The notes under the pieces are model-generated. The model did no database searches and was not told the DNA's origin. It saw only the letters and a list, made by a program, of their open reading frames with translations. From Rhodobiaceae bacterium (GTDB lineage: Bacteria; Pseudomonadota; Alphaproteobacteria; Parvibaculales; Parvibaculaceae): a stretch of 64,000 nucleotides of DNA. The stretch covers positions 3,460,001-3,524,000 of the forward strand of contig CP030277.1 of assembly GCA_003330885.1 (NCBI GenBank). Reading direction: 5' to 3'. How positions within the stretch are numbered: position 1 is the stretch's first letter; each line of letters starts with the position of its first letter. Of the stretch, positions 1 to 64,000 are shown in pieces. The translations under genes and the position numbers were made by a program.

Positions 1-122
1 AATGGACACCGCTGGCAGGTCTTTACACCGACATGCGCCATCTGCGCTTCGCTGACGGTCCGGATGAAGTGCATCACATGGTTGTAGGGCGTGCGGAACT
101 GCAGAAATACGACTTGTGGTGA
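1..122 (+). CDS. Acyl-CoA dehydrogenase, C-terminal fragment
   Basis: Only the last 39 codons are in the window; the reading frame starts at base 3 and stops with TGA at 120-122. The encoded tail reads RFADGPDEVHHMVVGRAEL, which matches the C-terminal helix of acyl-CoA dehydrogenases, where the conserved ADGPDEVH segment contacts FAD and the partner subunit. The rest of the gene lies upstream of base 1. A strong terminator follows at 171-208, so this gene ends its own transcription unit. Substrate cannot be judged from the tail. Confidence 0.8.
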   Translation, partial: WTPLAGLYTDMRHLRFADGPDEVHHMVVGRAELQKYDLW

Positions 123-170
123 GATAGATCGGAGCCCGGCTCAAAGCCGATTTTCGACAGGAAATGTAGG

Positions 171-208
171 AAACCCCTTGCGAGCCCCAGGCTGGTGAGG
201 GGTTTTTT
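171..208 (+). terminator. Rho-independent terminator
   Basis: AAACCCCT (171-178) pairs with AGGGGTTT (198-205) around a loop containing a second small GC stem, and the 3' arm runs into TTTTTT. It ends the acyl-CoA dehydrogenase transcript. Confidence 0.8.
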
Positions 209-241
209 AACGTGAAAAGCCTAATTTCTGGGCAGATCGCT

Positions 242-265
242 AATTGTATCAGTACTGATACAATT
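242..265. promoter_or_regulatory. Perfect 24-bp palindrome, candidate operator
   Basis: The half-site AATTGTATCAGT is followed immediately by its exact reverse complement, giving a 24-bp perfect dyad centred between 253 and 254. It sits about 90 bp before the start codon of the haloperoxidase-like gene and after the upstream terminator, where a promoter/operator is expected. The gapless dyad is the kind of site bound by dimeric helix-turn-helix repressors such as TetR-type proteins. The cognate regulator is not identified; the OmpR-type regulator downstream would be expected to use direct repeats instead. Confidence 0.55.
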
Positions 266-353
266 TCGCAGAAGAAGGGGTGCCTTCGGGACACGTTGGC
301 CCGCGTTGGCACCTAGTCTTCTGTTGCTTGCGTCGAACTGGGAGAATATCGAT

Positions 354-1730
354 ATGCATGCATCAAGGCGCCAAGTATTGATGGGCGCGGCTGCAACTTC
401 TGTGCTGGCCACGGCTGGCTGTGTGGGGTCCTTTGGGTCCTCATCTTCATACCTGACACAGATCCTCGAACCTGCAAATCAGAACACGGTTTTCCATTGG
501 ACCGATATCGTGATGCAGCAGGTGCGAGATCAACGTGTGCCGCCACCGCGCGCGGCATACAATTTTTCTCTTCCCCTGGCTGCAGGGTTCCTCGCAGCCA
601 ATGGGATAGAGCAAGCATATGACGAACCCTTTGGAGTAGGTGCAGGACCGGCTGGTGCTGATCCTGAAGTTGCTTATGGCGTCGCCTTTGCAATTGCTGC
701 GGCCGAAGCTTTTCAACAGCCATTCATATTCGAACGACGAGCCTTTCTGGACAGGTTCCCGGATGGTGATGCGAAACAGCGGGGCATCGAATGGGGGGAG
801 CGCGTCGGTAGTTTCGTTGTGGACATGCGAACCGATGATGGCTCAGAGCCAAGCGAAGCCAACTTCTATTTGGACCGCTATCAGAGGCGTCCAGATGAGC
901 TACGCTGGAGCCCCACCGGTCCATTCTACTCGGCGTCGCCTGGGCCTGCATTCGGTTCCTTCGCCCGTGGTCTTTTTCCCGGACAAGGGAAAATCAAACC
1001 TTGGACCATGACGTCTGGATCTCAGTTTCGCGCGGTTGATTTTTACGACCCCAAAAGTCCGGAATTCGCGAATGAGTTTGCGACCATTAAAGCTCTTGGC
1101 GGAGGCGACAGCACGATACGGACGGCAGATCAGTCTCAGATTGCCCTCTTCTGGGAAGATGGCCCTTGGGGCATCACGCCACCAGGCCACTTCATCTATA
1201 TCGGCATTCAGCTCCTGCAAGACAAAGGCATGAGTTTCATAGAGCTGGCCAGGGCCTTCGCTTTGATGGGTATGACCCAGGCCGATGCTTCAATCAGTGC
1301 GTGGGATAGCAAATATCACCACGACATTGTGCGACCTGAAAGCGCCATTCGGGTCAGAGCGCCCAAGTTCCACAACCCGGATCCGCGTGTGACCGCACAA
1401 TCTGATTGGCAGAGCTACATTCCCACACCAGAATTTCCAGCTTACACATCGGGTCATTCGACCTTCGGTGCTGCGGGTGCTGAGATGATCGCTCACTTTC
1501 TAGGGCGCGATGACGTGACCTTCTCAGGAAGGTCGCCGGACCAGGTGCTTTGGCCGGAATTGACCGGCGTAACGAGACGCTGGACGAGTTTGAGCCAGGC
1601 CGCTGAGGAAAATGGTCTATCCCGCCTTTATGGCGGCGTTCACTGGGAGCTTGATCATGTTCAGGCCATGAAAGCCGGCCGCGCTATTGCGCGACAAGCC
1701 TATCAAACACTTTTTGTGAAGAGGGCTTGA
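354..1730 (+). CDS. Vanadium-dependent haloperoxidase / PAP2-type phosphatase family protein
   Basis: 458 aa. Likely an exported enzyme that either oxidises halides with peroxide or hydrolyses phosphate esters; the two activities share this fold. All five vanadate/phosphate-pocket elements are visible: K320 and R327 (K-x6-RP), S366-G367-H368 in PAYTSGHST, R424 and H430 (R-x5-H in RLYGGVH). The N-terminus has a twin-arginine-like SRRQVLMG followed by a hydrophobic stretch and Cys23, so export by Tat, possibly as a lipoprotein, is likely. The ATG at 354 has GGGAGA 8 nt upstream; a longer TTG-start reading from 306 lacks such a site. The stop is 3 nt before the porin-like gene, so the two are co-transcribed. 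Halide or phosphate specificity cannot be read from sequence. Confidence 0.75.
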   Translation: MHASRRQVLMGAAATSVLATAGCVGSFGSSSSYLTQILEPANQNTVFHWTDIVMQQVRDQRVPPPRAAYNFSLPLAAGFLAANGIEQAYDEPFGVGAGPAGADPEVAYGVAFAIAAAEAFQQPFIFERRAFLDRFPDGDAKQRGIEWGERVGSFVVDMRTDDGSEPSEANFYLDRYQRRPDELRWSPTGPFYSASPGPAFGSFARGLFPGQGKIKPWTMTSGSQFRAVDFYDPKSPEFANEFATIKALGGGDSTIRTADQSQIALFWEDGPWGITPPGHFIYIGIQLLQDKGMSFIELARAFALMGMTQADASISAWDSKYHHDIVRPESAIRVRAPKFHNPDPRVTAQSDWQSYIPTPEFPAYTSGHSTFGAAGAEMIAHFLGRDDVTFSGRSPDQVLWPELTGVTRRWTSLSQAAEENGLSRLYGGVHWELDHVQAMKAGRAIARQAYQTLFVKRA

Positions 1731-1733
1731 GGC

Positions 1734-2750
1734 ATGACTAAGAACAATCAGAAACTCTTGCTCTCCACCGCCTCGATAACTGCCTTGCTGGGCGTTGCGA
1801 CGGCTGCATATGCAGATGGCGTGTCTCTCAATTATGAAAGGCTCTCCTTCTTTGAGGAGCCTCTCGCGACAGAAGTTGGTGATGTAACGCTGGAACTCAG
1901 AGGAACAGTAGATCTGCCTGTATCAGTCGAACTAGAGAGTGATGACAGGGAAGATTACAACTTCACAGGCAACTTTCAGGTCAGCGCAGAAACACAGACA
2001 GCCAATCAGCTGACGCTGGGGGCCGCCTATTTTGGTCAATATGCGACCGCAGATAGCGATGACCACTACACAGACAACGTGGCTGGCTATGTCGGCGGCG
2101 TCTGGGGCACGATCATTGGCGGCAACGTCTCTGGCATTGTCCGCGAAGAGACAAGGCGCGCGCGCGGTGTCGGGAATGCTGAGTTGGCATTCGATGCGAC
2201 CTATGGTGTCTTGGATGATCTGGGTGGGTCCTACGTCGGTCGCTATGGCCCGGTCGTGCTCAGCGGTACCATTGATGAAGATGCAAATGTTGACGTTGGC
2301 TTCATGTTCCAACGGCCGCTTGGCAATAAGGACTACCGGTTTACAGGCCGGTACTCTGAGGGGACTTACACATCCGCAGATGGCTCAATCGTCTTCGATA
2401 CACAAGCTGTGGGCGCGGTGGCTGAATTCGTGTATGGCAGCTCAATATTTGATCTCGGCGTGGGCTACGAAGACTTTGCTTCCACGGCTGTAGATGTTGA
2501 TCGATGGTACGTATCAACCGGTGCGCAGACCAAGATAGGTGTCACCAGTCTATCACTTGAAGGCCATTATGGTGAGGTGGAAGGCGAAGAAGAGGTTGCG
2601 GCCTCATTTGGCGCTGCCTACGACATCGCCCGTGGCTTGTCTGCCAATTTTGGTGTCAATTACAGCTATGCTCCCATAAGTGTAAATGGGATCAGTTTTA
2701 ACGATGCGCAGGAAACAAAGGCTATCGTGTCATTGCGATATAGTTTCTAA
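1734..2750 (+). CDS. Porin-like outer-membrane beta-barrel protein
   Basis: 338 aa. It starts with a signal peptide (K-rich start, hydrophobic core, cleavage near AYA-DG at about residue 27). The mature part shows alternating amphipathic strands with many Tyr/Gly/Asp turns and ends in the aromatic IVSLRYSF, the C-terminal Phe used by the BAM assembly machinery. Length and architecture fit a gram-negative porin of about 14-16 strands. It follows the haloperoxidase-like gene with 3 nt between them and has its own Shine-Dalgarno (GAGG). It may supply substrate to the periplasmic enzyme; that is inference from co-transcription. Substrate unknown. Confidence 0.7.
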   Translation: MTKNNQKLLLSTASITALLGVATAAYADGVSLNYERLSFFEEPLATEVGDVTLELRGTVDLPVSVELESDDREDYNFTGNFQVSAETQTANQLTLGAAYFGQYATADSDDHYTDNVAGYVGGVWGTIIGGNVSGIVREETRRARGVGNAELAFDATYGVLDDLGGSYVGRYGPVVLSGTIDEDANVDVGFMFQRPLGNKDYRFTGRYSEGTYTSADGSIVFDTQAVGAVAEFVYGSSIFDLGVGYEDFASTAVDVDRWYVSTGAQTKIGVTSLSLEGHYGEVEGEEEVAASFGAAYDIARGLSANFGVNYSYAPISVNGISFNDAQETKAIVSLRYSF

Positions 2751-2835
2751 GATAGGCTAGTCGGCGCGAGACAATGCTTGCGCGTCTCGTGCCGACAGTA
2801 CAGAAGGTTCGACAAAAGATAGGGGTTGTCGACGA

Positions 2836-3549
2836 ATGGAGCGGTTCGCTCGCATTCTGGTTGTAGATGATCAGCCAGATATACGTGAAGCACTCGGCGC
2901 GCATTTGGAGCGAAGCGGGTTCTCCGTTGCGCTCGCGCAAAATGCCAGCGAAGCGCGCTCACTAATTGACCAAGATACAATAGACCTCGTTGTGCTCGAC
3001 ATCATGATGCCGGGAGAGGATGGGTTGAGCCTTTGTCGGCATTTGCGCGAAACGCTGCAGCTGCCAGTTATTCTTCTGACAGCTTTGACAGATGACACTG
3101 ACCGTATCGTTGGGCTTGAGCTTGGCGCCGACGATTATGTAACCAAGCCATTTAACCCCAGAGAGTTGGTAGCGCGGATTAAGGCGGTTCTTCGGCGAAC
3201 CCAAAATCCAACGGACGTCACCCAGAATGCCCACCTAAAACGGTTTGGGACATGGGTGTTGAACCTGCATAAAGGCGAGCTGACTGACAAGGATGGCACC
3301 ATTGTTCCCTTGAGTGCGGGCGAGATACAATTGCTCACGGTGTTTCTGGACAATCACGATAACGTTCTGACCCGTGATGAACTGATAGACCTGACAAAAG
3401 GGCGTGATGCGTTGCCGTTCGAGCGGAGCGTGGACAATATGATCAGCAGGTTACGCCGCAAGATAGAGCCCAACCCGAAAGAACCGATCTACATCAGGAC
3501 GGTCTGGGGCGGCGGGTACCGGTTTATCGCGCAGTCTGATTCACTGTGA
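2836..3549 (+). CDS. OmpR-family response regulator
   Basis: 237 aa. The receiver domain (about residues 5-118) carries acidic D11/D12, the phospho-acceptor D55 (VVLDIMMPG), T82 and K104 (YVTKPFNPREL). A winged-helix DNA-binding domain follows from about 135 to the end, with the typical RSVDNMISRLRRKIE recognition helix and a YIRTVWGGGYRF wing. It overlaps the downstream sensor kinase by 4 nt (GTGA), so the two are translated together as a two-component system. AGGGG upstream supports the ATG. Closest in type to OmpR/RstA/CpxR regulators; targets unknown, though the porin gene just upstream is a natural candidate. Confidence 0.92.
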   Translation: MERFARILVVDDQPDIREALGAHLERSGFSVALAQNASEARSLIDQDTIDLVVLDIMMPGEDGLSLCRHLRETLQLPVILLTALTDDTDRIVGLELGADDYVTKPFNPRELVARIKAVLRRTQNPTDVTQNAHLKRFGTWVLNLHKGELTDKDGTIVPLSAGEIQLLTVFLDNHDNVLTRDELIDLTKGRDALPFERSVDNMISRLRRKIEPNPKEPIYIRTVWGGGYRFIAQSDSL

Positions 3550-5009
3550 CCGATTTGCTTCGACTTCGTACTCTTCCCGGGCAGCTCATTGCGCTGTTCG
3601 TTTTTGTTCTTCTCGTCTCTCAGATCGTCAATGTCTTGCTGGTAGTCGACGAGCGTCGGCTGCAAGCGCGTTCTACGCTCTATCTCTCCGCTATTGAAAA
3701 GATGGCCGAAGGGACAGCTCAAGTTCTCGAGTTTCCCGGCCGAAGACCTGGACCTGGGCCGAGAAACAGTCGGGGCGCCCCACTGCGTTTAGAGGTAGCC
3801 TCATCCTCAGCGATTGACAGTCTCTCTGCGATCGAATGTCTCTCTTCTTATGAGGCGCAGCTCAGTAACCTGTTGCAAAGTCGAAATGTGAAGTTTGAAG
3901 CTGTACGTGTCTGCCGAGGAGACAGGCTGCAGCGACCAGAGCGTCAATCTGGTCCGACAGGCCTGCGGCCGCCCCACGAGGATATGCGTCGGGATCGCGA
4001 GCGAGGCATGCGTCCGCCCCCGCCAGGGCACCGCCCTCCTCCACCCGATCCGAGAGGCCCGCCGGGCCCCGGTTTCGAAAGCATGGTTATGTCGGTCCAT
4101 TTATCGGATGGTCGGTGGATTAACGGCATCACCGGTCACTATCCGCTGGAAAACATGACGCCTCGTGTATTTTTGGCAACTGGCGGCATGGTCTTGGTAA
4201 CGGTTTTTGTCGTGATCTTTTTTGCGAGGCGGATAACGCGCCCCCTGACCAATCTGGCTGAGGCTGCAGATCAGCTGGGCCGTGGTGGGCATGGAATATC
4301 GCTGAAAGAAGAGGGACCAACCGATCTCCGGTCGGCCATCGCTGCATTCAATGCCATGCAGGAACGGCTCACCCGCATGATTGAAACACAACGGACGATG
4401 CTTCGATCTGTCGGTCATGATTTAAGGACGCCGCTTACGTCTCTGCGCATACGAGCCGAGATCATGGAGCCGGAAGCCGAGCGTGCAAAGGTCATCGCGA
4501 CCTTAGATGAAATGAAGACAATGATGGAGGAAATCCTGACCTGGGCGGAAGATGCCTCAGGTATAGAAGAACTTCATCGGGTTGACCTTAATGCGTTACT
4601 GACCAGCTTGAGCGATGACTATCAAGATGTAAGGGAAAACGTGAGCTATGAGGAGGGGGTTCCCATCATTGTGCTGTGTCGGCGCGTCTCCTTGCGGCGA
4701 GCTCTCCGAAATCTCATCGACAATGGTCTGAAATATGGGCGAGAGGTCAATATCTCGCTTGTTTCTGACGTCGAATCGGTTCGAGTTTGCATAGACGACG
4801 AAGGACCGGGCATTTCAGAAGAAGATCTGCGCGATGTCCTTAAGCCCTTTGTCAGACTGGAAACCTCGCGTAATAAGGACACCGGTGGATCCGGATTAGG
4901 ATTGTCGATCGCTCAGTCGATAATTCAGGCGCATGGCTCGGAACTAGATCTCCATAACAGAAGGGAAGGTGGTTTGCGCGCATCTTTCACTCTTCCGCGA
5001 GAAGCCTAG
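3546..5009 (+). CDS. Sensor histidine kinase (EnvZ-like) with proline-rich periplasmic domain
   Basis: 487 aa, GTG start inside the stop of the regulator gene. Order: TM1 about 13-34; periplasmic sensor region about 35-205; TM2 about 207-227; HAMP about 228-280; dimerisation/phospho-acceptor helix with H291 in VGHDLRTPLTSLR; catalytic ATPase domain with N-box N393 (LIDNGLKYG), G1 box DDEGPGIS (from 417) and G2 box GGSGLGLS (from 447). The HDLRTP form of the H-box is characteristic of EnvZ/CpxA-type kinases. Residues about 141-176 are an extreme run of Pro, Arg and Gly, unusual for a sensor domain and possibly a charged metal- or surface-contacting segment. It pairs with the upstream regulator. 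Confidence 0.92.
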   Translation: MTDLLRLRTLPGQLIALFVFVLLVSQIVNVLLVVDERRLQARSTLYLSAIEKMAEGTAQVLEFPGRRPGPGPRNSRGAPLRLEVASSSAIDSLSAIECLSSYEAQLSNLLQSRNVKFEAVRVCRGDRLQRPERQSGPTGLRPPHEDMRRDRERGMRPPPPGHRPPPPDPRGPPGPGFESMVMSVHLSDGRWINGITGHYPLENMTPRVFLATGGMVLVTVFVVIFFARRITRPLTNLAEAADQLGRGGHGISLKEEGPTDLRSAIAAFNAMQERLTRMIETQRTMLRSVGHDLRTPLTSLRIRAEIMEPEAERAKVIATLDEMKTMMEEILTWAEDASGIEELHRVDLNALLTSLSDDYQDVRENVSYEEGVPIIVLCRRVSLRRALRNLIDNGLKYGREVNISLVSDVESVRVCIDDEGPGISEEDLRDVLKPFVRLETSRNKDTGGSGLGLSIAQSIIQAHGSELDLHNRREGGLRASFTLPREA

Positions 5010-5033
5010 GTACAACACCCTCTTCGGTCAGCA

Positions 5034-6650
5034 TCAATCAGAATAGACCGGGTCATACATATAGTCCTGTATGACTTGCGCATATCCTTCTGAATATAAG
5101 GCCTGCGCGACACCTTCGCGACAAGCTGTGTCGGCGACACGCTCTGCGATCTTTGCTGAGACATCGCGGATTGTGGGCAGTCTTGGGTAGATAGCACCTT
5201 CCGAAATGTCTTCATTAGACACCTCATCAGAGAGTGCTTCCGCCGCAGCTAGAAACATGTTTTCCGAAATGACCGTCGCGTCCGCGACAATGGCTCCCAA
5301 TCCAATGCCCGGGAAAATATAGGCATTGTTGCCCTGCGCCGGGCGGTGCGTGTGGCCGTTGAGGGCAACTGTTTCAAAGGGGCTGCCACTGGCAAAAATC
5401 GCCCTGCCGTCGCTCCATTCATAGGCTTGCTCAGCCGTGCACTCAGCACTCGAAGTCGGATTGGACAACGCAAAGATGGTCGGCCGGTCGTTGATCTCCG
5501 CCATCGTTCGGACAACCTCTTCGGTGAACGTACCAGGTGCGCCCGTTGCACCGATCAACACATCGGGTCTAATAGTTCGGATCGCAGAGAGAAAGTCCAA
5601 TTCTGGATGGTCATGTGCATAAGGTAGGTTGTGCGGCATCAAATCCGCGCGGCTCTTAACAACAAGACCCTCAACATCGACAAACCAAAGCCGCGCTCGG
5701 GCTTCGTCATAGGACAGGCCTTTTTGCTGAAACGCAGCGCAAATTAGATCGGCAATGCCCGTCGCAGCGGATCCTGCACCGAGAAACATGATCTTCAGAT
5801 CTTCGAACTTCTTGTCTGATATTCGCGTGGAGGCATACACGCCAGCAAGTGCAACAGCAGCGGTGCCTTGAATGTCGTCGTTGAAACAAAGCACCTGATC
5901 TCGATAGGTGTTCAGCAGTCGATAGGCATTGGGCGTTTGAAAATCCTCAAACTGAATAAGTGCCTTCGGGAACTTCACCTGAACAGCATCGACAAACTCC
6001 GCCACTAGCGCATCATATTCGTCACCGCTCACGCGTGGGTAGGGATAGCCAAGATAAAGAGGATCTCCGCGAAGCTCTTCATTCGCTGTGCCAACATCAA
6101 GCATGACAGGCAGGCATTGGTGGGGCTGAATACCAGCGCAGGCGACGTAAAGCGCGAGCTTCCCAATGGGGATGCCCATGCCGTTTGCACCAAGATCACC
6201 AAGGCCAAGGATGCGCTGACCATCGGTAATCACGATCACGCGAATGTCTTTTTCTGGCCAGTTATCGAGCATTGAGGAGATGTGGCCGCTGTCTTCCGGA
6301 GTGATGTAGAAACCCTGAGGTTTTCTAAAAATGTGTGCGAACTCTTTGCAGGCTTGCCCCACGGTCGGCGTGTAGATCAGAGGCATGATTTCTTCGATAT
6401 GATCGATCAGCGTTCGATAGAAGAGTGTTTGGTTGCGCTCCTGAAGAGCCGTCAAAAAAATGTATCTCTCGATATCGTAAGCCTTACGGCGCATGTTCGC
6501 CAGAACACGCATCTTCTGTGTGTCGAGGTTGGAAATGTTGTGGGGTAGCAGACCGCGTAGGCCGAGCGCGTCGCGTTCTTCCCGCGAAAAGGCTGTCGAT
6601 TTTGTGCGAACCCTATCGCTCAGCAATGAGCGACCTAGTACTTTCCTCAT
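5034..6650 (-). CDS. maeA: NAD-dependent malic enzyme
   Basis: 538 aa. Oxidative decarboxylation of malate to pyruvate in the cytoplasm, feeding acetyl-CoA or gluconeogenic metabolism. The malic-enzyme N-domain has the LIYTPTVG segment, and the signature FNDDIQGTAAV is complete. The NAD-binding Rossmann segment MFLGAGSAATGIA follows. Length matches the E. coli MaeA class (about 565 aa) rather than the longer phosphotransacetylase-fused MaeB type. The ATG at 6650 is preferred because AAGGGG lies about 10 nt upstream; the GTG at 6659 would leave no spacing. It is convergent with the kinase gene, with only 24 nt between them and no clear terminator. Confidence 0.93.
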   Translation of the reverse strand: MRKVLGRSLLSDRVRTKSTAFSREERDALGLRGLLPHNISNLDTQKMRVLANMRRKAYDIERYIFLTALQERNQTLFYRTLIDHIEEIMPLIYTPTVGQACKEFAHIFRKPQGFYITPEDSGHISSMLDNWPEKDIRVIVITDGQRILGLGDLGANGMGIPIGKLALYVACAGIQPHQCLPVMLDVGTANEELRGDPLYLGYPYPRVSGDEYDALVAEFVDAVQVKFPKALIQFEDFQTPNAYRLLNTYRDQVLCFNDDIQGTAAVALAGVYASTRISDKKFEDLKIMFLGAGSAATGIADLICAAFQQKGLSYDEARARLWFVDVEGLVVKSRADLMPHNLPYAHDHPELDFLSAIRTIRPDVLIGATGAPGTFTEEVVRTMAEINDRPTIFALSNPTSSAECTAEQAYEWSDGRAIFASGSPFETVALNGHTHRPAQGNNAYIFPGIGLGAIVADATVISENMFLAAAEALSDEVSNEDISEGAIYPRLPTIRDVSAKIAERVADTACREGVAQALYSEGYAQVIQDYMYDPVYSD

Positions 6651-6794
6651 AACGTTCACCCCTTATTTTGTCGCTCAGAAGCCTTGGCAAAAAGAGAGAC
6701 TATAGGCGTTCTCCGCTCACGGAGATCATTTGTCGGTCAATTCGCGGTGAGGAAGCAGTGATTGTCAGAAGTGACCATTTGCGGTGAAGCATTG

Positions 6795-7025
6795 TCACTT
6801 CCCGCCTGCGATCCCGTCTTTCGGGCGCGAAGGCAAGCGACTCCAGACAGCTTCCGCCAGACTGAGTGCAACAACAAAAATGAGCAAAACCGCGACGATG
6901 CGCAGATCATTAAAGTCGGTCCCTTTGGCCCAGGCAGGAAACTGGCCCCACGCAAAATAGACGCCATAGCAGATGCCAGCAGCCATCGCGAGGCCGATCA
7001 CATGCCAAATCACTCGGACGAGCAT
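6795..7025 (-). CDS. Small two-helix membrane protein, last gene of the Rieske/haem operon
   Basis: 76 aa, not recognised. Two hydrophobic helices (about residues 5-26 and 43-60) joined by a short loop containing WGQFPAWAKGTD; the C-terminus is basic and polar. Its ATG overlaps the stop of the preceding gene by one base (TAATG), so it is translationally coupled to the Cys/His-motif protein. No catalytic residue is evident, and a structural subunit of the membrane complex is the simplest guess. The 69 nt downstream to the next region hold no clear terminator. Confidence 0.7.
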   Translation of the reverse strand: MLVRVIWHVIGLAMAAGICYGVYFAWGQFPAWAKGTDFNDLRIVAVLLIFVVALSLAEAVWSRLPSRPKDGIAGGK

Positions 7026-7795
7026 TACAGGACCTCCACACTGTTGAGGTCGACTTTGAAGACCATCAGGTCGCCCCGCCGCTCAATCTGGCCGTCAACC
7101 TGCACCCGTGCAGCGACAAAGCGTTGAAGCTCTTCGTCAATTGGGTTCCCGTCCTGATCGGAAAGGAGGAAAAATTCTGCTCCCTCCACGGGGGCAGTGC
7201 TGACGAAAACTGCCGGGATACCACCATTGAGACACAAATTGGCGCAGGCCTTGTGCGCGATACCTGTGCCAGGTCGCATGGCACCGACATAACACTTGCC
7301 GTCGCAAATCTCCCCTGTGAGGCGCCAGGTGCCGAGATCTGTCACGGAGAGATCAATCGCTTCGCGTGCATCGTCACCCAGCCCATCAACTGATGCTTGT
7401 AGAGGGACACGACGGCCCACCTGCAACATGTCGATCGTGCCCCGTTTCAACAGCACGCCGCCTACATCAACAACCTGCCCTGCGAGCGCTGCAGCCTTCA
7501 CCTGCACTCCTCGTTTCCCTTGCCCGGCAAGGAGAAGAGTGTGCCCTTCTGGGTAGGTTTCATTCGGAGCAACACGGACGAGAGGATAGGGTGCCGTCTC
7601 CAGAATCCCGGTGAATGTTTTGTGCTGAAAGAAAAACCGCCCTGGCCCAGGGTCTGGTTGCGTTGCAGAGATAAAATACCCGGCACCCGACATCGCTCCG
7701 ACAAACGCCAGAATGACCAAGATCATGAGAGAGCGGCTACCCCGCGGCACACCGCGTATATAGCCTACAAAAAAGTCGTCATGTGTCTTGGCCAT
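7025..7795 (-). CDS. Membrane-anchored protein with C-x3-C-x12-H-x2-C-x3-C motif
   Basis: 256 aa. One transmembrane helix at about residues 23-43, then a roughly 210-residue domain expected to face the periplasm. The striking part is residues 161-194, with C164, C168, H181, C184 and C188 between GEIC and NGGIP. I recall this kind of segment (GEI.D.KC..G.M.PG.G..H..CA..C..GGIP) from conserved uncharacterised proteins but know no assigned function. The spacing could bind a metal or cofactor, or form disulfides. It lies between, and overlaps by 1 nt with, the Rieske/haem gene and the 76-aa gene, so it is probably a subunit or partner of the same redox complex. Confidence 0.75.
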   Translation of the reverse strand: MAKTHDDFFVGYIRGVPRGSRSLMILVILAFVGAMSGAGYFISATQPDPGPGRFFFQHKTFTGILETAPYPLVRVAPNETYPEGHTLLLAGQGKRGVQVKAAALAGQVVDVGGVLLKRGTIDMLQVGRRVPLQASVDGLGDDAREAIDLSVTDLGTWRLTGEICDGKCYVGAMRPGTGIAHKACANLCLNGGIPAVFVSTAPVEGAEFFLLSDQDGNPIDEELQRFVAARVQVDGQIERRGDLMVFKVDLNSVEVL

Positions 7796-8850
7796 TAGAC
7801 GCTCTCCCCAATAAGGACCGGATCTACATGTGTTCCAGGTGGGTTGGGTGTTGGGTCAACAAGAATGTCACCGTCTTTAAGAAGCAGCTGGTACGTGGCG
7901 ATTTTCTCGGTAAAGGGAGCAGGTGCACACCCATCTTCAGGTCGGTATTGAAACCCGTGCCACGGGCAGGTGATGCAACCATCGATAATTCGTCCTTCGC
8001 CCAAGGGACCGTTCTGGTGTGCACACGCATTTGATGTAGCTGAGAGCTTCCCGCCATATCGAAATATCGCTATGCGTTCGCCGCCTGGCAGGGGCACAAC
8101 ATGGCCATGCTCATCTTCAAGGTCTTCCAGTCGTGCGACCTTAACCCAGTCGCACTCAACTGTGGCAGAGGTGGTCCGGTCTGCTTCCGTCTCGCGCTTT
8201 CCAGCTGCGACATGGAGAAGCAAAACGGCAGCGGAAAAGAAGAGCACAAGAACAGGGAAGATGGGGTCTGTCGCGCCCTGCATGTAACCAAAAAGCACAT
8301 GTGCCACCAGGGAGGCGTAGCCCACATAAATCATCATGTGGAGCGTTTTCCAGAAGGGTGGCGTAAAAAACTTCAACCAGAAATCATGGCTTGTAACGGC
8401 AAGCGCCAGCAGCACAAACAGCGAGAAAATTCCGAAAGCTTCAAAGGGGAAGCCCAGGAACTGTCCATAGTCGACATTGCTGGTGAGAAGGGCCACATAC
8501 CTGTCAGTTGGTGAAAAGACGTAATACCAATCAATGACATAGCTAGCGTGGGTCAGCGCGACAGCGAACGTCAAAACACCAAGGTGTCGACGGTTATACA
8601 GCAATGGAAGAAAGCGCTTATCAAGCCGGGCAAGCGGACCAATACATAAGATGATCGAGAGCAGCAGGAACGCGCAAGTGCCAAAGGCGCGCATGCGCAG
8701 AATGGGATAGTTCACCTGTTGTGATCGTTCGATTTCCATAGGCGCGAACTTGAGGAACAGCACGATGTAAAGCACGATGCCCGCAAGCGCTACGAGGTCA
8801 TATACGTATTTATTCGGGTTCCACTGAACTGGAGTGTATTTGACGCTCAT
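7795..8850 (-). CDS. Ferric-reductase-like (MsrQ-type) haem membrane domain fused to a Rieske [2Fe-2S] domain
   Basis: 351 aa. Residues about 15-215 form five to six membrane helices of the ferric-reductase/MsrQ superfamily. RRHLGVLTFAVALTH aligns by eye with the MsrQ segment bearing its haem ligand, placing H101, H171 and H184 at the three positions of E. coli MsrQ H91, H151 and H164. Residues about 232-335 are a Rieske domain with C276-x-H278 and C295-x2-H298 as cluster ligands (CAHQNGPLGEG...CPWHG). No NAD/FAD domain is present, so electrons must come from another protein or quinol. It is translationally coupled on both sides (ATGA upstream, TAATG downstream). Likely role: a transmembrane electron-transfer subunit; the acceptor is unknown. 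Confidence 0.85.
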   Translation of the reverse strand: MSVKYTPVQWNPNKYVYDLVALAGIVLYIVLFLKFAPMEIERSQQVNYPILRMRAFGTCAFLLLSIILCIGPLARLDKRFLPLLYNRRHLGVLTFAVALTHASYVIDWYYVFSPTDRYVALLTSNVDYGQFLGFPFEAFGIFSLFVLLALAVTSHDFWLKFFTPPFWKTLHMMIYVGYASLVAHVLFGYMQGATDPIFPVLVLFFSAAVLLLHVAAGKRETEADRTTSATVECDWVKVARLEDLEDEHGHVVPLPGGERIAIFRYGGKLSATSNACAHQNGPLGEGRIIDGCITCPWHGFQYRPEDGCAPAPFTEKIATYQLLLKDGDILVDPTPNPPGTHVDPVLIGESV

Positions 8851-9011
8851 TGGGGCTCTCCCGGGCTAGCAGCGGGAGGTGAGAGCTGGATTGGCGCGTG
8901 ATCAGAACTTTGCTGATAGTGAATGATGCCAGCGATGGCAAAAAGCAGCGGCAGGAGGAATGCCAATCCGCGCCAGATCGCAAAATGGGCAGTTCTATGT
9001 CGTCTTTTCAT
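8847..9011 (-). CDS. 54-aa single-pass membrane peptide
   Basis: Too short for usual gene-length cut-offs, but well supported. It has an ATG start 7 nt after the stop of the 70-aa gene, and its TGA overlaps the ATG of the Rieske/haem gene (ATGA). The product has a strongly basic start (MKRRHR), one hydrophobic helix (about residues 15-31, LAFLLPLLFAIAGII) and a polar Pro/Ser-rich tail predicted to lie outside. By positive-inside logic the N-terminus is cytoplasmic. Size and position suggest a small structural subunit or assembly factor of the membrane redox complex. I do not recognise the family. Confidence 0.7.
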   Translation of the reverse strand: MKRRHRTAHFAIWRGLAFLLPLLFAIAGIIHYQQSSDHAPIQLSPPAASPGEPQ

Positions 9012-9020
9012 GGGCGGCCC

Positions 9021-9233
9021 CTAGCTGGTTTTAAGTTCAAGGCGGATCCATCGCAGAACGACCAAAGGCCACAGGCTAACAATGGCCGGGATGAGCAAGG
9101 GGCGGAACAGATAAGCGCCGCGAGCGTCTTCATCAATGCGGTCAATGCCGATCAAGAGAAACAAGGCGCTAACCCCGACACCCACCAAGGCGTACATGCG
9201 CAAGGCGGCCAGGGCCATTTCAGCAAAATCCAT
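9021..9233 (-). CDS. 70-aa two-helix membrane protein, first gene of the Rieske/haem operon
   Basis: 70 aa with two hydrophobic helices (about residues 9-28 and 43-60) separated by an acidic loop (IDEDARG). The second carries the motif FRPLLIPAIVSLWPLVVLRW. A strong Shine-Dalgarno (GGGGGG) precedes the ATG. This is the first of five closely packed minus-strand genes (9233 down to 6795). Nothing in it suggests catalysis. The 184 bp between it and the divergent esterase gene should hold the operon promoter. Confidence 0.7.
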   Translation of the reverse strand: MDFAEMALAALRMYALVGVGVSALFLLIGIDRIDEDARGAYLFRPLLIPAIVSLWPLVVLRWIRLELKTS

Positions 9234-9417
9234 ATTCCCCCCAGAATTTGACCTACGATACCGGCTCGTAGAGCTTCAAAGACTATTGAGTCTTGCTTCC
9301 GATGTGCAATACACAAGTGCAACATTGTGATCAGTTTCGCTCTCAAATTCGTCATGTGTTCGTGAACGGAATTTCCGCTACTCATTTCGCAGTGGCGAGA
9401 GCTTTATTGAGGGTCAG
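9234..9417. promoter_or_regulatory. Divergent promoter region between the redox operon and the esterase gene
   Basis: 184 bp serving genes in both directions. Small dyads are visible: AAGACT/AGTCTT around 9280, CACAA/TTGTG at 9312-9329, and CGGAA-T-TTCCG around 9370. None matches a site I can name, and no convincing -35/-10 pair stands out. Confidence 0.3.
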
Positions 9418-10245
9418 GTGTCCCGGGTTTTTTCAATCAATCTGCTCATAGTTTGTGCACTTGCGAGTTTCCTTGCGCTGCCTGCAGCGGCGTGTGGAAC
9501 GAGTGACACGGATTGTGTCGTGCCATCAGGGGACTATCGGATCTATCTGCCTGACAATTTGGCGGGTGAGCCGCCCGCGGGAGCGGTTCTCTTTTTTCAT
9601 GGGTGGAAGGGCTCCTCTGAGGGGGTGATGCGCAATGTGAGCCTGCAGGAGATGAGCGATCGCTTGCAATTAGCTCTCATTGCAGCAAATGGGCTTCGTG
9701 GCGGTTGGTCATTTCAAGGGGCGCCAGCAAGAGCCAGAAACGAGCTCGCCTATGTGGGAGAGGTGCTGGAAGATGTTGAGGTCCGGTTCCAAGTGCCAAG
9801 GGACAAAATCCTGGCCTCTGGTTTTTCCTTAGGTGCCTCGATGGTCTGGAGCTTATCCTGCTACATGGGGGATGAGTTTGCGGGTTTTGCACCTGTCGCG
9901 GGCACACTATGGAACCCGCTGCCAGAAAACTGTCCAAGCGATCTGCCGAACCTCATGCACTATCACGGGCAAAAAGACGGAACCTTTCCATTGGCCGGGC
10001 GGGCGATCGCTGGCGGCCTCTATCGTCAGGGCAACACATATGAGAGTTTTGATATCTGGCACTCCCAAGGCCAGTGTGAAAAGGAAGAGCCAGAGGTCCT
10101 AGAAACAGGACCTTTGCGTTGCGAACGCAGATCGGGATGCGGCGGCAGCGTTTTGGAGCTTTGCCTCCATGAAGGCGGCCACATTTATCGTGCTGCCTGG
10201 ATTGAGCGCAGCTGGGAAATTCTGTCCGGCCTTAAAGGTTGGTAG
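9418..10245 (+). CDS. Secreted polyhydroxybutyrate-depolymerase / LpqC-like esterase
   Basis: 275 aa, GTG start preceded by GAGGG. A signal peptide covers about residues 1-25 (cleavage near AAA-C). The rest is a small alpha/beta hydrolase: oxyanion-hole FFHGWKG (about 59-65), nucleophile S137 in GFSLGAS, acid in the HGQKDGTFP segment (about 182-190) and the terminal His in HEGGHIY. This arrangement and length match the poly(3-hydroxybutyrate) depolymerase/feruloyl-esterase (LpqC) family. Many Cys residues suggest periplasmic disulfides. Substrate could be a polyester oligomer or an aromatic ester; sequence does not decide. Confidence 0.8.
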   Translation: MSRVFSINLLIVCALASFLALPAAACGTSDTDCVVPSGDYRIYLPDNLAGEPPAGAVLFFHGWKGSSEGVMRNVSLQEMSDRLQLALIAANGLRGGWSFQGAPARARNELAYVGEVLEDVEVRFQVPRDKILASGFSLGASMVWSLSCYMGDEFAGFAPVAGTLWNPLPENCPSDLPNLMHYHGQKDGTFPLAGRAIAGGLYRQGNTYESFDIWHSQGQCEKEEPEVLETGPLRCERRSGCGGSVLELCLHEGGHIYRAAWIERSWEILSGLKGW

Positions 10246-10274
10246 AGTGGCGCGTCGACCATAGAGAAACAATC

Positions 10275-11546
10275 ATGACCACTGAAAATCACCAAAAACG
10301 GACCGGCGCGCTGTCTGGCCTTACTGTGCTGGACCTGTCGAGGATCCTCGCCGGACCAACGGCAACTCAATTGCTCGGCGATTTGGGCGCGGAAATCATC
10401 AAAATTGAGCGGCCCGGCAAAGGGGATGACACCCGCGCCTGGGGACCTCCCTTCCTGAAAGACAGGGAAGGCAAAGACACCGAAGAAAGTGCTTACTACC
10501 TATCCTCAAACCGCAACAAGCAATCCGTTGCCATCAATTTGGCCAGTGAGGAAGGCCGAGAGCTCATCCGTCAGCTGGCGGATGGTGCGGACATTCTGGT
10601 TGAGAATTTCAAAGTGGGAGATCTGGCGCGCTATGAGCTGGACTATGAGACGCTCTCTCAACGAAATCCTCGGCTGATCTATTGTTCGATTTCAGGTTTC
10701 GGTCAGACGGGGCCTTATGCCCCCCGCGCCGGATATGACTTTCTCATTCAGGGCATGGGAGGGATCATGAGCATCACAGGCGACCCTCTGGATCACCCGC
10801 AAAGCACAGGGCCGATGAAGGTAGGGGTCGGCATCGCAGACGTCATGTGCGGCATGTATGCGACGGTCGGAATTCTGGCAGCGTTGGAAGCGCGCCACAA
10901 ATCGGGCACTGGTCAGCACATAGACATATCGCTTCTGGACAGCCAGGTGGCCTGGTTGGTCAATCAGGGTACCTCCTATCTTGTCTCGGGAGACACACCG
11001 GTCCCTCTGGGAAATGGTCACCCGACCATTGTGCCTTATGAAACCTTTCCCGCCTCTGACAAGGCCTTCATCCTTGCTGTTGGAAATGATGGACAGTTTT
11101 CGAAGTTCTGTTCTGCTGCCGGTGCTGAGCACCTGTCGGCCGATGAACGTTTCGCAAAGAATGTTGATCGCGTACACAACCGTGATGTGCTGATCCCATT
11201 ATTGCAGGACCTGACCCGGCAAAAGTCAGCAGCAGAATGGATTGAGCTGTTGGAAGGGGCTGGCGTGCCTTGTGGGCCGATTAACACCATTCCAGACGTC
11301 TTTGCAGATCCTCAGATTCAGCACCGAGAAATGAAAGTGGAAATGTCTCACTCAACCTCAGGCAGCGGGACTGTTCCGCTCATTGGCAATCCACTCAAAC
11401 TAAGTGAGACGCCTGTTCAGTATAACCGGCCGCCTCCGGTGCGAGGTGCGGACACGAACAATGTTCTGGCAAGTAAGCTCCAACTCTCAGATGAGGAGAT
11501 GGCCGGGCTTGCAGAAGCAGGCGTGATAGAGGACAGAAAAATATGA
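10275..11546 (+). CDS. CaiB/BaiF family (class III) CoA transferase
   Basis: 423 aa. Transfers CoA between carboxylic acids through an aspartyl-CoA intermediate. The N-terminal LTVLDLSRILAGPTATQLLGD and DLGAEIIKIERP segments are family signatures. The catalytic Asp is expected in GYDFLIQGMGG (about residue 155). The ATG at 10275 begins where homology begins; the open frame runs further upstream but without similarity or a ribosome site. It overlaps the following ThDP enzyme gene by 4 nt (ATGA), so the two products probably act in one pathway. Substrate unknown. Confidence 0.88.
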   Translation: MTTENHQKRTGALSGLTVLDLSRILAGPTATQLLGDLGAEIIKIERPGKGDDTRAWGPPFLKDREGKDTEESAYYLSSNRNKQSVAINLASEEGRELIRQLADGADILVENFKVGDLARYELDYETLSQRNPRLIYCSISGFGQTGPYAPRAGYDFLIQGMGGIMSITGDPLDHPQSTGPMKVGVGIADVMCGMYATVGILAALEARHKSGTGQHIDISLLDSQVAWLVNQGTSYLVSGDTPVPLGNGHPTIVPYETFPASDKAFILAVGNDGQFSKFCSAAGAEHLSADERFAKNVDRVHNRDVLIPLLQDLTRQKSAAEWIELLEGAGVPCGPINTIPDVFADPQIQHREMKVEMSHSTSGSGTVPLIGNPLKLSETPVQYNRPPPVRGADTNNVLASKLQLSDEEMAGLAEAGVIEDRKI

Positions 11547-13147
11547 AAACCGGCGCGCAGATTATTGCCGACCATCTGCATGACGCAGGGTGTCGGACAG
11601 CCTTTGGTATTCCCGGAGGCGAAGTGCTCGCGCTGGTTGATGCACTGACCCAAAGTGGTATCCAGTTCGTGCTGACGAAACACGAAAACCCTGCGGGTTT
11701 TATGGCGGAAGGTGCATGGCATGCAACCGGCGCGCCCGGTATTCTTGTCGCAACTCTGGGACCCGGCGTCGCCAATGCGGTAAATGTCGTGGCTAACGCC
11801 CATCAGGACAAGGTGCCGCTCATCTTCCTGACCGGCCGCGTTGATGCAGCTGAGGCTGAAACCTATACCCACCAGGTCTTTGATCATCAGGCTCTGTTGC
11901 GGCCCATTGTTAAAGCGAGCTTTTGTGCCGCACCTGGGGCTGTCGGCGCGATGATTGAGAAGGCGCTTCTCATAGCCACCGAAGGTCAACCAGGTCCGGT
12001 CCATATTGATGTGCCGATTGGGGTCGCGGAGGGAGTGGTGCCTGAGGAAGACCGGCCTTTTTCGTCAGCACCGGCCCTTGGCGTGCCGCAGGGCGTTGCG
12101 CTTGAATGTGCAATCGCTAGTTTGGAGGCAGCGGAACGTCCCCTGGCAATCGCAGGCGTTGACGCGGTCAATGAAGAGGCCGGGCCCGCCATTCAGGCTT
12201 TTTGCGAGCGATATGGTGTTCCTCTCGTTACCAGCTACAAAGGCAAGGGGTTGATCGACGAAACCCATCCCTTGGTTATTGGCGGGGCGGGGCTGTCGCC
12301 CAAGGCCGACAATGTGTTGATGCCATTCATAGAACGGTCTGATCTAATCTTCCTGATTGGATATGACCCGATTGAAATGCGGGTGGGCTGGCGCGATCCA
12401 TGGGGGCCTGAGAAACAGGTAGTGGAGATAACGCCTGTCGTTCGGACCCACGGCATGCACAGGGTGAGCGAGAGCTTCTTGTCGCCAATAGCGGACACTC
12501 TCTCTGCATTTTCTGAAGCAACGGCGCGTGAGACATGGACGAATGGTGAAGCGGCCTCGGCAAGGACCGATCTGGCGACCGCGTTCGCCACCGTAGGCGA
12601 AAGTTTTTCCCCGGGCCATGTCTACGACACTTTGCGAAAGGCGCTCCCGGCCAACACCGTGATGACGACGGATAGTGGGGCGCATCGCATCCTGCTGTCG
12701 CAAAAATGGATAACCCACGCGCCTCGCACGCTCCTGCAATCTTCCGCGCTTTGCACAATGGGCTGTGCGGTGCCGATCGCAGCTGGATATAAGCTTTGTG
12801 CGCCTGACGTGCCTGTAGCAACTGTCTTGGGTGATGCGGGCCTTGAAATGATCTTGGGTGAGCTCGCCACTATCCGCGATCTTAGGCTCCCACTCATTAT
12901 CACCGTGATGGTGGACGAAAGCCTTGGTCTCATTGAAATGAAGCAACGGGCAATGGGGCGCGCCAATGCGGGGGTGGACTTTGACGGAACCGATTTCCCT
13001 GCAGTAGCAGCCGCTATGGGTGGCAAAGGCTTCTGGATTGATGATGTTGAGACGCTGGGACGAGAGGCAACAGCGGCATTGAGCCGCGACACCTTCACCC
13101 TGCTTGCCTGTCGTATTGGGCGGCGCGCGTATGATGGCGCTTTTTAG
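11543..13147 (+). CDS. Thiamine-diphosphate-dependent enzyme, acetolactate-synthase-like
   Basis: 534 aa with the three-domain layout of the ALS/decarboxylase family: PYR domain (about 1-170) with GIPGGE and the catalytic Glu in KHENPAGFMAEG; central domain (about 190-320); PP domain (about 350-534) with the ThDP-binding start LGDAGLEMILGELAT. The usual Asn pair at the end of the GDG motif is replaced by MVDESLGLIEMKQ, which sets it apart from true acetolactate synthases. It is translationally coupled to a CoA transferase, reminiscent of the frc/oxc pairing, but it is not clearly an oxalyl-CoA decarboxylase. A carboligase or decarboxylase acting on an acyl-CoA or 2-oxo acid is a reasonable reading. 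Confidence 0.82.
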   Translation: MKTGAQIIADHLHDAGCRTAFGIPGGEVLALVDALTQSGIQFVLTKHENPAGFMAEGAWHATGAPGILVATLGPGVANAVNVVANAHQDKVPLIFLTGRVDAAEAETYTHQVFDHQALLRPIVKASFCAAPGAVGAMIEKALLIATEGQPGPVHIDVPIGVAEGVVPEEDRPFSSAPALGVPQGVALECAIASLEAAERPLAIAGVDAVNEEAGPAIQAFCERYGVPLVTSYKGKGLIDETHPLVIGGAGLSPKADNVLMPFIERSDLIFLIGYDPIEMRVGWRDPWGPEKQVVEITPVVRTHGMHRVSESFLSPIADTLSAFSEATARETWTNGEAASARTDLATAFATVGESFSPGHVYDTLRKALPANTVMTTDSGAHRILLSQKWITHAPRTLLQSSALCTMGCAVPIAAGYKLCAPDVPVATVLGDAGLEMILGELATIRDLRLPLIITVMVDESLGLIEMKQRAMGRANAGVDFDGTDFPAVAAAMGGKGFWIDDVETLGREATAALSRDTFTLLACRIGRRAYDGAF

Positions 13148-13338
13148 GCAGACATCGCCTATTTAGCAGGCATTGTGCGCCGCTCGATCACAAATCCGTG
13201 TGCGGTTGATCGCAAAAAGCGGGAAGCTCATCGCGTACTCTCAAATGCAAGTGAACAACGGCTCAAGTGTGTAGAAATCAACTTCTGATTGGTGCTACGG
13301 CTAGTGCTGGGTACGCGGCATAAAACTGAGAGTGACCA
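13148..13338 (+). promoter_or_regulatory. Intergenic region upstream of the TTC38-like gene
   Basis: 191 bp. Contains two similar segments, CGCTCGATCACAAA and CGGTTGATCGCAAA, about 25 bp apart, which could be a degenerate direct-repeat operator. No terminator hairpin with a T-run was found for the preceding gene. Confidence 0.25.
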
Positions 13339-14724
13339 ATGACACATACAGACGCATTCGGATCAGATGTAACCATGGACAAGCGGACAACGCTTGACCA
13401 TTGGAATAAGACATCCCGCGCGTTCCTCGCCCATTCGTCATCCACCCCAAACCATCTTGCAGCGGTCCTGGAAGAAGCGCCGACATTTGCGCTCGCTCAC
13501 GCGTTTCAAGGTATTTCCTATCTGTCATTGGGTCGCAGAGAACTGATTGAAAATGCGCGCACCGCTCTGGAAAACGCGAAGCAGGCTGCTGCTGCCGTTG
13601 GGTGTACCAGAAGAGAAGGGCAATACATTCAAGCGCTGGAAGCATGGCTGGTAGGTCAGCCGCTCCAGGCAGCTGTCATAATGGACAATATATTGTCGGA
13701 GGCACCAGGCGATGCCATGGCGCTCAAGCTGGGGCACGCCATTCGCTTTATCTTAGGTGATGCAAAAGGCATGCGGCGCTCCATTGAAACAGTTCTGCCT
13801 GTCTATGACCAAGCACACCCGGCAACGGGATACGTATTGGGCTGTCACGCCTTTTCAGCAGAAGAGACCGGTGACTATGAACTTGCTGAAGCCCAAGGTC
13901 GAAAAGGTTTGGAAATGGCGCCAGACGACGCCTGGGGGCTCCATGCCATTGCGCACGTCTTTGATATGACCGGACAGCCTATGGCAGGTGCTGGATGGCT
14001 TGGAGGTCAAACAGAGCGATGGGCCCATTGCAACAATTTTGGATTCCATGTCTGGTGGCACCTCGCGCTCTTTTTGCTTGCAATTGGTGCGACGGACGAA
14101 GTTCTTGATCTTTATGATCATAAGATTCGTGCAGAGCACACCGATGATTACCGGGATATTTCAAACGCAGCCTCAATGCTCGTCCGCCTGGAAATCGAAG
14201 GTGTGTCGGTTGGAAACCGCTGGGAAGAGCTCGCAGATATCTGTGAGAAGAGAGCTCAGGATGGGTGTGTTGTCTTCGCCGACCTGCACTACATGATGCC
14301 GCTCGCGCGCTTAGGCCGCTCAGATGCAGCAAGGGCGCTCATTGAGACCCTCATAAAGAGCGCGACGAATGTGCATGGAGATATGAGCTCTGTTGCCAGC
14401 GCTGCGGGCGTGCCGGCTGCGCGGGGTATCCTCTCATATTATAGTGGCAATTATCGCGAGGCCTACCGTCATTTGGCGGCAGCGCGTTCCTCTATGCAGA
14501 GCGTGGGTGGCAGCCATGCGCAGAGAGATGTCTTTGAGCGACTGACGGTAGATGCTGCAATGCGCGCGGAGCTTTCGAACGATGCAATGTTGGTTTTGCA
14601 GGACCGCGAAAAGAATCGAGGCGCACCGGATGCGTTTTCCACCACGCGCCTGAAGTCTTCCGACGCAAGGTCTATAGACGAAGAACCACTGGTGATGGGT
14701 GTTTCAGCACCGCTGCTTGCCTAA
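13339..14724 (+). CDS. TTC38-like tetratricopeptide-repeat protein
   Basis: 461 aa, helical throughout with alternating Ala/Leu patterns of TPR-like repeats. The segment DDAWGLHAIAHVFDMTGQPMAG followed by NNFGFHVWWHLALFLL matches the signature of the TTC38 family (conserved His/Trp clusters in the GLHAIAH and HVWWH motifs). These proteins are widespread in bacteria and eukaryotes, with no firmly known biochemical role. The clustered His residues suggest a possible metal or active site, which is inference. GAGAGTG lies just before the ATG. It stands alone between the ThDP enzyme gene and opgC. Confidence 0.78.
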   Translation: MTHTDAFGSDVTMDKRTTLDHWNKTSRAFLAHSSSTPNHLAAVLEEAPTFALAHAFQGISYLSLGRRELIENARTALENAKQAAAAVGCTRREGQYIQALEAWLVGQPLQAAVIMDNILSEAPGDAMALKLGHAIRFILGDAKGMRRSIETVLPVYDQAHPATGYVLGCHAFSAEETGDYELAEAQGRKGLEMAPDDAWGLHAIAHVFDMTGQPMAGAGWLGGQTERWAHCNNFGFHVWWHLALFLLAIGATDEVLDLYDHKIRAEHTDDYRDISNAASMLVRLEIEGVSVGNRWEELADICEKRAQDGCVVFADLHYMMPLARLGRSDAARALIETLIKSATNVHGDMSSVASAAGVPAARGILSYYSGNYREAYRHLAAARSSMQSVGGSHAQRDVFERLTVDAAMRAELSNDAMLVLQDREKNRGAPDAFSTTRLKSSDARSIDEEPLVMGVSAPLLA

Positions 14725-14755
14725 AAATAGCCACTACTCTTCGGCAATTCTACTC

Positions 14756-14782
14756 TGTGGGCCCCAGGTGTATGGCCCCACA
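14756..14782. other. GC-rich hairpin without T-run
   Basis: TGTGGGCCC and GGCCCCACA form a nine-position stem with one C-C mismatch around an 8-nt loop, 31 nt after the TTC38-like stop codon. It lacks a T tract, so it could be a weak terminator, an attenuator or chance. Confidence 0.35.
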
Positions 14783-14855
14783 AATGGGTATTAAGCGGCT
14801 CTCTAAAGGGGTATGAGGACCGCTTCAGGTGGTTCGACATGGGGACTTTTTTCAC

Positions 14856-16001
14856 GTGACAGAAATTCAGAAACGGCCAAGAGACCCGCGTCTCGACTTT
14901 TTCCGCGGGCTCGGAATGTTCATCATTTTCATTGCCCATGTTCCCGGAAACTCCTGGACCTTGTGGATACCGGCGCGCTTTGGGTTCTCTGATGCTACTG
15001 AGATCTTTGTCTTCTGTTCGGGCATGGCCTCTGCCATTGCCTTTGGCCGCGTGTTCAACGAACACTCCTGGTCCATGGGGACCGCCCGCATTCTCCATCG
15101 GATCTGGCAGGTCTATTGGTCCCACATCGCTGTGTTCCTGACGATAGCCGCCATGCTCGTGACCATTGATCACCTGGGCGGCTTTGATGGTCTCTATGTC
15201 CGAAAACTCAACCTGCAGCACTTCTTTGCGCGGCCAGCTGAGAACTTGGTGGGCTATCTAACCCTGACCTATGTCCCTAACCTGTTTGATATCCTGCCTA
15301 TGTATTTGGGTATCCTAGCTCTGGTCCCGCTTGTGATGGCCTTAGGCATGCGCCACCCTGCCCTGGCAGGTCTGCTGGTCGCAGGTCTCTGGCTTGCTGC
15401 GAATTTTCATCTTCTGGATTTACCGGCAGAGCCTTGGTCTGATCGCACCTGGTTTTTCAATCCTTTTGCCTGGCAGCTTGTTTTTTTCACTGGATTTGCG
15501 TTTGGGTTGCGCTGGCTACCGGCCCCCCCTGTCAACAAGACACTCATCATCCTTGCCGCCCTGTTTGTTGTTCTCACCATCCCCTTTGCCTGGTATCGCG
15601 CCTACAACGCGCTCCCCTTCTTTGCCGAATGGAGAGGCGAGATTTCTTTCCTCATCAACAAAACGCGCTTTGGGTTTTTCCGCTATGTGCATTTCCTCTC
15701 CCTTGCGTATTTGGCATGGGTTGCAGCCGGGGAGGGCGGAAAGCGCCTCCAAGGTGGCGCGGTCTGGAATCGCTTTGTCACGATCGTGCAAAAGGTGGGG
15801 CAGCAATCCTTGGCCGTCTTCCTTGTGAGCCTCGTTGCTGCGCGTTTTGGTGGCTTCCTGCTTGATCAGATGGGCCGGAACTTTGGTTCCGCGGCAGTTG
15901 TAAACCTGGGCGGCTTTGTTCTGTTGATCGGGATTGCCTACTCTGTTGGGTGGTTCAAGGGGCAGCCTTGGAAGCTGGCACCGAAAGCACCAAAAGCCTG
16001 A
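14856..16001 (+). CDS. opgC: OpgC-domain membrane acyltransferase
   Basis: 381 aa. An integral membrane protein of the OpgC family, which adds succinyl or similar groups to osmoregulated periplasmic glucans. The N-terminal RDPRLDFFRGLGMFIIFIAH is the conserved entry motif (acyltransferase_3/OpgC type), followed by about ten hydrophobic helices. The GTG at 14856 is chosen because GGGGA lies 10-14 nt upstream and homology starts right after it; a GTG at 14829 is possible. It is convergent with opgH (13 nt gap), so all three glucan genes are adjacent though on opposite strands. Confidence 0.85.
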   Translation: MTEIQKRPRDPRLDFFRGLGMFIIFIAHVPGNSWTLWIPARFGFSDATEIFVFCSGMASAIAFGRVFNEHSWSMGTARILHRIWQVYWSHIAVFLTIAAMLVTIDHLGGFDGLYVRKLNLQHFFARPAENLVGYLTLTYVPNLFDILPMYLGILALVPLVMALGMRHPALAGLLVAGLWLAANFHLLDLPAEPWSDRTWFFNPFAWQLVFFTGFAFGLRWLPAPPVNKTLIILAALFVVLTIPFAWYRAYNALPFFAEWRGEISFLINKTRFGFFRYVHFLSLAYLAWVAAGEGGKRLQGGAVWNRFVTIVQKVGQQSLAVFLVSLVAARFGGFLLDQMGRNFGSAAVVNLGGFVLLIGIAYSVGWFKGQPWKLAPKAPKA

Positions 16002-16014
16002 TCCCAAAGCTCAA

Positions 16015-17949
16015 TCAGGCTGAAGACGGAACGGTGTCAGGCACTGGAAGCGCCAATGCATCTTTGTCTTTCGGCAGCACCATGGCCTTTGAGGGAGACA
16101 GCTGGCGGTGATATTGATCAGCTAACCTGACAATGGGAGGCGTCGTGAGCTGCTCCGGCGCGACAAGAAGATCAAACCGGTCTAACAGCACTCCAGGACG
16201 CTGTGCCAGCAGGCTAGAAAGCGGGGCGGCTAGCACAAGTCCGGTGACCACAGGAATGAGCCAAAGCGTAATAGCACCCGCTACGATCCCATAGAGGAGC
16301 CCGAGGCCCAAGATCGTTTCAACTGAGTGGATCCGAAGCAGATCACCGAAGTCATCGCGAGCAGCGGACCGACGTTGGGCATTCCAACCCTGTTCCTGAC
16401 CTGCCAGTGTTTTTACAACCGCCAGCGTCTGTTGGACCATAAGAACTGGCGCAACTGCTGCGGACAGAAGCACTTCAAGGGTGAAAGAGGTTGCTGCGCG
16501 AACACGTCCGCCCCATGCTTGCGCACTGTTGCGGCGTAGAATCTGGCTCAAAAAACCCAGCACTTTTGGCAAAAAGAGAACGCCAATGGTCACCGCAAAG
16601 ATCAATTGCATAGGCGTGACGTCGGAGTTGATGGTCAGGCTGCGGCTCACACTCTGCCAATGGTCTACAGCAAAGATCGACGCCATAGGATCCACAGTTG
16701 TGAAGAGACCCAGACAGATGAACATGAGCCACATGGGCGCTGCCATATAGGCCATGATGCCGTGAAGGAGATGGAAACGACTAATGGGATGCAGCCCAGC
16801 GGCGCCAACCACACCGACATGCTGGAGATTTCCTTGGCACCATCGTTGATCTCGCACGACATGGTCGATCAGTGTCGGGGGTGTTTCTTCGTAGCTCCCG
16901 CCCAGCTCGGTCATGAGACGAACTTGCCATCCTGCGCGTCGTAGCAATGCAGCTTCAACAAAGTCGTGGCTCATCACAACGCCCCCAAAAGGTCCGGTGC
17001 CTTTTAGATTTGGAAGGCCTGCGGAAGTGGCAAAAGCGCGCGTGCGAATGATCGCGTTGTGTCCCCAATAATTGCTTTCGCCGGAGAACCAGGATGCGAA
17101 TCCTCTTGCAAGAGTTTGTCCATAGGCAGCCGTCGCAAACTGCTGAAGGCGCCCGAAAAGCGTGTTGGTTTTGATGAGGCGAGGCACCGTTTGAATAAGG
17201 CCCACTGTTGGGTCCGAGGCCATCTCGTCGGCCAAATGACGGATGGTGCCGCCCTCCATGACGCTGTCTGCATCGAGCACGACCATCGCGTCATAAGCGC
17301 CACCCCAGCGCCGCACCCACTCTTCGATGTTCCCAGCCTTGCGACCCACATTGTCTGCACGACGTCGATAGAACAGAGACGCATCGGGCATGAGTTGCTT
17401 CGCTCTTTTGAACATCGCGAGTTCATCTGCTGCAGCGGCGCTGTCGCGCGTGTCGCTTAAAACAAAGAAGGAATATGCATGATTGCTGTCCGTTTCATTT
17501 AGGCTTTTCAGCATAGCGGTGGCATTTGCAAAGACGCGACCCGGGTCTTCATTATAGGCGGGTACGAGAAGAGCGACTTTCATTGAATTCGCGGGGCGAG
17601 GCGCTGGAATCGTGTCGCGGTTGCGCCTAAGAAAGCCAAGGATCACGTTTACGCCGGAAAGTGAAATCCAGAAGAAGTTCGCAGCAAAGAGGCTGGCAAT
17701 GCCGATTTCAGATGGCGTAATGCCGCCCACAGAGAACGCCGCAAGTGTTTCGTACAGCAGCCAGAGTGTTGTGAGGGTTGCAATGAAAAAGACACTGATA
17801 CGTCTCAGTGAGAGGAGCGCACGGTTTTCAGCTTGGTTTTGCTCTGCCGCAGCCGGGTCTGTGAACGGGGCATCAAAACACTGAGCCGGCATTGCCAGTG
17901 GTGCCTCAGGCGGCAAATATGTTTCTGATGCGGTCACTGACGCGTCCAT
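16015..17949 (-). CDS. opgH: Glucans biosynthesis glucosyltransferase OpgH (MdoH)
   Basis: 644 aa. Inner-membrane GT2 enzyme that polymerises the glucose backbone of osmoregulated periplasmic glucans from UDP-glucose and passes it to the periplasm. Catalytic signatures are clear: VLDADSVM (DxD) and the acceptor/product motif RDQRWCQGNLQH (QxxRW). Two helices precede the catalytic domain (about 47-100) and several follow it. The ATG at 17949 has GAGAAG upstream with good spacing; a GTG at 17961 would have none. The gene overlaps the end of opgG by 16 nt, so the pair is translated together. Shorter than E. coli OpgH (847 aa), mainly at both ends. Confidence 0.93.
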   Translation of the reverse strand: MDASVTASETYLPPEAPLAMPAQCFDAPFTDPAAAEQNQAENRALLSLRRISVFFIATLTTLWLLYETLAAFSVGGITPSEIGIASLFAANFFWISLSGVNVILGFLRRNRDTIPAPRPANSMKVALLVPAYNEDPGRVFANATAMLKSLNETDSNHAYSFFVLSDTRDSAAAADELAMFKRAKQLMPDASLFYRRRADNVGRKAGNIEEWVRRWGGAYDAMVVLDADSVMEGGTIRHLADEMASDPTVGLIQTVPRLIKTNTLFGRLQQFATAAYGQTLARGFASWFSGESNYWGHNAIIRTRAFATSAGLPNLKGTGPFGGVVMSHDFVEAALLRRAGWQVRLMTELGGSYEETPPTLIDHVVRDQRWCQGNLQHVGVVGAAGLHPISRFHLLHGIMAYMAAPMWLMFICLGLFTTVDPMASIFAVDHWQSVSRSLTINSDVTPMQLIFAVTIGVLFLPKVLGFLSQILRRNSAQAWGGRVRAATSFTLEVLLSAAVAPVLMVQQTLAVVKTLAGQEQGWNAQRRSAARDDFGDLLRIHSVETILGLGLLYGIVAGAITLWLIPVVTGLVLAAPLSSLLAQRPGVLLDRFDLLVAPEQLTTPPIVRLADQYHRQLSPSKAMVLPKDKDALALPVPDTVPSSA

Positions 17950-19505
17950 CGATATAACCACTTCTCGCTGGCCTGTTTCCCATCCTGTCGCAGCGCTATG
18001 CGAAGCTCTGATGAATTCTCTTCTTGCGGATCATATTGGAAGGTCAAGCGAAGCCCTCCGGTATAAGGGTTGGCTTCAAGAACAGGAAATTGAGCGAGGC
18101 CTTTGCTGGTAAAAATTTCTGGGACAAATTTATCTACAGTCTGTGCCATGGCAAGACCATTCAGACCGTCTTGACGTGCATAGTCGATGACAACGATTTT
18201 ACCGCCTTCTGGCCGTGCGCCAATACGGGTATTGATCACTTTCAGGAGACTGTTTGTGACAGGCGCGCTGTCTCGCCAAGAGAGCGTATAGGAGAACTCG
18301 TAACGCTCTCCTTTGAGGAAGGGCGCAGCGGGCCGCCAATAAGCGACAATATTGTCAAACGTTTCTGTCTCTGTTGGCAGTTCCACTAGAGTGACAGAGC
18401 CTTTGCCCCAATCGCCATGCGGTGTCACCCACGCAGAGGGGCGATCATTATAGTCGAGAGACAGATCGCCAAAATCTTCGAAGTCACGGGACCGCTGAAC
18501 CAGTCCAAAGCCTTTAGGGTTTCGATCCACAAAGGCACTCTCCTGAACTCCTAAGGGGTTGGCGAGTGGTCGCCATAGCCATTCTCCCGCGCCATTGTTG
18601 ACCGCCAGGCCATCTGAATCGTGCGCGCCGGAGCGGAAGTCGTCGAAACGATGTCGGTTCGTCTCGTCAAACAGGAACATGCTGGTCAGCGGCGCCAACC
18701 CAAAATTGGTGAGATCGCGGCGAGGAAACAAAACCGCCGAGACATCCATATCGGTTGTGGCGCCGGGTCGAGTCTGAAAGGTGTAGATGCCGGTAATACC
18801 GGGTGAGTCCATGAGCGCGTAAAGCGTGATGGGCTGACCCGCCTCCGCATTTCGTTGAATCCAGAAATCAGTAAAAATCGGAAACTCTTCGCCGCGCTCC
18901 TCACCAATATCAATGGCGAGCCCCCGTGCTGAGAGACCGTATACATGGCCTTTGGCAATCGCTCTGAAGTAGGAAGCGCCTTGAAAGACGAGAAACTCAT
19001 CAAGTGTATCGGGTGAATTGAGCGAGCCATGAAGGCGAAACCCGGAATAGTCGCCGCCAACCTCAGAGAGGTTTTCTGGTGCGGCTTTCCCTAGGGAGAA
19101 GAAGGCTGGATCAAAGGGAACAGGGACGACCTTGCCGTCGTCGATGAGATTGATGCGCACAGGATTGTTGAGAGCCCGCCCAGGCGGGAGCAGCTGGGCC
19201 GTCACGGACTCATTGGGGGAAAGAGGCAGGGAAAGGTCAGATTTGAACCGGATTGCTCGGTGTTGATCAAACGTCAGTGACGCCCAGCGCTCACTTGTCG
19301 GGATGGCGGGCTCATATGCGCGTTCTGAAAGATATTTTGCGTGCTGGACGAGGCTTTCGTGCGTGAATGGCGCCATAGGTCGCGGCAAGGGTGTGCCGAC
19401 AATGTCAGCACTGTCAGCAAACCCTCGCTGGGCAAACGGCACGCTGAGGGCTGTCGCCAATGCGACTGCGAGGACAAACGCGATATTTCTAATTCTCTTA
19501 GACAT
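17934..19505 (-). CDS. opgG: Periplasmic glucan biosynthesis protein OpgG (MdoG)
   Basis: 523 aa. A Sec signal peptide at about 1-30 (LAVALATALSVPFA, cleavage near GFA-DS) precedes the OpgG/OpgD beta-sandwich domain. Recognisable landmarks include QHRAIRFKSDLSLP, FQGASYFRAIAKGHVYGLSARGLAID and DYNDRPSAWVTPHGDWGKGSV. It is needed to process or modify the nascent glucan in the periplasm and is encoded directly ahead of opgH, as in the classical opgGH operon. Start codon is 55 nt downstream of the divergence point with the XRE gene, which is also on this strand. Confidence 0.93.
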   Translation of the reverse strand: MSKRIRNIAFVLAVALATALSVPFAQRGFADSADIVGTPLPRPMAPFTHESLVQHAKYLSERAYEPAIPTSERWASLTFDQHRAIRFKSDLSLPLSPNESVTAQLLPPGRALNNPVRINLIDDGKVVPVPFDPAFFSLGKAAPENLSEVGGDYSGFRLHGSLNSPDTLDEFLVFQGASYFRAIAKGHVYGLSARGLAIDIGEERGEEFPIFTDFWIQRNAEAGQPITLYALMDSPGITGIYTFQTRPGATTDMDVSAVLFPRRDLTNFGLAPLTSMFLFDETNRHRFDDFRSGAHDSDGLAVNNGAGEWLWRPLANPLGVQESAFVDRNPKGFGLVQRSRDFEDFGDLSLDYNDRPSAWVTPHGDWGKGSVTLVELPTETETFDNIVAYWRPAAPFLKGERYEFSYTLSWRDSAPVTNSLLKVINTRIGARPEGGKIVVIDYARQDGLNGLAMAQTVDKFVPEIFTSKGLAQFPVLEANPYTGGLRLTFQYDPQEENSSELRIALRQDGKQASEKWLYRWTRQ

Positions 19506-19560
19506 GAGCTGCCCGGTATCGCGAGGATTTGTGGAGGAAGTAAGGCAGCCGCGACCGCGG

Positions 19561-19911
19561 TCAAAGCCCTGGAGAATCTTCTAAAGCTTGAGATAATTTC
19601 AGGAGAAGCGGAACGCGTCGCTCGCCGATGCGGGCCGCTATCGCTGAGATCTCTGATCGCCGCCGCGCGGTATCCGTATTGTCCATAATGTCGGCTTGAA
19701 ATCCCTCCAGAAAGAAACTGGGTGGCACGTCGAGTACACCTGCCGCCGCCGCAATGAGCTTAAGGCTGAGACCAGCCTCTCCCGCCTCCATCTCCTCAAT
19801 ATGAGGCTGCGTGACCGACAGCAGAGATGCCAGTTCAAGCGCCGAATACCCCTTTGCATTGCGGGCATGGGCAAGCCGGGAGCCAACATGTTTTTCAATT
19901 GTCGAAGCCAT
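19561..19911 (-). CDS. XRE-family helix-turn-helix regulator
   Basis: 116 aa. Residues about 8-65 form the Cro/CI-type HTH (GSRLAHARNAKGYSALELASLLSVTQPHIEEMEAG), followed by a short helical C-terminal part (about 90-116) that may mediate dimerisation. It lies immediately upstream of opgG on the same strand (55 nt gap), so it may be in the same transcript and might control the glucan genes; that is inference. Not related to phage regulators by context, as no phage genes are nearby. Confidence 0.82.
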   Translation of the reverse strand: MASTIEKHVGSRLAHARNAKGYSALELASLLSVTQPHIEEMEAGEAGLSLKLIAAAAGVLDVPPSFFLEGFQADIMDNTDTARRRSEISAIAARIGERRVPLLLKLSQALEDSPGL

Positions 19912-20238
19912 AGGGTCTCCGAGATGATCCTAGTTATTGAATAAATGGGGGAACATTGCCCGGTTTCTAGCATGTGAGGCCGCCATAGGCGTTCACGAGA
20001 CCCTCGCTTTTGATGACAATTGCTTGTTCAAGCCCGCGCAGCTGGATTGACGCTGGCGCATAGGAAAATGTACCTATTTGAGGTGGTTTTTCGGCTTCAT
20101 AAACCCGTTTTCCACTCAGCAGGCCAATGACTTACGGCGCAAGAATGAGCCGGTTTTTGACATATCTCATGTGATCTGACGTTTTGTCAGTTTATTATCT
20201 GCGCCAACACAAATAACCAAAAAAGAGGAAGCACGAGA
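19912..20238. promoter_or_regulatory. 327-bp divergent intergenic region (XRE gene / BVMO gene)
   Basis: No coding sequence found. It must contain the promoters of the XRE-opgG-opgH unit and of the BVMO gene. A TTGACA at 20157-20162 is a possible -35 box, although no good -10 lies at 17 bp. The operator-like box at 20176-20194 is listed separately. Shine-Dalgarno AGAGGAAG precedes the BVMO ATG. Confidence 0.4.
20176..20194 (+). promoter_or_regulatory. Operator-like box shared with the second BVMO gene (copy 1)
   Basis: CTGACGTTTTGTCAGTTTA, 45 bp before the BVMO start codon, contains the perfect dyad CTGAC-N5-GTCAG. The upstream region of the second BVMO gene has CTGATAATTTGTCATTTTA (30668-30686, minus strand); the two agree at 15 of 19 positions. 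A common regulator for the two BVMO genes is inferred. Confidence 0.5.
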
Positions 20239-21741
20239 ATGGCGGACACACAGACGCTGGAAAAACCGGCCGACCAGAAAACAGAGCATTTCGACGTCCT
20301 GATCGTGGGCGCTGGGATCTCGGGCGTTGGCGCGGCGTACCACCTGAAAGAGCAGTGCCCCGACAAGAGCTTTGTCGTGTTGGAAAGTCTTGAGAGCTTT
20401 GGCGGCACCTGGCACATGCACCGCTATCCCGGCATTCGCTCAGATAGCGACCTCTATACCTTCGGATACAGATTCAAACCATGGACGGGCGCGCCGATCG
20501 CCAGTGCAGAAGAAATCTTGAATTACATGGGGGAAGTGATCGAGGAGAACAACCTTGATAACCACATCCGCTATGGTCACAAAATTACGTCAGCAAACTG
20601 GTCGTCGAAAGATCAAGTCTACGAGCTTGAAGGCGTGCGGGCAGACACCGGTGAGACAGTTCACTTCACCGCAAACTTCCTCTGGATGTGCCAAGGCTAC
20701 TATCGCCACTCAGAAGGCTATACGCCAGACTGGGAAGGCATGGATGACTTTTCAGGCGAGATCGTTCACCCGCAAACCTGGCCGGAAGACCTCGACTATA
20801 AGGGGAAGAACGTCCTTGTCATTGGCTCTGGGGCAACTGCCGCGACCCTTGTTCCCGCGATCGCCGGTGATTGCAATCACGTAACCCTCCTTCAACGCTC
20901 ACCTACCTATTTCATTCCGGGCCGCAATGAGAACGAGGTCGCAGACATGTTGCGGGTGCTGGACATTGACGAAAGCTGGATCCACGAGATCACCCGCAGG
21001 GCGATATTGTACAATCAGGCAGAGTTCACCAGACGTGCTTTCGACGAGCCAGAAGTGGTGAAAGAAGAACTGTTGGCAGGTGTCCGGGAATATCTCGGTC
21101 CTGACTTCGACATGGATACCCACTTCACGCCGAAATATCTGCCCTGGCGTCAGCGGATTGCCTTTGTGCCGGATGGCGACATCTTTGAAGGCGTCAAATC
21201 TGGCAAAGCCTCTATTGTGACGGATGAAATTGATCGGTTCACCAAGAAGGGCATTCTGCTGAAATCGGGCAAAGAACTTGAAGCAGATATTATTGTGACG
21301 GCGACGGGCTTCAATCTCTCAGTGCTGGGAGATATCGACTTCAGCATTGATGACAAGCCGCTTAACTTCGCCGACACGGTGACCTATCGCGGCATGATGT
21401 TTACGGGCGTACCCAACCTAGTTTGGATCTTCGGTTATTTTCGCGCGAGCTGGACATTGCGTGTGGATATTCTGGGTGATTTTGTTGCCCGCCTGCTCAA
21501 TCACATGAAGAAAAAAGGTGTTAAGAGCGTTACGCCTGTCTTGCGCGAAGAGGACGAGGATATGGAGCTTTTGCCGTGGATGGACCCGGAAAACTTCAAT
21601 CCTGGCTATCTGATGCGCTCAATGCATCTCCTGCCGAAACGGGGCAACAAGGCAGAATGGCAGCATACCCAGGACTATTGGGCGGAGAAGGATGAGCTGC
21701 CAAAGATTGATCTGGATGATCCAATCTTCGACTACAAGTAA
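20239..21741 (+). CDS. Flavin-dependent Baeyer-Villiger-type monooxygenase (paralogue 1)
   Basis: 500 aa. Uses FAD, NADPH and O2 to insert oxygen next to a carbonyl or oxidise a heteroatom. The N-terminal FAD site is GAGISG (24-29), followed by FGGTWHMHRYPGIRSDSD, typical of BVMOs. The BVMO fingerprint F-x-G-x3-H-x3-W-P is exact at 171-182. The NADPH Rossmann motif GSGATA is at 196-201, and a second ATGFN motif is near residue 354. A terminator follows at 21795-21833. A closely similar protein is encoded at 29165-30652. Substrate not predictable; linear or cyclic ketones are typical. Confidence 0.92.
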   Translation: MADTQTLEKPADQKTEHFDVLIVGAGISGVGAAYHLKEQCPDKSFVVLESLESFGGTWHMHRYPGIRSDSDLYTFGYRFKPWTGAPIASAEEILNYMGEVIEENNLDNHIRYGHKITSANWSSKDQVYELEGVRADTGETVHFTANFLWMCQGYYRHSEGYTPDWEGMDDFSGEIVHPQTWPEDLDYKGKNVLVIGSGATAATLVPAIAGDCNHVTLLQRSPTYFIPGRNENEVADMLRVLDIDESWIHEITRRAILYNQAEFTRRAFDEPEVVKEELLAGVREYLGPDFDMDTHFTPKYLPWRQRIAFVPDGDIFEGVKSGKASIVTDEIDRFTKKGILLKSGKELEADIIVTATGFNLSVLGDIDFSIDDKPLNFADTVTYRGMMFTGVPNLVWIFGYFRASWTLRVDILGDFVARLLNHMKKKGVKSVTPVLREEDEDMELLPWMDPENFNPGYLMRSMHLLPKRGNKAEWQHTQDYWAEKDELPKIDLDDPIFDYK

Positions 21742-21794
21742 AGCGGCATCGCCGTCTTAGAAAGACCTATATGAGATTATGGTCTATCCGGTTT

Positions 21795-21833
21795 ACCCTC
21801 CTCCGTGGATCGAATCGCGGGGGAGGGTTTTTC
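21795..21833 (+). terminator. Rho-independent terminator overlapping the next gene's ribosome site
   Basis: ACCCTCC (21795-21801 region) pairs with GGAGGGT shortly before TTTTTT. The 3' arm GGGGGAGGG is also the only plausible Shine-Dalgarno for the GTG start at 21834, so hairpin formation would both end transcription and hide the ribosome site. Confidence 0.65.
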
Positions 21834-22196
21834 GTGGACGAGCAGAAAAACGGGTCATCTGAGAAGAATGCCCAGGGAAAAGTCTTCCATCACGAGGGGG
21901 AAAACCTCCCGACCCATGGACACCATGATGAGGAAACGCTTAAAGAAGACGTCGTTCGGCTTTATTGGCGTGCGAATCTGAGACTCCTTGGCGGCTTGCT
22001 CGTCATTTGGTTTGTCGTTTCGTTTGGTTTTTCCATCCTCTTCGTAGATGCACTCAATCAATATTCCCTCTTCGGATTTAAGCTCGGCTTCTGGTGGGCT
22101 CAGCAGGGGTCCATCTACGTGTTCGTGGCATTGATTTTTGTCTATGTCGTGCAGATGAAACGCATTGAACGCCGCTTTGGCGTCGACGACGACTAG
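21834..22196 (+). CDS. Solute:sodium symporter small subunit (DUF4212)
   Basis: 120 aa. A His/Glu-rich N-terminal tail (about 1-35) precedes RLYWRANLRLLGGLLVIWFVVSFGFSILFVDALNQ and two membrane helices, the DUF4212 pattern of small subunits that accompany large solute:sodium symporters. The GTG at 21834 follows GGGGGAGGG; a longer reading from ATG 21771 would include the terminator and shows no similarity. The large subunit gene starts 9 nt downstream, so they form one transporter. Confidence 0.85.
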   Translation: MDEQKNGSSEKNAQGKVFHHEGENLPTHGHHDEETLKEDVVRLYWRANLRLLGGLLVIWFVVSFGFSILFVDALNQYSLFGFKLGFWWAQQGSIYVFVALIFVYVVQMKRIERRFGVDDD

Positions 22197-22205
22197 GGGA
22201 CGATC

Positions 22206-23978
22206 ATGAGCACAGCAATGTTGACCTATCTTTTCGTGGGCGCGTCTTTCACGCTCTATATCGGCATCGCCATTTGGTCGCGGGCCGGAACAACGAAGGA
22301 ATTCTACGTCGCTGGCGGCGGCGTGCATCCGATCGCAAATGGTATGGCGACGGCGGCCGACTGGATGAGTGCTGCGTCCTTCATTTCCATGGCAGGTATC
22401 ATTGCTTTCCTAGGATATGATGGGTCAGTTTACCTCTTGGGCTGGACAGGAGGTTATGTGCTTCTTGCACTTCTCCTCGCCCCCTACCTTCGCAAGTTCG
22501 GACAATTCACCGTCCCGGATTTCATCGGAGAGCGCTACTATTCCAAGGCCGCCCGGATCGTGGCTGTCATCTGCCTGATCTTTATCTCATTCACCTATGT
22601 CGCTGGACAGATGCGCGGCGTTGGAATTGTGTTTTCGCGCTTTCTCGAAGTCGACATCACTGTGGGCGTGATCGTGGGAATGGGGGTTGTCTTTGTCTAT
22701 GCGGTGCTCGGCGGGATGAAAGGCATCACCTATACGCAAGTTGCGCAATATTGTGTGCTGATTTTCGCCTACATGGTGCCTGCAATCTTTATCTCACTCC
22801 TGATCACCGGAAATCCCGTGCCACAATTGGGGCTTGGTGCAACAGTAGCCGATGGGTCAGGGCTCTCTGTACTCGCAAAGCTGGATAAAACCTTACTGGA
22901 CTTAGGTTTCGGTCCCTATACGGAGGGCTCAAAGGCGACCATCGACGTATTCGCCATCACCATGGCGCTTATGGTGGGGACGGCCGGTCTGCCTCACGTC
23001 ATCGTGCGGTTTTTCACGGTACCGAAAGTGTCAGATGCTCGCCTGTCCGCGGGCTATGCACTCATTTTTATTGCGCTTCTCTATACGACGGCGCCGGCTG
23101 TGGCTGCCTTCGCCCGCCTCAACTTCGTCGAGACCATCAACAATACAAGCTATGCAGAAGCACCCGGCTGGTTCAAAAACTGGGAAGAGATCGGCCTTAT
23201 CGGTTGGATCGATAAAAATGAAGACGGGGTTATTCAATATGCAGCGGGCGCCGCTTTTGCGGGCAGCCCAACGTACAGCGACGAAAACGGCGCGAATGGT
23301 GAACGTCGTTTGACCAATGCACCGACAGACAGCACCAATGAAGTCTACGCTGACAGAGATATCTTTGTTCTCGCCAATCCGGAGATCGCAAGCCTGCCGG
23401 GCTGGGTCATTGCACTTGTTGCGGCTGGTGGTCTCGCCGCAGCCTTGTCGACTGCGGCGGGGCTTCTCCTTGTCGTCTCGACATCGATATCTCACGACCT
23501 GCTAAAGAAAACGCTGATGCCAGACATTACAGAACGCCAGGAGCTACTCTATGCCCGCATTGCCGCGGCGGTGGCGATCGGTGTTGCGGGATATCTGGGA
23601 ATTAATCCGCCGGGATTTGTGGCTCAGGTGGTGGCGTTTGCTTTTGGTCTGGCGGCCGCGTCCCTGTTCCCGGCAATCCTCCTTGGCATCTTCGTGAAGA
23701 GGATGAATAAGGAGGGGGTGATCGCCGGCATGCTGACCGGTCTCTTGTTCACCTTCGCCTATATCGTGTTCTTCAAATTCGTGTCGCCAGAGCTCAATAG
23801 CTCCGAAAACTGGCTGTTTGGCATTTCGCCGGAAGGGATCGGAACCATCGGAATGGTGTTGAACTTCCTTGTTGCCTTCTCCGTCAGTCGTGTGACGAGT
23901 GCGCCGCCAGCTTACATTCAGGACCTCGTTGACGATATCCGCATGCCGACCGGTGCAGGGGTCGCGCACAAGCATTAA
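22206..23978 (+). CDS. Solute:sodium symporter large subunit (VC_2705-type, acetate/organic-acid permease family)
   Basis: 590 aa with about 13 transmembrane helices. The N-terminal half carries FYVAGGGVHPIANGMATAADWMSAASFISMAG, the sodium-solute-symporter signature, and FLGYDGSVYLLGW. Pairing with a DUF4212 subunit identifies the VC_2705 subfamily, related to the acetate permease ActP. A non-membrane insertion of about 90 residues (from about 315 to 395, rich in Asp/Asn/Glu) sits between helices, longer than in ActP. Likely imports a small carboxylate with sodium. A strong terminator follows. Confidence 0.9.
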   Translation: MSTAMLTYLFVGASFTLYIGIAIWSRAGTTKEFYVAGGGVHPIANGMATAADWMSAASFISMAGIIAFLGYDGSVYLLGWTGGYVLLALLLAPYLRKFGQFTVPDFIGERYYSKAARIVAVICLIFISFTYVAGQMRGVGIVFSRFLEVDITVGVIVGMGVVFVYAVLGGMKGITYTQVAQYCVLIFAYMVPAIFISLLITGNPVPQLGLGATVADGSGLSVLAKLDKTLLDLGFGPYTEGSKATIDVFAITMALMVGTAGLPHVIVRFFTVPKVSDARLSAGYALIFIALLYTTAPAVAAFARLNFVETINNTSYAEAPGWFKNWEEIGLIGWIDKNEDGVIQYAAGAAFAGSPTYSDENGANGERRLTNAPTDSTNEVYADRDIFVLANPEIASLPGWVIALVAAGGLAAALSTAAGLLLVVSTSISHDLLKKTLMPDITERQELLYARIAAAVAIGVAGYLGINPPGFVAQVVAFAFGLAAASLFPAILLGIFVKRMNKEGVIAGMLTGLLFTFAYIVFFKFVSPELNSSENWLFGISPEGIGTIGMVLNFLVAFSVSRVTSAPPAYIQDLVDDIRMPTGAGVAHKH

Positions 23979-24004
23979 GCCGCAGCTTCTGAGAGTTGGT
24001 TAAC

Positions 24005-24054
24005 AAGAGATCGGCGCGGTGCCACCCACAGGCCTGGCACCGCGTCTCTCTTTT
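24005..24054 (+). terminator. Strong rho-independent terminator
   Basis: CGCGGTGCCA (24015-24024) pairs perfectly with TGGCACCGCG (24035-24044) around a 10-nt loop, extended by AGAGA/TCTCT and ending in TTTT. It closes the symporter operon. Confidence 0.85.
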
Positions 24055-24139
24055 GCCGATATAGGTCTGTTGCGGCCATAATTTCCCTGCTATGAGAGGC
24101 CACTTGGCCGCACGCGCGGCGCCGCACGAAGGAAGAAGA

Positions 24140-25174
24140 ATGGGCAAGTCGGCATTGATCACCGGCATCTCGGGACAGGATGGGGCATATCTTGCACGCC
24201 TGCTCGTGGATAAGGGGTACAAGGTTTATGGGGCGCAGCGCCGAGGCGCGAGCCTCAATACAGCGCGCCTTGAAGAGCTGGGTGTTTTGGACGATATCGA
24301 AGTCGTCCCTTTTGAGTTGTTGGAATACGCAAATATTTCAAGCGTTCTGAACCAGGTCGCGCCTGACGAAGTTTACAATTTGGCGGCTCAGAGCTTTGTA
24401 GGAACATCTTTTGACCAGCCATTGTACACAGGTGATGTCGATGGGATGGGCGTCCTTCGAATGCTGGAAGTTTTACGCTCTATGGGAAGCAAGGCGCGTT
24501 TCTACCAGGCCTCGACGTCTGAGATGTTCGGCAAGGTGAAAGAGACACCTCAGAACGAGGAAACGCCTTTCCATCCAAGAAGCCCCTATGCTGTTGCCAA
24601 GCTTTATGCGCACTGGATTGTGGTGAACTATCGCGAGAGCTACGACATGTTCGCTGCGTCTGGGATCCTGTTCAATCATGAGTCTCCTCTGCGTGGAGCC
24701 GAATTTGTGACCCGCAAAGTGACGCTTGCCCTCGCACGCATCGTGTTGGGAGAACAAGATGTTCTTAGTGTGGGCAATGTTGAGGCGGAACGAGATTGGG
24801 GATTCGCGGGAGATTATGTCGAGGGCATGTGGCGCATGCTTCAGCAGGACACAGCTGATGATTTTGTCTTGGCGACAGGACATAAAACAAAGGTGCGGGA
24901 TTTCATCACCGCTGCGGCAAAGGCTCTTGATCTTAGTCTGGAGTGGGACGGCGAAGGTGAAAAGACGACGGCCAGAGACACCAAGTCTGGCAAGGTGATT
25001 GTCAAGGTTGATCCGCAATTCTTCCGTCCGGCAGAAGTCGAACTTCTATTAGGCGACGCCACGAAAGCAAAAAACAAGCTTGGCTGGGAACCAACGGTCC
25101 AACTCGATGAGCTCACCGACATGATGGTGCGAGCAGACTATGATCGCATCAAAACGGGGTCGCTAAAATTCTGA
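24140..25174 (+). CDS. gmd: GDP-mannose 4,6-dehydratase
   Basis: 344 aa. Converts GDP-mannose to GDP-4-keto-6-deoxymannose, the first step to GDP-fucose, GDP-rhamnose or related deoxysugars for surface polysaccharide. The short-chain dehydrogenase core shows TGISGQDG (NADP site), the catalytic triad region with STSEMFG and SPYAVAKLYAHW (YxxxK), and the Gmd-specific LFNHESPLRGAEFVTRKVT. The ATG at 24140 has GGAAGAAG upstream. No other nucleotide-sugar gene is nearby, so the later steps are encoded elsewhere. Confidence 0.95.
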   Translation: MGKSALITGISGQDGAYLARLLVDKGYKVYGAQRRGASLNTARLEELGVLDDIEVVPFELLEYANISSVLNQVAPDEVYNLAAQSFVGTSFDQPLYTGDVDGMGVLRMLEVLRSMGSKARFYQASTSEMFGKVKETPQNEETPFHPRSPYAVAKLYAHWIVVNYRESYDMFAASGILFNHESPLRGAEFVTRKVTLALARIVLGEQDVLSVGNVEAERDWGFAGDYVEGMWRMLQQDTADDFVLATGHKTKVRDFITAAAKALDLSLEWDGEGEKTTARDTKSGKVIVKVDPQFFRPAEVELLLGDATKAKNKLGWEPTVQLDELTDMMVRADYDRIKTGSLKF

Positions 25175-25192
25175 CCAGATAGCCGCAGATGG

Positions 25193-26041
25193 CTATCGCA
25201 TCAATTGTCTATAGCCAATAGAAAAGGCGTTTTCCAGGAAACCGGAAAGCGCCTTCTCTGTTTGGGACGCGCTCAATACTTCCTCGCCGGTTGCAATTGC
25301 CCCAACAAAACCCTGCGTGTGCCAATGCCCCGGTATTGGTGCCTCAGGCAGGGTTGTGGAATCCAGATGAGGCCACGGATTTACGTAGAAATAGGGTTGG
25401 TCGTAGTTCTCATCTCCCGGTGACATGCCCACACCAATGCCTTTGGCTGTTTCGGAATCACCGTCTTCCAGGCTGACATAGGTGGCTATGTCGAAATGAT
25501 GAGGCCAACACCGCACAGGACTGGGGCCTGGCTTCAATTCGGCATGGTCTGCCGCGAGCCTTTTGAAGGCACTGTCGGCCAGCTCGAACCAAGCGGCAAT
25601 CGATCTGAGGCCATCCGGGAGCGTGTCGGGAATTTTTGAGATCGCCGCGACATCGCCCGGAAGGTCATACGGGAGTGTCACATCGGCGGCGGGCTTTAGA
25701 GCGACGCTGTTAAGTGCATCGTCAAGCCAGGCCGCAGCTTCGGCAAGGGTGTGGCCGGTGAGTGGGTACGCCGACGCGCCCGTTGCACTGTCGATAAGGC
25801 TGAGTTCGAAGGGAACGAGCGAGAGGCCAACATAAACTTCGCCATTGGCGCCGGGAAGGGGCTGGCTCACAAACCCTTGTGCCTCACCATCCCAGCTAAG
25901 ATTGGAGTGGCTGTCATCGGGCGATGCTGTCAGATTGGCCCGGGCTGCTTTTGTCAGAAGCTGTGCAGCGGCGTGGGCAACAGCACGGGCAGAAGAAAGT
26001 TCGGTTGGCTGCGTCGTTCTGAGTATGGGCTCATTGGACAT
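25193..26041 (-). CDS. Conserved protein of unknown function
   Basis: 282 aa, no signal peptide or membrane helix. Two features look like a conserved core: VRCWPHHFDIATYVSLE (about 181-197) and GIGVGMSPGDENYDQPYFYVNPWPH (split across about 206-230) followed by GHWHTQGFVGA. The cluster of invariant-looking His, Trp, Pro and Asp suggests an enzyme or ligand-binding fold, but I do not know its function. It starts 3 nt after the stop of the Rieske/GltB-like gene and is the third gene of that operon. A hairpin GATAGCC/GGCTATC (25178-25198) overlaps its 3' end. Confidence 0.72.
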   Translation of the reverse strand: MSNEPILRTTQPTELSSARAVAHAAAQLLTKAARANLTASPDDSHSNLSWDGEAQGFVSQPLPGANGEVYVGLSLVPFELSLIDSATGASAYPLTGHTLAEAAAWLDDALNSVALKPAADVTLPYDLPGDVAAISKIPDTLPDGLRSIAAWFELADSAFKRLAADHAELKPGPSPVRCWPHHFDIATYVSLEDGDSETAKGIGVGMSPGDENYDQPYFYVNPWPHLDSTTLPEAPIPGHWHTQGFVGAIATGEEVLSASQTEKALSGFLENAFSIGYRQLMR

Positions 26042-26044
26042 GGT

Positions 26045-27658
26045 CTATTTCACTCCGCCATAGGCAACACCAGAGAGATCGGACATTTCACGTTTCCAGG
26101 TGGTCAGATCTTCCTGAGAAAATTGCGACAGGTGAGAGTGACCGCAGGCGCGTGCCATCACCTTCATGAGCTCTGTGGAAGCGTCGAAGAAATTTTTGAG
26201 TTGATGCGCTGATTTCTCAATGACGAGACGATTTACGAGGTGGGGCTTTTGCGTTGCTATGCCGACGGGACAATTATTCGTATGGCACGCCCGCATAGCT
26301 ATGCAGCCAATCGCCTGCATGGCGGAATTGGAGATGGCAATTGCGTCTGCTCCAAGCGCCAGCGCCTTCACAAAGTCCGCCGGCTTCCGAAGCCCACCCG
26401 TGATCACCAATGTCACATTCCTACGCCCGGCCTGATCAAGGTGTTTGCGGGCCCGGGCGAGTGCCGGAATGGTCGGCACAGAAATATTGTCGCGGAAGAT
26501 GATGGGGGCTGCACCGGTGCCACCACCACGACCATCGAGGATCACATAGTCCACGCCGACCTCAAGTGCCGCATCAATATCGTTTTCGATGTGTTGTGCA
26601 GAAAGTTTGTAGCCGATCGGAATGCCGCCGGTTCGTGACCGTACTTCGTCTGCAAATTCTTTGATTTGCGAAACTTCTGTCCAGTCAGGAAACCGCGGAG
26701 GGGAAATGGCAGACACGCCTTCATTGAGGCCCCTGACTTCCGCAATTTTCCCCTTCACCTTATTTCCAGGAAGATGGCCACCAGTGCCGGTTTTCGCCCC
26801 CTGGCCACCTTTGAAGTGGAAGGCCTGAACTTTATTGAGCTTGTCCCACTCAAAGCCGAAGCGGGCCGAAGCCAGTTCGTAGAAATAGCGGGAATTGGCC
26901 TGTTGCTCTTCAGGTAACATGCCGCCCTCACCAGAGCAGATCCCTGTCCCGGCAAGTTCGGCTCCGCGTGCAAGCGCTACTTTGGCGGGCTCAGAAAGCG
27001 CACCAAAACTCATGTCGGAAACCATCAAAGGGATCTCGAGCGTCAGCGGTTTCTGCGCGTTAGGACCGATGACCACCTCTGTTCCGACTTCGTCTTCGTC
27101 CAGCAATGGCGGCTTGTGAAGTTGTGCTGTGAGCAGTTGGATGTCATCCCAGTCAGGAAGCTCAACGCGGGGCACGCCCATGGCATCGACGACCCCATGA
27201 TGACCGGTTTTGGACAGCCCATCTTTTGCATATTGTTGAATGAGCCCGTTATAGGGCTCCTCTTGCGTGCCATGGCTGGTATCGGCATAGAGGCCGAGAT
27301 ATTCATCACGGTTGAACGGCTGAGGGTTCTTTTCCGCCCAGGCGGTGACTTCTTCCTCATCAACATAGACTTTGCCGCCTTTCACCCAGGAGGTGAATTT
27401 TTCAAGAGCTTCAGAATTGTTGTATTCGGAAACGCCTGTGTCGAGCCGATAGTCCCAGTTGTGAACGCCGCATATGAGGTTGTCATTGTCATCGACAAAA
27501 CCATCGGACATGAGAGCGCCACGGTGGAGACACCGTCCGTAAAAAACCGAGATTTCTTTGTCGAACCGAACGATCACAAGATCAACTGTGTCCACAAGCG
27601 CATAATGCGGTTCCCGGTCTTTCAAATCATCAAGTTTGGCGATCGCTACTTTTTTCAT
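26045..27658 (-). CDS. Rieske domain fused to a glutamate-synthase-like FMN/[3Fe-4S] domain
   Basis: 537 aa. Residues about 1-105 form a Rieske domain with C43-x-H45 and C63-x2-H66. From about 150 onward the protein matches the FMN-binding central/synthase part of glutamate synthase (GltB) and related archaeal-type proteins: SDMSFGALSEPAKVALARGA, FHFKGGQGAKTGTGGHLPG, LDGRGGGTGAAP and a [3Fe-4S] motif C452-x5-C458-x4-C463. There is no glutaminase domain, so it cannot be a standard ammonia-releasing GltB. The ATG at 27658 follows AGGA with good spacing. It is in an operon with an antiporter gene (16-20 nt upstream) and a conserved unknown (3 nt downstream). Substrate unknown. Confidence 0.85.
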   Translation of the reverse strand: MKKVAIAKLDDLKDREPHYALVDTVDLVIVRFDKEISVFYGRCLHRGALMSDGFVDDNDNLICGVHNWDYRLDTGVSEYNNSEALEKFTSWVKGGKVYVDEEEVTAWAEKNPQPFNRDEYLGLYADTSHGTQEEPYNGLIQQYAKDGLSKTGHHGVVDAMGVPRVELPDWDDIQLLTAQLHKPPLLDEDEVGTEVVIGPNAQKPLTLEIPLMVSDMSFGALSEPAKVALARGAELAGTGICSGEGGMLPEEQQANSRYFYELASARFGFEWDKLNKVQAFHFKGGQGAKTGTGGHLPGNKVKGKIAEVRGLNEGVSAISPPRFPDWTEVSQIKEFADEVRSRTGGIPIGYKLSAQHIENDIDAALEVGVDYVILDGRGGGTGAAPIIFRDNISVPTIPALARARKHLDQAGRRNVTLVITGGLRKPADFVKALALGADAIAISNSAMQAIGCIAMRACHTNNCPVGIATQKPHLVNRLVIEKSAHQLKNFFDASTELMKVMARACGHSHLSQFSQEDLTTWKREMSDLSGVAYGGVK

Positions 27659-27677
27659 CACGGGTCCTGTCAGTGAG

Positions 27678-28931
27678 TTAGGTATCGTCGGTTACCAGCG
27701 GCTTGGCTGAGTGAGTAATGGGTTCGGCCTCGGGACATTTGCCCTTAGATCCAACATGAGCGCCGTACCATCGCGCGGCGGGCAAGGCGGAGAGGCCATG
27801 AAGAAAAGCGCTGATCCATACTGCATTGATCGCGATGTAGAGAATAGGTTCGCCTAGTTCCATATCGATCTGCTGGACAATCAAGAGCGCAAAAAGCGCC
27901 GTGGCGAGACCTCGGGGGCCGAACCAGCCAAAGAACAAGCGTGTGGTCGTCGACGCGTCAGTGCCGATGAGTGAAAGCCAAATGGCAAGCGGACGCACGA
28001 CAAATAGACTGACGAGGATAAGAGCGAGTGTAGACCAGGTAAGGTGTTGGATTGCTTCTGGTACGAGCGCAGCACCGAGCAGGAAGAAAGCCGCCCATGT
28101 CAGGAGTTGGCCTTCGCTTTCTGTAAATTCATAGATGAACTTACAGCGTCCCTTCACCACATTGCCGAAGCAGAGCCCCGCGACGAACGCGGAGATGAAA
28201 CCATTGCCATCGACGAGTGTCGCCGCGAGATAGGCAGCGCCTGCCAGAGCGATGGCCCCGACGCCTTCATAGGTATCAGAGGTGAAGTCATGGGATTTCG
28301 CCCAAATCAAGACCCGTCCACCGAGATACCCCATAGCGATCCCGACAAGCGGCCCAAGGACCAGCTGTTTGGCGCCGAAAAGAGCCCAGTCGACGCCGTT
28401 CTGGTCCATGGCTTCCGCCGTCAGGCTCGCAAAGAGGAGGATCGCCGGCAGTGCAATACCGTCATTTAGTCCGCTCTCAACGGTGAGCGCGCGGCGGGGG
28501 CGTTCTGGCACATCCGGATTGGTGACAACGGCCTGACCAAGAGCTGCATCGGTCGGCGCCAGTATGGCAGCCATGAGAACAAGCGCCACAAGTGGCCATC
28601 CGGGCAGAAACGGCGCCGCCGCGAGCGTGCCCAAGGCAATGGTGAGGGGCAATCCGATCAACAACATGCGCTGCGGCCAGACATGCCTTTCTTTCAAGGC
28701 CTCGAGATCGATTTGCGAGGCATCGAGGAAGAGCAGAATAACCAACGCAATTTCAGCGACGAGGTGAAGAGTTTCTTCCGCATCTCCATGAAGCATCATG
28801 CCTGAATGAGAGAGGAGGAAGCCAAAGCTCAAAAAGACCATCGGTGCCGTGATGACGGTGGTCGTCAACCGCTTGGCGATCATCGTATAGCCCATCGTAA
28901 AGACGGCAGCGATCAAGAGCACCGAAGTCAT
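27678..28931 (-). CDS. Cation:proton antiporter, CPA1 (NhaP-like)
   Basis: 417 aa with about 12 transmembrane helices. The exchanger core shows FLDASQIDLEAL, ILAPTDAALGQAVVTNP (with the conserved Asp in APTD) and ALTVESGLNDGIALPAIL (ESGLNDG), all hallmarks of CPA1 Na+(K+)/H+ antiporters. No C-terminal regulatory TrkA domain. First gene of the antiporter, Rieske/GltB-like, unknown operon. The 5' flank (28932-29100) shows no other gene. Confidence 0.9.
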   Translation of the reverse strand: MTSVLLIAAVFTMGYTMIAKRLTTTVITAPMVFLSFGFLLSHSGMMLHGDAEETLHLVAEIALVILLFLDASQIDLEALKERHVWPQRMLLIGLPLTIALGTLAAAPFLPGWPLVALVLMAAILAPTDAALGQAVVTNPDVPERPRRALTVESGLNDGIALPAILLFASLTAEAMDQNGVDWALFGAKQLVLGPLVGIAMGYLGGRVLIWAKSHDFTSDTYEGVGAIALAGAAYLAATLVDGNGFISAFVAGLCFGNVVKGRCKFIYEFTESEGQLLTWAAFFLLGAALVPEAIQHLTWSTLALILVSLFVVRPLAIWLSLIGTDASTTTRLFFGWFGPRGLATALFALLIVQQIDMELGEPILYIAINAVWISAFLHGLSALPAARWYGAHVGSKGKCPEAEPITHSAKPLVTDDT

Positions 28932-29100
28932 ATACCCCCCAGAAAGTCTGCGAGGGCGCAGACCCTCATCAAACTAGAGCAAACAGGCTACACGGATAGG
29001 ACGGGCCGCGAAATCACGACGGTGGGGGTGCCTGATCACATTTTCTCGCAAACCTGTGGGAAACAGTGTTTGCAGGGTGTTTTGGGAGCGGAATGCTCAT

Positions 29101-29132
29101 AAAAAAGGCTGTTCCTCAGGAACAGCCTTTTT
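29101..29132. terminator. Bidirectional terminator
   Basis: AAAAAAGGCTGTTCCT faces AGGAACAGCCTTTTT, a perfect stem with A-run on one side and T-run on the other, so it can act in both directions. It directly follows the 3' end of the second BVMO gene on the minus strand. Confidence 0.88.
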
Positions 29133-29164
29133 GTCACTTTGACGCTTGATGTTAGGTTTCAAGC

Positions 29165-30652
29165 TTAAGCAGCTTCTTTTGCTGTCTCTTGTTTTGCAGC
29201 CGACCCTGTCGCACGAGAGAACGTCATCGTTCCGTCTTCCACCTTGCCATATCCAAGCGTCACGATATCAAGCGCATAGTTCTGGTGCTGTTTCCAAGGC
29301 GCGTTGGCGCCCTGCTTTGGAAGAATGCCCTGAGCGCGTTGAATATAGCCTGAAGAGAGGTTCAGCCATGGTTCTTCTTCCATGCTGTCATCTTCCAGCA
29401 CTGGCATGCACTGCTGCGTGCCTGTTTTATCCATGTGGTTGATCAGACGTGCGACGTAGCCGCAAGTGAGGTCACACTTCAATGTCCAGGATGCGTTCGT
29501 GTACCCGAAGGATGAAGCCAGGTTTGGCACATTGGAATACATGATGCCTTTATAGCTGATCGTATCGGCGAAGTTCACGGGCTTGCCATCGACGCTCACT
29601 GTCATGCCACCCAGAACTTCGAGCTTCAGACCTGTGGCGGAGACAACAAGATCCGCTTCAAGTTCTTCGCCAGATGAAAGCTTGATACCTGTTTCGGTAA
29701 ACGTATCGATTGTGTCTGTGACGACCGACGCGGTACCTGCATTAATGGCATCGAACATGTCCCCATTGGGGACCAGGCAAAGACGCTGATCCCAGGGATT
29801 GTATGTTGGTGTGAAGTGTTTCTCCACATCATAGTCTGGCCCAAGCGCTTCGCGGACCTGGCCAAGCAACAGGTCTTTGACTTTGCCAGGGGCTCTCTTG
29901 CAGAGATTGAAGAAATACATACCCAGAAGCACATTCTTCCAGCGTGTTATCCCGTAGGCGAGCTTTGCTGGCAGGTTGCGACGCAGGAAGTTTGCAATCG
30001 CATCCTGTGAAGGACGTGCAGCCATATAGGTTGGCGAACGTTGAAGCATGGTGACATGCTTCGCTTCCCCAGCCATCTCCGGGATGAGTGTAACGGCAGT
30101 TGCCCCCGACCCGATCACCACCACGTTTTTGTCTTTGTAGACAATGTCGTCAGTCCACTTTTGCGGGTGAACAAAACGCCCTTTGAAATCATCTACCCCA
30201 GCGAAGTCCGGCGTGTAGCCTTCTTTGTAGCTGTAATAACCGCTGCACATGAACAGGAAGTTGCAGCTCATCTGGATCATCTCGCCGTCGCGTTCAACAT
30301 CCAGCGTCCATTGAGCATCTGCTGTCGACCACGCGGCGTTTTTCACCATGTGGTTGTAACGGATCTTTTTGTCGATGCCGTTTTCAGTCGCCGTTTCTTC
30401 CAGGTATTTCAGAATGGACGGGCCATCAGCAATTGCCTCGGCGTCGCGCCAGGGTTTGAAGGAGTAGCCCAGCGTGTACATGTCGGAGTCTGAGCGGATG
30501 CCAGGATACTTAAACAAATCCCAGGTGCCGCCCATCGTATGGCGGCCTTCGAGAATGACATAATCCTTGTTCGGGCAGTCCTTTTGCAGGTGATAGCCCG
30601 CGCCAATTCCGGAAATTCCAGCACCGACCACTACAACATCAATATGTTCCAT
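29165..30652 (-). CDS. Flavin-dependent Baeyer-Villiger-type monooxygenase (paralogue 2)
   Basis: 495 aa. FAD motif GAGISG at 10-15, BVMO-typical MGGTWDLFKYPGIRSDSD, fingerprint FKGRFVHPQKWT at 156-167 (Thr instead of Pro/Asp at the last position), and second Rossmann GSGATA near 181. Strongly similar along its length to the protein at 20239-21741, so the two are paralogues; the C-terminal ends differ, with an Ala/Lys/Glu-rich tail here. It is divergent from the GST/acyl-CoA dehydrogenase unit. Substrate cannot be predicted. Confidence 0.92.
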   Translation of the reverse strand: MEHIDVVVVGAGISGIGAGYHLQKDCPNKDYVILEGRHTMGGTWDLFKYPGIRSDSDMYTLGYSFKPWRDAEAIADGPSILKYLEETATENGIDKKIRYNHMVKNAAWSTADAQWTLDVERDGEMIQMSCNFLFMCSGYYSYKEGYTPDFAGVDDFKGRFVHPQKWTDDIVYKDKNVVVIGSGATAVTLIPEMAGEAKHVTMLQRSPTYMAARPSQDAIANFLRRNLPAKLAYGITRWKNVLLGMYFFNLCKRAPGKVKDLLLGQVREALGPDYDVEKHFTPTYNPWDQRLCLVPNGDMFDAINAGTASVVTDTIDTFTETGIKLSSGEELEADLVVSATGLKLEVLGGMTVSVDGKPVNFADTISYKGIMYSNVPNLASSFGYTNASWTLKCDLTCGYVARLINHMDKTGTQQCMPVLEDDSMEEEPWLNLSSGYIQRAQGILPKQGANAPWKQHQNYALDIVTLGYGKVEDGTMTFSRATGSAAKQETAKEAA

Positions 30653-30972
30653 TCGTGCGCATTCCTATAAAATGACAAATTATCAGTTTGGCGGACCATA
30701 GCACGAATCTAGGGTGTTGAAGCAAGGGGTCAAAAATGACCGAAATGAGCGGTTTTTGAGATGCAGCGCTCGACTTGGACCCGAAAAACCTCGATTCGAG
30801 CACGCTTTGCAGAGGTCTTTTGCGGTGGTGTGAGAGCGAAATGAGTGAGCTGATGAAGCGATGCCGCTACGGAAGCTTGGGCCTTTGAAGGCGCGTTTGA
30901 ATTGTCCAATCTCTTGTGATGAACTCCGCCCGCGTCGCGATGGGCGGCGGCAGGAAAGTCGGAGGCAGGTAC
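30653..30972. promoter_or_regulatory. 320-bp divergent region (BVMO 2 / GST operon)
   Basis: No gene found. The BVMO-proximal end holds the shared operator-like box (30668-30686). Elsewhere there is no obvious dyad or promoter pair; GGAGGCAGG before the GST start codon is the ribosome site. Confidence 0.4.
30668..30686 (-). promoter_or_regulatory. Operator-like box shared with the first BVMO gene (copy 2)
   Basis: On the minus strand it reads CTGATAATTTGTCATTTTA, 16 bp before the BVMO start codon, and matches the box upstream of the other BVMO gene at 15 of 19 positions. Location between start codon and promoter fits repressor control. Confidence 0.5.
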
Positions 30973-31578
30973 ATGAAACTCTACCATTGCAAGGGCGCAC
31001 GATCGGTTCGTCCGCTCTGGACATTGGAGGAAATGGGCCTCAACTATGAATTGGAGTCGATGAAATTCCCGCCTCGGTTCCTGCGTGATGGCTACACAGA
31101 CCTCAACCCCATCGGAACTGTGCCCTACTTCGTTGACGGCGATGTTGAGATGACAGAGTCCGCAGGCATCTCGCAATACCTTGTAGATGTGCATGGACCA
31201 TCGGACATCGGCCTGAAGCCCGGCGACAAAGACTATGGAGCCTATCTCAACTGGCTCCATCGAAGCGATGCAACGCTGACATTCCCGCAGACAATTGTGT
31301 TGCGCTACACGCAGCTGGAACCGGAGGAACGCCGGATCAAGCAAGCCGCAGACGATTATGCGCAATGGTTCTTCTCGCGCCTCAAGTCGGTAGAGCTGGC
31401 GACCGCAGATCGCGAGTACCTGTGTGCCGGTCGGTTTACCATTGCTGATATTTGTGTGGGCTATGCCCTCTACCTGGCAGACACTTTGGGCTTCCGCGAC
31501 GGCTTCAAGGCCAACACAGAAGAATACTACGCCCGTCTGACTGAGCGCCCCGCGTTCAAACGTGCCATCGAACTATAG
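30973..31578 (+). CDS. Glutathione S-transferase family protein
   Basis: 201 aa. Thioredoxin-like N-domain (about 1-78) with KLYHCKGARSVRPLWTLEE (the active-site Ser/Cys region) and NPIGTVPYFVDGDVEMTESAGISQYL, which is the glutathione-gamma-glutamyl site; all-helical C-domain with the N-capping FTIADICVGYAL. The ATG at 30973 follows GGAGGCAGG; upstream in-frame codons show no similarity. It begins an operon with two acyl-CoA dehydrogenases 17 and 22 nt apart. Role could be glutathione conjugation of an enone or epoxide made in the same pathway (inference). Confidence 0.9.
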   Translation: MKLYHCKGARSVRPLWTLEEMGLNYELESMKFPPRFLRDGYTDLNPIGTVPYFVDGDVEMTESAGISQYLVDVHGPSDIGLKPGDKDYGAYLNWLHRSDATLTFPQTIVLRYTQLEPEERRIKQAADDYAQWFFSRLKSVELATADREYLCAGRFTIADICVGYALYLADTLGFRDGFKANTEEYYARLTERPAFKRAIEL

Positions 31579-31595
31579 AGAAGCAAGGATCTGTC

Positions 31596-32804
31596 ATGAG
31601 CGCGATCAGTGAAAAAGAACTAAGCGACTACCGCAACGAAGCCGCTGCCTGGTTTGCAGAGAATACAATTGCCGATCCCGGCTTCATGCTCCCGCTTACC
31701 TTCATGGAAGTAGGAACAGACCAGCAATTTGAGTTCCTGCGTGAATGGCAGAACAAAGTCTATGAGGCAGGCTATCTGGGTGCTGCCTGGCCAAAAGCAT
31801 ATGGCGGTGGCGGCCTCGACCAGAAGTTCCAGACCATTGCGACGGAAGAAATGGCAAAGGCCAACGGGCCCATCATGCTAAACGCCATCGGCCTCAATTG
31901 GGCTGGCCCCCTCATCCTGGACATGGGTACCGAAGAAGAGCGCAACCGTTACATCAAAGGCATTCTGTCCGCAGAGGACATCTGGTGTCAGGGTTTCTCA
32001 GAGCCGGAAAACGGATCTGACCTCGGTAACGCCCAAACCAAAGCCGTGCGCGATGGTGATGACTGGGTGCTGAACGGTTCAAAAATCTGGACGACCCAAG
32101 GCAACTACGCCAAGTACATGATCCTGCTGGCACGAACCAACCCAGATGCGCCGAACAAATATGCGGGGCTTAGCTTCTTCCTGTCGCCTATGCATGTTGA
32201 TGGGGTTGAGACTGTACCTATTCGTAAGCTCACCGGTGAGTATGGCTTCACACAAACCTTCTTTACCGACGCGCGCATACCCGGCGACTGCCTCATGGGC
32301 GAAGAGGGTGAAGGATGGCGTGTTGCCATGCGCACACTGGAATATGAGCGTGGTGTAAGGGGTGGGCAGCCCGGTGGGTATGTCATGCGCGCGTCAGACC
32401 CGTTTGAGATTGTAGAGCTTGCGCGAAAGGCAACACGCGGCGGCAAGCCTGCCTTGGAAGATCCTGTTATCAAAGATCAACTCATCCAACTGATGATTGA
32501 AGCGCGGGCGCTTCAGCTGAACTCCAAACGCGGGCACATTCAGCCTCTGGTTCAAGACAAACCTGCGTCTCTTGCGCTCTCAAGCAAGCTTATGGCGACG
32601 GAATTTATGCGCCGACTGAATGAATTTGCGATCACCTTGCAAGGCCAACGTGGTGCCTACTATGTGGGTGAACCGGATGCCTATGACAAAGGTCTCTGGC
32701 AGCGTGCCTATCTTAACTCATTCTCTGCGACTATCGGGGGCGGCACCTCGCAAATCCAGCGCAACATTATCGGTGAGCATGTGCTCGGCCTGCCAAAAAG
32801 CTGA
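31596..32804 (+). CDS. Acyl-CoA dehydrogenase, putative catalytic subunit of a heteromeric pair
   Basis: 402 aa. Flavoenzyme forming an enoyl-CoA. Domains: N-terminal helices (1-125), beta domain with WCQGFSEPENGSDLGNAQTKA (about 130-150) and KIWTTQGNYA, C-terminal helices with the FAD-site GGGTSQIQRNIIGEHVLGLP. The usual catalytic Glu at the TSxIQ site (YEGTSEI in SCAD/MCAD) is Gly here, but E251 in LEYERGV lies where steroid-type FadE26/ChsE4 enzymes have theirs. That and the adjacent second dehydrogenase gene suggest an alpha2beta2 enzyme. Polyketide, steroid or branched substrates are typical for such pairs. Confidence 0.9.
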   Translation: MSAISEKELSDYRNEAAAWFAENTIADPGFMLPLTFMEVGTDQQFEFLREWQNKVYEAGYLGAAWPKAYGGGGLDQKFQTIATEEMAKANGPIMLNAIGLNWAGPLILDMGTEEERNRYIKGILSAEDIWCQGFSEPENGSDLGNAQTKAVRDGDDWVLNGSKIWTTQGNYAKYMILLARTNPDAPNKYAGLSFFLSPMHVDGVETVPIRKLTGEYGFTQTFFTDARIPGDCLMGEEGEGWRVAMRTLEYERGVRGGQPGGYVMRASDPFEIVELARKATRGGKPALEDPVIKDQLIQLMIEARALQLNSKRGHIQPLVQDKPASLALSSKLMATEFMRRLNEFAITLQGQRGAYYVGEPDAYDKGLWQRAYLNSFSATIGGGTSQIQRNIIGEHVLGLPKS

Positions 32805-32826
32805 ACCGGGTTGAAGGAACAATAAT

Positions 32827-33951
32827 ATGACAAAACGGGCAACCATCGGTTTTAGTGAAGAGCAGGCACAGCTACTCGACGTAGCGACGACTTTCTGTCG
32901 CGATAAGTCACCGATCGAAAAAGTCCGCTCCTTGCTGGAAGACGAGCGGGGATATGACGAGGCGATCTGGTCAGAGATGGCGGAACTCGGCTGGCTCGCG
33001 ATTGCCGTGCCGGAAGAATTTGGCGGCATTGGTCTGGGGATGGCCGAAGTCGTGCCTGTTGTTGAACAAATGGGCCGGACCATGATGGCGGGACCATTTG
33101 TGAGCACGACACTCGCTGCACAAGCAATTCTGTTAGCCGGAACAGACGGCCAGAAACAAAAACATCTGGCCGATCTTTGTGCGGGGACGAAGGCCACCCT
33201 TGCGCTGAGTGAACCCCATGGTGACTGGGATCTCGGGCATGTCGAATGCGCAGCAGAGCGCACAGGAGATACGCTCAAGCTCTCAGGGCGTAAAACCTTC
33301 GTGGAAAACGCGGAGACTGCAGACCTTCTTCTCGTTTCAGTATCTCTCGATGGCGCACCAGCACTTGTGGTAGTCGAGCGATCTGCTCTTCCTGAAGGTG
33401 CGCTCCGCCGCGAGGTGGTGATTGACGAAACACGCCGCTCCTATCAAGTGACCTTTGATGGTGTCGAGGTTTCCACTGATGGGCTGCTGGATCCCGCACT
33501 CACCAGTGCCGCGCTTACGCATGTGGATCTTTGTGCCTCACTATTGCTCTCTGCTGAAATGTGCGGCGCTGCAGCCAGCTGTATCGACTACACGGTCGAC
33601 TATCTTCAGACGCGTAAGCAGTTTGGCAAGAAGATCGGATCTTATCAGGCGTTGAAACATCCGATCGTGGATGCCCATGTGGGGTATGAACAGGCGCGCT
33701 CCCATCTCTATTGCGCAGCGTTTAACTTCACGCAACAGGGCGAAGGGGAAGTCGCAACACGGATCGCGAAAGCCCAGGCTGGCGATGCGCTCTCCTTTGC
33801 AGCCGATCGAGCCATCCAGTTCCACGGTGGTTTTGGCTTCACCCATGATTGCGATGCACAACTCTATCGCCGTCGCTCGCTCTGGTGCGAAAACCAGCAC
33901 GGCGACGCTGCCTATCAGCGGGCGAAGCTCGCAGACCTGCTTCTTCAATAG
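32827..33951 (+). CDS. Acyl-CoA dehydrogenase, putative non-catalytic partner subunit
   Basis: 374 aa, 22 nt after the previous dehydrogenase. Standard three-domain fold: MGRTMMAGPFVSTTLAAQA, then a beta domain and C-terminal helices with KKIGSYQALKHPIVDA and IQFHGGFGFTHDCDAQLYRRR. The last motif normally reads GGxGFTWExD, where the Glu is the base; here it is Asp within THDCD. This subunit may therefore be non-catalytic or altered in specificity, completing a heteromer with its neighbour. Related pairs act in side-chain degradation of steroids and in other bulky acyl-CoAs. Confidence 0.88.
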   Translation: MTKRATIGFSEEQAQLLDVATTFCRDKSPIEKVRSLLEDERGYDEAIWSEMAELGWLAIAVPEEFGGIGLGMAEVVPVVEQMGRTMMAGPFVSTTLAAQAILLAGTDGQKQKHLADLCAGTKATLALSEPHGDWDLGHVECAAERTGDTLKLSGRKTFVENAETADLLLVSVSLDGAPALVVVERSALPEGALRREVVIDETRRSYQVTFDGVEVSTDGLLDPALTSAALTHVDLCASLLLSAEMCGAAASCIDYTVDYLQTRKQFGKKIGSYQALKHPIVDAHVGYEQARSHLYCAAFNFTQQGEGEVATRIAKAQAGDALSFAADRAIQFHGGFGFTHDCDAQLYRRRSLWCENQHGDAAYQRAKLADLLLQ

Positions 33952-34095
33952 GCGGCTTCCGCATTGACGTAGCGTTTCTGGGCATGTTCAGCCGCGGGCA
34001 GGATGCTGCACGAATTTGCACGTCAATGTTGGTTGCCGGATGAGGTTCCTTGGTCCATTTCTATAAGGAATGGGCGCCACCTGGGGGCGCGATAA

Positions 34096-36144
<2,049 letters not shown>

Positions 36145-36234
36145 ACACGTTTTTGCTGTCGGTGAGTGCTTGCGGCAGAACCCGGAACCATGGGAGGTTT
36201 GAAACCTTCAGGTGGAGTGGTCGGGGAGCGCCTC

Positions 36235-38010
36235 ATGCCGGTTTTTGAGCCGACATCAATCGAAATTCTGTTTTGGGAAGCACTGGCACTGATCGTGGCA
36301 GCCTGCGTCTTCGCGCCTCTTTTTCGCGCTCTGAAACTGGGCGCCATTTTAGGCTATTTGGCGGCTGGCTTAGCTGTTCAGGTAACGCTGTCTCTAAGCT
36401 TCTCCGCCCACCCTGAAGACCTTCTCCATTTTGCCGAGTTTGGCGTCGTTCTGTTTCTCTTTGTCATCGGCTTGGAGCTCAAACCCTCAACGCTCTGGGA
36501 CATGCGCCGAGACATATTTGGACTAGGTCTGTTTCAAATGCTGGGCTGTGGAGCGGTATTGGCCGTTCCAGCCTTGTTGCTGGGGTTTTCTGTGCCCGTG
36601 GCCGTGGCAATCGGCCTGGGTCTGGCGCTTTCGTCAACCGCCCTCGTGATGCAACTGCTGGAAGAACGCGGGGACAGAAGCACGACCTATGGGAGGAAGA
36701 GCTTCTCGATTCTCCTGTTTCAGGATTTGGCCATCGTGCCACTTCTACTCCTTGTGGCGGTCCTGGCACCTGCCAGCACTGAACTGGGGGTTCAGGAAAG
36801 CCTCACCCGTCTTCTGTTTGCCTTCTTGGCGATTGCCGGGCTCATTGTCCTGGGCCGGTATTTGCTCAACCCAATGTTCCGACTGCTTGCCCAAACCGGC
36901 ATGCCAGAAATCACAACTGCTGGGGCTCTGGGCGTTGTCATTATGGCAGCGCTGCTGATGGACCTGGTGGGTATGTCCTATGCGATGGGCGCCTTCATAG
37001 CCGGCGTCATGCTGGCGGAATCGGAGTACAGGCACGAGATTGAGGCAGACATTGAGCCTTTTCGCGGACTCTTCCTCGGTCTCTTTTTTATGGCCGTGGG
37101 ACTTTCGCTGGACCTTGGTGCGGTGGCCGCCAACATATGGATTATTTTTGGCGCTGTACCGCTGACAATGGCGGCCAAGGCTGCTGTGATTTATTCCCTG
37201 GCGCGCGGCACAGGCAGCGATCATTCAACGTCGATCAAGACAGCTTTCATCCTGCCACAACATGGCGAGTTTGGATTTGTCCTGTTTGCCGCGGCTTCGA
37301 CGGCGGGCCTGTTTACCGACGAACTCGCCTCAATCCTGATTGCAATTGTGACCGTATCCATGGCGGCGTCGCCGCTTTTTGAGAAATTGGGGCTTTTGTT
37401 CATGAGGGAACAGCCCCCAGAGGAGATGGATGAGGACTATTCCAGCGCATCAGCCAATATACTGATGATCGGATTTGGCAGGTTTGGGCAGATCGTTGCG
37501 CAACCACTCTTTGGAAGAGGGTGCAACGTCACGATCCTCGATGCGGACGTGCACCGGGTTAATGAGGCGAAGAAGTTCGGGTTCGCCGTTCACTTTGGCG
37601 ATGGGACAAGGCGCGATGTCTTGCGTGCAGCTGGAGCTGGGAAGGCAGACATCATTCTGGTCTGTATAGACAATGCGGCGTCTGCAAATCAGATCGTGGA
37701 TCTGGCAAAGTCCGCATTCCCGCATGCGAAGCTCTTCGTGCGTTCGTGGGATCGTGCGCACTCGATTGAGCTCCGGCGAAATGAGGTGGACTTCGCCGTA
37801 CGTGAGACATTCGAATCTGCCCTACGGATGGGGTCCTTCGCATTGGAGGCGCTCGGAACGACGACGGAAGAGGCCGGGGAGATCATTGCCGACATCCGTC
37901 AACGTGATCGGATGCGTTTGACGGAGCAGGCCGCAGGTGACATGCGGTCGGGCATGGAGCGGCTGCATGTACAGGCGGTTAAGCCCGAACCGCTCCCCCG
38001 CGGGGATTGA
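36235..38010 (+). CDS. Monovalent cation:proton antiporter-2, KefB/KefC-like
   Basis: 591 aa. The N-terminal CPA2 domain (about 1-380) has roughly 12 helices, with GYLAAGLAVQ and FAEFGVVLFLFVIGLELKPSTLW signatures and QDLAIVPLLLLVAVLA. The C-terminal TrkA-N (RCK) domain begins near 425 with ILMIGFGRFGQIVA, a nucleotide-binding Rossmann loop; its end lacks a full TrkA-C. This is the layout of glutathione-gated potassium efflux systems. The ATG at 36235 is supported by GGGGAG and by the start of hydrophobic similarity; upstream in-frame codons are not convincing. Confidence 0.9.
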   Translation: MPVFEPTSIEILFWEALALIVAACVFAPLFRALKLGAILGYLAAGLAVQVTLSLSFSAHPEDLLHFAEFGVVLFLFVIGLELKPSTLWDMRRDIFGLGLFQMLGCGAVLAVPALLLGFSVPVAVAIGLGLALSSTALVMQLLEERGDRSTTYGRKSFSILLFQDLAIVPLLLLVAVLAPASTELGVQESLTRLLFAFLAIAGLIVLGRYLLNPMFRLLAQTGMPEITTAGALGVVIMAALLMDLVGMSYAMGAFIAGVMLAESEYRHEIEADIEPFRGLFLGLFFMAVGLSLDLGAVAANIWIIFGAVPLTMAAKAAVIYSLARGTGSDHSTSIKTAFILPQHGEFGFVLFAAASTAGLFTDELASILIAIVTVSMAASPLFEKLGLLFMREQPPEEMDEDYSSASANILMIGFGRFGQIVAQPLFGRGCNVTILDADVHRVNEAKKFGFAVHFGDGTRRDVLRAAGAGKADIILVCIDNAASANQIVDLAKSAFPHAKLFVRSWDRAHSIELRRNEVDFAVRETFESALRMGSFALEALGTTTEEAGEIIADIRQRDRMRLTEQAAGDMRSGMERLHVQAVKPEPLPRGD

Positions 38011-38063
38011 GTTAGAAATAAATGTGGCCGCGACCGCGCCACACTTTGGGAGATAGATGATAG

Positions 38064-40232
38064 ATGCGAACTGTTCTAGCGACAATTGGAAGCCTGTTGG
38101 CGGTGGTATTGTTGGCCGCCTTTTCTGTCATTCTTCTGCGCGCTGAAGCAGACGCACCGCCCCCAGCTGATACCGCTCCCTTGATCGCGCAGGCAGACAA
38201 GTACGAAGTCACGATCCATCGTGATGGCTTTGGCATTCCCCATATCTACGGCAAGACAGATCCGGATGTGGCTTTCGGCTTGGCCTTTGCGCATGCGGAA
38301 GATGACTTCGCGACCATCCAGGAGGTTGCGATTGCCTCTAGAGGACAGCTGGCGGCAATCAAGGGGATCGACGCTGCTGTCACGGACTATCTCGTGCATC
38401 TATTGCGCGTGTGGGAAGCGGTCAACGCCAAATATTACACGCATGTATCGCCTGAAGCCCGCGCATTGGCGGAAGCCTATGCAGACGGTGTGAATTATTA
38501 TGCAGCACTTAACCCCGATGAGGTTGAGGCGGGTCTTTTGCCAATGACCGGCAAGGATGTGGTCGCAGGCTTCACTTTTAAGGCGCCGTTCTTCTACGGT
38601 ATGCAGAACCACATCCTCGAACTTTTCGAACCAGAGCGAAAACGTGAAATTTCGATGGGCCCGGAAAATGCATTCCTGCTGACCGATGAAGCGTTTGCCC
38701 ATGCAGGGTCCAACGGATTTGCTGTTGCACCGTCAAGGTCAGCAGATGGAAAAACCCGACTGCTTGTTAATTCGCACCAACCGTACAAAGGGCCGGTTGC
38801 CTGGTATGAAGCGCGCTTGAAAAGCGAAGAGGGGTGGGACGCCGTCGGCGGGGTTTTCCCGGGATCGCCTCTCATGCTCCATGGGCATAACCGCCGGGTC
38901 GGGTGGGCCTCAACCGTCAATAAGCCCGACCTTGTCGACACCTATGTCCTCACGGTGAACCCCGACAATCCTGATCAGTATCGATTAGACGACGAATGGC
39001 GCGATTTCGAGAAGACCAGCGTCGATATAAAGGTAAAGCTCTGGGGGCCGTTCTGGTGGACCGTCTCGCGCGACGTTGAATATTCCGAGCATGGACCTGT
39101 CATTCGCCAAGAACATGGCACCTACGCAGTGCGCTATGCAGGCATGGGCGAAGTCGGCAACCTCGACCAGCGTCTCGCCATGAACAAGGCGGGCTCTCTG
39201 GAGGAGTGGCTGGCGGCCATGGCCATGCAAGCTCTGCCGTCCATCAACTACATTTATGCCGATGCTGATGGAAACATCGCGCTCCTTTATAATGGCCAGA
39301 TGCCAAAGCGGGTGGAAGGTTTCGATTGGCAGGAATATCTGCCCGGTGACCGATCTGACCTGATCTGGAGGGAGTATTTGCCATTTGACCAGGTGCCTTT
39401 GCTGCTTAATCCAAAAGCAGGTTTCATTACGGAAGCAAACAGCACACCTTTCAGAGCGACCGCACAGGAAGATGATTTGAAGCCGGAAGATTTCGCCGCA
39501 ACGCTTGGCATCGAAACGCAAATGACCAACCGTGCCTTTCGCGCCTTGGAGCTGCTTGGGCCAGATCCCTCCATCACCGCAGAAGAGTTCCGTGCCTATA
39601 AATATGATCACGCCTACTCGCCCGAGTCAGAACTCGCGTCGCTGATCGCGGAGGTGCTTGCGGTCGATGCGGGCAGCGATGAAGACCTGACGCAGGCCCA
39701 GAATATCCTGCGGGATTGGGATCTTCGGACCGATTATGAAAGTCGTGGCGCTGCGTTGGGTGTGTTGATGGGAGAGCCAGTAGTAAGGGCCCGACTGGGT
39801 GGCAAGGAACCGCCCGCGTCATTAGATAGCCTGCAAGAAGCCATTGCGCATTTGAAAGAACATTTTGGACGTCTCGATCCCAAATGGGGCGAGGTGAACC
39901 GGATCGTTCGGGGCAGCATCGACATACCTATTCAGGGCGGGCCGGACATTCTGCGCGCGGTCTATGGTCGGAAATCTGATGAAGATGGGCGCCTTGGTGC
40001 CGAAGGGGGCGACACCTACATCATGTTTGTGGAGTGGGATGAAGACGGCAACGTGTCCTCAGAAAGCGTCCACCAATTTGGCTCCGCGACGATTGACGAA
40101 ACATCGCCGCATTTTGCCGACCAGGTCCCCCTATTTGCAGAAGAAAAGACGACGCCCGTTTTGTTGGATTGGGAAGCGTTTGAACCAACCATTGCCGAAA
40201 GCTATCGCCCAGGCGGGCGGCATGGAGGATAA
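38064..40232 (+). CDS. Penicillin-acylase family N-terminal-nucleophile hydrolase
   Basis: 722 aa. Secreted amidase of the penicillin G acylase/acyl-homoserine-lactone acylase family. Signal or anchor segment at about 5-26 (LATIGSLLAVVLLAAFSVILL). The alpha subunit begins with TIHRDGFGIPHIYGKT. Autocatalytic cleavage is expected between G215 and S216 in AHAGSNGFAV, making S216 the N-terminal nucleophile of the beta subunit; VNSHQPY and the GHNRRVGWASTVNKPD segment are conserved parts of the pocket. Substrates in the family include beta-lactam side chains, AHL signals and N-acyl amino acids. The next gene begins 3 nt after its stop. Confidence 0.9.
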   Translation: MRTVLATIGSLLAVVLLAAFSVILLRAEADAPPPADTAPLIAQADKYEVTIHRDGFGIPHIYGKTDPDVAFGLAFAHAEDDFATIQEVAIASRGQLAAIKGIDAAVTDYLVHLLRVWEAVNAKYYTHVSPEARALAEAYADGVNYYAALNPDEVEAGLLPMTGKDVVAGFTFKAPFFYGMQNHILELFEPERKREISMGPENAFLLTDEAFAHAGSNGFAVAPSRSADGKTRLLVNSHQPYKGPVAWYEARLKSEEGWDAVGGVFPGSPLMLHGHNRRVGWASTVNKPDLVDTYVLTVNPDNPDQYRLDDEWRDFEKTSVDIKVKLWGPFWWTVSRDVEYSEHGPVIRQEHGTYAVRYAGMGEVGNLDQRLAMNKAGSLEEWLAAMAMQALPSINYIYADADGNIALLYNGQMPKRVEGFDWQEYLPGDRSDLIWREYLPFDQVPLLLNPKAGFITEANSTPFRATAQEDDLKPEDFAATLGIETQMTNRAFRALELLGPDPSITAEEFRAYKYDHAYSPESELASLIAEVLAVDAGSDEDLTQAQNILRDWDLRTDYESRGAALGVLMGEPVVRARLGGKEPPASLDSLQEAIAHLKEHFGRLDPKWGEVNRIVRGSIDIPIQGGPDILRAVYGRKSDEDGRLGAEGGDTYIMFVEWDEDGNVSSESVHQFGSATIDETSPHFADQVPLFAEEKTTPVLLDWEAFEPTIAESYRPGGRHGG

Positions 40233-40235
40233 GCC

Positions 40236-40601
40236 ATGACAGGGCCTGAAATCGTCAACATAGCTGGAGCACTCGTGACCATGGGTATGGGCGGTTTGGG
40301 CCTCTTGACGCCCAAAATGGCGTCAAAGCTTGTCCGGCTTGGGCCAACCAGCCCAGAAGGGTTTGCGGAGTTTCGTGCGACCTATGGCGGGCTGTTTGTG
40401 GCACTGGGAGCAGCACCCCTCATTTGGCCTGAGCCCGGTTTGTTTTTGGTAGCGGGGCTCGCTTGGATGGGGGCAGCCGTCGGGCGGCTTGTCTCCATGG
40501 TAGCTGATGAAACGCATTTAAAGTTCAACAGTCTAAGTGTTGTGTTCGAATGTGCGTGCGCGGGACTACTTTTGTTTGGAAACTCCTATCTCTTCGCCTG
40601 A
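40236..40601 (+). CDS. Small four-helix membrane protein, DUF4345-like
   Basis: 121 aa. Four hydrophobic segments. FAEFRATYGGLFVALGAAPLIWP resembles the ELRATYGG core of DUF4345 proteins, and another DUF4345-like protein is encoded at 62200-62637. It follows the acylase gene with 3 nt between, so it is co-transcribed. Function unknown. Confidence 0.65.
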   Translation: MTGPEIVNIAGALVTMGMGGLGLLTPKMASKLVRLGPTSPEGFAEFRATYGGLFVALGAAPLIWPEPGLFLVAGLAWMGAAVGRLVSMVADETHLKFNSLSVVFECACAGLLLFGNSYLFA

Positions 40602-40633
40602 CATTTGCGTCCAAACCTGTTTGAGTGCGGCGC

Positions 40634-41275
40634 ATGACAGATGCATTTCACACCACAGATGGTTTTGCTGCCCAGTTTGACAGTCTGCTTGCCTGGCGGC
40701 GCGATGTGCGCCGCTTCAAAACAGATCCGTTGGAACCGGGCCTTCTTGAAGAACTGATTGATCGCGCTTGTCTCGCACCCAGTGTCGGAAACGCGCAACC
40801 TTGGCGTTTCGTCTCGGTAGAGAGCCCTGATAACCGGGATGTGGTGGCGGAGAGCTTTGCAAACGAAAACGCGGCGGCGGCCAGACTCTACAAAGACGAG
40901 CAAGCGCAGCTTTATTCCGAGCTGAAGCTCGCGGGGCTAAGGGAAGCCCCGGTCCATCTGGCTGTCTTCTCAGACACTGAAACGCCGCTTGGAAGTGGAC
41001 TTGGGCGTCAAACCATGCCCGAGACGCTCGTCTATTCGACGGTCTGCGCCATCCACACACTCTGGCTGGCCGCCAGAACCAGAGGTGTGGGTGTTGGTTG
41101 GGTGTCGATTCTCGACCCAAAAGTGATCACGCGCACACTAAATGTGCCAGCCAATTGGCACTTTGTTGGCTACCTCTGCCTCGGCTATCCCATTGAAAAT
41201 CATGACGATCCAGAGCTTGTGCGGCATGGATGGCAGGAGCGGATAGACCGATCGAAGGTGTTTTTGCGCCGCTAG
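40634..41275 (+). CDS. bluB: 5,6-dimethylbenzimidazole synthase BluB
   Basis: 213 aa. Nitroreductase-fold flavoenzyme that breaks down reduced FMN to make DMB, the lower ligand of cobalamin; needs oxygen. The N-terminal WRRDVRRFKTDPL (BluB-type R-R-D-V-R-x-F) and LAPSVGNAQPWRF (FMN contact) are characteristic, as is ARTRGVGVGWVSILD. The ATG at 40634 is preferred over an upstream TTG. It stands just before the cobalamin riboswitch on the same strand, outside the riboswitch-controlled transcript, so it is likely expressed independently of B12 level or with the acylase unit. Confidence 0.9.
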   Translation: MTDAFHTTDGFAAQFDSLLAWRRDVRRFKTDPLEPGLLEELIDRACLAPSVGNAQPWRFVSVESPDNRDVVAESFANENAAAARLYKDEQAQLYSELKLAGLREAPVHLAVFSDTETPLGSGLGRQTMPETLVYSTVCAIHTLWLAARTRGVGVGWVSILDPKVITRTLNVPANWHFVGYLCLGYPIENHDDPELVRHGWQERIDRSKVFLRR

Positions 41276-41327
41276 CGAGGCTGCCTGTCCCTTGCCGCCA
41301 ACTGGCGTATGCGCTACACCCACCCGC

Positions 41328-41494
41328 AATGGTGCCCCGTTCTTGGGGGTAAAAGGGAATCCGGTGAAAACCCGGAACTGTACCCGCAACTGTAAGTGGG
41401 AAGTTTTCTGCCGCCAGTAAATGTCACTGAAGCGCCTTCGGCACTTTGGGAAGACAGGCAGCAAACGTCGATCCACAAGTCAGGAAACCTGCCA
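41328..41494 (+). ncRNA. Cobalamin riboswitch
   Basis: Conserved core elements appear in order: GGTAAAAGGGAATCCGGTG (41348-41366), CCCGGAACTGTACCCGCAAC with CTGTAA, a variable arm (41400-41455), and the closing box CAAGTCAGGAAACCTGCC (41477-41494). Together these are the B12-box riboswitch. It lies ahead of btuB and the B12 uptake/assembly operon, which it is expected to switch off when adenosyl- or other cobalamin is plentiful. Confidence 0.93.
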
Positions 41495-41612
41495 TTGCGT
41501 CGTCCGTCCCCGGACCGGGTCATGTCCATGGGAGCGGTTCTCGCAGTGACGACAATGTTTGGATGAAGGACGGTTGGTTCCGTGCTCCACGCATTGTTGT
41601 GGGCCGCGGCAC

Positions 41613-41640
41613 CAATGTCCTTCCATTAAAGGGGACATTG
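41613..41640 (+). promoter_or_regulatory. Ribosome-site-sequestering hairpin of the riboswitch
   Basis: CAATGTCC (41613-41620) pairs perfectly with GGACATTG (41633-41640). The 3' arm overlaps the Shine-Dalgarno GGGGAC (41631-41636), and ATG follows at 41643. The hairpin would block translation of btuB, suggesting translational rather than terminator-based control. Confidence 0.65.
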
Positions 41641-41642
41641 AA

Positions 41643-43469
41643 ATGTCATTGCTAAAGAAGATTCTTTTATCTACTGCGCCCGTTTGGGCCATCGCACAAC
41701 CTGTGCTTGCTGCTGAACAGGCGCCTGAAATCGTTGTAACAGCAACGCGGACAGAAATTGCGACATCGCAGGTTGGCAGCTCTATTTCGGTTCTGACTGC
41801 CGAAGAAATCGAAGAGCGCCAATATGCCTTCACGGTTGATGCTATTCGCTCCCTACCAGGCGTCATCATCAACCAGAATGGTCCATTCGGCGGATCAGCG
41901 TCCGTGCGAATTCGGGGGGCGTCTTCAGATCAGACGCTGGTTCTGGTTGACGGAGTAATCGTCAACGATCCAGCAAGCCCAGGCGCAGGGTTCAATTTTG
42001 CCAATCTCGACCCAAACGATATTGAGCGGATTGAGCTGCTGAGAGGGCCGCAGAGTACGCTGTATGGTTCGCAGGCAATTGGTGGTGTCGTCAACATCAT
42101 CACAAAACGCGCTGAAGAACCGTTTGCCTACAGTGCATTTGCCGAAGCGGGGTCATTCGACACGCTTCGTTCTGGCGGAAGCGTCTCAGGAAGACTGGAA
42201 GATACGGACTTCAGATTTTCTCTCAGCGGCATTCGCACGAACGGTATCTCCAAGGCCGATGAGAATGATGGAAATACGGAAGAAGATGGCTACAAGAACT
42301 ACACCTTCAGCGGAAATGTTGGGTCAAACCTGACCGAAGTTTTGCGGGCTGAGGGTGGGCTTCGCTATTCTGACAGCCGAAACGAATTTGATGCCCGCGG
42401 TGGTGTCGGCGGCGACGGAGACCGTGTAGGGCACACGCGTGAGCTTCTGGCAAATGCCTCGCTTCACCTGAGCACATTTTCAGGCCAACTTGAAAACAGC
42501 CTGACGGGCAGTTACTCCCTCACTGACCGTGACAATGAGTCAAATGGTGCTCGTTCTTTTAGCGCAACCGGGGAGCGCACATCGTTAGAGTATCTGGGTA
42601 AGGTCACCACGTCGGACGTCTGGAACGCCATCGTCGGTTTGAAGACTGAAGACACTGAGATAAGGGGCAGCTCGTCAATCCGAACCGATAGTGTTTTCGG
42701 CCAGGTTCAGGTGCTTCCGCTGGAGGGCCTTTCGCTCATTGGTGGTGTTCGTCATGATGATCATGAAAGCACCGGTGGCGTAACCACTTTTCGTTTCACG
42801 AGTGCTTATGAATTGGCCGAAACCGGCACTGTATTCCGCGGATCATGGGGCGAGGGTTTCAAGTCGCCGACGCCGTTTCAACTGACTTTCTTCTGCTGTG
42901 GCGCCGCAGGCCCGAACACCAACCTGAAACCAGAGGAATCTCGCGGCTGGGATCTGGGTGTGGAGCAGGAATTCTTGAACGGGAAAGCAGACGTTCAGGT
43001 GAATTATTTCCAGCAAGATGTCGAAAATCAGATTGATTTTTCTTTCCCGGCTGGTGGGTACTTGAACATCGACCAGGTTGAAACCGAAGGATGGGAGTTT
43101 ATTGCATCAGCACGCCCGGCGGATTGGATTGATCTGAGTGCGAACTTCACCCATCAGTCCGCAATCGATGTGTCCACGGGTAGCCAGCTTGTGCGAACAC
43201 CAGCAAACATCGCAACGCTTAATATCACGACCTATCCGACCGAGGCGCTGGCCGTGGGCGGTTCGGTAACTTGGAATGATGACGAAACGGATTCGGCAGG
43301 CCTGGTGCAGGATTGGTTTCGCGTGGATCTGCGGAGCTCTTATCAGTTGAACGATCAGGTGGAGCTCTTCGGACGTGTAGAAAACCTGCTGGACGAGCAA
43401 TACCAGGATATCCTGGGCTTTGGCACGCCAGGCATTTCTGGTTTCTTCGGTATTCGGGTCAAGGGATGA
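41643..43469 (+). CDS. btuB: TonB-dependent vitamin B12 receptor BtuB
   Basis: 608 aa. Outer-membrane barrel that takes up corrinoids using TonB energy. Signal peptide at about 1-22 (cleavage near VLA-AE), TonB box PEIVVTATR (about 26-34), plug domain to about residue 150 with DAIRSLPGVII and LLRGPQSTLYGSQAIGGVVNI, then a 22-strand barrel that ends in FFGIRVKG rather than a terminal Phe. First gene under the cobalamin riboswitch, which confirms specificity. Overlaps btuF by 4 nt. Confidence 0.93.
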   Translation: MSLLKKILLSTAPVWAIAQPVLAAEQAPEIVVTATRTEIATSQVGSSISVLTAEEIEERQYAFTVDAIRSLPGVIINQNGPFGGSASVRIRGASSDQTLVLVDGVIVNDPASPGAGFNFANLDPNDIERIELLRGPQSTLYGSQAIGGVVNIITKRAEEPFAYSAFAEAGSFDTLRSGGSVSGRLEDTDFRFSLSGIRTNGISKADENDGNTEEDGYKNYTFSGNVGSNLTEVLRAEGGLRYSDSRNEFDARGGVGGDGDRVGHTRELLANASLHLSTFSGQLENSLTGSYSLTDRDNESNGARSFSATGERTSLEYLGKVTTSDVWNAIVGLKTEDTEIRGSSSIRTDSVFGQVQVLPLEGLSLIGGVRHDDHESTGGVTTFRFTSAYELAETGTVFRGSWGEGFKSPTPFQLTFFCCGAAGPNTNLKPEESRGWDLGVEQEFLNGKADVQVNYFQQDVENQIDFSFPAGGYLNIDQVETEGWEFIASARPADWIDLSANFTHQSAIDVSTGSQLVRTPANIATLNITTYPTEALAVGGSVTWNDDETDSAGLVQDWFRVDLRSSYQLNDQVELFGRVENLLDEQYQDILGFGTPGISGFFGIRVKG

Positions 43470-44314
43470 ACCAAGCGGCAATCGGATTAGGGTTTGGTCT
43501 TCTGGTCAGCGGTGTATCCGCTAGCCAGGCGGCTGGCCCGTCGGTTGCCTCTTTAGATTTTTGTGCTGATCAATATGTGTTGGCCTTAGCAGACCCCGAT
43601 CAAGTCATCGGGGTCTCGCCCCACGCCGAGACTGAGTTTTCATACCTCGCGGAAAAGGCGGCGGGTATCCCGAAAATCCGCCCAACGGCAGAAGAGATTT
43701 TGGTCCTTGAGCCAGAGATGGTCGTGCGCTTATGGGGCGGTGGCTATGGCGCGAAGGATACATTGGAGCGCTATGGCATTCCGGTTGTACAGGTCTCCCT
43801 CGCCGTCACTCTGGAAGAGACCAGAGAAAATCTCCTGGCGGTCGGAAAAGCTCTTGGACATCTGGACAGGGCAGAGGCAATTGCGGCTGACTTGGACGCG
43901 CGCCTTTCGGCAATTCAGGCTGTTCGAGACGAGAAACGGCCGGTGGCACTTTATGTAACACCCTCTGGCACGACGACAGGGCGGGGCACCTTCATCCACG
44001 AGATGATGACGACTGCAGGTGTCGACAACATGTCGGCAGGGCTTGGGACATCACCCTGGCACCCGGTGAATTTGGAAGCTTTGGCCCTCAGCCCGCCTGA
44101 CATGATTGTCGCTGGATTTTTTGACCTGAGGTCGGGGAAGCTGAGCAACTGGTCTCTCTCTCGGCATGAGTTTCTGCGAAGACAAGCGGAGACCCGGCCT
44201 GTCGCGCGCATTCCGAGCCGGGAGATCGCCTGCGCCGCGTGGTTTGTTGTAGATGCCATTGAAGAAATTGCCGACACGCGCAGGTCACTATCATTGGATG
44301 CGGTGGAGCAGTGA
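43466..44314 (+). CDS. btuF: Corrinoid ABC transporter substrate-binding protein BtuF-like
   Basis: 282 aa. Periplasmic binding protein delivering B12 to BtuCD. Signal peptide at about 1-23 (cleavage near QAA-GP). The two-lobed class III fold shows SLDFCADQYVLALADPDQVIGVSPH, the hinge region and IHEMMTTAGVDNM. The ATG overlaps the btuB stop (ATGA); a longer frame from 43313 runs inside btuB and is not used. Riboswitch-controlled operon position supports B12 rather than iron-siderophore binding. Ends directly against cbiB. Confidence 0.87.
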   Translation: MNQAAIGLGFGLLVSGVSASQAAGPSVASLDFCADQYVLALADPDQVIGVSPHAETEFSYLAEKAAGIPKIRPTAEEILVLEPEMVVRLWGGGYGAKDTLERYGIPVVQVSLAVTLEETRENLLAVGKALGHLDRAEAIAADLDARLSAIQAVRDEKRPVALYVTPSGTTTGRGTFIHEMMTTAGVDNMSAGLGTSPWHPVNLEALALSPPDMIVAGFFDLRSGKLSNWSLSRHEFLRRQAETRPVARIPSREIACAAWFVVDAIEEIADTRRSLSLDAVEQ

Positions 44315-45292
44315 ATGTTGGGCGCCCTTCATACGCCCTGGCTGATTTTGGGGGCTCTCGCGCTTGAGGGGTTGCTTGGGTATCCCTCCGTTTTCTGGCG
44401 CAACATCGGCCACCCTGTTTCATGGATGGGGCGGTTTTTGAGCGTCGGGGATGCCTGGATGAACACCCATAGTCTGCACCCCAGGCGGGACTTCATTGCC
44501 GGCATGGTTTGGCTGGCTGTTGGCGTCGCGCTGCTTGGTTGGATGACGTGGTGTTTGAGCATGACACTCAATCAAATGACCTATGGATGGATAGGGGAGC
44601 TTCTCATTTTCGCGACGCTGATCGCGAGCCGTTCTCTCTATACCCATGTGCGTGACGTGTACGCTGCTCTCTCCAGAAACAATATTGAGGAAGCGCGCGA
44701 GAAAGTGTCCCTCATTGTCGGAAGGAATACTGACACATTGGAGGAGCCTGCCATTGCCCGCGCAGCGGTTGAGAGTCTCGCGGAGAATGCTTCTGATGGT
44801 GTCATCGCGCCGCTGTTCTGGGGGCTGGTTGCGGGCTTGCCGGGCATCGCAGTGTATAAGCTGGTCAATACAGCCGACAGCATGTGGGGCCATAGAAGCG
44901 AACGATATGAATGGTTCGGTAAAACGGCAGCGCGTCTGGATGATTTTTTGAATCTGATCCCAGCGCGGCTCACTGGCGCACTGTTTTGTGTGGCTGCTTT
45001 TGGCGCCGGGCGAAGCAGAGCAGCGTTTCTGGTGATGCAGCGCGATGCATCAAACCACCTGTCGCTCAATGCGGGCTGGCCGGAAGCGGCAATGGCTGGC
45101 GCGTTGGAGCGTCGTTTGGGCGGGCCGCGAACCTATCAGGGGCAGATCACCGAAGGTGTGTGGCTTGGAGACGGGTCGCCAGACCTCAACGCAAGCGATC
45201 TTCGCCGGGCGCTAAGCCTCTATCTGACAATGCTCACGCTCGCTGCAAGCATGATCTTGTTTGTCGCCATGCTTGGGGGGCAGGGAATATGA
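44315..45292 (+). CDS. cbiB: Adenosylcobinamide-phosphate synthase (CbiB/CobD)
   Basis: 325 aa, membrane protein with about five to six helices. Attaches (R)-1-amino-2-propanol O-2-phosphate to adenosylcobyric acid. Conserved HPVSWMGRFL near the start, AVESLAENASDGVIAPLFWGLVAG and AVYKLVNTADSMWGH in the middle, then RRLGGPRTYQG near the end. The ATG begins directly after the btuF stop codon. The next gene, encoding the decarboxylase that makes the aminopropanol phosphate, overlaps it by 4 nt. Confidence 0.92.
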   Translation: MLGALHTPWLILGALALEGLLGYPSVFWRNIGHPVSWMGRFLSVGDAWMNTHSLHPRRDFIAGMVWLAVGVALLGWMTWCLSMTLNQMTYGWIGELLIFATLIASRSLYTHVRDVYAALSRNNIEEAREKVSLIVGRNTDTLEEPAIARAAVESLAENASDGVIAPLFWGLVAGLPGIAVYKLVNTADSMWGHRSERYEWFGKTAARLDDFLNLIPARLTGALFCVAAFGAGRSRAAFLVMQRDASNHLSLNAGWPEAAMAGALERRLGGPRTYQGQITEGVWLGDGSPDLNASDLRRALSLYLTMLTLAASMILFVAMLGGQGI

Positions 45293-46296
45293 GTCCTCTG
45301 CTCCATGGCGGTGATCTCGAGGCATTTGGCCGACAGTACCCAAATGCACCTAGGCCTTTGATAGATCTAAGCACAGGCATCAATCCACACGCTTACGAGC
45401 CAGCGGTTGACAGGGCCTGGATGACCCGGCTCCCGAACCATGCAGATGAAGAAACGTGCCGCGCCGCTTTCGCGACCTATGCAGGTGTTGATCCGGCGTT
45501 TGCGCATGTGATGCCAGGCACCCAGGCCATCATCTCAGGCATGCCGTATCTCTTTCACCAAAAACGCGTAGCCGTGCTGTCGCCAACCTATGGGGAGCAT
45601 GAAGCGAGCTGGCGGGCCGCGGGACATACGGTCACAACATACCCGGCGTTGGAAGTTTTAACCGCAGACGCTGATATCATTGTTGTCACCAATCCCAACA
45701 ATCCCGACGGGTATGTTTTCAATGTAGAGGCGCTCCGCGCCTGTCAGGCACGTCAAAGAGAACGGGACGGTTGGCTGATCGTCGATGAAGCCTTTGTGGA
45801 TTGCACGCCTGAGTTGAGTGTCACCACGGAAGTCCAGGATGGCGGGCTTCTGATTTTGAGGTCTTTCGGAAAGTTCTTCGGCCTTGCAGGTCTGCGCCTC
45901 GGCTTTCTTCTGGGACCCGCCGAAATTGCGACGCCTTTGCTAGAGCGCCTAGGGCCATGGGGCGTGAGCACGCCCGCGCTGCGCGTCGCGGCGAAGGCCT
46001 ATGGCGATGCGACCTGGATTGTGGAGACCCGAAAACACCTGAGCGGGCAAATGGACCGTTTGCGGGCCCGGGTGATCCCGCTGCTCGGGACGGAAATAGG
46101 GCGTACACCTCTTTTTATGTTACTGGACTGTGTGGATGCCGGGGCAGAAGCGGCCCAACTGGCTGATCTTGGAATTTTCGTCCGCACATTCCCGAATATG
46201 CAAAACTATCTTCGCTTGGGCCTGCCGGGCGAGCCGTGGGCGTGGGAGCGTCTCGAAACCGCTTTGACAGAATGGGAGCACAAGAATGAGTGCTAA
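45289..46296 (+). CDS. cobD: L-threonine-O-3-phosphate decarboxylase (CobD of Salmonella, CobC of Pseudomonas)
   Basis: 335 aa. PLP fold-type I enzyme making the aminopropanol phosphate linker for CbiB. Signatures: LSTGINPHAY at the start, VVTNPNNPDGYVF, DEAFVDCTPE and the PLP-lysine segment RSFGKFFGLAGLRLGF. ATG overlaps the cbiB stop (ATGA). A longer frame from 44986 lies inside cbiB and is not coding. Naming differs between organisms, so the symbol follows Salmonella. Confidence 0.92.
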   Translation: MSPLLHGGDLEAFGRQYPNAPRPLIDLSTGINPHAYEPAVDRAWMTRLPNHADEETCRAAFATYAGVDPAFAHVMPGTQAIISGMPYLFHQKRVAVLSPTYGEHEASWRAAGHTVTTYPALEVLTADADIIVVTNPNNPDGYVFNVEALRACQARQRERDGWLIVDEAFVDCTPELSVTTEVQDGGLLILRSFGKFFGLAGLRLGFLLGPAEIATPLLERLGPWGVSTPALRVAAKAYGDATWIVETRKHLSGQMDRLRARVIPLLGTEIGRTPLFMLLDCVDAGAEAAQLADLGIFVRTFPNMQNYLRLGLPGEPWAWERLETALTEWEHKNEC

Positions 46297-46897
46297 AGAT
46301 GAGAACGCCACACACACAGAAGAAATGAAGAAGGTTCAGTCCGCACATCGCGAGAAAATGTCCGAGAAAAAAGAGGCGGACCGTGGCTTGTTTTTGATCC
46401 TCACCGGCGATGGTAAGGGAAAGTCGAGCTCAGCCTTTGGGTCAATCATCCGCGCGCTCGGATGGGGTCATAGCGTCGGGGTGGTGCAATATGTGAAGGG
46501 CAATTGGAAAACCGGAGAACGTCAGTTTTTCCAGAAATATCCCGACCTCGTCACCTGGCACACAATGGGTCAGGGTTTTACCTGGGACACCCAAGACAGG
46601 GAAAAAGACATTGAAGCGTCGCGGGCGGCCTGGGATGTATCCGCGAAAATGTTGGCGTCCGGCGACTATGACCTAGTGGTTCTCGATGAGCTGAACATTG
46701 TGCTGCGATACGATTACCTGCCGGTGGACGAAGTCCTCGCGGGTCTCATGAACCGCCATCCGCGCACAAGCGTCATGGTGACCGGGCGGGATGCCAAAGA
46801 GGAACTTCGCGCTGAAGCTGATCTCATTACGGAGATGACACCGATTAAGCACCCCTTCGAATCCGGGATTAAAGCAAAGCGGGGCATCGACTACTAA
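46286..46897 (+). CDS. cobO: Cob(I)alamin adenosyltransferase (CobO/BtuR)
   Basis: 203 aa. Transfers adenosyl from ATP to corrinoid cobalt. P-loop GDGKGKSS at 41-48, preceded by a charged N-terminal tail; further conserved VQYVKGNWKTGERQFF and LVVLDELNIVLRYDYL (DELN). Length and motifs match the CobA/CobO/BtuR family, not PduO. Overlaps the preceding gene by 11 nt and btuC by 1 nt. Confidence 0.95.
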   Translation: MSAKDENATHTEEMKKVQSAHREKMSEKKEADRGLFLILTGDGKGKSSSAFGSIIRALGWGHSVGVVQYVKGNWKTGERQFFQKYPDLVTWHTMGQGFTWDTQDREKDIEASRAAWDVSAKMLASGDYDLVVLDELNIVLRYDYLPVDEVLAGLMNRHPRTSVMVTGRDAKEELRAEADLITEMTPIKHPFESGIKAKRGIDY

Positions 46898-47895
46898 TGA
46901 GCCGACGCTCACCATACGCCGCCTCAATGCTTCTGGCTGCTCTGCTGCTGATAACAATGGCCGCAAGCCTGTTCTTGGGCTATGCGCCCTTAGGGATAGG
47001 CGAGGTTTTTCAGGGGCTCTTAGGTGTTGGCGACGAGCGCTACGTCTTCATTGTGCAGGACATCAGAGCCCCCCGCATTGTATTAGGCGCAATGGTGGGC
47101 GGTTCTCTGGGGCTTGCCGGAGCTGCCATACAGGGACTTCTCAGAAATCCGCTGGCAGACCCTAGCGTGATTGGTGTGTCCTCAAGTGCCGGGCTCGGCG
47201 CTGTCGTGGCGATCTATTATGGCTTCGCGGCCTCGTCAGCGATCTTTGTTCCCGTATTTGCAATCGGCTTTGCCATCGCCGCCATGTTGGTTTTGGTGTG
47301 GCTTGCTGGAAAAGACGCCAGTATCTTGACGCTCATCCTGGCGGGCGTGGCTATTTCAAGCCTCGCCGCCGCCTTAACCTCTCTGGCAATGAACCTTTCG
47401 CCCAATCCGTTTTCGCTGAACGACATTATCCTGTGGCTCTTGGGGTCACTTGCCAATCGAAGTTTTACCGAACTCTGGATTGCGGGCCCTTTCATGGTCG
47501 TGGGCTGGGTCCTTCTTCTCGCGACGGCGCGCGCTCTTCCGTCCCTTAGCTTGGGAGAAGATGCGGCAGCGTCATTGGGTGTCGATCTGCGACGGGTACG
47601 TTTGCAAACAGTTTTTGGTGCAGCCTTCGCAGTAGGAGGCGGCGTGGCGGTAAGTGGCGCCATTGGCTTTGTGGGCCTTGTGGCGCCTCACCTTGTTCGC
47701 CCTTTGGTTGGACATGACCCAGGCCGCCTGCTGGTGCCGAGCGCGTTGGCGGGCGCACTCCTGCTGGTTCTGGCAGATATTGGTGTGCGCACAATTCCGG
47801 GAGATGCGGAACTCAAACTGGGTGTGGTGACCGCGCTGCTGGGGGCACCGTTTTTCCTCTGGCTTATCATCTATACACGGCGGTCCATGCGATGA
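46897..47895 (+). CDS. btuC: Corrinoid ABC transporter permease BtuC-like
   Basis: 332 aa, FecCD family permease with about ten transmembrane helices. IRAPRIVLGAMVGGSLGLAGAAIQGLLRNPLADPSVIGVSSSAGLG is the conserved gate and coupling region (split here by description), and GAIGFVGLVAPHLVRPLVGHDP the ATPase-contact loop. It starts at TAATG with cobO and ends at ATGA with btuD. Operon context assigns corrinoid transport. Confidence 0.9.
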   Translation: MSRRSPYAASMLLAALLLITMAASLFLGYAPLGIGEVFQGLLGVGDERYVFIVQDIRAPRIVLGAMVGGSLGLAGAAIQGLLRNPLADPSVIGVSSSAGLGAVVAIYYGFAASSAIFVPVFAIGFAIAAMLVLVWLAGKDASILTLILAGVAISSLAAALTSLAMNLSPNPFSLNDIILWLLGSLANRSFTELWIAGPFMVVGWVLLLATARALPSLSLGEDAAASLGVDLRRVRLQTVFGAAFAVGGGVAVSGAIGFVGLVAPHLVRPLVGHDPGRLLVPSALAGALLLVLADIGVRTIPGDAELKLGVVTALLGAPFFLWLIIYTRRSMR

Positions 47896-48662
47896 TCGCC
47901 GCTCAGAACATATCTGTGTCGCTGGGTACTCATGCCGCGGTCCGCAATGTCTCCATGGAGATAAAACCTGGCGAGATTGTCGGGTTTGTTGGGCCAAACG
48001 GTGCTGGCAAGACCAGCCTGCTGCGAGCCCTCTTGCGTCTCGTGCCGGTGGACAGTGGTTCTGTTTTGTTAGGTGGCACCGATATAACCGCTGACGCGCC
48101 TCACAAACATGCGCAAGCCATTGCTTATCTCCCGCAGGGTCAGAGCGTTGCTTGGCCATTGACCGCCCGGCGTCTGGTGGCGCTTGGCCGTGTGCCACAT
48201 CGCTCAACATGGGAAACCCTGAAGCCTGAAGATGAACAGGCAATTGCCGCGGCCTTGAAGGCAACTGACGTTGACTCATTTGCCGATCGCCCTGTGACAG
48301 AGCTATCAGGAGGTGAGCGGAGCCGGGTCCTTCTTGCACGTGCTCTTGCGGTGCAGGCGGCGGTCCTGCTGGTGGATGAACCCACCGCGTCCCTCGACCC
48401 CTACCATCAGCTGACAACCATGGAAGCCCTGAAAGCGACTGCACGCGATGGAACCGCTGTCGGGGTCGTGCTGCATGATCTCAATCTGGCTGGCCGCTAT
48501 TGTGACCGCCTGTGTCTGATGCATGAGGGGAAGGTTGTCGCAGATGGAGCGCCCGACCAGGTGTTGAGTGACGAAAATCTCGCCCGTGTTTACCGCATCG
48601 GTGTGCGCCGGGATGATCGTGGAGATGTGGTTGTTGATCGGCGCCTGAGCGACGCCCCATGA
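47892..48662 (+). CDS. btuD: Corrinoid ABC transporter ATPase BtuD-like
   Basis: 256 aa. Walker [12 protein letters not shown] (about 36-46), signature [15 protein letters not shown], Walker [15 protein letters not shown] and switch His in [13 protein letters not shown]. Belongs to the FepC/BtuD group that pairs with FecCD permeases. Overlaps btuC and cobQ by 4 nt each, completing a BtuF-BtuC-BtuD importer. Confidence 0.9.
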
Positions 48663-50125
48663 CGAAGGCGCTCATGCTTCAGGGCACAGGGTCCGATGTC
48701 GGCAAGTCCGTGCTTGTTGCGGGGCTGGCCAGGGCTGCTGTAAATCGGGGCCTGACGGTCCGTCCTTTCAAACCGCAAAACATGTCGAACAACGCAGCGG
48801 TTACCGTTGAGGGTGGCGAGATCGGTCGGGCACAATGGCTCCAGGCGCGTGCCTGCAAAGTGCCGCCGAGCATTCACATGAACCCGGTTCTTCTCAAACC
48901 CCAAAGCGATGTCGGAGCACAGGTGGTTGTGCAGGGAAAGGTCTGGGGGACGGCGGAAGCCCGGGATTATCAGATCCGTAAGAAGCAGTTGCTGGCGTCG
49001 GTTGTTGAAAGCTTTGAGGCGCTAAAGGGGCATGCAGATCTCATCCTCGTAGAAGGCGCAGGCAGTCCTGCGGAAACCAATCTGCGCGCAGGGGACATCG
49101 CCAATATGGGCTTTGCGACGGAAACCGGGACGCCGGTGGTCCTCATTGGCGACATTGACCGGGGTGGGGTCATCGCGAGCCTTGTTGGCACCCATGCAGT
49201 GCTGGACCCTGCCGACCAGGAGATGATCAAAGGCTTCCTTATCAACAAATTCAGGGGCGATGTTTCGCTATTTGACGATGGTCTGAAAGAGATCGAGCGG
49301 CGCACGGGGTGGCCGAGTTTCGGCGTATTGCCCTGGGTACGTGCGGTTGCTGATCTTCCTGCTGAAGATGCGGTGGTGCTGGAGCGCAGCCAGACGCACG
49401 CGGCAGGCCAACTCAAAATAGCTGTGCCCATGCTCTCGCGTATTGCGAATTTCGACGATGTCGACCCCCTTTCTCAGGAAGAGAGCGTGGACTTGCAATT
49501 CATCCCGCCAGGAAAGCCGCTTCCGGGTGATGCAGACTTGGTCATCTTGCCGGGCACGAAATCAACGATTGCAGATCTGGATTTCTTTAGAGCACAAGGG
49601 TGGGACATCGACCTTCAGGCGCATATCCGCCGCGGCGGATGGGTACTCGGGCTTTGCGGCGGCTATCAAATGCTGGGGACGCAGATAGACGACCCTGAGG
49701 GCATTGAAGGCTCGGCGACAAAAACGCCGGGTCTCGGGCTTCTGGATGTGGCGACCATTATGCAGCCAGAGAAGCAGGTGCGAACGGTCAACGGAAGGGC
49801 TGCGATCTCAGGCGCAGCTTTTTCCGGGTACGAGATCCATATTGGTCAGACCAAAGGGCAGGATCTAGAACGCCCCTTCCTGGAAGTCGAAGGCATCCCC
49901 CATGGTGCCATCAGCGAAGATGGGCGCATCATGGGCGCATATGTTCATGGGCTGTTTGAGAGCGGCGCGTTTCGTAAGGCCTTCTTGAGCCAGCTGGGGG
50001 TCGCCAGCGATGGTCAAAATCACGACGAGAAAATTGACCGTGCGCTGGATAGTCTGGCCGATGCGATGGAAGAGGCCTTGGATATGGAGGAGCTGCTTAG
50101 TCTTGCGGCGTTGCCTTCAAGATAA
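48659..50125 (+). CDS. cobQ: Cobyric acid synthase (CobQ/CbiP)
   Basis: 488 aa. Glutamine-dependent amidation of four carboxylates of adenosylcobyrinic acid a,c-diamide. N-terminal BioD-like ATPase with [15 protein letters not shown] (P-loop) and [13 protein letters not shown]-terminal class I glutaminase with catalytic Cys in [11 protein letters not shown] (about residue 330) and His in AYVHGLFE. Last gene of the riboswitch operon; its end overlaps the end of cobU on the other strand by 29 nt. Confidence 0.96.
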
Positions 50126-50651
50126 GAGGAAGACCCGCCATCACCACAAGGACAGCATCAATCTCTGCAGCCAATGATTGATGCAGCCAACCCGCTTCGT
50201 CCCGAAACTGCCGTGCGAGGGCATTGTCCGGCACGATGCCCTGGCCCACTTCGTTAGAAATGAACACAAGCCGCGCGGGGCAGGCTTTGATCGCCGCCAA
50301 CAGGTCGGATGTGGCAGAAGCAATGTCTTCTTGCGCTTCCATCAGATTGGCAAGCCAAAGCGTGAGGCAATCAATCAATACGACGTCATTTTCACTCACC
50401 TGATTGCGTAATACGCCCGGTAGGTTGAGCGGTTCTTCGATCAATCGCCAGTTGGCTCCACGCCGGTTTTGGTGGTGGGTGATGCGCTCCGCCATCTCCT
50501 CATCACGGCCTTCGGCTGTTGCCACATAGACAAAGTTGCCGGTGGCTCCCGTGATTAGACCTTCCCCATAGCGGCTTTTGCCTGATCGTGCGCCGCCAAG
50601 GATGAGAGCCGCGAATGGTCCCGCGTCTGGCAGATGGAACGTGTTGGTCAC
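50097..50651 (-). CDS. cobU: Adenosylcobinamide kinase / adenosylcobinamide-phosphate guanylyltransferase (CobU/CobP)
   Basis: 184 aa. Activates adenosylcobinamide (phosphate) to GDP-cobinamide. P-loop [15 protein letters not shown] near the start, [11 protein letters not shown] and [25 protein letters not shown] are family signatures. GTG at 50651 is preferred because TTGAGGA lies 7 nt upstream; a TTG at 50669 would overlap cobS but lacks spacing. Last of four coupled genes cobT-cobC-cobS-cobU. Confidence 0.93.
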
Positions 50652-50661
50652 GGGAACATCC

Positions 50662-51405
50662 TCAAGCAAAAATTACACAGGCCAGAAGCAACAGACTCTC
50701 TGAGACTTCAATCCCTGCGCCCAGGCTATCACCGGTCTGACCCTTCAATCGTATCTGTAAGTATGCCCCCCAAACCAGAAGGAAGAACGGTGCTGCCAGA
50801 AAGGCGGGCGCGCTCCAGGCGCTCAGGAGAAGCAAGGCTGCCCATGTCCAGGGTGTGAGCGGGTTGATCTCCCAGGCAAACCGTTCCCCCATGCCTTCTG
50901 CTTCATTGGATGGCGGACGCAGGACCGGCAGGTAATGGGCCCAGAAAAGCGGGCCAAGCCGCGCCCAGGCGCAGAGCGGGATCAAAACCCAAAAGAGCTC
51001 TTGCTCCGCGATCAGCATCAGGAGCACAAGCTTCACTGCTAGTTGCACGATCAGGCTTACGACGCCAAACGTGCCGATATGGGGATCTTTCAGGACCTCG
51101 TGGAAGCGTGTTTCATCTGCGTGCGCAGCGCCAAGCGCATCAGCAAGGTCTGACAGACCATCAAGGTGAAGTGCGCCGGTGACGAGGGCCCACGCGCCAA
51201 GCGTCAGCACGGCACCCAACCAAGGATCAATCAGCGATCCGCTCCAGAGCACCAGAGCCAAAAGAGTGCCAACGATAAGGCCGACGGCAGGGAAGAAGCT
51301 TGAGGCACGGCTGAGCGCTGCTGGCTCGAATTCGCTGATCTGCGGTGTCGGCAGGCGGGTCAAAAACTGAACCGCGAGAATGAAGGAAGTGAGAGGTGCG
51401 GTCAT
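50662..51405 (-). CDS. cobS: Adenosylcobinamide-GDP ribazoletransferase (CobS/CobV)
   Basis: 247 aa, polytopic membrane enzyme (about six helices) that joins GDP-cobinamide and alpha-ribazole to give adenosylcobalamin (phosphate). Signatures: FLTRLPTP near residue 13, ALHLDGLSDLADALGAAHADETRFHEVLKDPHIGTFG (the acidic metal-binding DGLxDxADA motif). Its start overlaps the cobC stop by 4 nt. Confidence 0.94.
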   Translation of the reverse strand: MTAPLTSFILAVQFLTRLPTPQISEFEPAALSRASSFFPAVGLIVGTLLALVLWSGSLIDPWLGAVLTLGAWALVTGALHLDGLSDLADALGAAHADETRFHEVLKDPHIGTFGVVSLIVQLAVKLVLLMLIAEQELFWVLIPLCAWARLGPLFWAHYLPVLRPPSNEAEGMGERFAWEINPLTPWTWAALLLLSAWSAPAFLAAPFFLLVWGAYLQIRLKGQTGDSLGAGIEVSESLLLLACVIFA

Positions 51406-51998
51406 TCATCCCCCTTCAACGCCGTCAGCTGGACGTCTAAACTTGCGTTGTCTGGATCGTGGTGTGCAGTCATCTCAAGCACGCTTGCGGTCGGCAGAGA
51501 GACCTTCCAGGCAGACGCGAAGGGAAGACCAAGCTGAGTAACGAGCAGAGACCGCATGACACCAGCATGGGTGATTAGAAGCAGGCGCTGCCCTTGGGCT
51601 TCCCGTCCGATTTCCTCAAATGCCTCTGCTGTACGGGCGCACATCACGGCCCAGGGTTCACCACCCGGTGCCGGGTTCGCGGTTGGATCATCCCAGAAAG
51701 CGGTGAGCGCTTTTTGATCCGCATTCCAGACGTCTTCCGTCGACTTTCCTTCCCAGTCTCCGAAATCCATTTCTCTAACCCGCGCATCAACATCTAACGG
51801 AAGCCCAAGGTTTTGGGCAAAGGCATGACAGCGCTTAAGCGGTGATGTGATGACCCGGTCCCAAGACCTGTCTGTGGTACGGGCCACAAGCGACTCCCAT
51901 CCGGCGCCTGTGAGCTCCGGGTCGCTGCTGCCGCAAAAAAGACCGGTGAGCGGAGTCTCGCCGTGACGCAAGATGGTGATACGAGCCGGACTGTTCAT
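51402..51998 (-). CDS. cobC: Histidine phosphatase, alpha-ribazole phosphatase CobC
   Basis: 198 aa. RHGET at residues 11-15 places the phospho-accepting His; SPLKRCHAFAQ, REMDFGDWEGKS and the second catalytic His in LLITHAGVMRSLL complete a phosphoglycerate-mutase-fold phosphatase. Between cobT and cobS, with 4-nt overlaps on both sides, so the assigned substrate is alpha-ribazole 5'-phosphate or adenosylcobalamin phosphate. Confidence 0.9.
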   Translation of the reverse strand: MNSPARITILRHGETPLTGLFCGSSDPELTGAGWESLVARTTDRSWDRVITSPLKRCHAFAQNLGLPLDVDARVREMDFGDWEGKSTEDVWNADQKALTAFWDDPTANPAPGGEPWAVMCARTAEAFEEIGREAQGQRLLLITHAGVMRSLLVTQLGLPFASAWKVSLPTASVLEMTAHHDPDNASLDVQLTALKGDE

Positions 51999-53056
51999 GA
52001 GATCGACGATACGCCTGCACTGTCAAACGTCGCCATCTCATTATGAAGAGAGCAGGCGAGCCGAAGAAGGGGCAGGGCGAGCGCGGCGCCGCTGCCTTCT
52101 CCAAGGCGAAGACCCAGATCAAAAAGCGGATTGGCATCAAGTGCGTCAAGCACCCTTGCATGGCCGCTTTCCGCAGACCGGTGAGAGAAAAGAAGCCAGG
52201 GACGAATAGACGGGTTTGCGCTGACAGCAGCGAGCATGGCTGCTGTACAAATGAACCCATCAACCAAGACAGGCACACGGGCCTGTGCGGCGGTAATCGC
52301 AGCACCTGCGAGAGCGGCAATTTCATGTCCACCCACTTTACGAAGGGCTTGTGCTGCGTCAGCGCTCCCTGCATCCAGCTTGTGGAAGGCAAGGCTCTCA
52401 GCAATGACGCGGGTTTTGTGAGAGATGCCTTCAGCACTAAGGCCGGTTCCCGCACCAGCAAGGGCAGCAACATTTCCGTCCGTGAGGGCTGCTGCGACCG
52501 CACTTGCTGCGCTGGTGTTCCCAATGCCCATCTCACCGAGGAGAAGCAGGTCGGCCCCTTCGCCAATAGCACGTGCGGCTGCGTTCCGCCCGGCACCCAG
52601 TGCGTGGAACAGTTCATCTTCGCTCATGGCCTCAAAGCGCCGAAAATTATCAGTGCCGTGGGCAATCTTGTCAGAATGCACGCCATGCGGCACGTCGTGC
52701 GCCAGGGTGCCGACATCGACTACCTGCAGACCCGCGCCTTGTTCGCGCGCAAGAACAGAGATGGCTGCACCGCCGGTAACAAAATTGGCAAGCATCTGGC
52801 CGGTGACTTCAGACGGATACGCAGAAACACCTTCTGCGGTAATGCCGTGATCAGCTGCGAAGATCAAAATATGAGGGGTGGAGACAGAGGGCCGATCCGT
52901 GTTGCTGAGACTTGCAAGCTGGATCGCAATGTCTTCCAGCTGCCCCAGGGACCCAGCGGGTTTCGTCAGCCGCGCTTGGCGTGCCTGCGCCCGGGCCTCG
53001 GCCGCTGTGTCCGGCTTTGGTGGCGCGCTGCTTACCCAATTTGGAAATTCACTCAT
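51995..53056 (-). CDS. cobT: Nicotinate-nucleotide-dimethylbenzimidazole phosphoribosyltransferase (CobT)
   Basis: 353 aa. Makes alpha-ribazole phosphate from DMB, the BluB product. LTKPAGSLGQLEDIA, AADHGITAEGVSAYP, and E175 in LLLGEMGIGNTSAASA plus GEGSGAALALPL near the C-terminus are the family's catalytic and binding segments. First gene of cobT-cobC-cobS-cobU. 74 nt separate it from fbpA upstream on the same strand, with no riboswitch visible in that gap. Confidence 0.95.
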   Translation of the reverse strand: MSEFPNWVSSAPPKPDTAAEARAQARQARLTKPAGSLGQLEDIAIQLASLSNTDRPSVSTPHILIFAADHGITAEGVSAYPSEVTGQMLANFVTGGAAISVLAREQGAGLQVVDVGTLAHDVPHGVHSDKIAHGTDNFRRFEAMSEDELFHALGAGRNAAARAIGEGADLLLLGEMGIGNTSAASAVAAALTDGNVAALAGAGTGLSAEGISHKTRVIAESLAFHKLDAGSADAAQALRKVGGHEIAALAGAAITAAQARVPVLVDGFICTAAMLAAVSANPSIRPWLLFSHRSAESGHARVLDALDANPLFDLGLRLGEGSGAALALPLLRLACSLHNEMATFDSAGVSSIS

Positions 53057-53130
53057 AACCCGCTTTCAACAATGCATTTGCGGGCTCTTTGTAGCAGAAA
53101 AGCGCGGTGTTTTGACCGTTTGTCCGTGAT

Positions 53131-54165
53131 TTAACGCCAGCCCGCCCGGTCATAAATTCTAATCGCTAGCGACTGATTTTCCCCAAGGGCAGAGGCGTTA
53201 ATCTCATCCTCTTTGAAGGTGCCAAGCGCGGTCACGGGGCCTTCCGCATCAACGCTGGCAACAGCGGGATATTCATTATTACCGTCGGCGAGTACCTTCT
53301 GCGCCCAGTCACTGGTCAGAAATTCGAGAAACCGTACCGCATTGTCCTTGTTGGGAGCATGGGCGAGCAGCCCGGCACCGGAAATATTAACATGGGTTCC
53401 CCGCGTCTCTTGTTCCGGGAAGATCACACCGATCTTTTGAGCGACAGCTTGGTCCGCCTCGTCTTCTGATCGCATGAGGCGTGCAACATAATAAGTGTTG
53501 GCAATGCCCACGCGGCACTCTCCTGCTGCAACCGCACGGATCTGCGCCGTGTCATTGCCCTGAGGCGCGCGAGCGAAATTGGCGACAACACCCTCGGTCC
53601 AGGCTTCAGCTGCCTCAGCACCGTCATGGGCCACAATCGAGGCAAGCAGGGAAATGTTGTAAATATTACTGGAGGACCGAACGCAGACCTGTCCGACAAG
53701 AGAAGGGTCCGCCAGATCGTCATAAGTCGTAAGGCCCTCAGGTGCGCCCGCGTCCTTATTGTAAATCACCACACGTGCGCGTTTTGAAATGCCAAACCAC
53801 AAACCGTCTGGATGCCTGAGATGAGCCGGCACACGCTCTTCAATCAATTTCGATGCGATAGGAGCAAAGAGCCCAGCTTCTTCCGCGCGCCACAGGCGAC
53901 CCGCATCAACGGTGAGGAGAACGTCGCCAGGGCTGAACTCGCCTTCTTGTGTCAGGCGCGCCAAAAGCTCTTCGCTTTTGCCTTCAATCAGATTGAGTTT
54001 GATACCTGTCTCTTCTGTGAACCGCTCGTAGAGCATCAGGTCTGTGTCGTAGTGACGGGCGGAATAGATGTTGAGTTCTTCAGATGCCTGTCCATTTGAA
54101 ACGGCAAAAATGACCAGAAATACGCCGATAATGGGGATCAGAGCTTTGCCGATTGTTTTGGACAC
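53131..54165 (-). CDS. fbpA: Ferric-iron ABC transporter substrate-binding protein
   Basis: 344 aa. Signal peptide at about 1-27 (LIPIIGVFLVIFAVSNG, cleavage near QA-SEE). Mature protein starts ELNIYSARHYDTDLMLYERFTEETGI, the FbpA/FutA/IdiA pattern; later NTYYVARL supplies the paired tyrosines typical of iron ligands. It lies downstream of fbpC on the same strand and near fbpB, forming a full FbpABC importer. A Fur-like box lies just upstream (54183-54201). Confidence 0.9.
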   Translation of the reverse strand: MSKTIGKALIPIIGVFLVIFAVSNGQASEELNIYSARHYDTDLMLYERFTEETGIKLNLIEGKSEELLARLTQEGEFSPGDVLLTVDAGRLWRAEEAGLFAPIASKLIEERVPAHLRHPDGLWFGISKRARVVIYNKDAGAPEGLTTYDDLADPSLVGQVCVRSSSNIYNISLLASIVAHDGAEAAEAWTEGVVANFARAPQGNDTAQIRAVAAGECRVGIANTYYVARLMRSEDEADQAVAQKIGVIFPEQETRGTHVNISGAGLLAHAPNKDNAVRFLEFLTSDWAQKVLADGNNEYPAVASVDAEGPVTALGTFKEDEINASALGENQSLAIRIYDRAGWR

Positions 54166-54182
54166 GGGATGGGCACCTTTTT

Positions 54183-54201
54183 AAGAATGACTATCAATTC
54201 T
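54183..54201 (-). promoter_or_regulatory. Fur-box-like site upstream of fbpA
   Basis: On the minus strand AGAATTGATAGTCATTCTT, agreeing with the classical Fur consensus (GATAATGATAATCATTATC) at 12 of 19 positions, with the central TGATAGTCATT best conserved. It ends about 18 nt before the fbpA start codon, suitable for repression by iron. Confidence 0.5.
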
Positions 54202-54252
54202 GAGAAATGTAGGGCGGCCACTGGAGCAAAACAAGGGATATTGCACGATGGG

Positions 54253-55302
54253 TCAGTTCGCCGCGGGAAACAGGAAGATGCCCGCGCCTTCAAAGGACGC
54301 GCGAACCGGCGTGCCTTCTTCAAATGCCGATGCATCAGCCATGTGAACCCGGAGCGGAGCGTCGTTTGCATTGCGGGTGCCAACAAGCACAAGCCAATGA
54401 CTTCCGCGAAACCGCGTATCAAGGACATGAAGTCCGTCGCCCTCTGATGTTGGCGTCAGCGTCACACTGCTCGGACGCACCACGAGGTCTGCGACGTTCC
54501 CGTCAGCGAGCCCGATTGCCGACGAGCCAACAGGGTAGGTCCCATAGTCGAAAAGCGCTTCGGCACCATAGATTTTTGCCCGGAACGTCTGGGCGTCGCC
54601 AAACAGAGAAGCGACAAGCGCTGTTGCAGGCGCGTTGTAGAGCTCAATCGGCTCACCGCATTGCAGGATGTGGCCGTCATCCATCACGGCAATTTTGTCC
54701 GCCATGTCCAGTGCTTCGTCAGGGTCGTGTGTCACCATGATGGTGATCGCGCCCGACTGCTTGAGGGCGAGACGGGCATGTTCGCGGAGTTGTCGACGTC
54801 GTGTCACATCAATGCTGGCAAAGGGTTCATCCAACAGGATCACAGAAGGTGCGGGCGCGAGCGCGCGCGCAAGCGCGACCCGTTGCTGTTGACCACCTGA
54901 CAGGGTGTGCGGGTAGCGCTCGCCAAGCCCTTCAAGTCCTACATCAGCGAGTGTGCGCTCAACAATCTCATGGCGATCAGATGTGACGCGGGGAAGACCG
55001 AACGCGACATTTTCTGCGATCGACAAATGAGGAAAGAGGGCATGGTCTTGAAAAACCATGCCGATCTTGCGGTCCTCTGTTCGGACATCCCGACCAGGTT
55101 GCGAAAGCACATTCCCGTTGAGTGTGATGGTGCCCGCTTGAAGGGCCTCAAGCCCTGCTGCCAGTCGCAGAAGGGTCGTTTTACCGCTGCCAGACGCTCC
55201 CAGAAGACAGAGTATTTCGCCATCCGCCGCCGACAGGCTGATGTCGGTCAGCACTTTTTCGCTGCCATAGGCATGGGCGATATTGTTGAAATCCAGGGGC
55301 AT
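54253..55302 (-). CDS. fbpC: Ferric-iron ABC transporter ATP-binding protein
   Basis: 349 aa. Walker A LLGASGSGKTTLLRLAAGLE, signature LSGGQQQRVALARALA, Walker B VILLDEPFASID and switch His MVTHDPDEALDMAD. The C-terminal TOBE-like regulatory domain (about 240-349) and length match FbpC/PotA-type ATPases. Divergent from fbpB with 90 bp between them; upstream of fbpA. Confidence 0.92.
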   Translation of the reverse strand: MPLDFNNIAHAYGSEKVLTDISLSAADGEILCLLGASGSGKTTLLRLAAGLEALQAGTITLNGNVLSQPGRDVRTEDRKIGMVFQDHALFPHLSIAENVAFGLPRVTSDRHEIVERTLADVGLEGLGERYPHTLSGGQQQRVALARALAPAPSVILLDEPFASIDVTRRRQLREHARLALKQSGAITIMVTHDPDEALDMADKIAVMDDGHILQCGEPIELYNAPATALVASLFGDAQTFRAKIYGAEALFDYGTYPVGSSAIGLADGNVADLVVRPSSVTLTPTSEGDGLHVLDTRFRGSHWLVLVGTRNANDAPLRVHMADASAFEEGTPVRASFEGAGIFLFPAAN

Positions 55303-55344
55303 GCGCGACTAATTGGCTCGATTGAGGTTAGAATTGCGATTGAG

Positions 55345-55363
55345 GCGCAAAATTACTTTGCGC
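55345..55363. promoter_or_regulatory. Inverted repeat between fbpC and fbpB, candidate metal-regulator site
   Basis: GCGCAAAATTACTTTGCGC is a 7-bp perfect inverted repeat with a 5-bp centre. It lies in the 90-bp gap between the divergent fbpC and fbpB starts. From memory it resembles the TGCAAAT-type dyads used by alphaproteobacterial Fur/Mur proteins; this is inference. Confidence 0.45.
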
Positions 55364-55392
55364 AGGCGAGCGCTATTTGTATCAAGTGTAGA

Positions 55393-57081
55393 ATGTCAGT
55401 CACCCAAAAAGATCACGGCTCTTCAGGAATACCCCATGCTGGCCGCCCTCGATTTATATCGATGCTCGGCTGGCCTGTGGCGACAGCCGTCGTGGCACTT
55501 CTTGTCGCGGCCCCCATTTTGGCCGTGTTGTGGAGCCTCACCCAGACAAGCGGGGACGCCTGGGCACATCTCGGGACAACAGTGCTGCCTGGCTATGTGG
55601 GTAACACGCTCCTCTTGATGGTGCTGGTCGGTACCATGACCATCCTGTTGGGAGTCGGCAGCGCCTGGCTCATCGTCTCCTTTGAGTTTCCAGGCCAACG
55701 CATCTTGAGTTGGGCGCTCGTCCTGCCACTCGCCATGCCGGGCTACATCATCGCCTATGTCTATACCGACCTCTTGGAGTTTGCCGGGCCCGTACAATCT
55801 CTGCTCAGAGACATCACCGGCTGGCAGGTGGGCGATTATGCCTTTCCGCCAATCCGCTCTCTGGGCGGCGCAGCGCTGATGTTGAGCCTCGTGCTTTATC
55901 CTTATGTCTATCTCCTCACCCGGACGTCCTTTCAGCGGCAGTCAGTTGCCCTGGTGGAGGCAACCCGCGTGCTGGGCGTGTCGCCCACCCAAGCCTTCTT
56001 GCGCGTCGCGCTGCCGTGCGCCCGTCCGGCCATTGCCGGTGGCGTGGCGCTCGCCCTTATGGAGACCATTGCCGACTATGGTGTGGCTGACTATTTCGGC
56101 GTGTCGACACTCACAGCGGGGATTTTCCGCACCTGGCTTGGTATGGGAGAGCCGGTTGCTGCAGCGCAGATCGCAGCAGTCCTCTTTCTATTTGCAGGCG
56201 CGCTTGTTGTGTTGGAACGCTTGAACCGTCAGGGCACTGTGGCCAACCCGCTCGGGCGCGACGTGGCCGCGGCGCGCATCGTCTTACCCCCGCTGAAAAG
56301 CCTCGCAGCCTTTCTGGCCTGCGCACTGCCGGTGACTTTTGGCTTCCTCGTGCCTGCCTTCGTGCTCGTTCGCTACGCGATCAATGTGGGTGATCCGCTC
56401 TTGGGCTCCCAGTTCCTTGCCTTTGCCGGGAATTCGCTCACCGTTGCTGCAGGCGCAGCACTCATTGCCACAGGCATCGCGCTGTTCCTCGCCTATGCGG
56501 AACGCAGAGATGCATCAATGCAGAACCAGCTACTCATTCGTTTGGCGACACTTGGTTACGCCCTGCCGGGCGCCATGATCGCGATTGGGATTCTCGCTCT
56601 TGCAGGTACGCTTGATACAAAGCTCGCGATCTTTATGCGTGATAGTTTGGGGATGGAGCCACGATTGCTGCTGACGGGAACGATTGCAGGTCTTCTCTTC
56701 GCTTATGTCGCGCGTTTTCTAACGGCCGCTTTCAACAGCACCCAGGCGGGGCTGGAGAAAATTCACGGCACCCTGGATGATGCCGCCCGCATGCTGGGCG
56801 CAGGACCCGGCCGCGTATTGTCCGCAATCCATCTACCTTTGTTGCGGGGACCGCTGCTCGCTGGTTTTTTGCTGGTCTTTATCGATGTGATGAAGGAACT
56901 GCCCGCCACACTCCTGCTGCGTCCCTTTAACTTCGAAACACTTGCGACGCGCACATACAGACTGGCATCTGATGAGAGGCTGGCGGAGGCATCCACCGCC
57001 GCCTTGCTCATCGTGGCCCTCGGTCTCATCCCCACCATCATGTTGAGCGTGTCGATTGCACGCTCAACATTTCGGCGGTAG
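55393..57081 (+). CDS. fbpB: Ferric-iron ABC transporter permease
   Basis: 562 aa. Two fused permease halves, each with about six helices and an EAA loop: EATRVLGVSPTQAFLRVALP (about residue 190-210) and DDAARMLGAGPGRVLSAIHLP (about 465-485). The length and double EAA motif match FbpB/ThiP-type permeases. The ATG at 55393 is chosen because similarity begins shortly after it; the open frame extends back into antisense fbpC. No strong Shine-Dalgarno is visible, so a start at a nearby codon is possible. Convergent with the MFS gene (11 nt gap). Confidence 0.9.
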   Translation: MSVTQKDHGSSGIPHAGRPRFISMLGWPVATAVVALLVAAPILAVLWSLTQTSGDAWAHLGTTVLPGYVGNTLLLMVLVGTMTILLGVGSAWLIVSFEFPGQRILSWALVLPLAMPGYIIAYVYTDLLEFAGPVQSLLRDITGWQVGDYAFPPIRSLGGAALMLSLVLYPYVYLLTRTSFQRQSVALVEATRVLGVSPTQAFLRVALPCARPAIAGGVALALMETIADYGVADYFGVSTLTAGIFRTWLGMGEPVAAAQIAAVLFLFAGALVVLERLNRQGTVANPLGRDVAAARIVLPPLKSLAAFLACALPVTFGFLVPAFVLVRYAINVGDPLLGSQFLAFAGNSLTVAAGAALIATGIALFLAYAERRDASMQNQLLIRLATLGYALPGAMIAIGILALAGTLDTKLAIFMRDSLGMEPRLLLTGTIAGLLFAYVARFLTAAFNSTQAGLEKIHGTLDDAARMLGAGPGRVLSAIHLPLLRGPLLAGFLLVFIDVMKELPATLLLRPFNFETLATRTYRLASDERLAEASTAALLIVALGLIPTIMLSVSIARSTFRR

Positions 57082-57092
57082 CGGGTGAACCT

Positions 57093-58373
57093 TTAGCTGC
57101 CGGAAAGAACCAGGTCTTTCTTCAGATGTTTCCCAGCAACATAATAGTGGAACGCCGCCCAGATATTCACAAAGGTGAAGATAACCAGGCTGTAGCGCAG
57201 CGCTTCCTGTCCATAAGTGGGTTCAAGCAAGTCCGTCACCACGCCCACAAGCGTCGGCCCGAGGCCAAGGCCAATAATGTTGATGATGAAAAGCAAGATG
57301 CCTGCCGCAACGGCGCGCATTTTCAGCTCAACCAAGCCTTGGGTCTGGCTGAAGGTGGTGGCCTGATAGAAGTTGCCGAGAAAGATCGGAATGATCATCG
57401 CGATAAAGGCAATGGTCGCTGTCCCTGCCAGATAGGCATAGACGCTAAAGGGAATGGAAATCACCAGCGCTACAGCCGTAGTCCAGAGGTACCAGCGTGT
57501 ATCCTTAGCGCCAAACTTATCGGCGAAATATCCTCCCAGAGCAATCCCAAGACCGCCTGGAATACCCAAAATGAGCCCGAACCAAGTGCCGATCTCACCT
57601 GTTCCCAAACCGAAGGACCGGATGAGGAAGGTCGGCACCCATGTCACGACGCCATATCCGACAAAAGCAGTAAGACCAGCTGCGAAAGCCAGATGGCGGA
57701 AAGAGGGTTTTTTCCAAAGATAGGAAAGGGTTTCGGAGATAGAGGGTTGTTCCTCTGACGCAACCCGCCCCTCGGCCATGCCGCGCTCAGGTTCTTTGAT
57801 GGCAAACCTCACCAGAAACGCAAGCAGAATGCCTGGAATGCCAACGACAAAGAATGCCATCCGCCAGCCAAAAAACTCATTGATCCAACCGCCCGCAAAA
57901 AGCCCGAACATGATGCCAACGGGAATGCCGAGCGAATAAATACCCAGCGCCGTTGCGCGGTTTTCGGCAGGGAAATAATCGGAGATCATGGAGTGGGCAG
58001 GCGGGCTGCAGCCTGCTTCGCCGATGCCAACACCGATGCGTGCGATCAGCAGGTGCCAGAAATTGAGCGCCAGACCGGAGATCGCCGTCATGAAGCTCCA
58101 GACGCCAAGCGCCAGCGCGATAAGGTTCCGGCGGTTGCCACGGTCAGCGTACCGGGCAATAGGGATGCCAAGCGTCGCGTAAAACAGCGCAAACGCAAAC
58201 CCTGTCAAAAGTCCCATCTGAGTGTCATTGAGACCGAGCTCCAATTTGATGGGCTCAATCAGGATCGACAAGATTTGCCGGTCAATAAAGTTGAACGTGT
58301 AAACAACGACGAGCAGACCAAGTGCCAGATGGCGTCCGGCATGGCTCCGTCCCTGAACGGTAGCGTCGACCAT
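57093..58373 (-). CDS. MFS transporter, spinster-like
   Basis: 426 aa with 12 predicted helices. TFNFIDRQILSILIEPIKLELGLNDTQMGLLTG and FYATLGIPIARYADRGNRRNLI are the first-helix and loop 2-3 signatures of the spinster/ACS-like MFS group; IGVGIGEAGCSPPAHSMISDYF is also typical. It lies 66 nt after the RND gene on the same strand, so the two are probably co-transcribed. Substrate unknown; lipids, aromatic or steroid acids have been proposed for relatives. Confidence 0.88.
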   Translation of the reverse strand: MVDATVQGRSHAGRHLALGLLVVVYTFNFIDRQILSILIEPIKLELGLNDTQMGLLTGFAFALFYATLGIPIARYADRGNRRNLIALALGVWSFMTAISGLALNFWHLLIARIGVGIGEAGCSPPAHSMISDYFPAENRATALGIYSLGIPVGIMFGLFAGGWINEFFGWRMAFFVVGIPGILLAFLVRFAIKEPERGMAEGRVASEEQPSISETLSYLWKKPSFRHLAFAAGLTAFVGYGVVTWVPTFLIRSFGLGTGEIGTWFGLILGIPGGLGIALGGYFADKFGAKDTRWYLWTTAVALVISIPFSVYAYLAGTATIAFIAMIIPIFLGNFYQATTFSQTQGLVELKMRAVAAGILLFIINIIGLGLGPTLVGVVTDLLEPTYGQEALRYSLVIFTFVNIWAAFHYYVAGKHLKKDLVLSGS

Positions 58374-58439
58374 AATTCTCCCCCCGAGAAATTTAACTCG
58401 ATAACCCTAGCAGTTTTTCTGTAGGGGGGAAGACCAAGC

Positions 58440-60785
58440 TCATGCAGTTCGAAGATGTTTCGGCGGGGCAATCCGTTCCAGGAGCGCAGCAAGCGCTGGC
58501 AGCCCGACAATGGCGCAGATCATATTGGCAATGAACATGAAGGCGAGCAGCGCACCCATGTCCGCTTGAAATTGCAAGGGCGAGAAGACCCATGTCCCTA
58601 CGCCGCCTGCAAGCATGATCGATGCGTACACGACCGCCATGCCGGTGCTCAGCAAAGCGCCATGATAGGCATCAGCAATGGCGAACCCTTCACGCTGGAA
58701 AATGCGGATCTGGCTGTAGAGGTAGAACGCATAGTCAACGCCAATGCCTGTGGCGAGCACAAGGACGGGCAGGGTGGTGACCTTGAGCCCGATCCCGAAC
58801 ACAACCATAAAGACATAGCCGAGCGAAGTTGCAAGCAGGAGCGGCACGCAGCAGCAAATGATGGCGCGCCAGTCTACATAGGCGATCAGGACCAGAATGA
58901 TGATGGTGAGGAATACATAAATCAGAAGTGGCGCTTCTGATGCCTCCACAACCTGGTTGGTCGCGGCAATGACACTGACGCCGCCAAGGCCAATCCGCGC
59001 GTTCACCCCCTCAAGTGGGTGTGCCGCCGCATAGGCGGTGATCTCATCAATCAAACGATCAATGGTCTCTGCCTTGTGATCCACGGTGTAAATAAAGAGA
59101 GGCAGGATTGTACAGGTATCGTTCAGCAGTCCGAGTGCGGGATCGACTTGTGCCGTTGCAGAAATAAGCTGCCGTTCAGTTCCTGGAAGATTGCGCCATT
59201 TCAGGTTGCCTAGTGCCGAGATAGAGGAGGTCGCACGAGCGGTCGACGCGAGTGAATCAACCTTCAAGACACCATTGATTGACGAGAGATCCCGCGTCAT
59301 CGCATCCAGATATTTCATGTAGCCTGGGTTGATACAGGCATCCTGAGGTGTCTCGAGGACAAGGACGAGGACGTCCGTTCCTACATCGAAATTCGACGTG
59401 ATGAAGGCTGTGTCCTGATTGTATTTGGAATCCGGTCGCAGTTCAGAGGCAGCCGGCGTGAGGTCGCCCACATGTCTGTATTGAGCGCCGATAGCAGACC
59501 CGACAAGCACGACAACCAGCCCCGCTGCAATTACCGGAGCAGTCCCTGGTTTGGCGACGCCTGCAATCCAGGTCATGATCCGTTCACGGAAAACGCGGGC
59601 CTTGATGAAAAGGCGTACCTGCTTCTCATCCCGGCGAATGTAGGAGGCCAGCAGTGGCAACATGATGAGGTTGGAGATGATTTTAAGCCCAACGCCAATG
59701 GTTGCGATGATGGCGATGTCGCGCACAACTCCCACAGGGATCAGATAGAGCGTGATGAAGCCCACAAGGTCAGTGATCAGCGCCATGGAGCCCGGCACCA
59801 GCAGCCGTCTAAAGGTTTGTCTCGCAGCGTTGAGGCCATCGGACCCTTTGGCAATCTGGGTAGCGATCAGGTTGACCTGTTGCATGCCGTGGCTCACCCC
59901 AATCGCATAGACAAGGAAGGGGACGAGTATGGCGAGCGGGTCAAGTCCCATGCCGATCAGATTGAGCACGCCCAATTGCCAGACAACAGAGACCAATGAA
60001 CTGCCGATCGCAAGGGCGGTCAGAATGAAAGACCGGACATAGGCAAAGACTGCAACGCCGGTGATCACAAAGGCGAGTAAGAAGAAACTCGTTGCAATGA
60101 TGGCGCCTTCGGCAATGTCACCGATGAATTTTGGGAACCCGATGATGGCGACATCGCTGACGTCATCGCTAAAGGGTGCACGGATTTTGGTTTCCAACAG
60201 GCTCGCCACGTCAAGGGCGGTCGACTGTGCGCTTTCAATGTCGCCCGATGCGCCACCGGGCGCCTTTATCTCAAAGGCAACAAGAACAGATGTCTCGTCT
60301 TCTGAAACAATGGCACCAATCCAGTCTCCGGCGATCGTCCGCGCGCGGATGCCTGCAATGTCTTCGTCTGTGAGGCGTTCGGGCGTGATCGTCCCGGGGA
60401 TCAGGTCTTCCATCTGGAAACCAAACTCGTCAATCGTCAGCGCCCGAGTAGTTGGGTACCAAAGAGAATAGAGACGCGAGCGATCGACGCCGGGAAGGTA
60501 GGAAATTTCTTCCGTGATCTTGTGCAGCCGCTGCAGGATTTCCTTGTTCCATATGGTGCCCTCCTTCGCCTTGAGGGCCACAAGCACCAGGTTAGCGCCT
60601 GGCATTTCCTGCTGATACTCAAAATAGGTCTGAAGATAGGGATGTTCGGTCGGAACCTGTTTCAGGAACCCTGCTTCCAGTTTAAGGCCGGTCGCGAAAT
60701 ACCCAGTGGCGATCGTAAAGATCGCCATGACGATCAATATCGCGAACCGAAACCGAAAAATGAATTCTTCGAACGCCTTAACCAT
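58440..60785 (-). CDS. RND/MMPL-family transporter with sterol-sensing-like domains
   Basis: 781 aa. Two repeats of one helix, a large periplasmic loop (about 40-215 and 430-600) and five helices, as in MMPL/HpnN-type RND proteins; shorter than AcrB-type efflux pumps. Conserved FLVYAIGVSHGMQQVNL and TGIGVDYAFYLYSQIRIFQREG mark the two membrane halves (the latter holding the proton-relay GVDY). No adaptor or outer-membrane channel gene is nearby. Together with the MFS gene it may move a hydrophobic compound across or within the envelope. GGGGGAAG precedes the ATG. Confidence 0.85.
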   Translation of the reverse strand: MVKAFEEFIFRFRFAILIVMAIFTIATGYFATGLKLEAGFLKQVPTEHPYLQTYFEYQQEMPGANLVLVALKAKEGTIWNKEILQRLHKITEEISYLPGVDRSRLYSLWYPTTRALTIDEFGFQMEDLIPGTITPERLTDEDIAGIRARTIAGDWIGAIVSEDETSVLVAFEIKAPGGASGDIESAQSTALDVASLLETKIRAPFSDDVSDVAIIGFPKFIGDIAEGAIIATSFFLLAFVITGVAVFAYVRSFILTALAIGSSLVSVVWQLGVLNLIGMGLDPLAILVPFLVYAIGVSHGMQQVNLIATQIAKGSDGLNAARQTFRRLLVPGSMALITDLVGFITLYLIPVGVVRDIAIIATIGVGLKIISNLIMLPLLASYIRRDEKQVRLFIKARVFRERIMTWIAGVAKPGTAPVIAAGLVVVLVGSAIGAQYRHVGDLTPAASELRPDSKYNQDTAFITSNFDVGTDVLVLVLETPQDACINPGYMKYLDAMTRDLSSINGVLKVDSLASTARATSSISALGNLKWRNLPGTERQLISATAQVDPALGLLNDTCTILPLFIYTVDHKAETIDRLIDEITAYAAAHPLEGVNARIGLGGVSVIAATNQVVEASEAPLLIYVFLTIIILVLIAYVDWRAIICCCVPLLLATSLGYVFMVVFGIGLKVTTLPVLVLATGIGVDYAFYLYSQIRIFQREGFAIADAYHGALLSTGMAVVYASIMLAGGVGTWVFSPLQFQADMGALLAFMFIANMICAIVGLPALAALLERIAPPKHLRTA

Positions 60786-61031
60786 CAGCTTCCCCCACCC
60801 ATCACTCGCCTTGGCAGCTTCCCCAAAAGTTGGTCATCTCCAACGCCTGCCACGGCGGATCAGTGGGTGGGAGAATGACAGCAACCAGGGCGCCCAGCAA
60901 GAGGAAGGGGGCCAGAACGCGATCAGACGGCGCATGGATTTAAATGACTATTGGCAATTGCGTTTGGTCGGTCATGTGTGAACAATCGGCACCTCAAAGG
61001 CCGCGACAGGCCAGCGGAAGGGGGACTGATC
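60786..61031. other. Divergent region between the RND gene and the TerB-like gene, with a possible broken small gene
   Basis: 246 bp. On the minus strand an ATG at 60935 opens MRRLIAFWPP; adding one base in the GGGGG run (60907-60911; C-run on the coding strand) would continue as FLLLGALVAVILPPTDPPW and end at TGA 60802-60804, giving a 44-aa one-helix protein 16 nt before the RND start. As sequenced, the frame stops after 33 codons. It may be a frameshifted small gene, a sequencing slip or chance. Confidence 0.3.
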
Positions 61032-61502
61032 ATGCTCAAAGGATTTAGGCAGGCCGCACTGAAGGCAATGGGTGCTGGGAAGAAAGAGCAGTCGGCTCAT
61101 CAGGAATTTGACCGCACCGTTATAGCAGCCGCCACTTTAATGGTGGAACTTGCCAATCTCGACACCGACTTCGATGACAGCGAGCGCAAACATATCATCG
61201 ACATCATCCGCAACCGTCTGGAATTGCAGCCTGACCAGATCGAAGAACTGCTCTCCGTGGCAGAAGAGCGGCACGAAGAGGCCTACGCGAATTGGATTTT
61301 CACAAAGACGATCAAGGAAAATTTTGACCTTGCTGAACGCGGCGAGCTCATGACCTATCTGTGGGAAGTCGCGCTGGCAGACGGCGAGCTGCACGATCTT
61401 GAAGCAGATCTGCTTTTACGCATTGGACAGGCCATTGATCTGCCGGAACACGAGCGCATCAAGTCCTTGTTGCGGGTCACAGCGCGCCTGAATGCGTCTT
61501 AG
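61032..61502 (+). CDS. TerB-like / DUF533-type helical protein
   Basis: 156 aa, all helical, cytoplasmic. The pattern TVIAAATLMVELANLDTDFDDSERKHIIDIIRN and LWEVALADGELHDLEADLLLRIGQAIDL shows the two acidic motifs (DxDFDDSE and ADGELHDLE) of the TerB fold, which may bind divalent metal. Alone it does not indicate tellurite resistance, and no other ter gene is present. GGGGGAC precedes the ATG; in-frame codons further upstream show no similarity. Convergent with the TetR gene (12 nt gap). Confidence 0.85.
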   Translation: MLKGFRQAALKAMGAGKKEQSAHQEFDRTVIAAATLMVELANLDTDFDDSERKHIIDIIRNRLELQPDQIEELLSVAEERHEEAYANWIFTKTIKENFDLAERGELMTYLWEVALADGELHDLEADLLLRIGQAIDLPEHERIKSLLRVTARLNAS

Positions 61503-61514
61503 TTTGAAGGCCTC

Positions 61515-62126
61515 TTAAGAGCCGATAATGCCTGGAAGCAGGGTGTCGAGCAGTGCCTCGGACTTCCCCCAATCATAATTGCTGATCGTGATTTTATTGT
61601 GGGCAATGCCATTGAGCGCGCATATCAGAGCATTAAGATTGGCTGTCGCTTGAGTGGGCTCCCACGGTTCTGCAAGAGCGTCCATCAGCGCACCAAAGAC
61701 CGCATACCGTTCAATAATCGGGCTCGCATCTAGAAAAATACTGACATCTGACTGTGAGACACCGCCTGACATGAATACCATGCGGTACCGCTCCGGCTGG
61801 TCGATCCAATAAGCGAGGTAGTGGAGACAGGCCGCGCGCAGGCGTGCCCTGGGACCTTTGTTTGACGTTGCAATCTGGTCAATCTGATCGAAGAGCTCCA
61901 CAAAAAATGTCGCCCAGACGTGCTGCAGAATGTCCCGCTTGTCAGCGAAATAGGCATAGAGGGTTTTCGGCGTGACCCCGGCTTCTTTTGCAAGACGGCG
62001 CATGGAGATCGCTTCTACCCCTTCATGTTGAAAAAGCGTGCCTGCGATGGCAGCAACCCGGGCCCGTTCGTCTTCAATATCTGTCTCAGCCCTGAGCGGT
62101 CGTCCACGGCGTTTCATTTCATTCAT
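61515..62126 (-). CDS. TetR-family transcriptional regulator
   Basis: 203 aa. HTH at about 25-65: VAAIAGTLFQHEGVEAISMRRLAKEAGVTPKTLYAYFADKRDIL. The rest is the helical ligand-binding/dimerisation domain with YLAYWIDQPERYRMVFM, similar to the WHG/TetR_C group. Divergent from the DUF4345 gene (73 bp gap, AT-rich), its most likely target along with itself. Ligand unknown. Confidence 0.9.
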   Translation of the reverse strand: MNEMKRRGRPLRAETDIEDERARVAAIAGTLFQHEGVEAISMRRLAKEAGVTPKTLYAYFADKRDILQHVWATFFVELFDQIDQIATSNKGPRARLRAACLHYLAYWIDQPERYRMVFMSGGVSQSDVSIFLDASPIIERYAVFGALMDALAEPWEPTQATANLNALICALNGIAHNKITISNYDWGKSEALLDTLLPGIIGS

Positions 62127-62199
62127 GGAGAGCCCTTGATTGGCTGAGTGTCATAATTAAATATAACGCGTAGTAAAAAATATTCAAGGAAAGCATGCC
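62127..62199. promoter_or_regulatory. AT-rich divergent promoter of tetR and the DUF4345 gene
   Basis: 73 bp, noticeably AT-rich (ATAATTAAATATAACGCG then AGTAAAAAATATTC). ACGCGT at its centre is a small dyad that could be part of an operator; a larger inverted repeat is not evident. AAGGAA precedes the DUF4345 ATG. Confidence 0.35.
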
Positions 62200-62637
62200 A
62201 TGCATGAGGCATCACCGATAATCTTCAGAGCCATCCTCTTTTTGGCCGGAGGATTCGTTGTGCTGTTGGGACTCGACATTGGTCTGGGCGGCATCACCAC
62301 ACGCGGCTGGTTGGGCTCAAGCGACTTTTTGGCAGTCACCGATACACATGCCTATGCGGTTCAGGACAACCACGTAAAATTCTTGGGTGGTGTCTGGCTG
62401 GGCGTGGGTCTGGCGCTTTGCGCCGGTGTCTGGAACCCGACCCGGTTCGCACAAACACTACGATTGGTCTTCGCTCTCATTTTCTTTGGCGGCGTCATGC
62501 GATTGCTCTCGGACAATCCGGAAATAGCTTTTGCACAGGACATCATGGGCTCACTTGTCGCCGAGCTGGTCGGCATGCCAATCCTGTATCTCTGGCATCG
62601 TCAGGTGTTGCGCAGCGGCACTGCTGCGGCTACCTGA
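62200..62637 (+). CDS. DUF4345-family membrane protein
   Basis: 145 aa with four hydrophobic segments. NHVKFLGGVWLGVGLALCAGVWNPTRFAQTLRL and IFFGGVMRLLSDNPE fit the DUF4345 family (four-helix membrane proteins of unknown role). Divergent from tetR and probably regulated by it; convergent with the FAH-family gene (3 nt gap). Confidence 0.78.
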   Translation: MHEASPIIFRAILFLAGGFVVLLGLDIGLGGITTRGWLGSSDFLAVTDTHAYAVQDNHVKFLGGVWLGVGLALCAGVWNPTRFAQTLRLVFALIFFGGVMRLLSDNPEIAFAQDIMGSLVAELVGMPILYLWHRQVLRSGTAAAT

Positions 62638-62640
62638 GGG

Positions 62641-63786
62641 TCACTCCGGTGCGACGATTTCCGTTGTGACCCTGCCAAGCTTGGCTGCCTGCAGCACAAC
62701 CTGATTGCCAGGCTTAAGGAAAGCACCGCTCGCTTTTGCATCTTCAACAACGGTTTCAATGACCCATTGAACAACGGAGCGATCCCACCCACCCAAAAGC
62801 CAATTAATGACCGCACGAACATAGACAGAGAGTCCGATTTCGCCCTGAAAGATGGTTCCGCTTGGCGTGCCGCCGAGCAGGGCGGTGCGCAGTGGGATGG
62901 TGCCATTGTCTAGGGGCAGCATGATCGGTGTACCTCGATAGTCCCAGACCACATCGCGACGCTGGTCGATCTGAGCGAGCATCTCCTCAAAGTCCCAGAC
63001 CGCCTGTCGCTGGAAGGCGCGTTGTCGCTCTTGGCCGTCAACAGAAAGCGTCAGCTCAATGTCAGGCACAAAACTCTTCCGGTCGCGGGGAATGACAAAC
63101 AGGTCCCCAATCGGCATGAAGCCGGGTGCGCTTTTTCCCGTGGTGAAGCCATTGCCTGAGGCGGGATCGAAGGGATCGAGATGACGGAGAAGTGCTGCGC
63201 GATCTGTAAAATCATTGCAGAGAAAGAGCCCCACATGTTCCGGCGGAACATTCAAGTCAATCGCTTCAAAACCAACGAAACAGAGCTCGACTTCAAAATC
63301 CAGCAACCACGCATCAGAATAGGTGAGCGCGCCGCTCCGGGTTGGCTGAACTGCCTTGGTGAAGAGAAAGGGCCCATCTTCGACTGTCGCTTCTTCCGCG
63401 TGCTCTGGGAAGTTTGTGCCCGCCGCGATATGTCGATCCGTCAGCGCGACCGGCATCAGCAGATCTGACGCCTGTGCCTCAAACCGGGCAACGGATGCAG
63501 CGATCAAGGCGTCGAGGCCCTCAAACCCCAGAGCCTGAAAAGCGGTGATAGGATCATCTGGCGCACCGGTTAGCACGACACCGGATACTGCCCCGTCCTC
63601 ATAGCTGCTGACTGAGATCAGCTTTGGTGTCCCGTCAATATTGACGCGTGCGAGCGTCAGAGCGTCGGCGGGTGCCGCAATCTCGACGGTTGCAGGCGCG
63701 GCTGACGCTGTCCCTGCAGTGGAAACTTGTGTGCCGAGGACGGCAGCGGCAAAACCAAACAGGAGAGGCGAGAAGAAAGGTTTCAT
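62641..63786 (-). CDS. Fumarylacetoacetate-hydrolase-family protein with a signal peptide
   Basis: 381 aa. A signal peptide is clear at about 1-29 (FSPLLFGFAAAVLGTQVSTAGTASA, cleavage near ASA-AP). The C-terminal domain (from about 120) is FAH-like: NFPEHAEE, E165 and E167 in LLDFEVELCFVG, and D192 in LCNDFTDRA form the E-E-D metal site, followed by TTGKSAPGFMPIGD and DIELTLSVDGQERQ. FAH enzymes cleave or hydrate C-C bonds of beta-diketones and are normally cytoplasmic, so export is odd. About 35 nt separate it from the partial gene upstream, so it may be in that transcript. Confidence 0.8.
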   Translation of the reverse strand: MKPFFSPLLFGFAAAVLGTQVSTAGTASAAPATVEIAAPADALTLARVNIDGTPKLISVSSYEDGAVSGVVLTGAPDDPITAFQALGFEGLDALIAASVARFEAQASDLLMPVALTDRHIAAGTNFPEHAEEATVEDGPFLFTKAVQPTRSGALTYSDAWLLDFEVELCFVGFEAIDLNVPPEHVGLFLCNDFTDRAALLRHLDPFDPASGNGFTTGKSAPGFMPIGDLFVIPRDRKSFVPDIELTLSVDGQERQRAFQRQAVWDFEEMLAQIDQRRDVVWDYRGTPIMLPLDNGTIPLRTALLGGTPSGTIFQGEIGLSVYVRAVINWLLGGWDRSVVQWVIETVVEDAKASGAFLKPGNQVVLQAAKLGRVTTEIVAPE

Positions 63787-63821
63787 CTGGCATGAGCTTT
63801 CTGGATTTAGGAATAACGGGA

Positions 63822-64000
63822 TCAGGCAATGAGCAGATAAACGCCAACACTATTGATAATGAACAGGATGGTACCTCCGCCAAGGTTGGTGTCCACCAAA
63901 TAGGTTTTGCCGAAGAGCTTCCAGTGCCAGGGTTTGATCCCATTCACGTCTTTCAGCGATCCTTCAAACAGGCTCATTGATCCAAGTGTCGCATAGAAGG
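63822..64000 (-). CDS. C-terminal end of an unidentified membrane protein
   Basis: Only the last 59 codons are in the window; the start lies beyond base 64000, and TGA is at 63822-63824. The fragment contains FYATLGSMSLFEG, a polar segment with WHWKLFGKTYLVDTNLGGG and a final hydrophobic helix TILFIINSVGVYLLIA. I do not recognise the family. It lies upstream of the FAH-family gene on the same strand. Confidence 0.6.
   Translation of the reverse strand, partial: FYATLGSMSLFEGSLKDVNGIKPWHWKLFGKTYLVDTNLGGGTILFIINSVGVYLLIA

Follow-up and report, generated by a model that had tools for sequence, protein, structure and literature searches.

The question raised by this locus is what is done at the membrane of an alphaproteobacterium by a string of five minus-strand genes, four of whose products (p70, p54, CysP and p76) gave no Pfam match above cut-off when the proteins of the window were searched. 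The window, i.e. the whole 64,000-nucleotide stretch that we analysed, covers positions 3460001-3524000 of the genome of a Rhodobiaceae bacterium, which is a single contig of 3.86 Mb. The sequence-only reading of this DNA had proposed a new membrane electron-transfer complex, made up of an MsrQ-like haem domain fused to a Rieske domain (here FRD-Rieske), a membrane-anchored protein with a Cys/His motif (CysP) and three tiny subunits. All of the coordinates and sizes which it gave for the five genes agreed with an ORF check (Table 1), and hydropathy reproduced its helix numbers for the small proteins (two strong helices in p70, one in p54 and two in p76), with six strong helices in FRD-Rieske and one in CysP. 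From p70 to p76, the genes are separated by a 9-nt gap and then by overlaps of 4, 1 and 1 nt. The plus-strand cluster which adjoins the operon is partly common to Rhizobium plasmids and two Rhodobacteraceae loci; we do not claim that it belongs to the complex.

Table 1 Features of the operon, its surroundings and its candidate partners (positions within the window unless stated otherwise)
Feature	Position	Strand	Product or content	Basis or remark
p70 gene	9021..9233	minus	70 aa	First gene of operon; ORF call
p54 gene	8847..9011	minus	54 aa	ORF call
FRD-Rieske gene	7795..8850	minus	351 aa	ORF and Pfam PF01794, PF00355
CysP gene	7025..7795	minus	256 aa; membrane-anchored Cys/His/Met protein	ORF call
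p76 gene	6795..7025	minus	76 aa	Last gene of operon; ORF call
Divergent cluster adjoining operon	9418..16001	plus	Secreted esterase, CoA-transferase III, TPP enzyme without Rieske domain, TPR protein, OpgC	
Rieske-FMN glutamate-synthase protein	26045..27661	minus	538 aa	Pfam Rieske and Glu_synthase
Cation/proton antiporter adjoining Rieske-synthase gene	27678..28931	minus		Pfam Na_H_Exchanger
Rieske-TPP enzyme	3533294-3535279 of contig			About 9 kb beyond window end

Conservation of the five-gene set

A scan of genome contigs found 335 candidate stretches encoding a relative, and 80 of these 335 were kept for analysis. All 80 kept relatives were full length or nearly so (identity 52-95%), and, given this together with the number of stretches, the recurrence of the operon is far from chance. 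The kept relatives came from Rhodobacteraceae, Hyphomicrobiales, Rhodospirillales, Acetobacteraceae and unclassified Alphaproteobacteria, with one Myxococcota bin and one Nitrosovibrio bin as outlier labels; the nearest named relatives were the unclassified alphaproteobacterium Mf 1.05b.01 (95% identity) and a "Rhodobiaceae" MAG. Within a phylum-wide sample of 299 genomes, matches were confined to genomes of the same class.

We compared 96 loci with FRD-Rieske, nearly all of them from Alphaproteobacteria. Its companions were p70 in 93 loci, CysP in 95, a p54-like ORF in 94 and a p76-like ORF in 87, the last two being fast-diverging proteins whose assignment rests partly on position and helix content. 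Gene order and close spacing were repeated across loci, with overlaps usually of 1-4 nt, and the commonest junction was a 4-nt overlap (ahead of FRD-Rieske in 81 loci, of CysP in 57 and of p76 in 44). The sequence-only reading had named a failure of the five genes to co-occur, or the absence of the small genes beside FRD-Rieske, as grounds for giving it up; across the 96 loci we found instead that the companions of FRD-Rieske recur beside it in a constant order, as one co-conserved system.

In about 54 of 93 loci p70 and p54 are a single three-helix protein ending at the start of FRD-Rieske, and two changes on the FRD-Rieske tree suffice to account for this fused state. In loci of the Rhodobacteraceae type, p54 is the C-terminal part of p70 and mostly ends 4 nt inside the FRD-Rieske start. 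A single helix was found in 37 of 38 unfused p54 proteins and two helices in 82 of 87 p76-like proteins, and alignment of p70 homologues showed conservation of G18, F25, R44, P49, W55 and P56. The N-terminus of p54 is basic (R..HR..H) and is presumed to be a periplasmic tail; p70, p54 and p76 would all be structural subunits in the membrane.

The five-gene set is present on Rhizobium plasmids, where it is annotated as a "Rieske 2Fe-2S domain-containing protein" and four hypothetical proteins. A search of the open-access literature, with subscription journals largely outside its scope, found no published account of this operon, of CysP and the small subunits, or of the partners described below; the operon is apparently undescribed, yet widely conserved in Alphaproteobacteria. 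A 2013 survey names Rieske among the electron-transfer domains fused to FRD proteins (PMC3591440); the FRD + Rieske architecture appears in its domain figure, and the available part of the survey gives no operon, subunits, partners or function for it.

The haem-Rieske protein and CysP

FRD-Rieske consists of a six-helix ferric-reductase-type haem domain (residues ~1-225) followed by a ferredoxin-type Rieske [2Fe-2S] domain (~230-340). Pfam places Ferric_reduct (PF01794) at residues 57-181 with 41.7 bits against a cut-off of 28 (45 bits in the genome-wide search), and Rieske (PF00355) at residues 234-320 with 58.1 bits against 20.3. The residues named by the sequence-only reading as haem ligands (H101, H171 and H184) and as ligands of the Rieske cluster (C276, H278, C295 and H298, in C-x-H and C-x2-H motifs) are all invariant in 95 FRD-Rieske homologues, and the Rieske domain that it recognised is borne out by these ligands and by the Pfam score. 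It had overlooked three further conserved histidines: H89 and H155, both invariant, and H213, conserved in 97% of the homologues. The AlphaFold2 model (pLDDT 85.6) has six membrane helices, with H89, H101, H171 and H184 on the helices at 87-112 and 164-190 (helices three and five). As judged from the PF01794 score and from these histidines, which would serve the predicted haem, FRD-Rieske belongs to the FRD superfamily.

Within that superfamily we considered MsrQ (YedZ), the haem subunit of the MsrPQ methionine-sulphoxide reductase, which is likewise a six-helix protein with a periplasmic partner and whose model aligns with the transmembrane region of FRD-Rieske (residues 53-221). However, NCBIfam NF003831 gave FRD-Rieske 35.2 bits against a cut-off of 130, and FRD-Rieske, unlike MsrQ, has an added Rieske domain, CysP as its partner and three small subunits. 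The gene for the molybdopterin protein MsrP was found neither in the operon nor in the scanned neighbours; the source genome carries it at about 2.0 Mb, and there is another MsrQ-like protein elsewhere. Because of the low score and the location of MsrP and of this other MsrQ-like protein, MsrQ identity was rejected. The term "MsrQ-like" hence holds at the level of the superfamily but not for MsrQ proper.

In a structure search the nearest match of the membrane part was STEAP2 (Z 18.0, rmsd 3.4, 206 aligned residues), with NOX5 at Z 16.3. NOX/DUOX proteins and STEAP metalloreductases have in common with FRD-Rieske the predicted membrane fold and the histidines on helices three and five. NOX proteins, however, have FAD/NADPH domains in the cytosolic position where FRD-Rieske has its Rieske domain, and the partner genes differ; NOX membership was rejected, as Pfam finds no flavin or NAD domain in FRD-Rieske. 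It is very improbable that FRD-Rieske is a NOX-like enzyme producing superoxide on the outer face of the membrane: the likeness of its fold to NOX5 and DUOX would fit such a role, but the FAD and NADPH domains which define NOX are missing, and a dedicated, co-conserved periplasmic protein suggests that the acceptor is a protein and not free oxygen.

The closest relatives of the Rieske domain, in both sequence and fold, are the Rieske ferredoxins of aromatic dioxygenases (CarAc, BphA3), the nearest structure being the BphA3 ferredoxin (Z 15.7, rmsd 1.9, 105 aligned residues). Unlike these ferredoxins, it forms one polypeptide with a membrane haem domain and has no linkage to an oxygenase. Its cluster motifs are CAHQNG and CPWHGF, with no paired extra cysteines. 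The missing disulphide cysteine pair of bc1-type proteins suggests a low-potential, ferredoxin-like cluster, and a high-potential bc1-type Rieske protein was rejected on this ground and on that of the ferredoxin-type fold. The six helices and the basic loops NRRH and GKRETEADR suggest that both ends of FRD-Rieske lie in the cytosol. Taking hydropathy together with the NOX/STEAP fold, the Rieske domain would be cytosolic, facing soluble Rieske enzymes, and CysP would be periplasmic.

CysP is predicted to have an N-terminal helix (18-45) followed by two small beta-barrel domains (AlphaFold2 pLDDT 92.5). The first barrel matched generic OB folds in a structure search (Z up to 7.8), and the second bears the motif GEICDxKCxxGxMxPGxGxxHxxCAxxC, in which C168, M173, H181, C184 and C188 are invariant in the homologue alignment. 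Pfam gave weak DUF matches only, and a profile search against solved structures gave a best E of 0.012. Short exported proteins share the CysP motif (E 1e-7 to 1e-4); in three genomes they have SCO1/SenC genes nearby, a hint of a role involving metal or thiols. It may be that the operon encodes a metal reductase or cofactor-assembly machine, with a STEAP-like FRD-Rieske and with CysP binding Cu or Fe at a periplasmic Cys3/His/Met site. The invariant residues and the short relatives agree with this, as do the top fold matches of the membrane part (STEAP2/STEAP4) and the exported YHS-domain-like proteins noted by eye near five loci. Nevertheless, NOX-type folds lie less than 2 Z units from STEAP, no SCO1-like gene was conspicuous among the neighbours of CysP itself, and the linked genes indicate central metabolism rather than metal transport, so that we consider such a machine quite unlikely.

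Rieske-tagged enzymes as candidate partners

The operon itself encodes no flavin partner, as stated earlier, but the genome does encode candidates: there is a Rieske-FMN glutamate-synthase protein (Rieske-synthase) in the window and a TPP enzyme with a Rieske domain (Rieske-TPP) just outside it. In the source genome the operon and these two genes are spaced 17-65 kb apart and do not form a single operon. Clustering of the neighbours at the 96 loci brought out two more frequent families: Rieske-FMN-glutamate-synthase proteins, which adjoin the operon in up to 34 loci, and TPP enzymes, present at 41, of which 30 had an N-terminal Rieske domain. Rieske-synthase commonly overlaps or abuts p70 on the upstream side, often by 4 nt, and Rieske-TPP commonly overlaps or abuts p76 downstream; the operon and both flanking Rieske enzymes form a seven-gene string in such loci. 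The antiporter family (Na_H_Exchanger) recurs near the operon in 9 loci, and in roseobacter loci genes named by eye as TctA/TctB-like may come before, and ABC-transporter genes after. Inspection of the neighbours in FRD-Rieske loci without Rieske enzymes revealed no shared third partner.

The best models for the catalytic part of Rieske-TPP were pyruvate oxidase (396 bits, below the curated cut-off of 742) and quinone-dependent pyruvate dehydrogenase (PoxB), which also scored below its curated cut-off. Quinone-dependent pyruvate dehydrogenase has a membrane-binding peptide at its C-terminal end. Rieske-TPP differs from PoxB in its N-terminal Rieske domain and in having no match to the last ~44 residues of the PoxB model (the alignment stops at 530 of 574), the part where this peptide lies.

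We also compared the distribution of the enzymes with that of FRD-Rieske. Within a class sample of 289 genomes (FRD-Rieske in 15, Rieske-TPP in 13, Rieske-synthase in 8), 7 of the 8 Rieske-synthase genomes also had FRD-Rieske, where 0.4 were expected (genus-level p 2e-5), as did 7 of the 13 Rieske-TPP genomes, where 0.7 were expected (genus-level p 9e-4). Among 248 genomes of one family (Rieske-synthase in 24, FRD-Rieske in 23), the synthase was accompanied by FRD-Rieske in 15 of 24 cases against 2.2 expected (p 1e-12); the p-values from both samples ignore relatedness. For the form of synthase whose match begins past the Rieske part, which is CDGSH where examined, the family sample gave 3 of 23 with FRD-Rieske against 2.1 expected. 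In genomes without FRD-Rieske, each of the four members of the synthase family that were examined carried a CDGSH iron-sulphur domain at its N-terminus, and several Rieske-TPP proteins from such genomes also bear CDGSH and Fer4_19 domains. CDGSH-Glu_synthase and CDGSH-Rieske combinations have been listed previously (PMC5859297).

On the FRD-Rieske tree, a quick tree with many weak forks, linkage changed at least 15 times for the synthase and at least 13 times for Rieske-TPP; the association is therefore a repeated one and not a single inherited event. A strict need of Rieske-synthase for FRD-Rieske fits the class sample but fails in the family sample, and because of this larger sample we claim enrichment alone: Rieske-synthase is enriched in genomes with FRD-Rieske. 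Both enzymes were absent from 8 of the 15 FRD-Rieske genomes of the class sample, which rules them out as obligatory partners, and FRD-Rieske was absent from 9 of the 24 Rieske-synthase genomes (family sample) and 6 of the 13 Rieske-TPP genomes (class sample). As each occurs without the other, the conduit would also serve other clients, and the enzymes would have acceptors besides it. Rieske-synthase and Rieske-TPP are likely candidate partners of the proposed complex.

A proposed electron conduit

Four lines of evidence give good support to a membrane electron-transfer complex in which FRD-Rieske is joined by the Cys/His protein and the tiny subunits: the conservation of the genes, their order, the fusion of p70 with p54, and the predicted fold. 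The composition put forward by the sequence-only reading is thus retained, whereas its account of MsrQ and of the partners needs correcting. We judge it somewhat more probable than otherwise that the operon encodes a membrane electron conduit with a NOX/STEAP fold, which has a cytosolic Rieske domain in place of the flavin domain of NOX and is fed by Rieske-tagged enzymes. FRD-Rieske would pass the membrane six times and hold its haems between helices three and five, and its ferredoxin-type cluster would sit in the cytosol where NADPH oxidases have their flavin/NADPH domain. The pyruvate-oxidase-like Rieske-TPP and the glutamate-synthase-like Rieske-FMN enzyme may release single electrons from flavin/TPP intermediates, which would pass from the enzyme's attached Rieske cluster to that of FRD-Rieske, then cross the haems and reach either the quinone pool or a metal/thiol site of CysP in the periplasm. 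In this scheme we infer that the cofactors are bound, that the subunits form a complex and that the partners contact the conduit, as well as the topology, the direction of flow, the substrate and the final acceptor.

The direction from the enzymes to FRD-Rieske is favoured mainly because the TPP partner is oxidase-like. Glutamate-synthase (FMN) domains normally consume electrons and act reductively, and flow between the conduit and Rieske-synthase could for this reason run in reverse. More generally, quinol might reduce FRD-Rieske, with electrons passing either to CysP for periplasmic reduction or repair, as in an MsrQ-type system, or inward through the Rieske domain to Rieske-synthase for reductive biosynthesis. 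The FRD fold is common to MsrQ-like proteins, and Rieske-tagged donors are absent in half of the sampled FRD-Rieske genomes, both of which are consistent with such flow, as is the usual chemistry of the FMN domain. It should be noted, however, that the MsrQ model fell far under its cut-off for FRD-Rieske, that MsrP and another MsrQ-like protein are encoded away from the operon, and that the TPP partner looks like an oxidase that releases electrons; we therefore regard flow from quinol as unlikely, although less so than the metal-reductase role discussed above.

Returning to the favoured conduit, we tentatively suggest, while leaning against it at present, that it is an undescribed respiratory entry complex, in which TPP and FMN enzymes of central metabolism are wired by their attached Rieske clusters straight to a NOX-fold transmembrane haem protein, with no need for NAD(P)H, ETF or soluble ferredoxin, and in which the type of cluster on the enzyme (Rieske, not CDGSH) tracks the presence of the acceptor.

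The operon is carried by hundreds of alphaproteobacterial genomes, many of them from marine roseobacters and rhizobia, in which four of its five products bear the annotation "hypothetical", and naming partners opens the conduit's substrate to direct testing. If the proposal is true, Rieske-tagged enzymes can feed FRD/NOX-fold proteins in place of flavin domains, and these bacteria would have a new route by which the chemistry of 2-oxo acids and amino acids in the cytosol is joined to the membrane.

Genes around the operon

Most genes of the divergent cluster beside the operon were also found next to it on Rhizobium plasmids (L031-L033) and in loci L086 and L092. The grouped genes for OpgC, a glycosyltransferase and MdoG (OpgG) are those of osmoregulated periplasmic glucan synthesis, and are probably unrelated to the operon.

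In roseobacters (L077, L110, L116 and relatives) the extended operon, which includes the flanking Rieske-synthase and Rieske-TPP genes, has TctA/TctB-like tricarboxylate-transporter genes upstream and ABC-transporter genes (tungstate-type, as judged by eye) downstream; these may hint at a substrate or cofactor. A gene for a small exported protein, YHS-domain-like as judged by eye, lies near the operon in five loci (including L041, L042, L086 and L092).

Coordinates of the features described
Feature	Sequence	Positions
Divergent cluster: esterase, CoA-transferase III, TPP enzyme, TPR protein, OpgC	Window	9418-16001
OpgC, glycosyltransferase, MdoG (OpgG)	Window	14829-19505
FRD-Rieske/CysP open frame (611 codons)	L103	4834-6666
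Short exported protein, CysP motif	L047	7925-8398
Short exported protein, CysP motif	L050	8552-9073
Short exported protein, CysP motif	L051	8101-8526

CysP relatives and a joint frame

In one roseobacter MAG the haem-Rieske protein (FRD-Rieske) and membrane-anchored CysP share a single open frame, which is either a true fusion or an assembly error. The Cys/His/Met motif of CysP also occurs in three short exported proteins, none of which had a Pfam match above the cut-off; SCO1/SenC genes lie near them.

Iron-sulphur domains of the partner enzymes

In some genomes that lack FRD-Rieske, the synthase catalytic core carries a CDGSH domain (L140, L141, L142, L143), and the core of the TPP enzymes carries CDGSH and also Fer4_19 plus Rieske (L133, L135, L136, L138). 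Iron-sulphur domains are swapped as modules on two unrelated enzymes, the synthase and the TPP enzyme.
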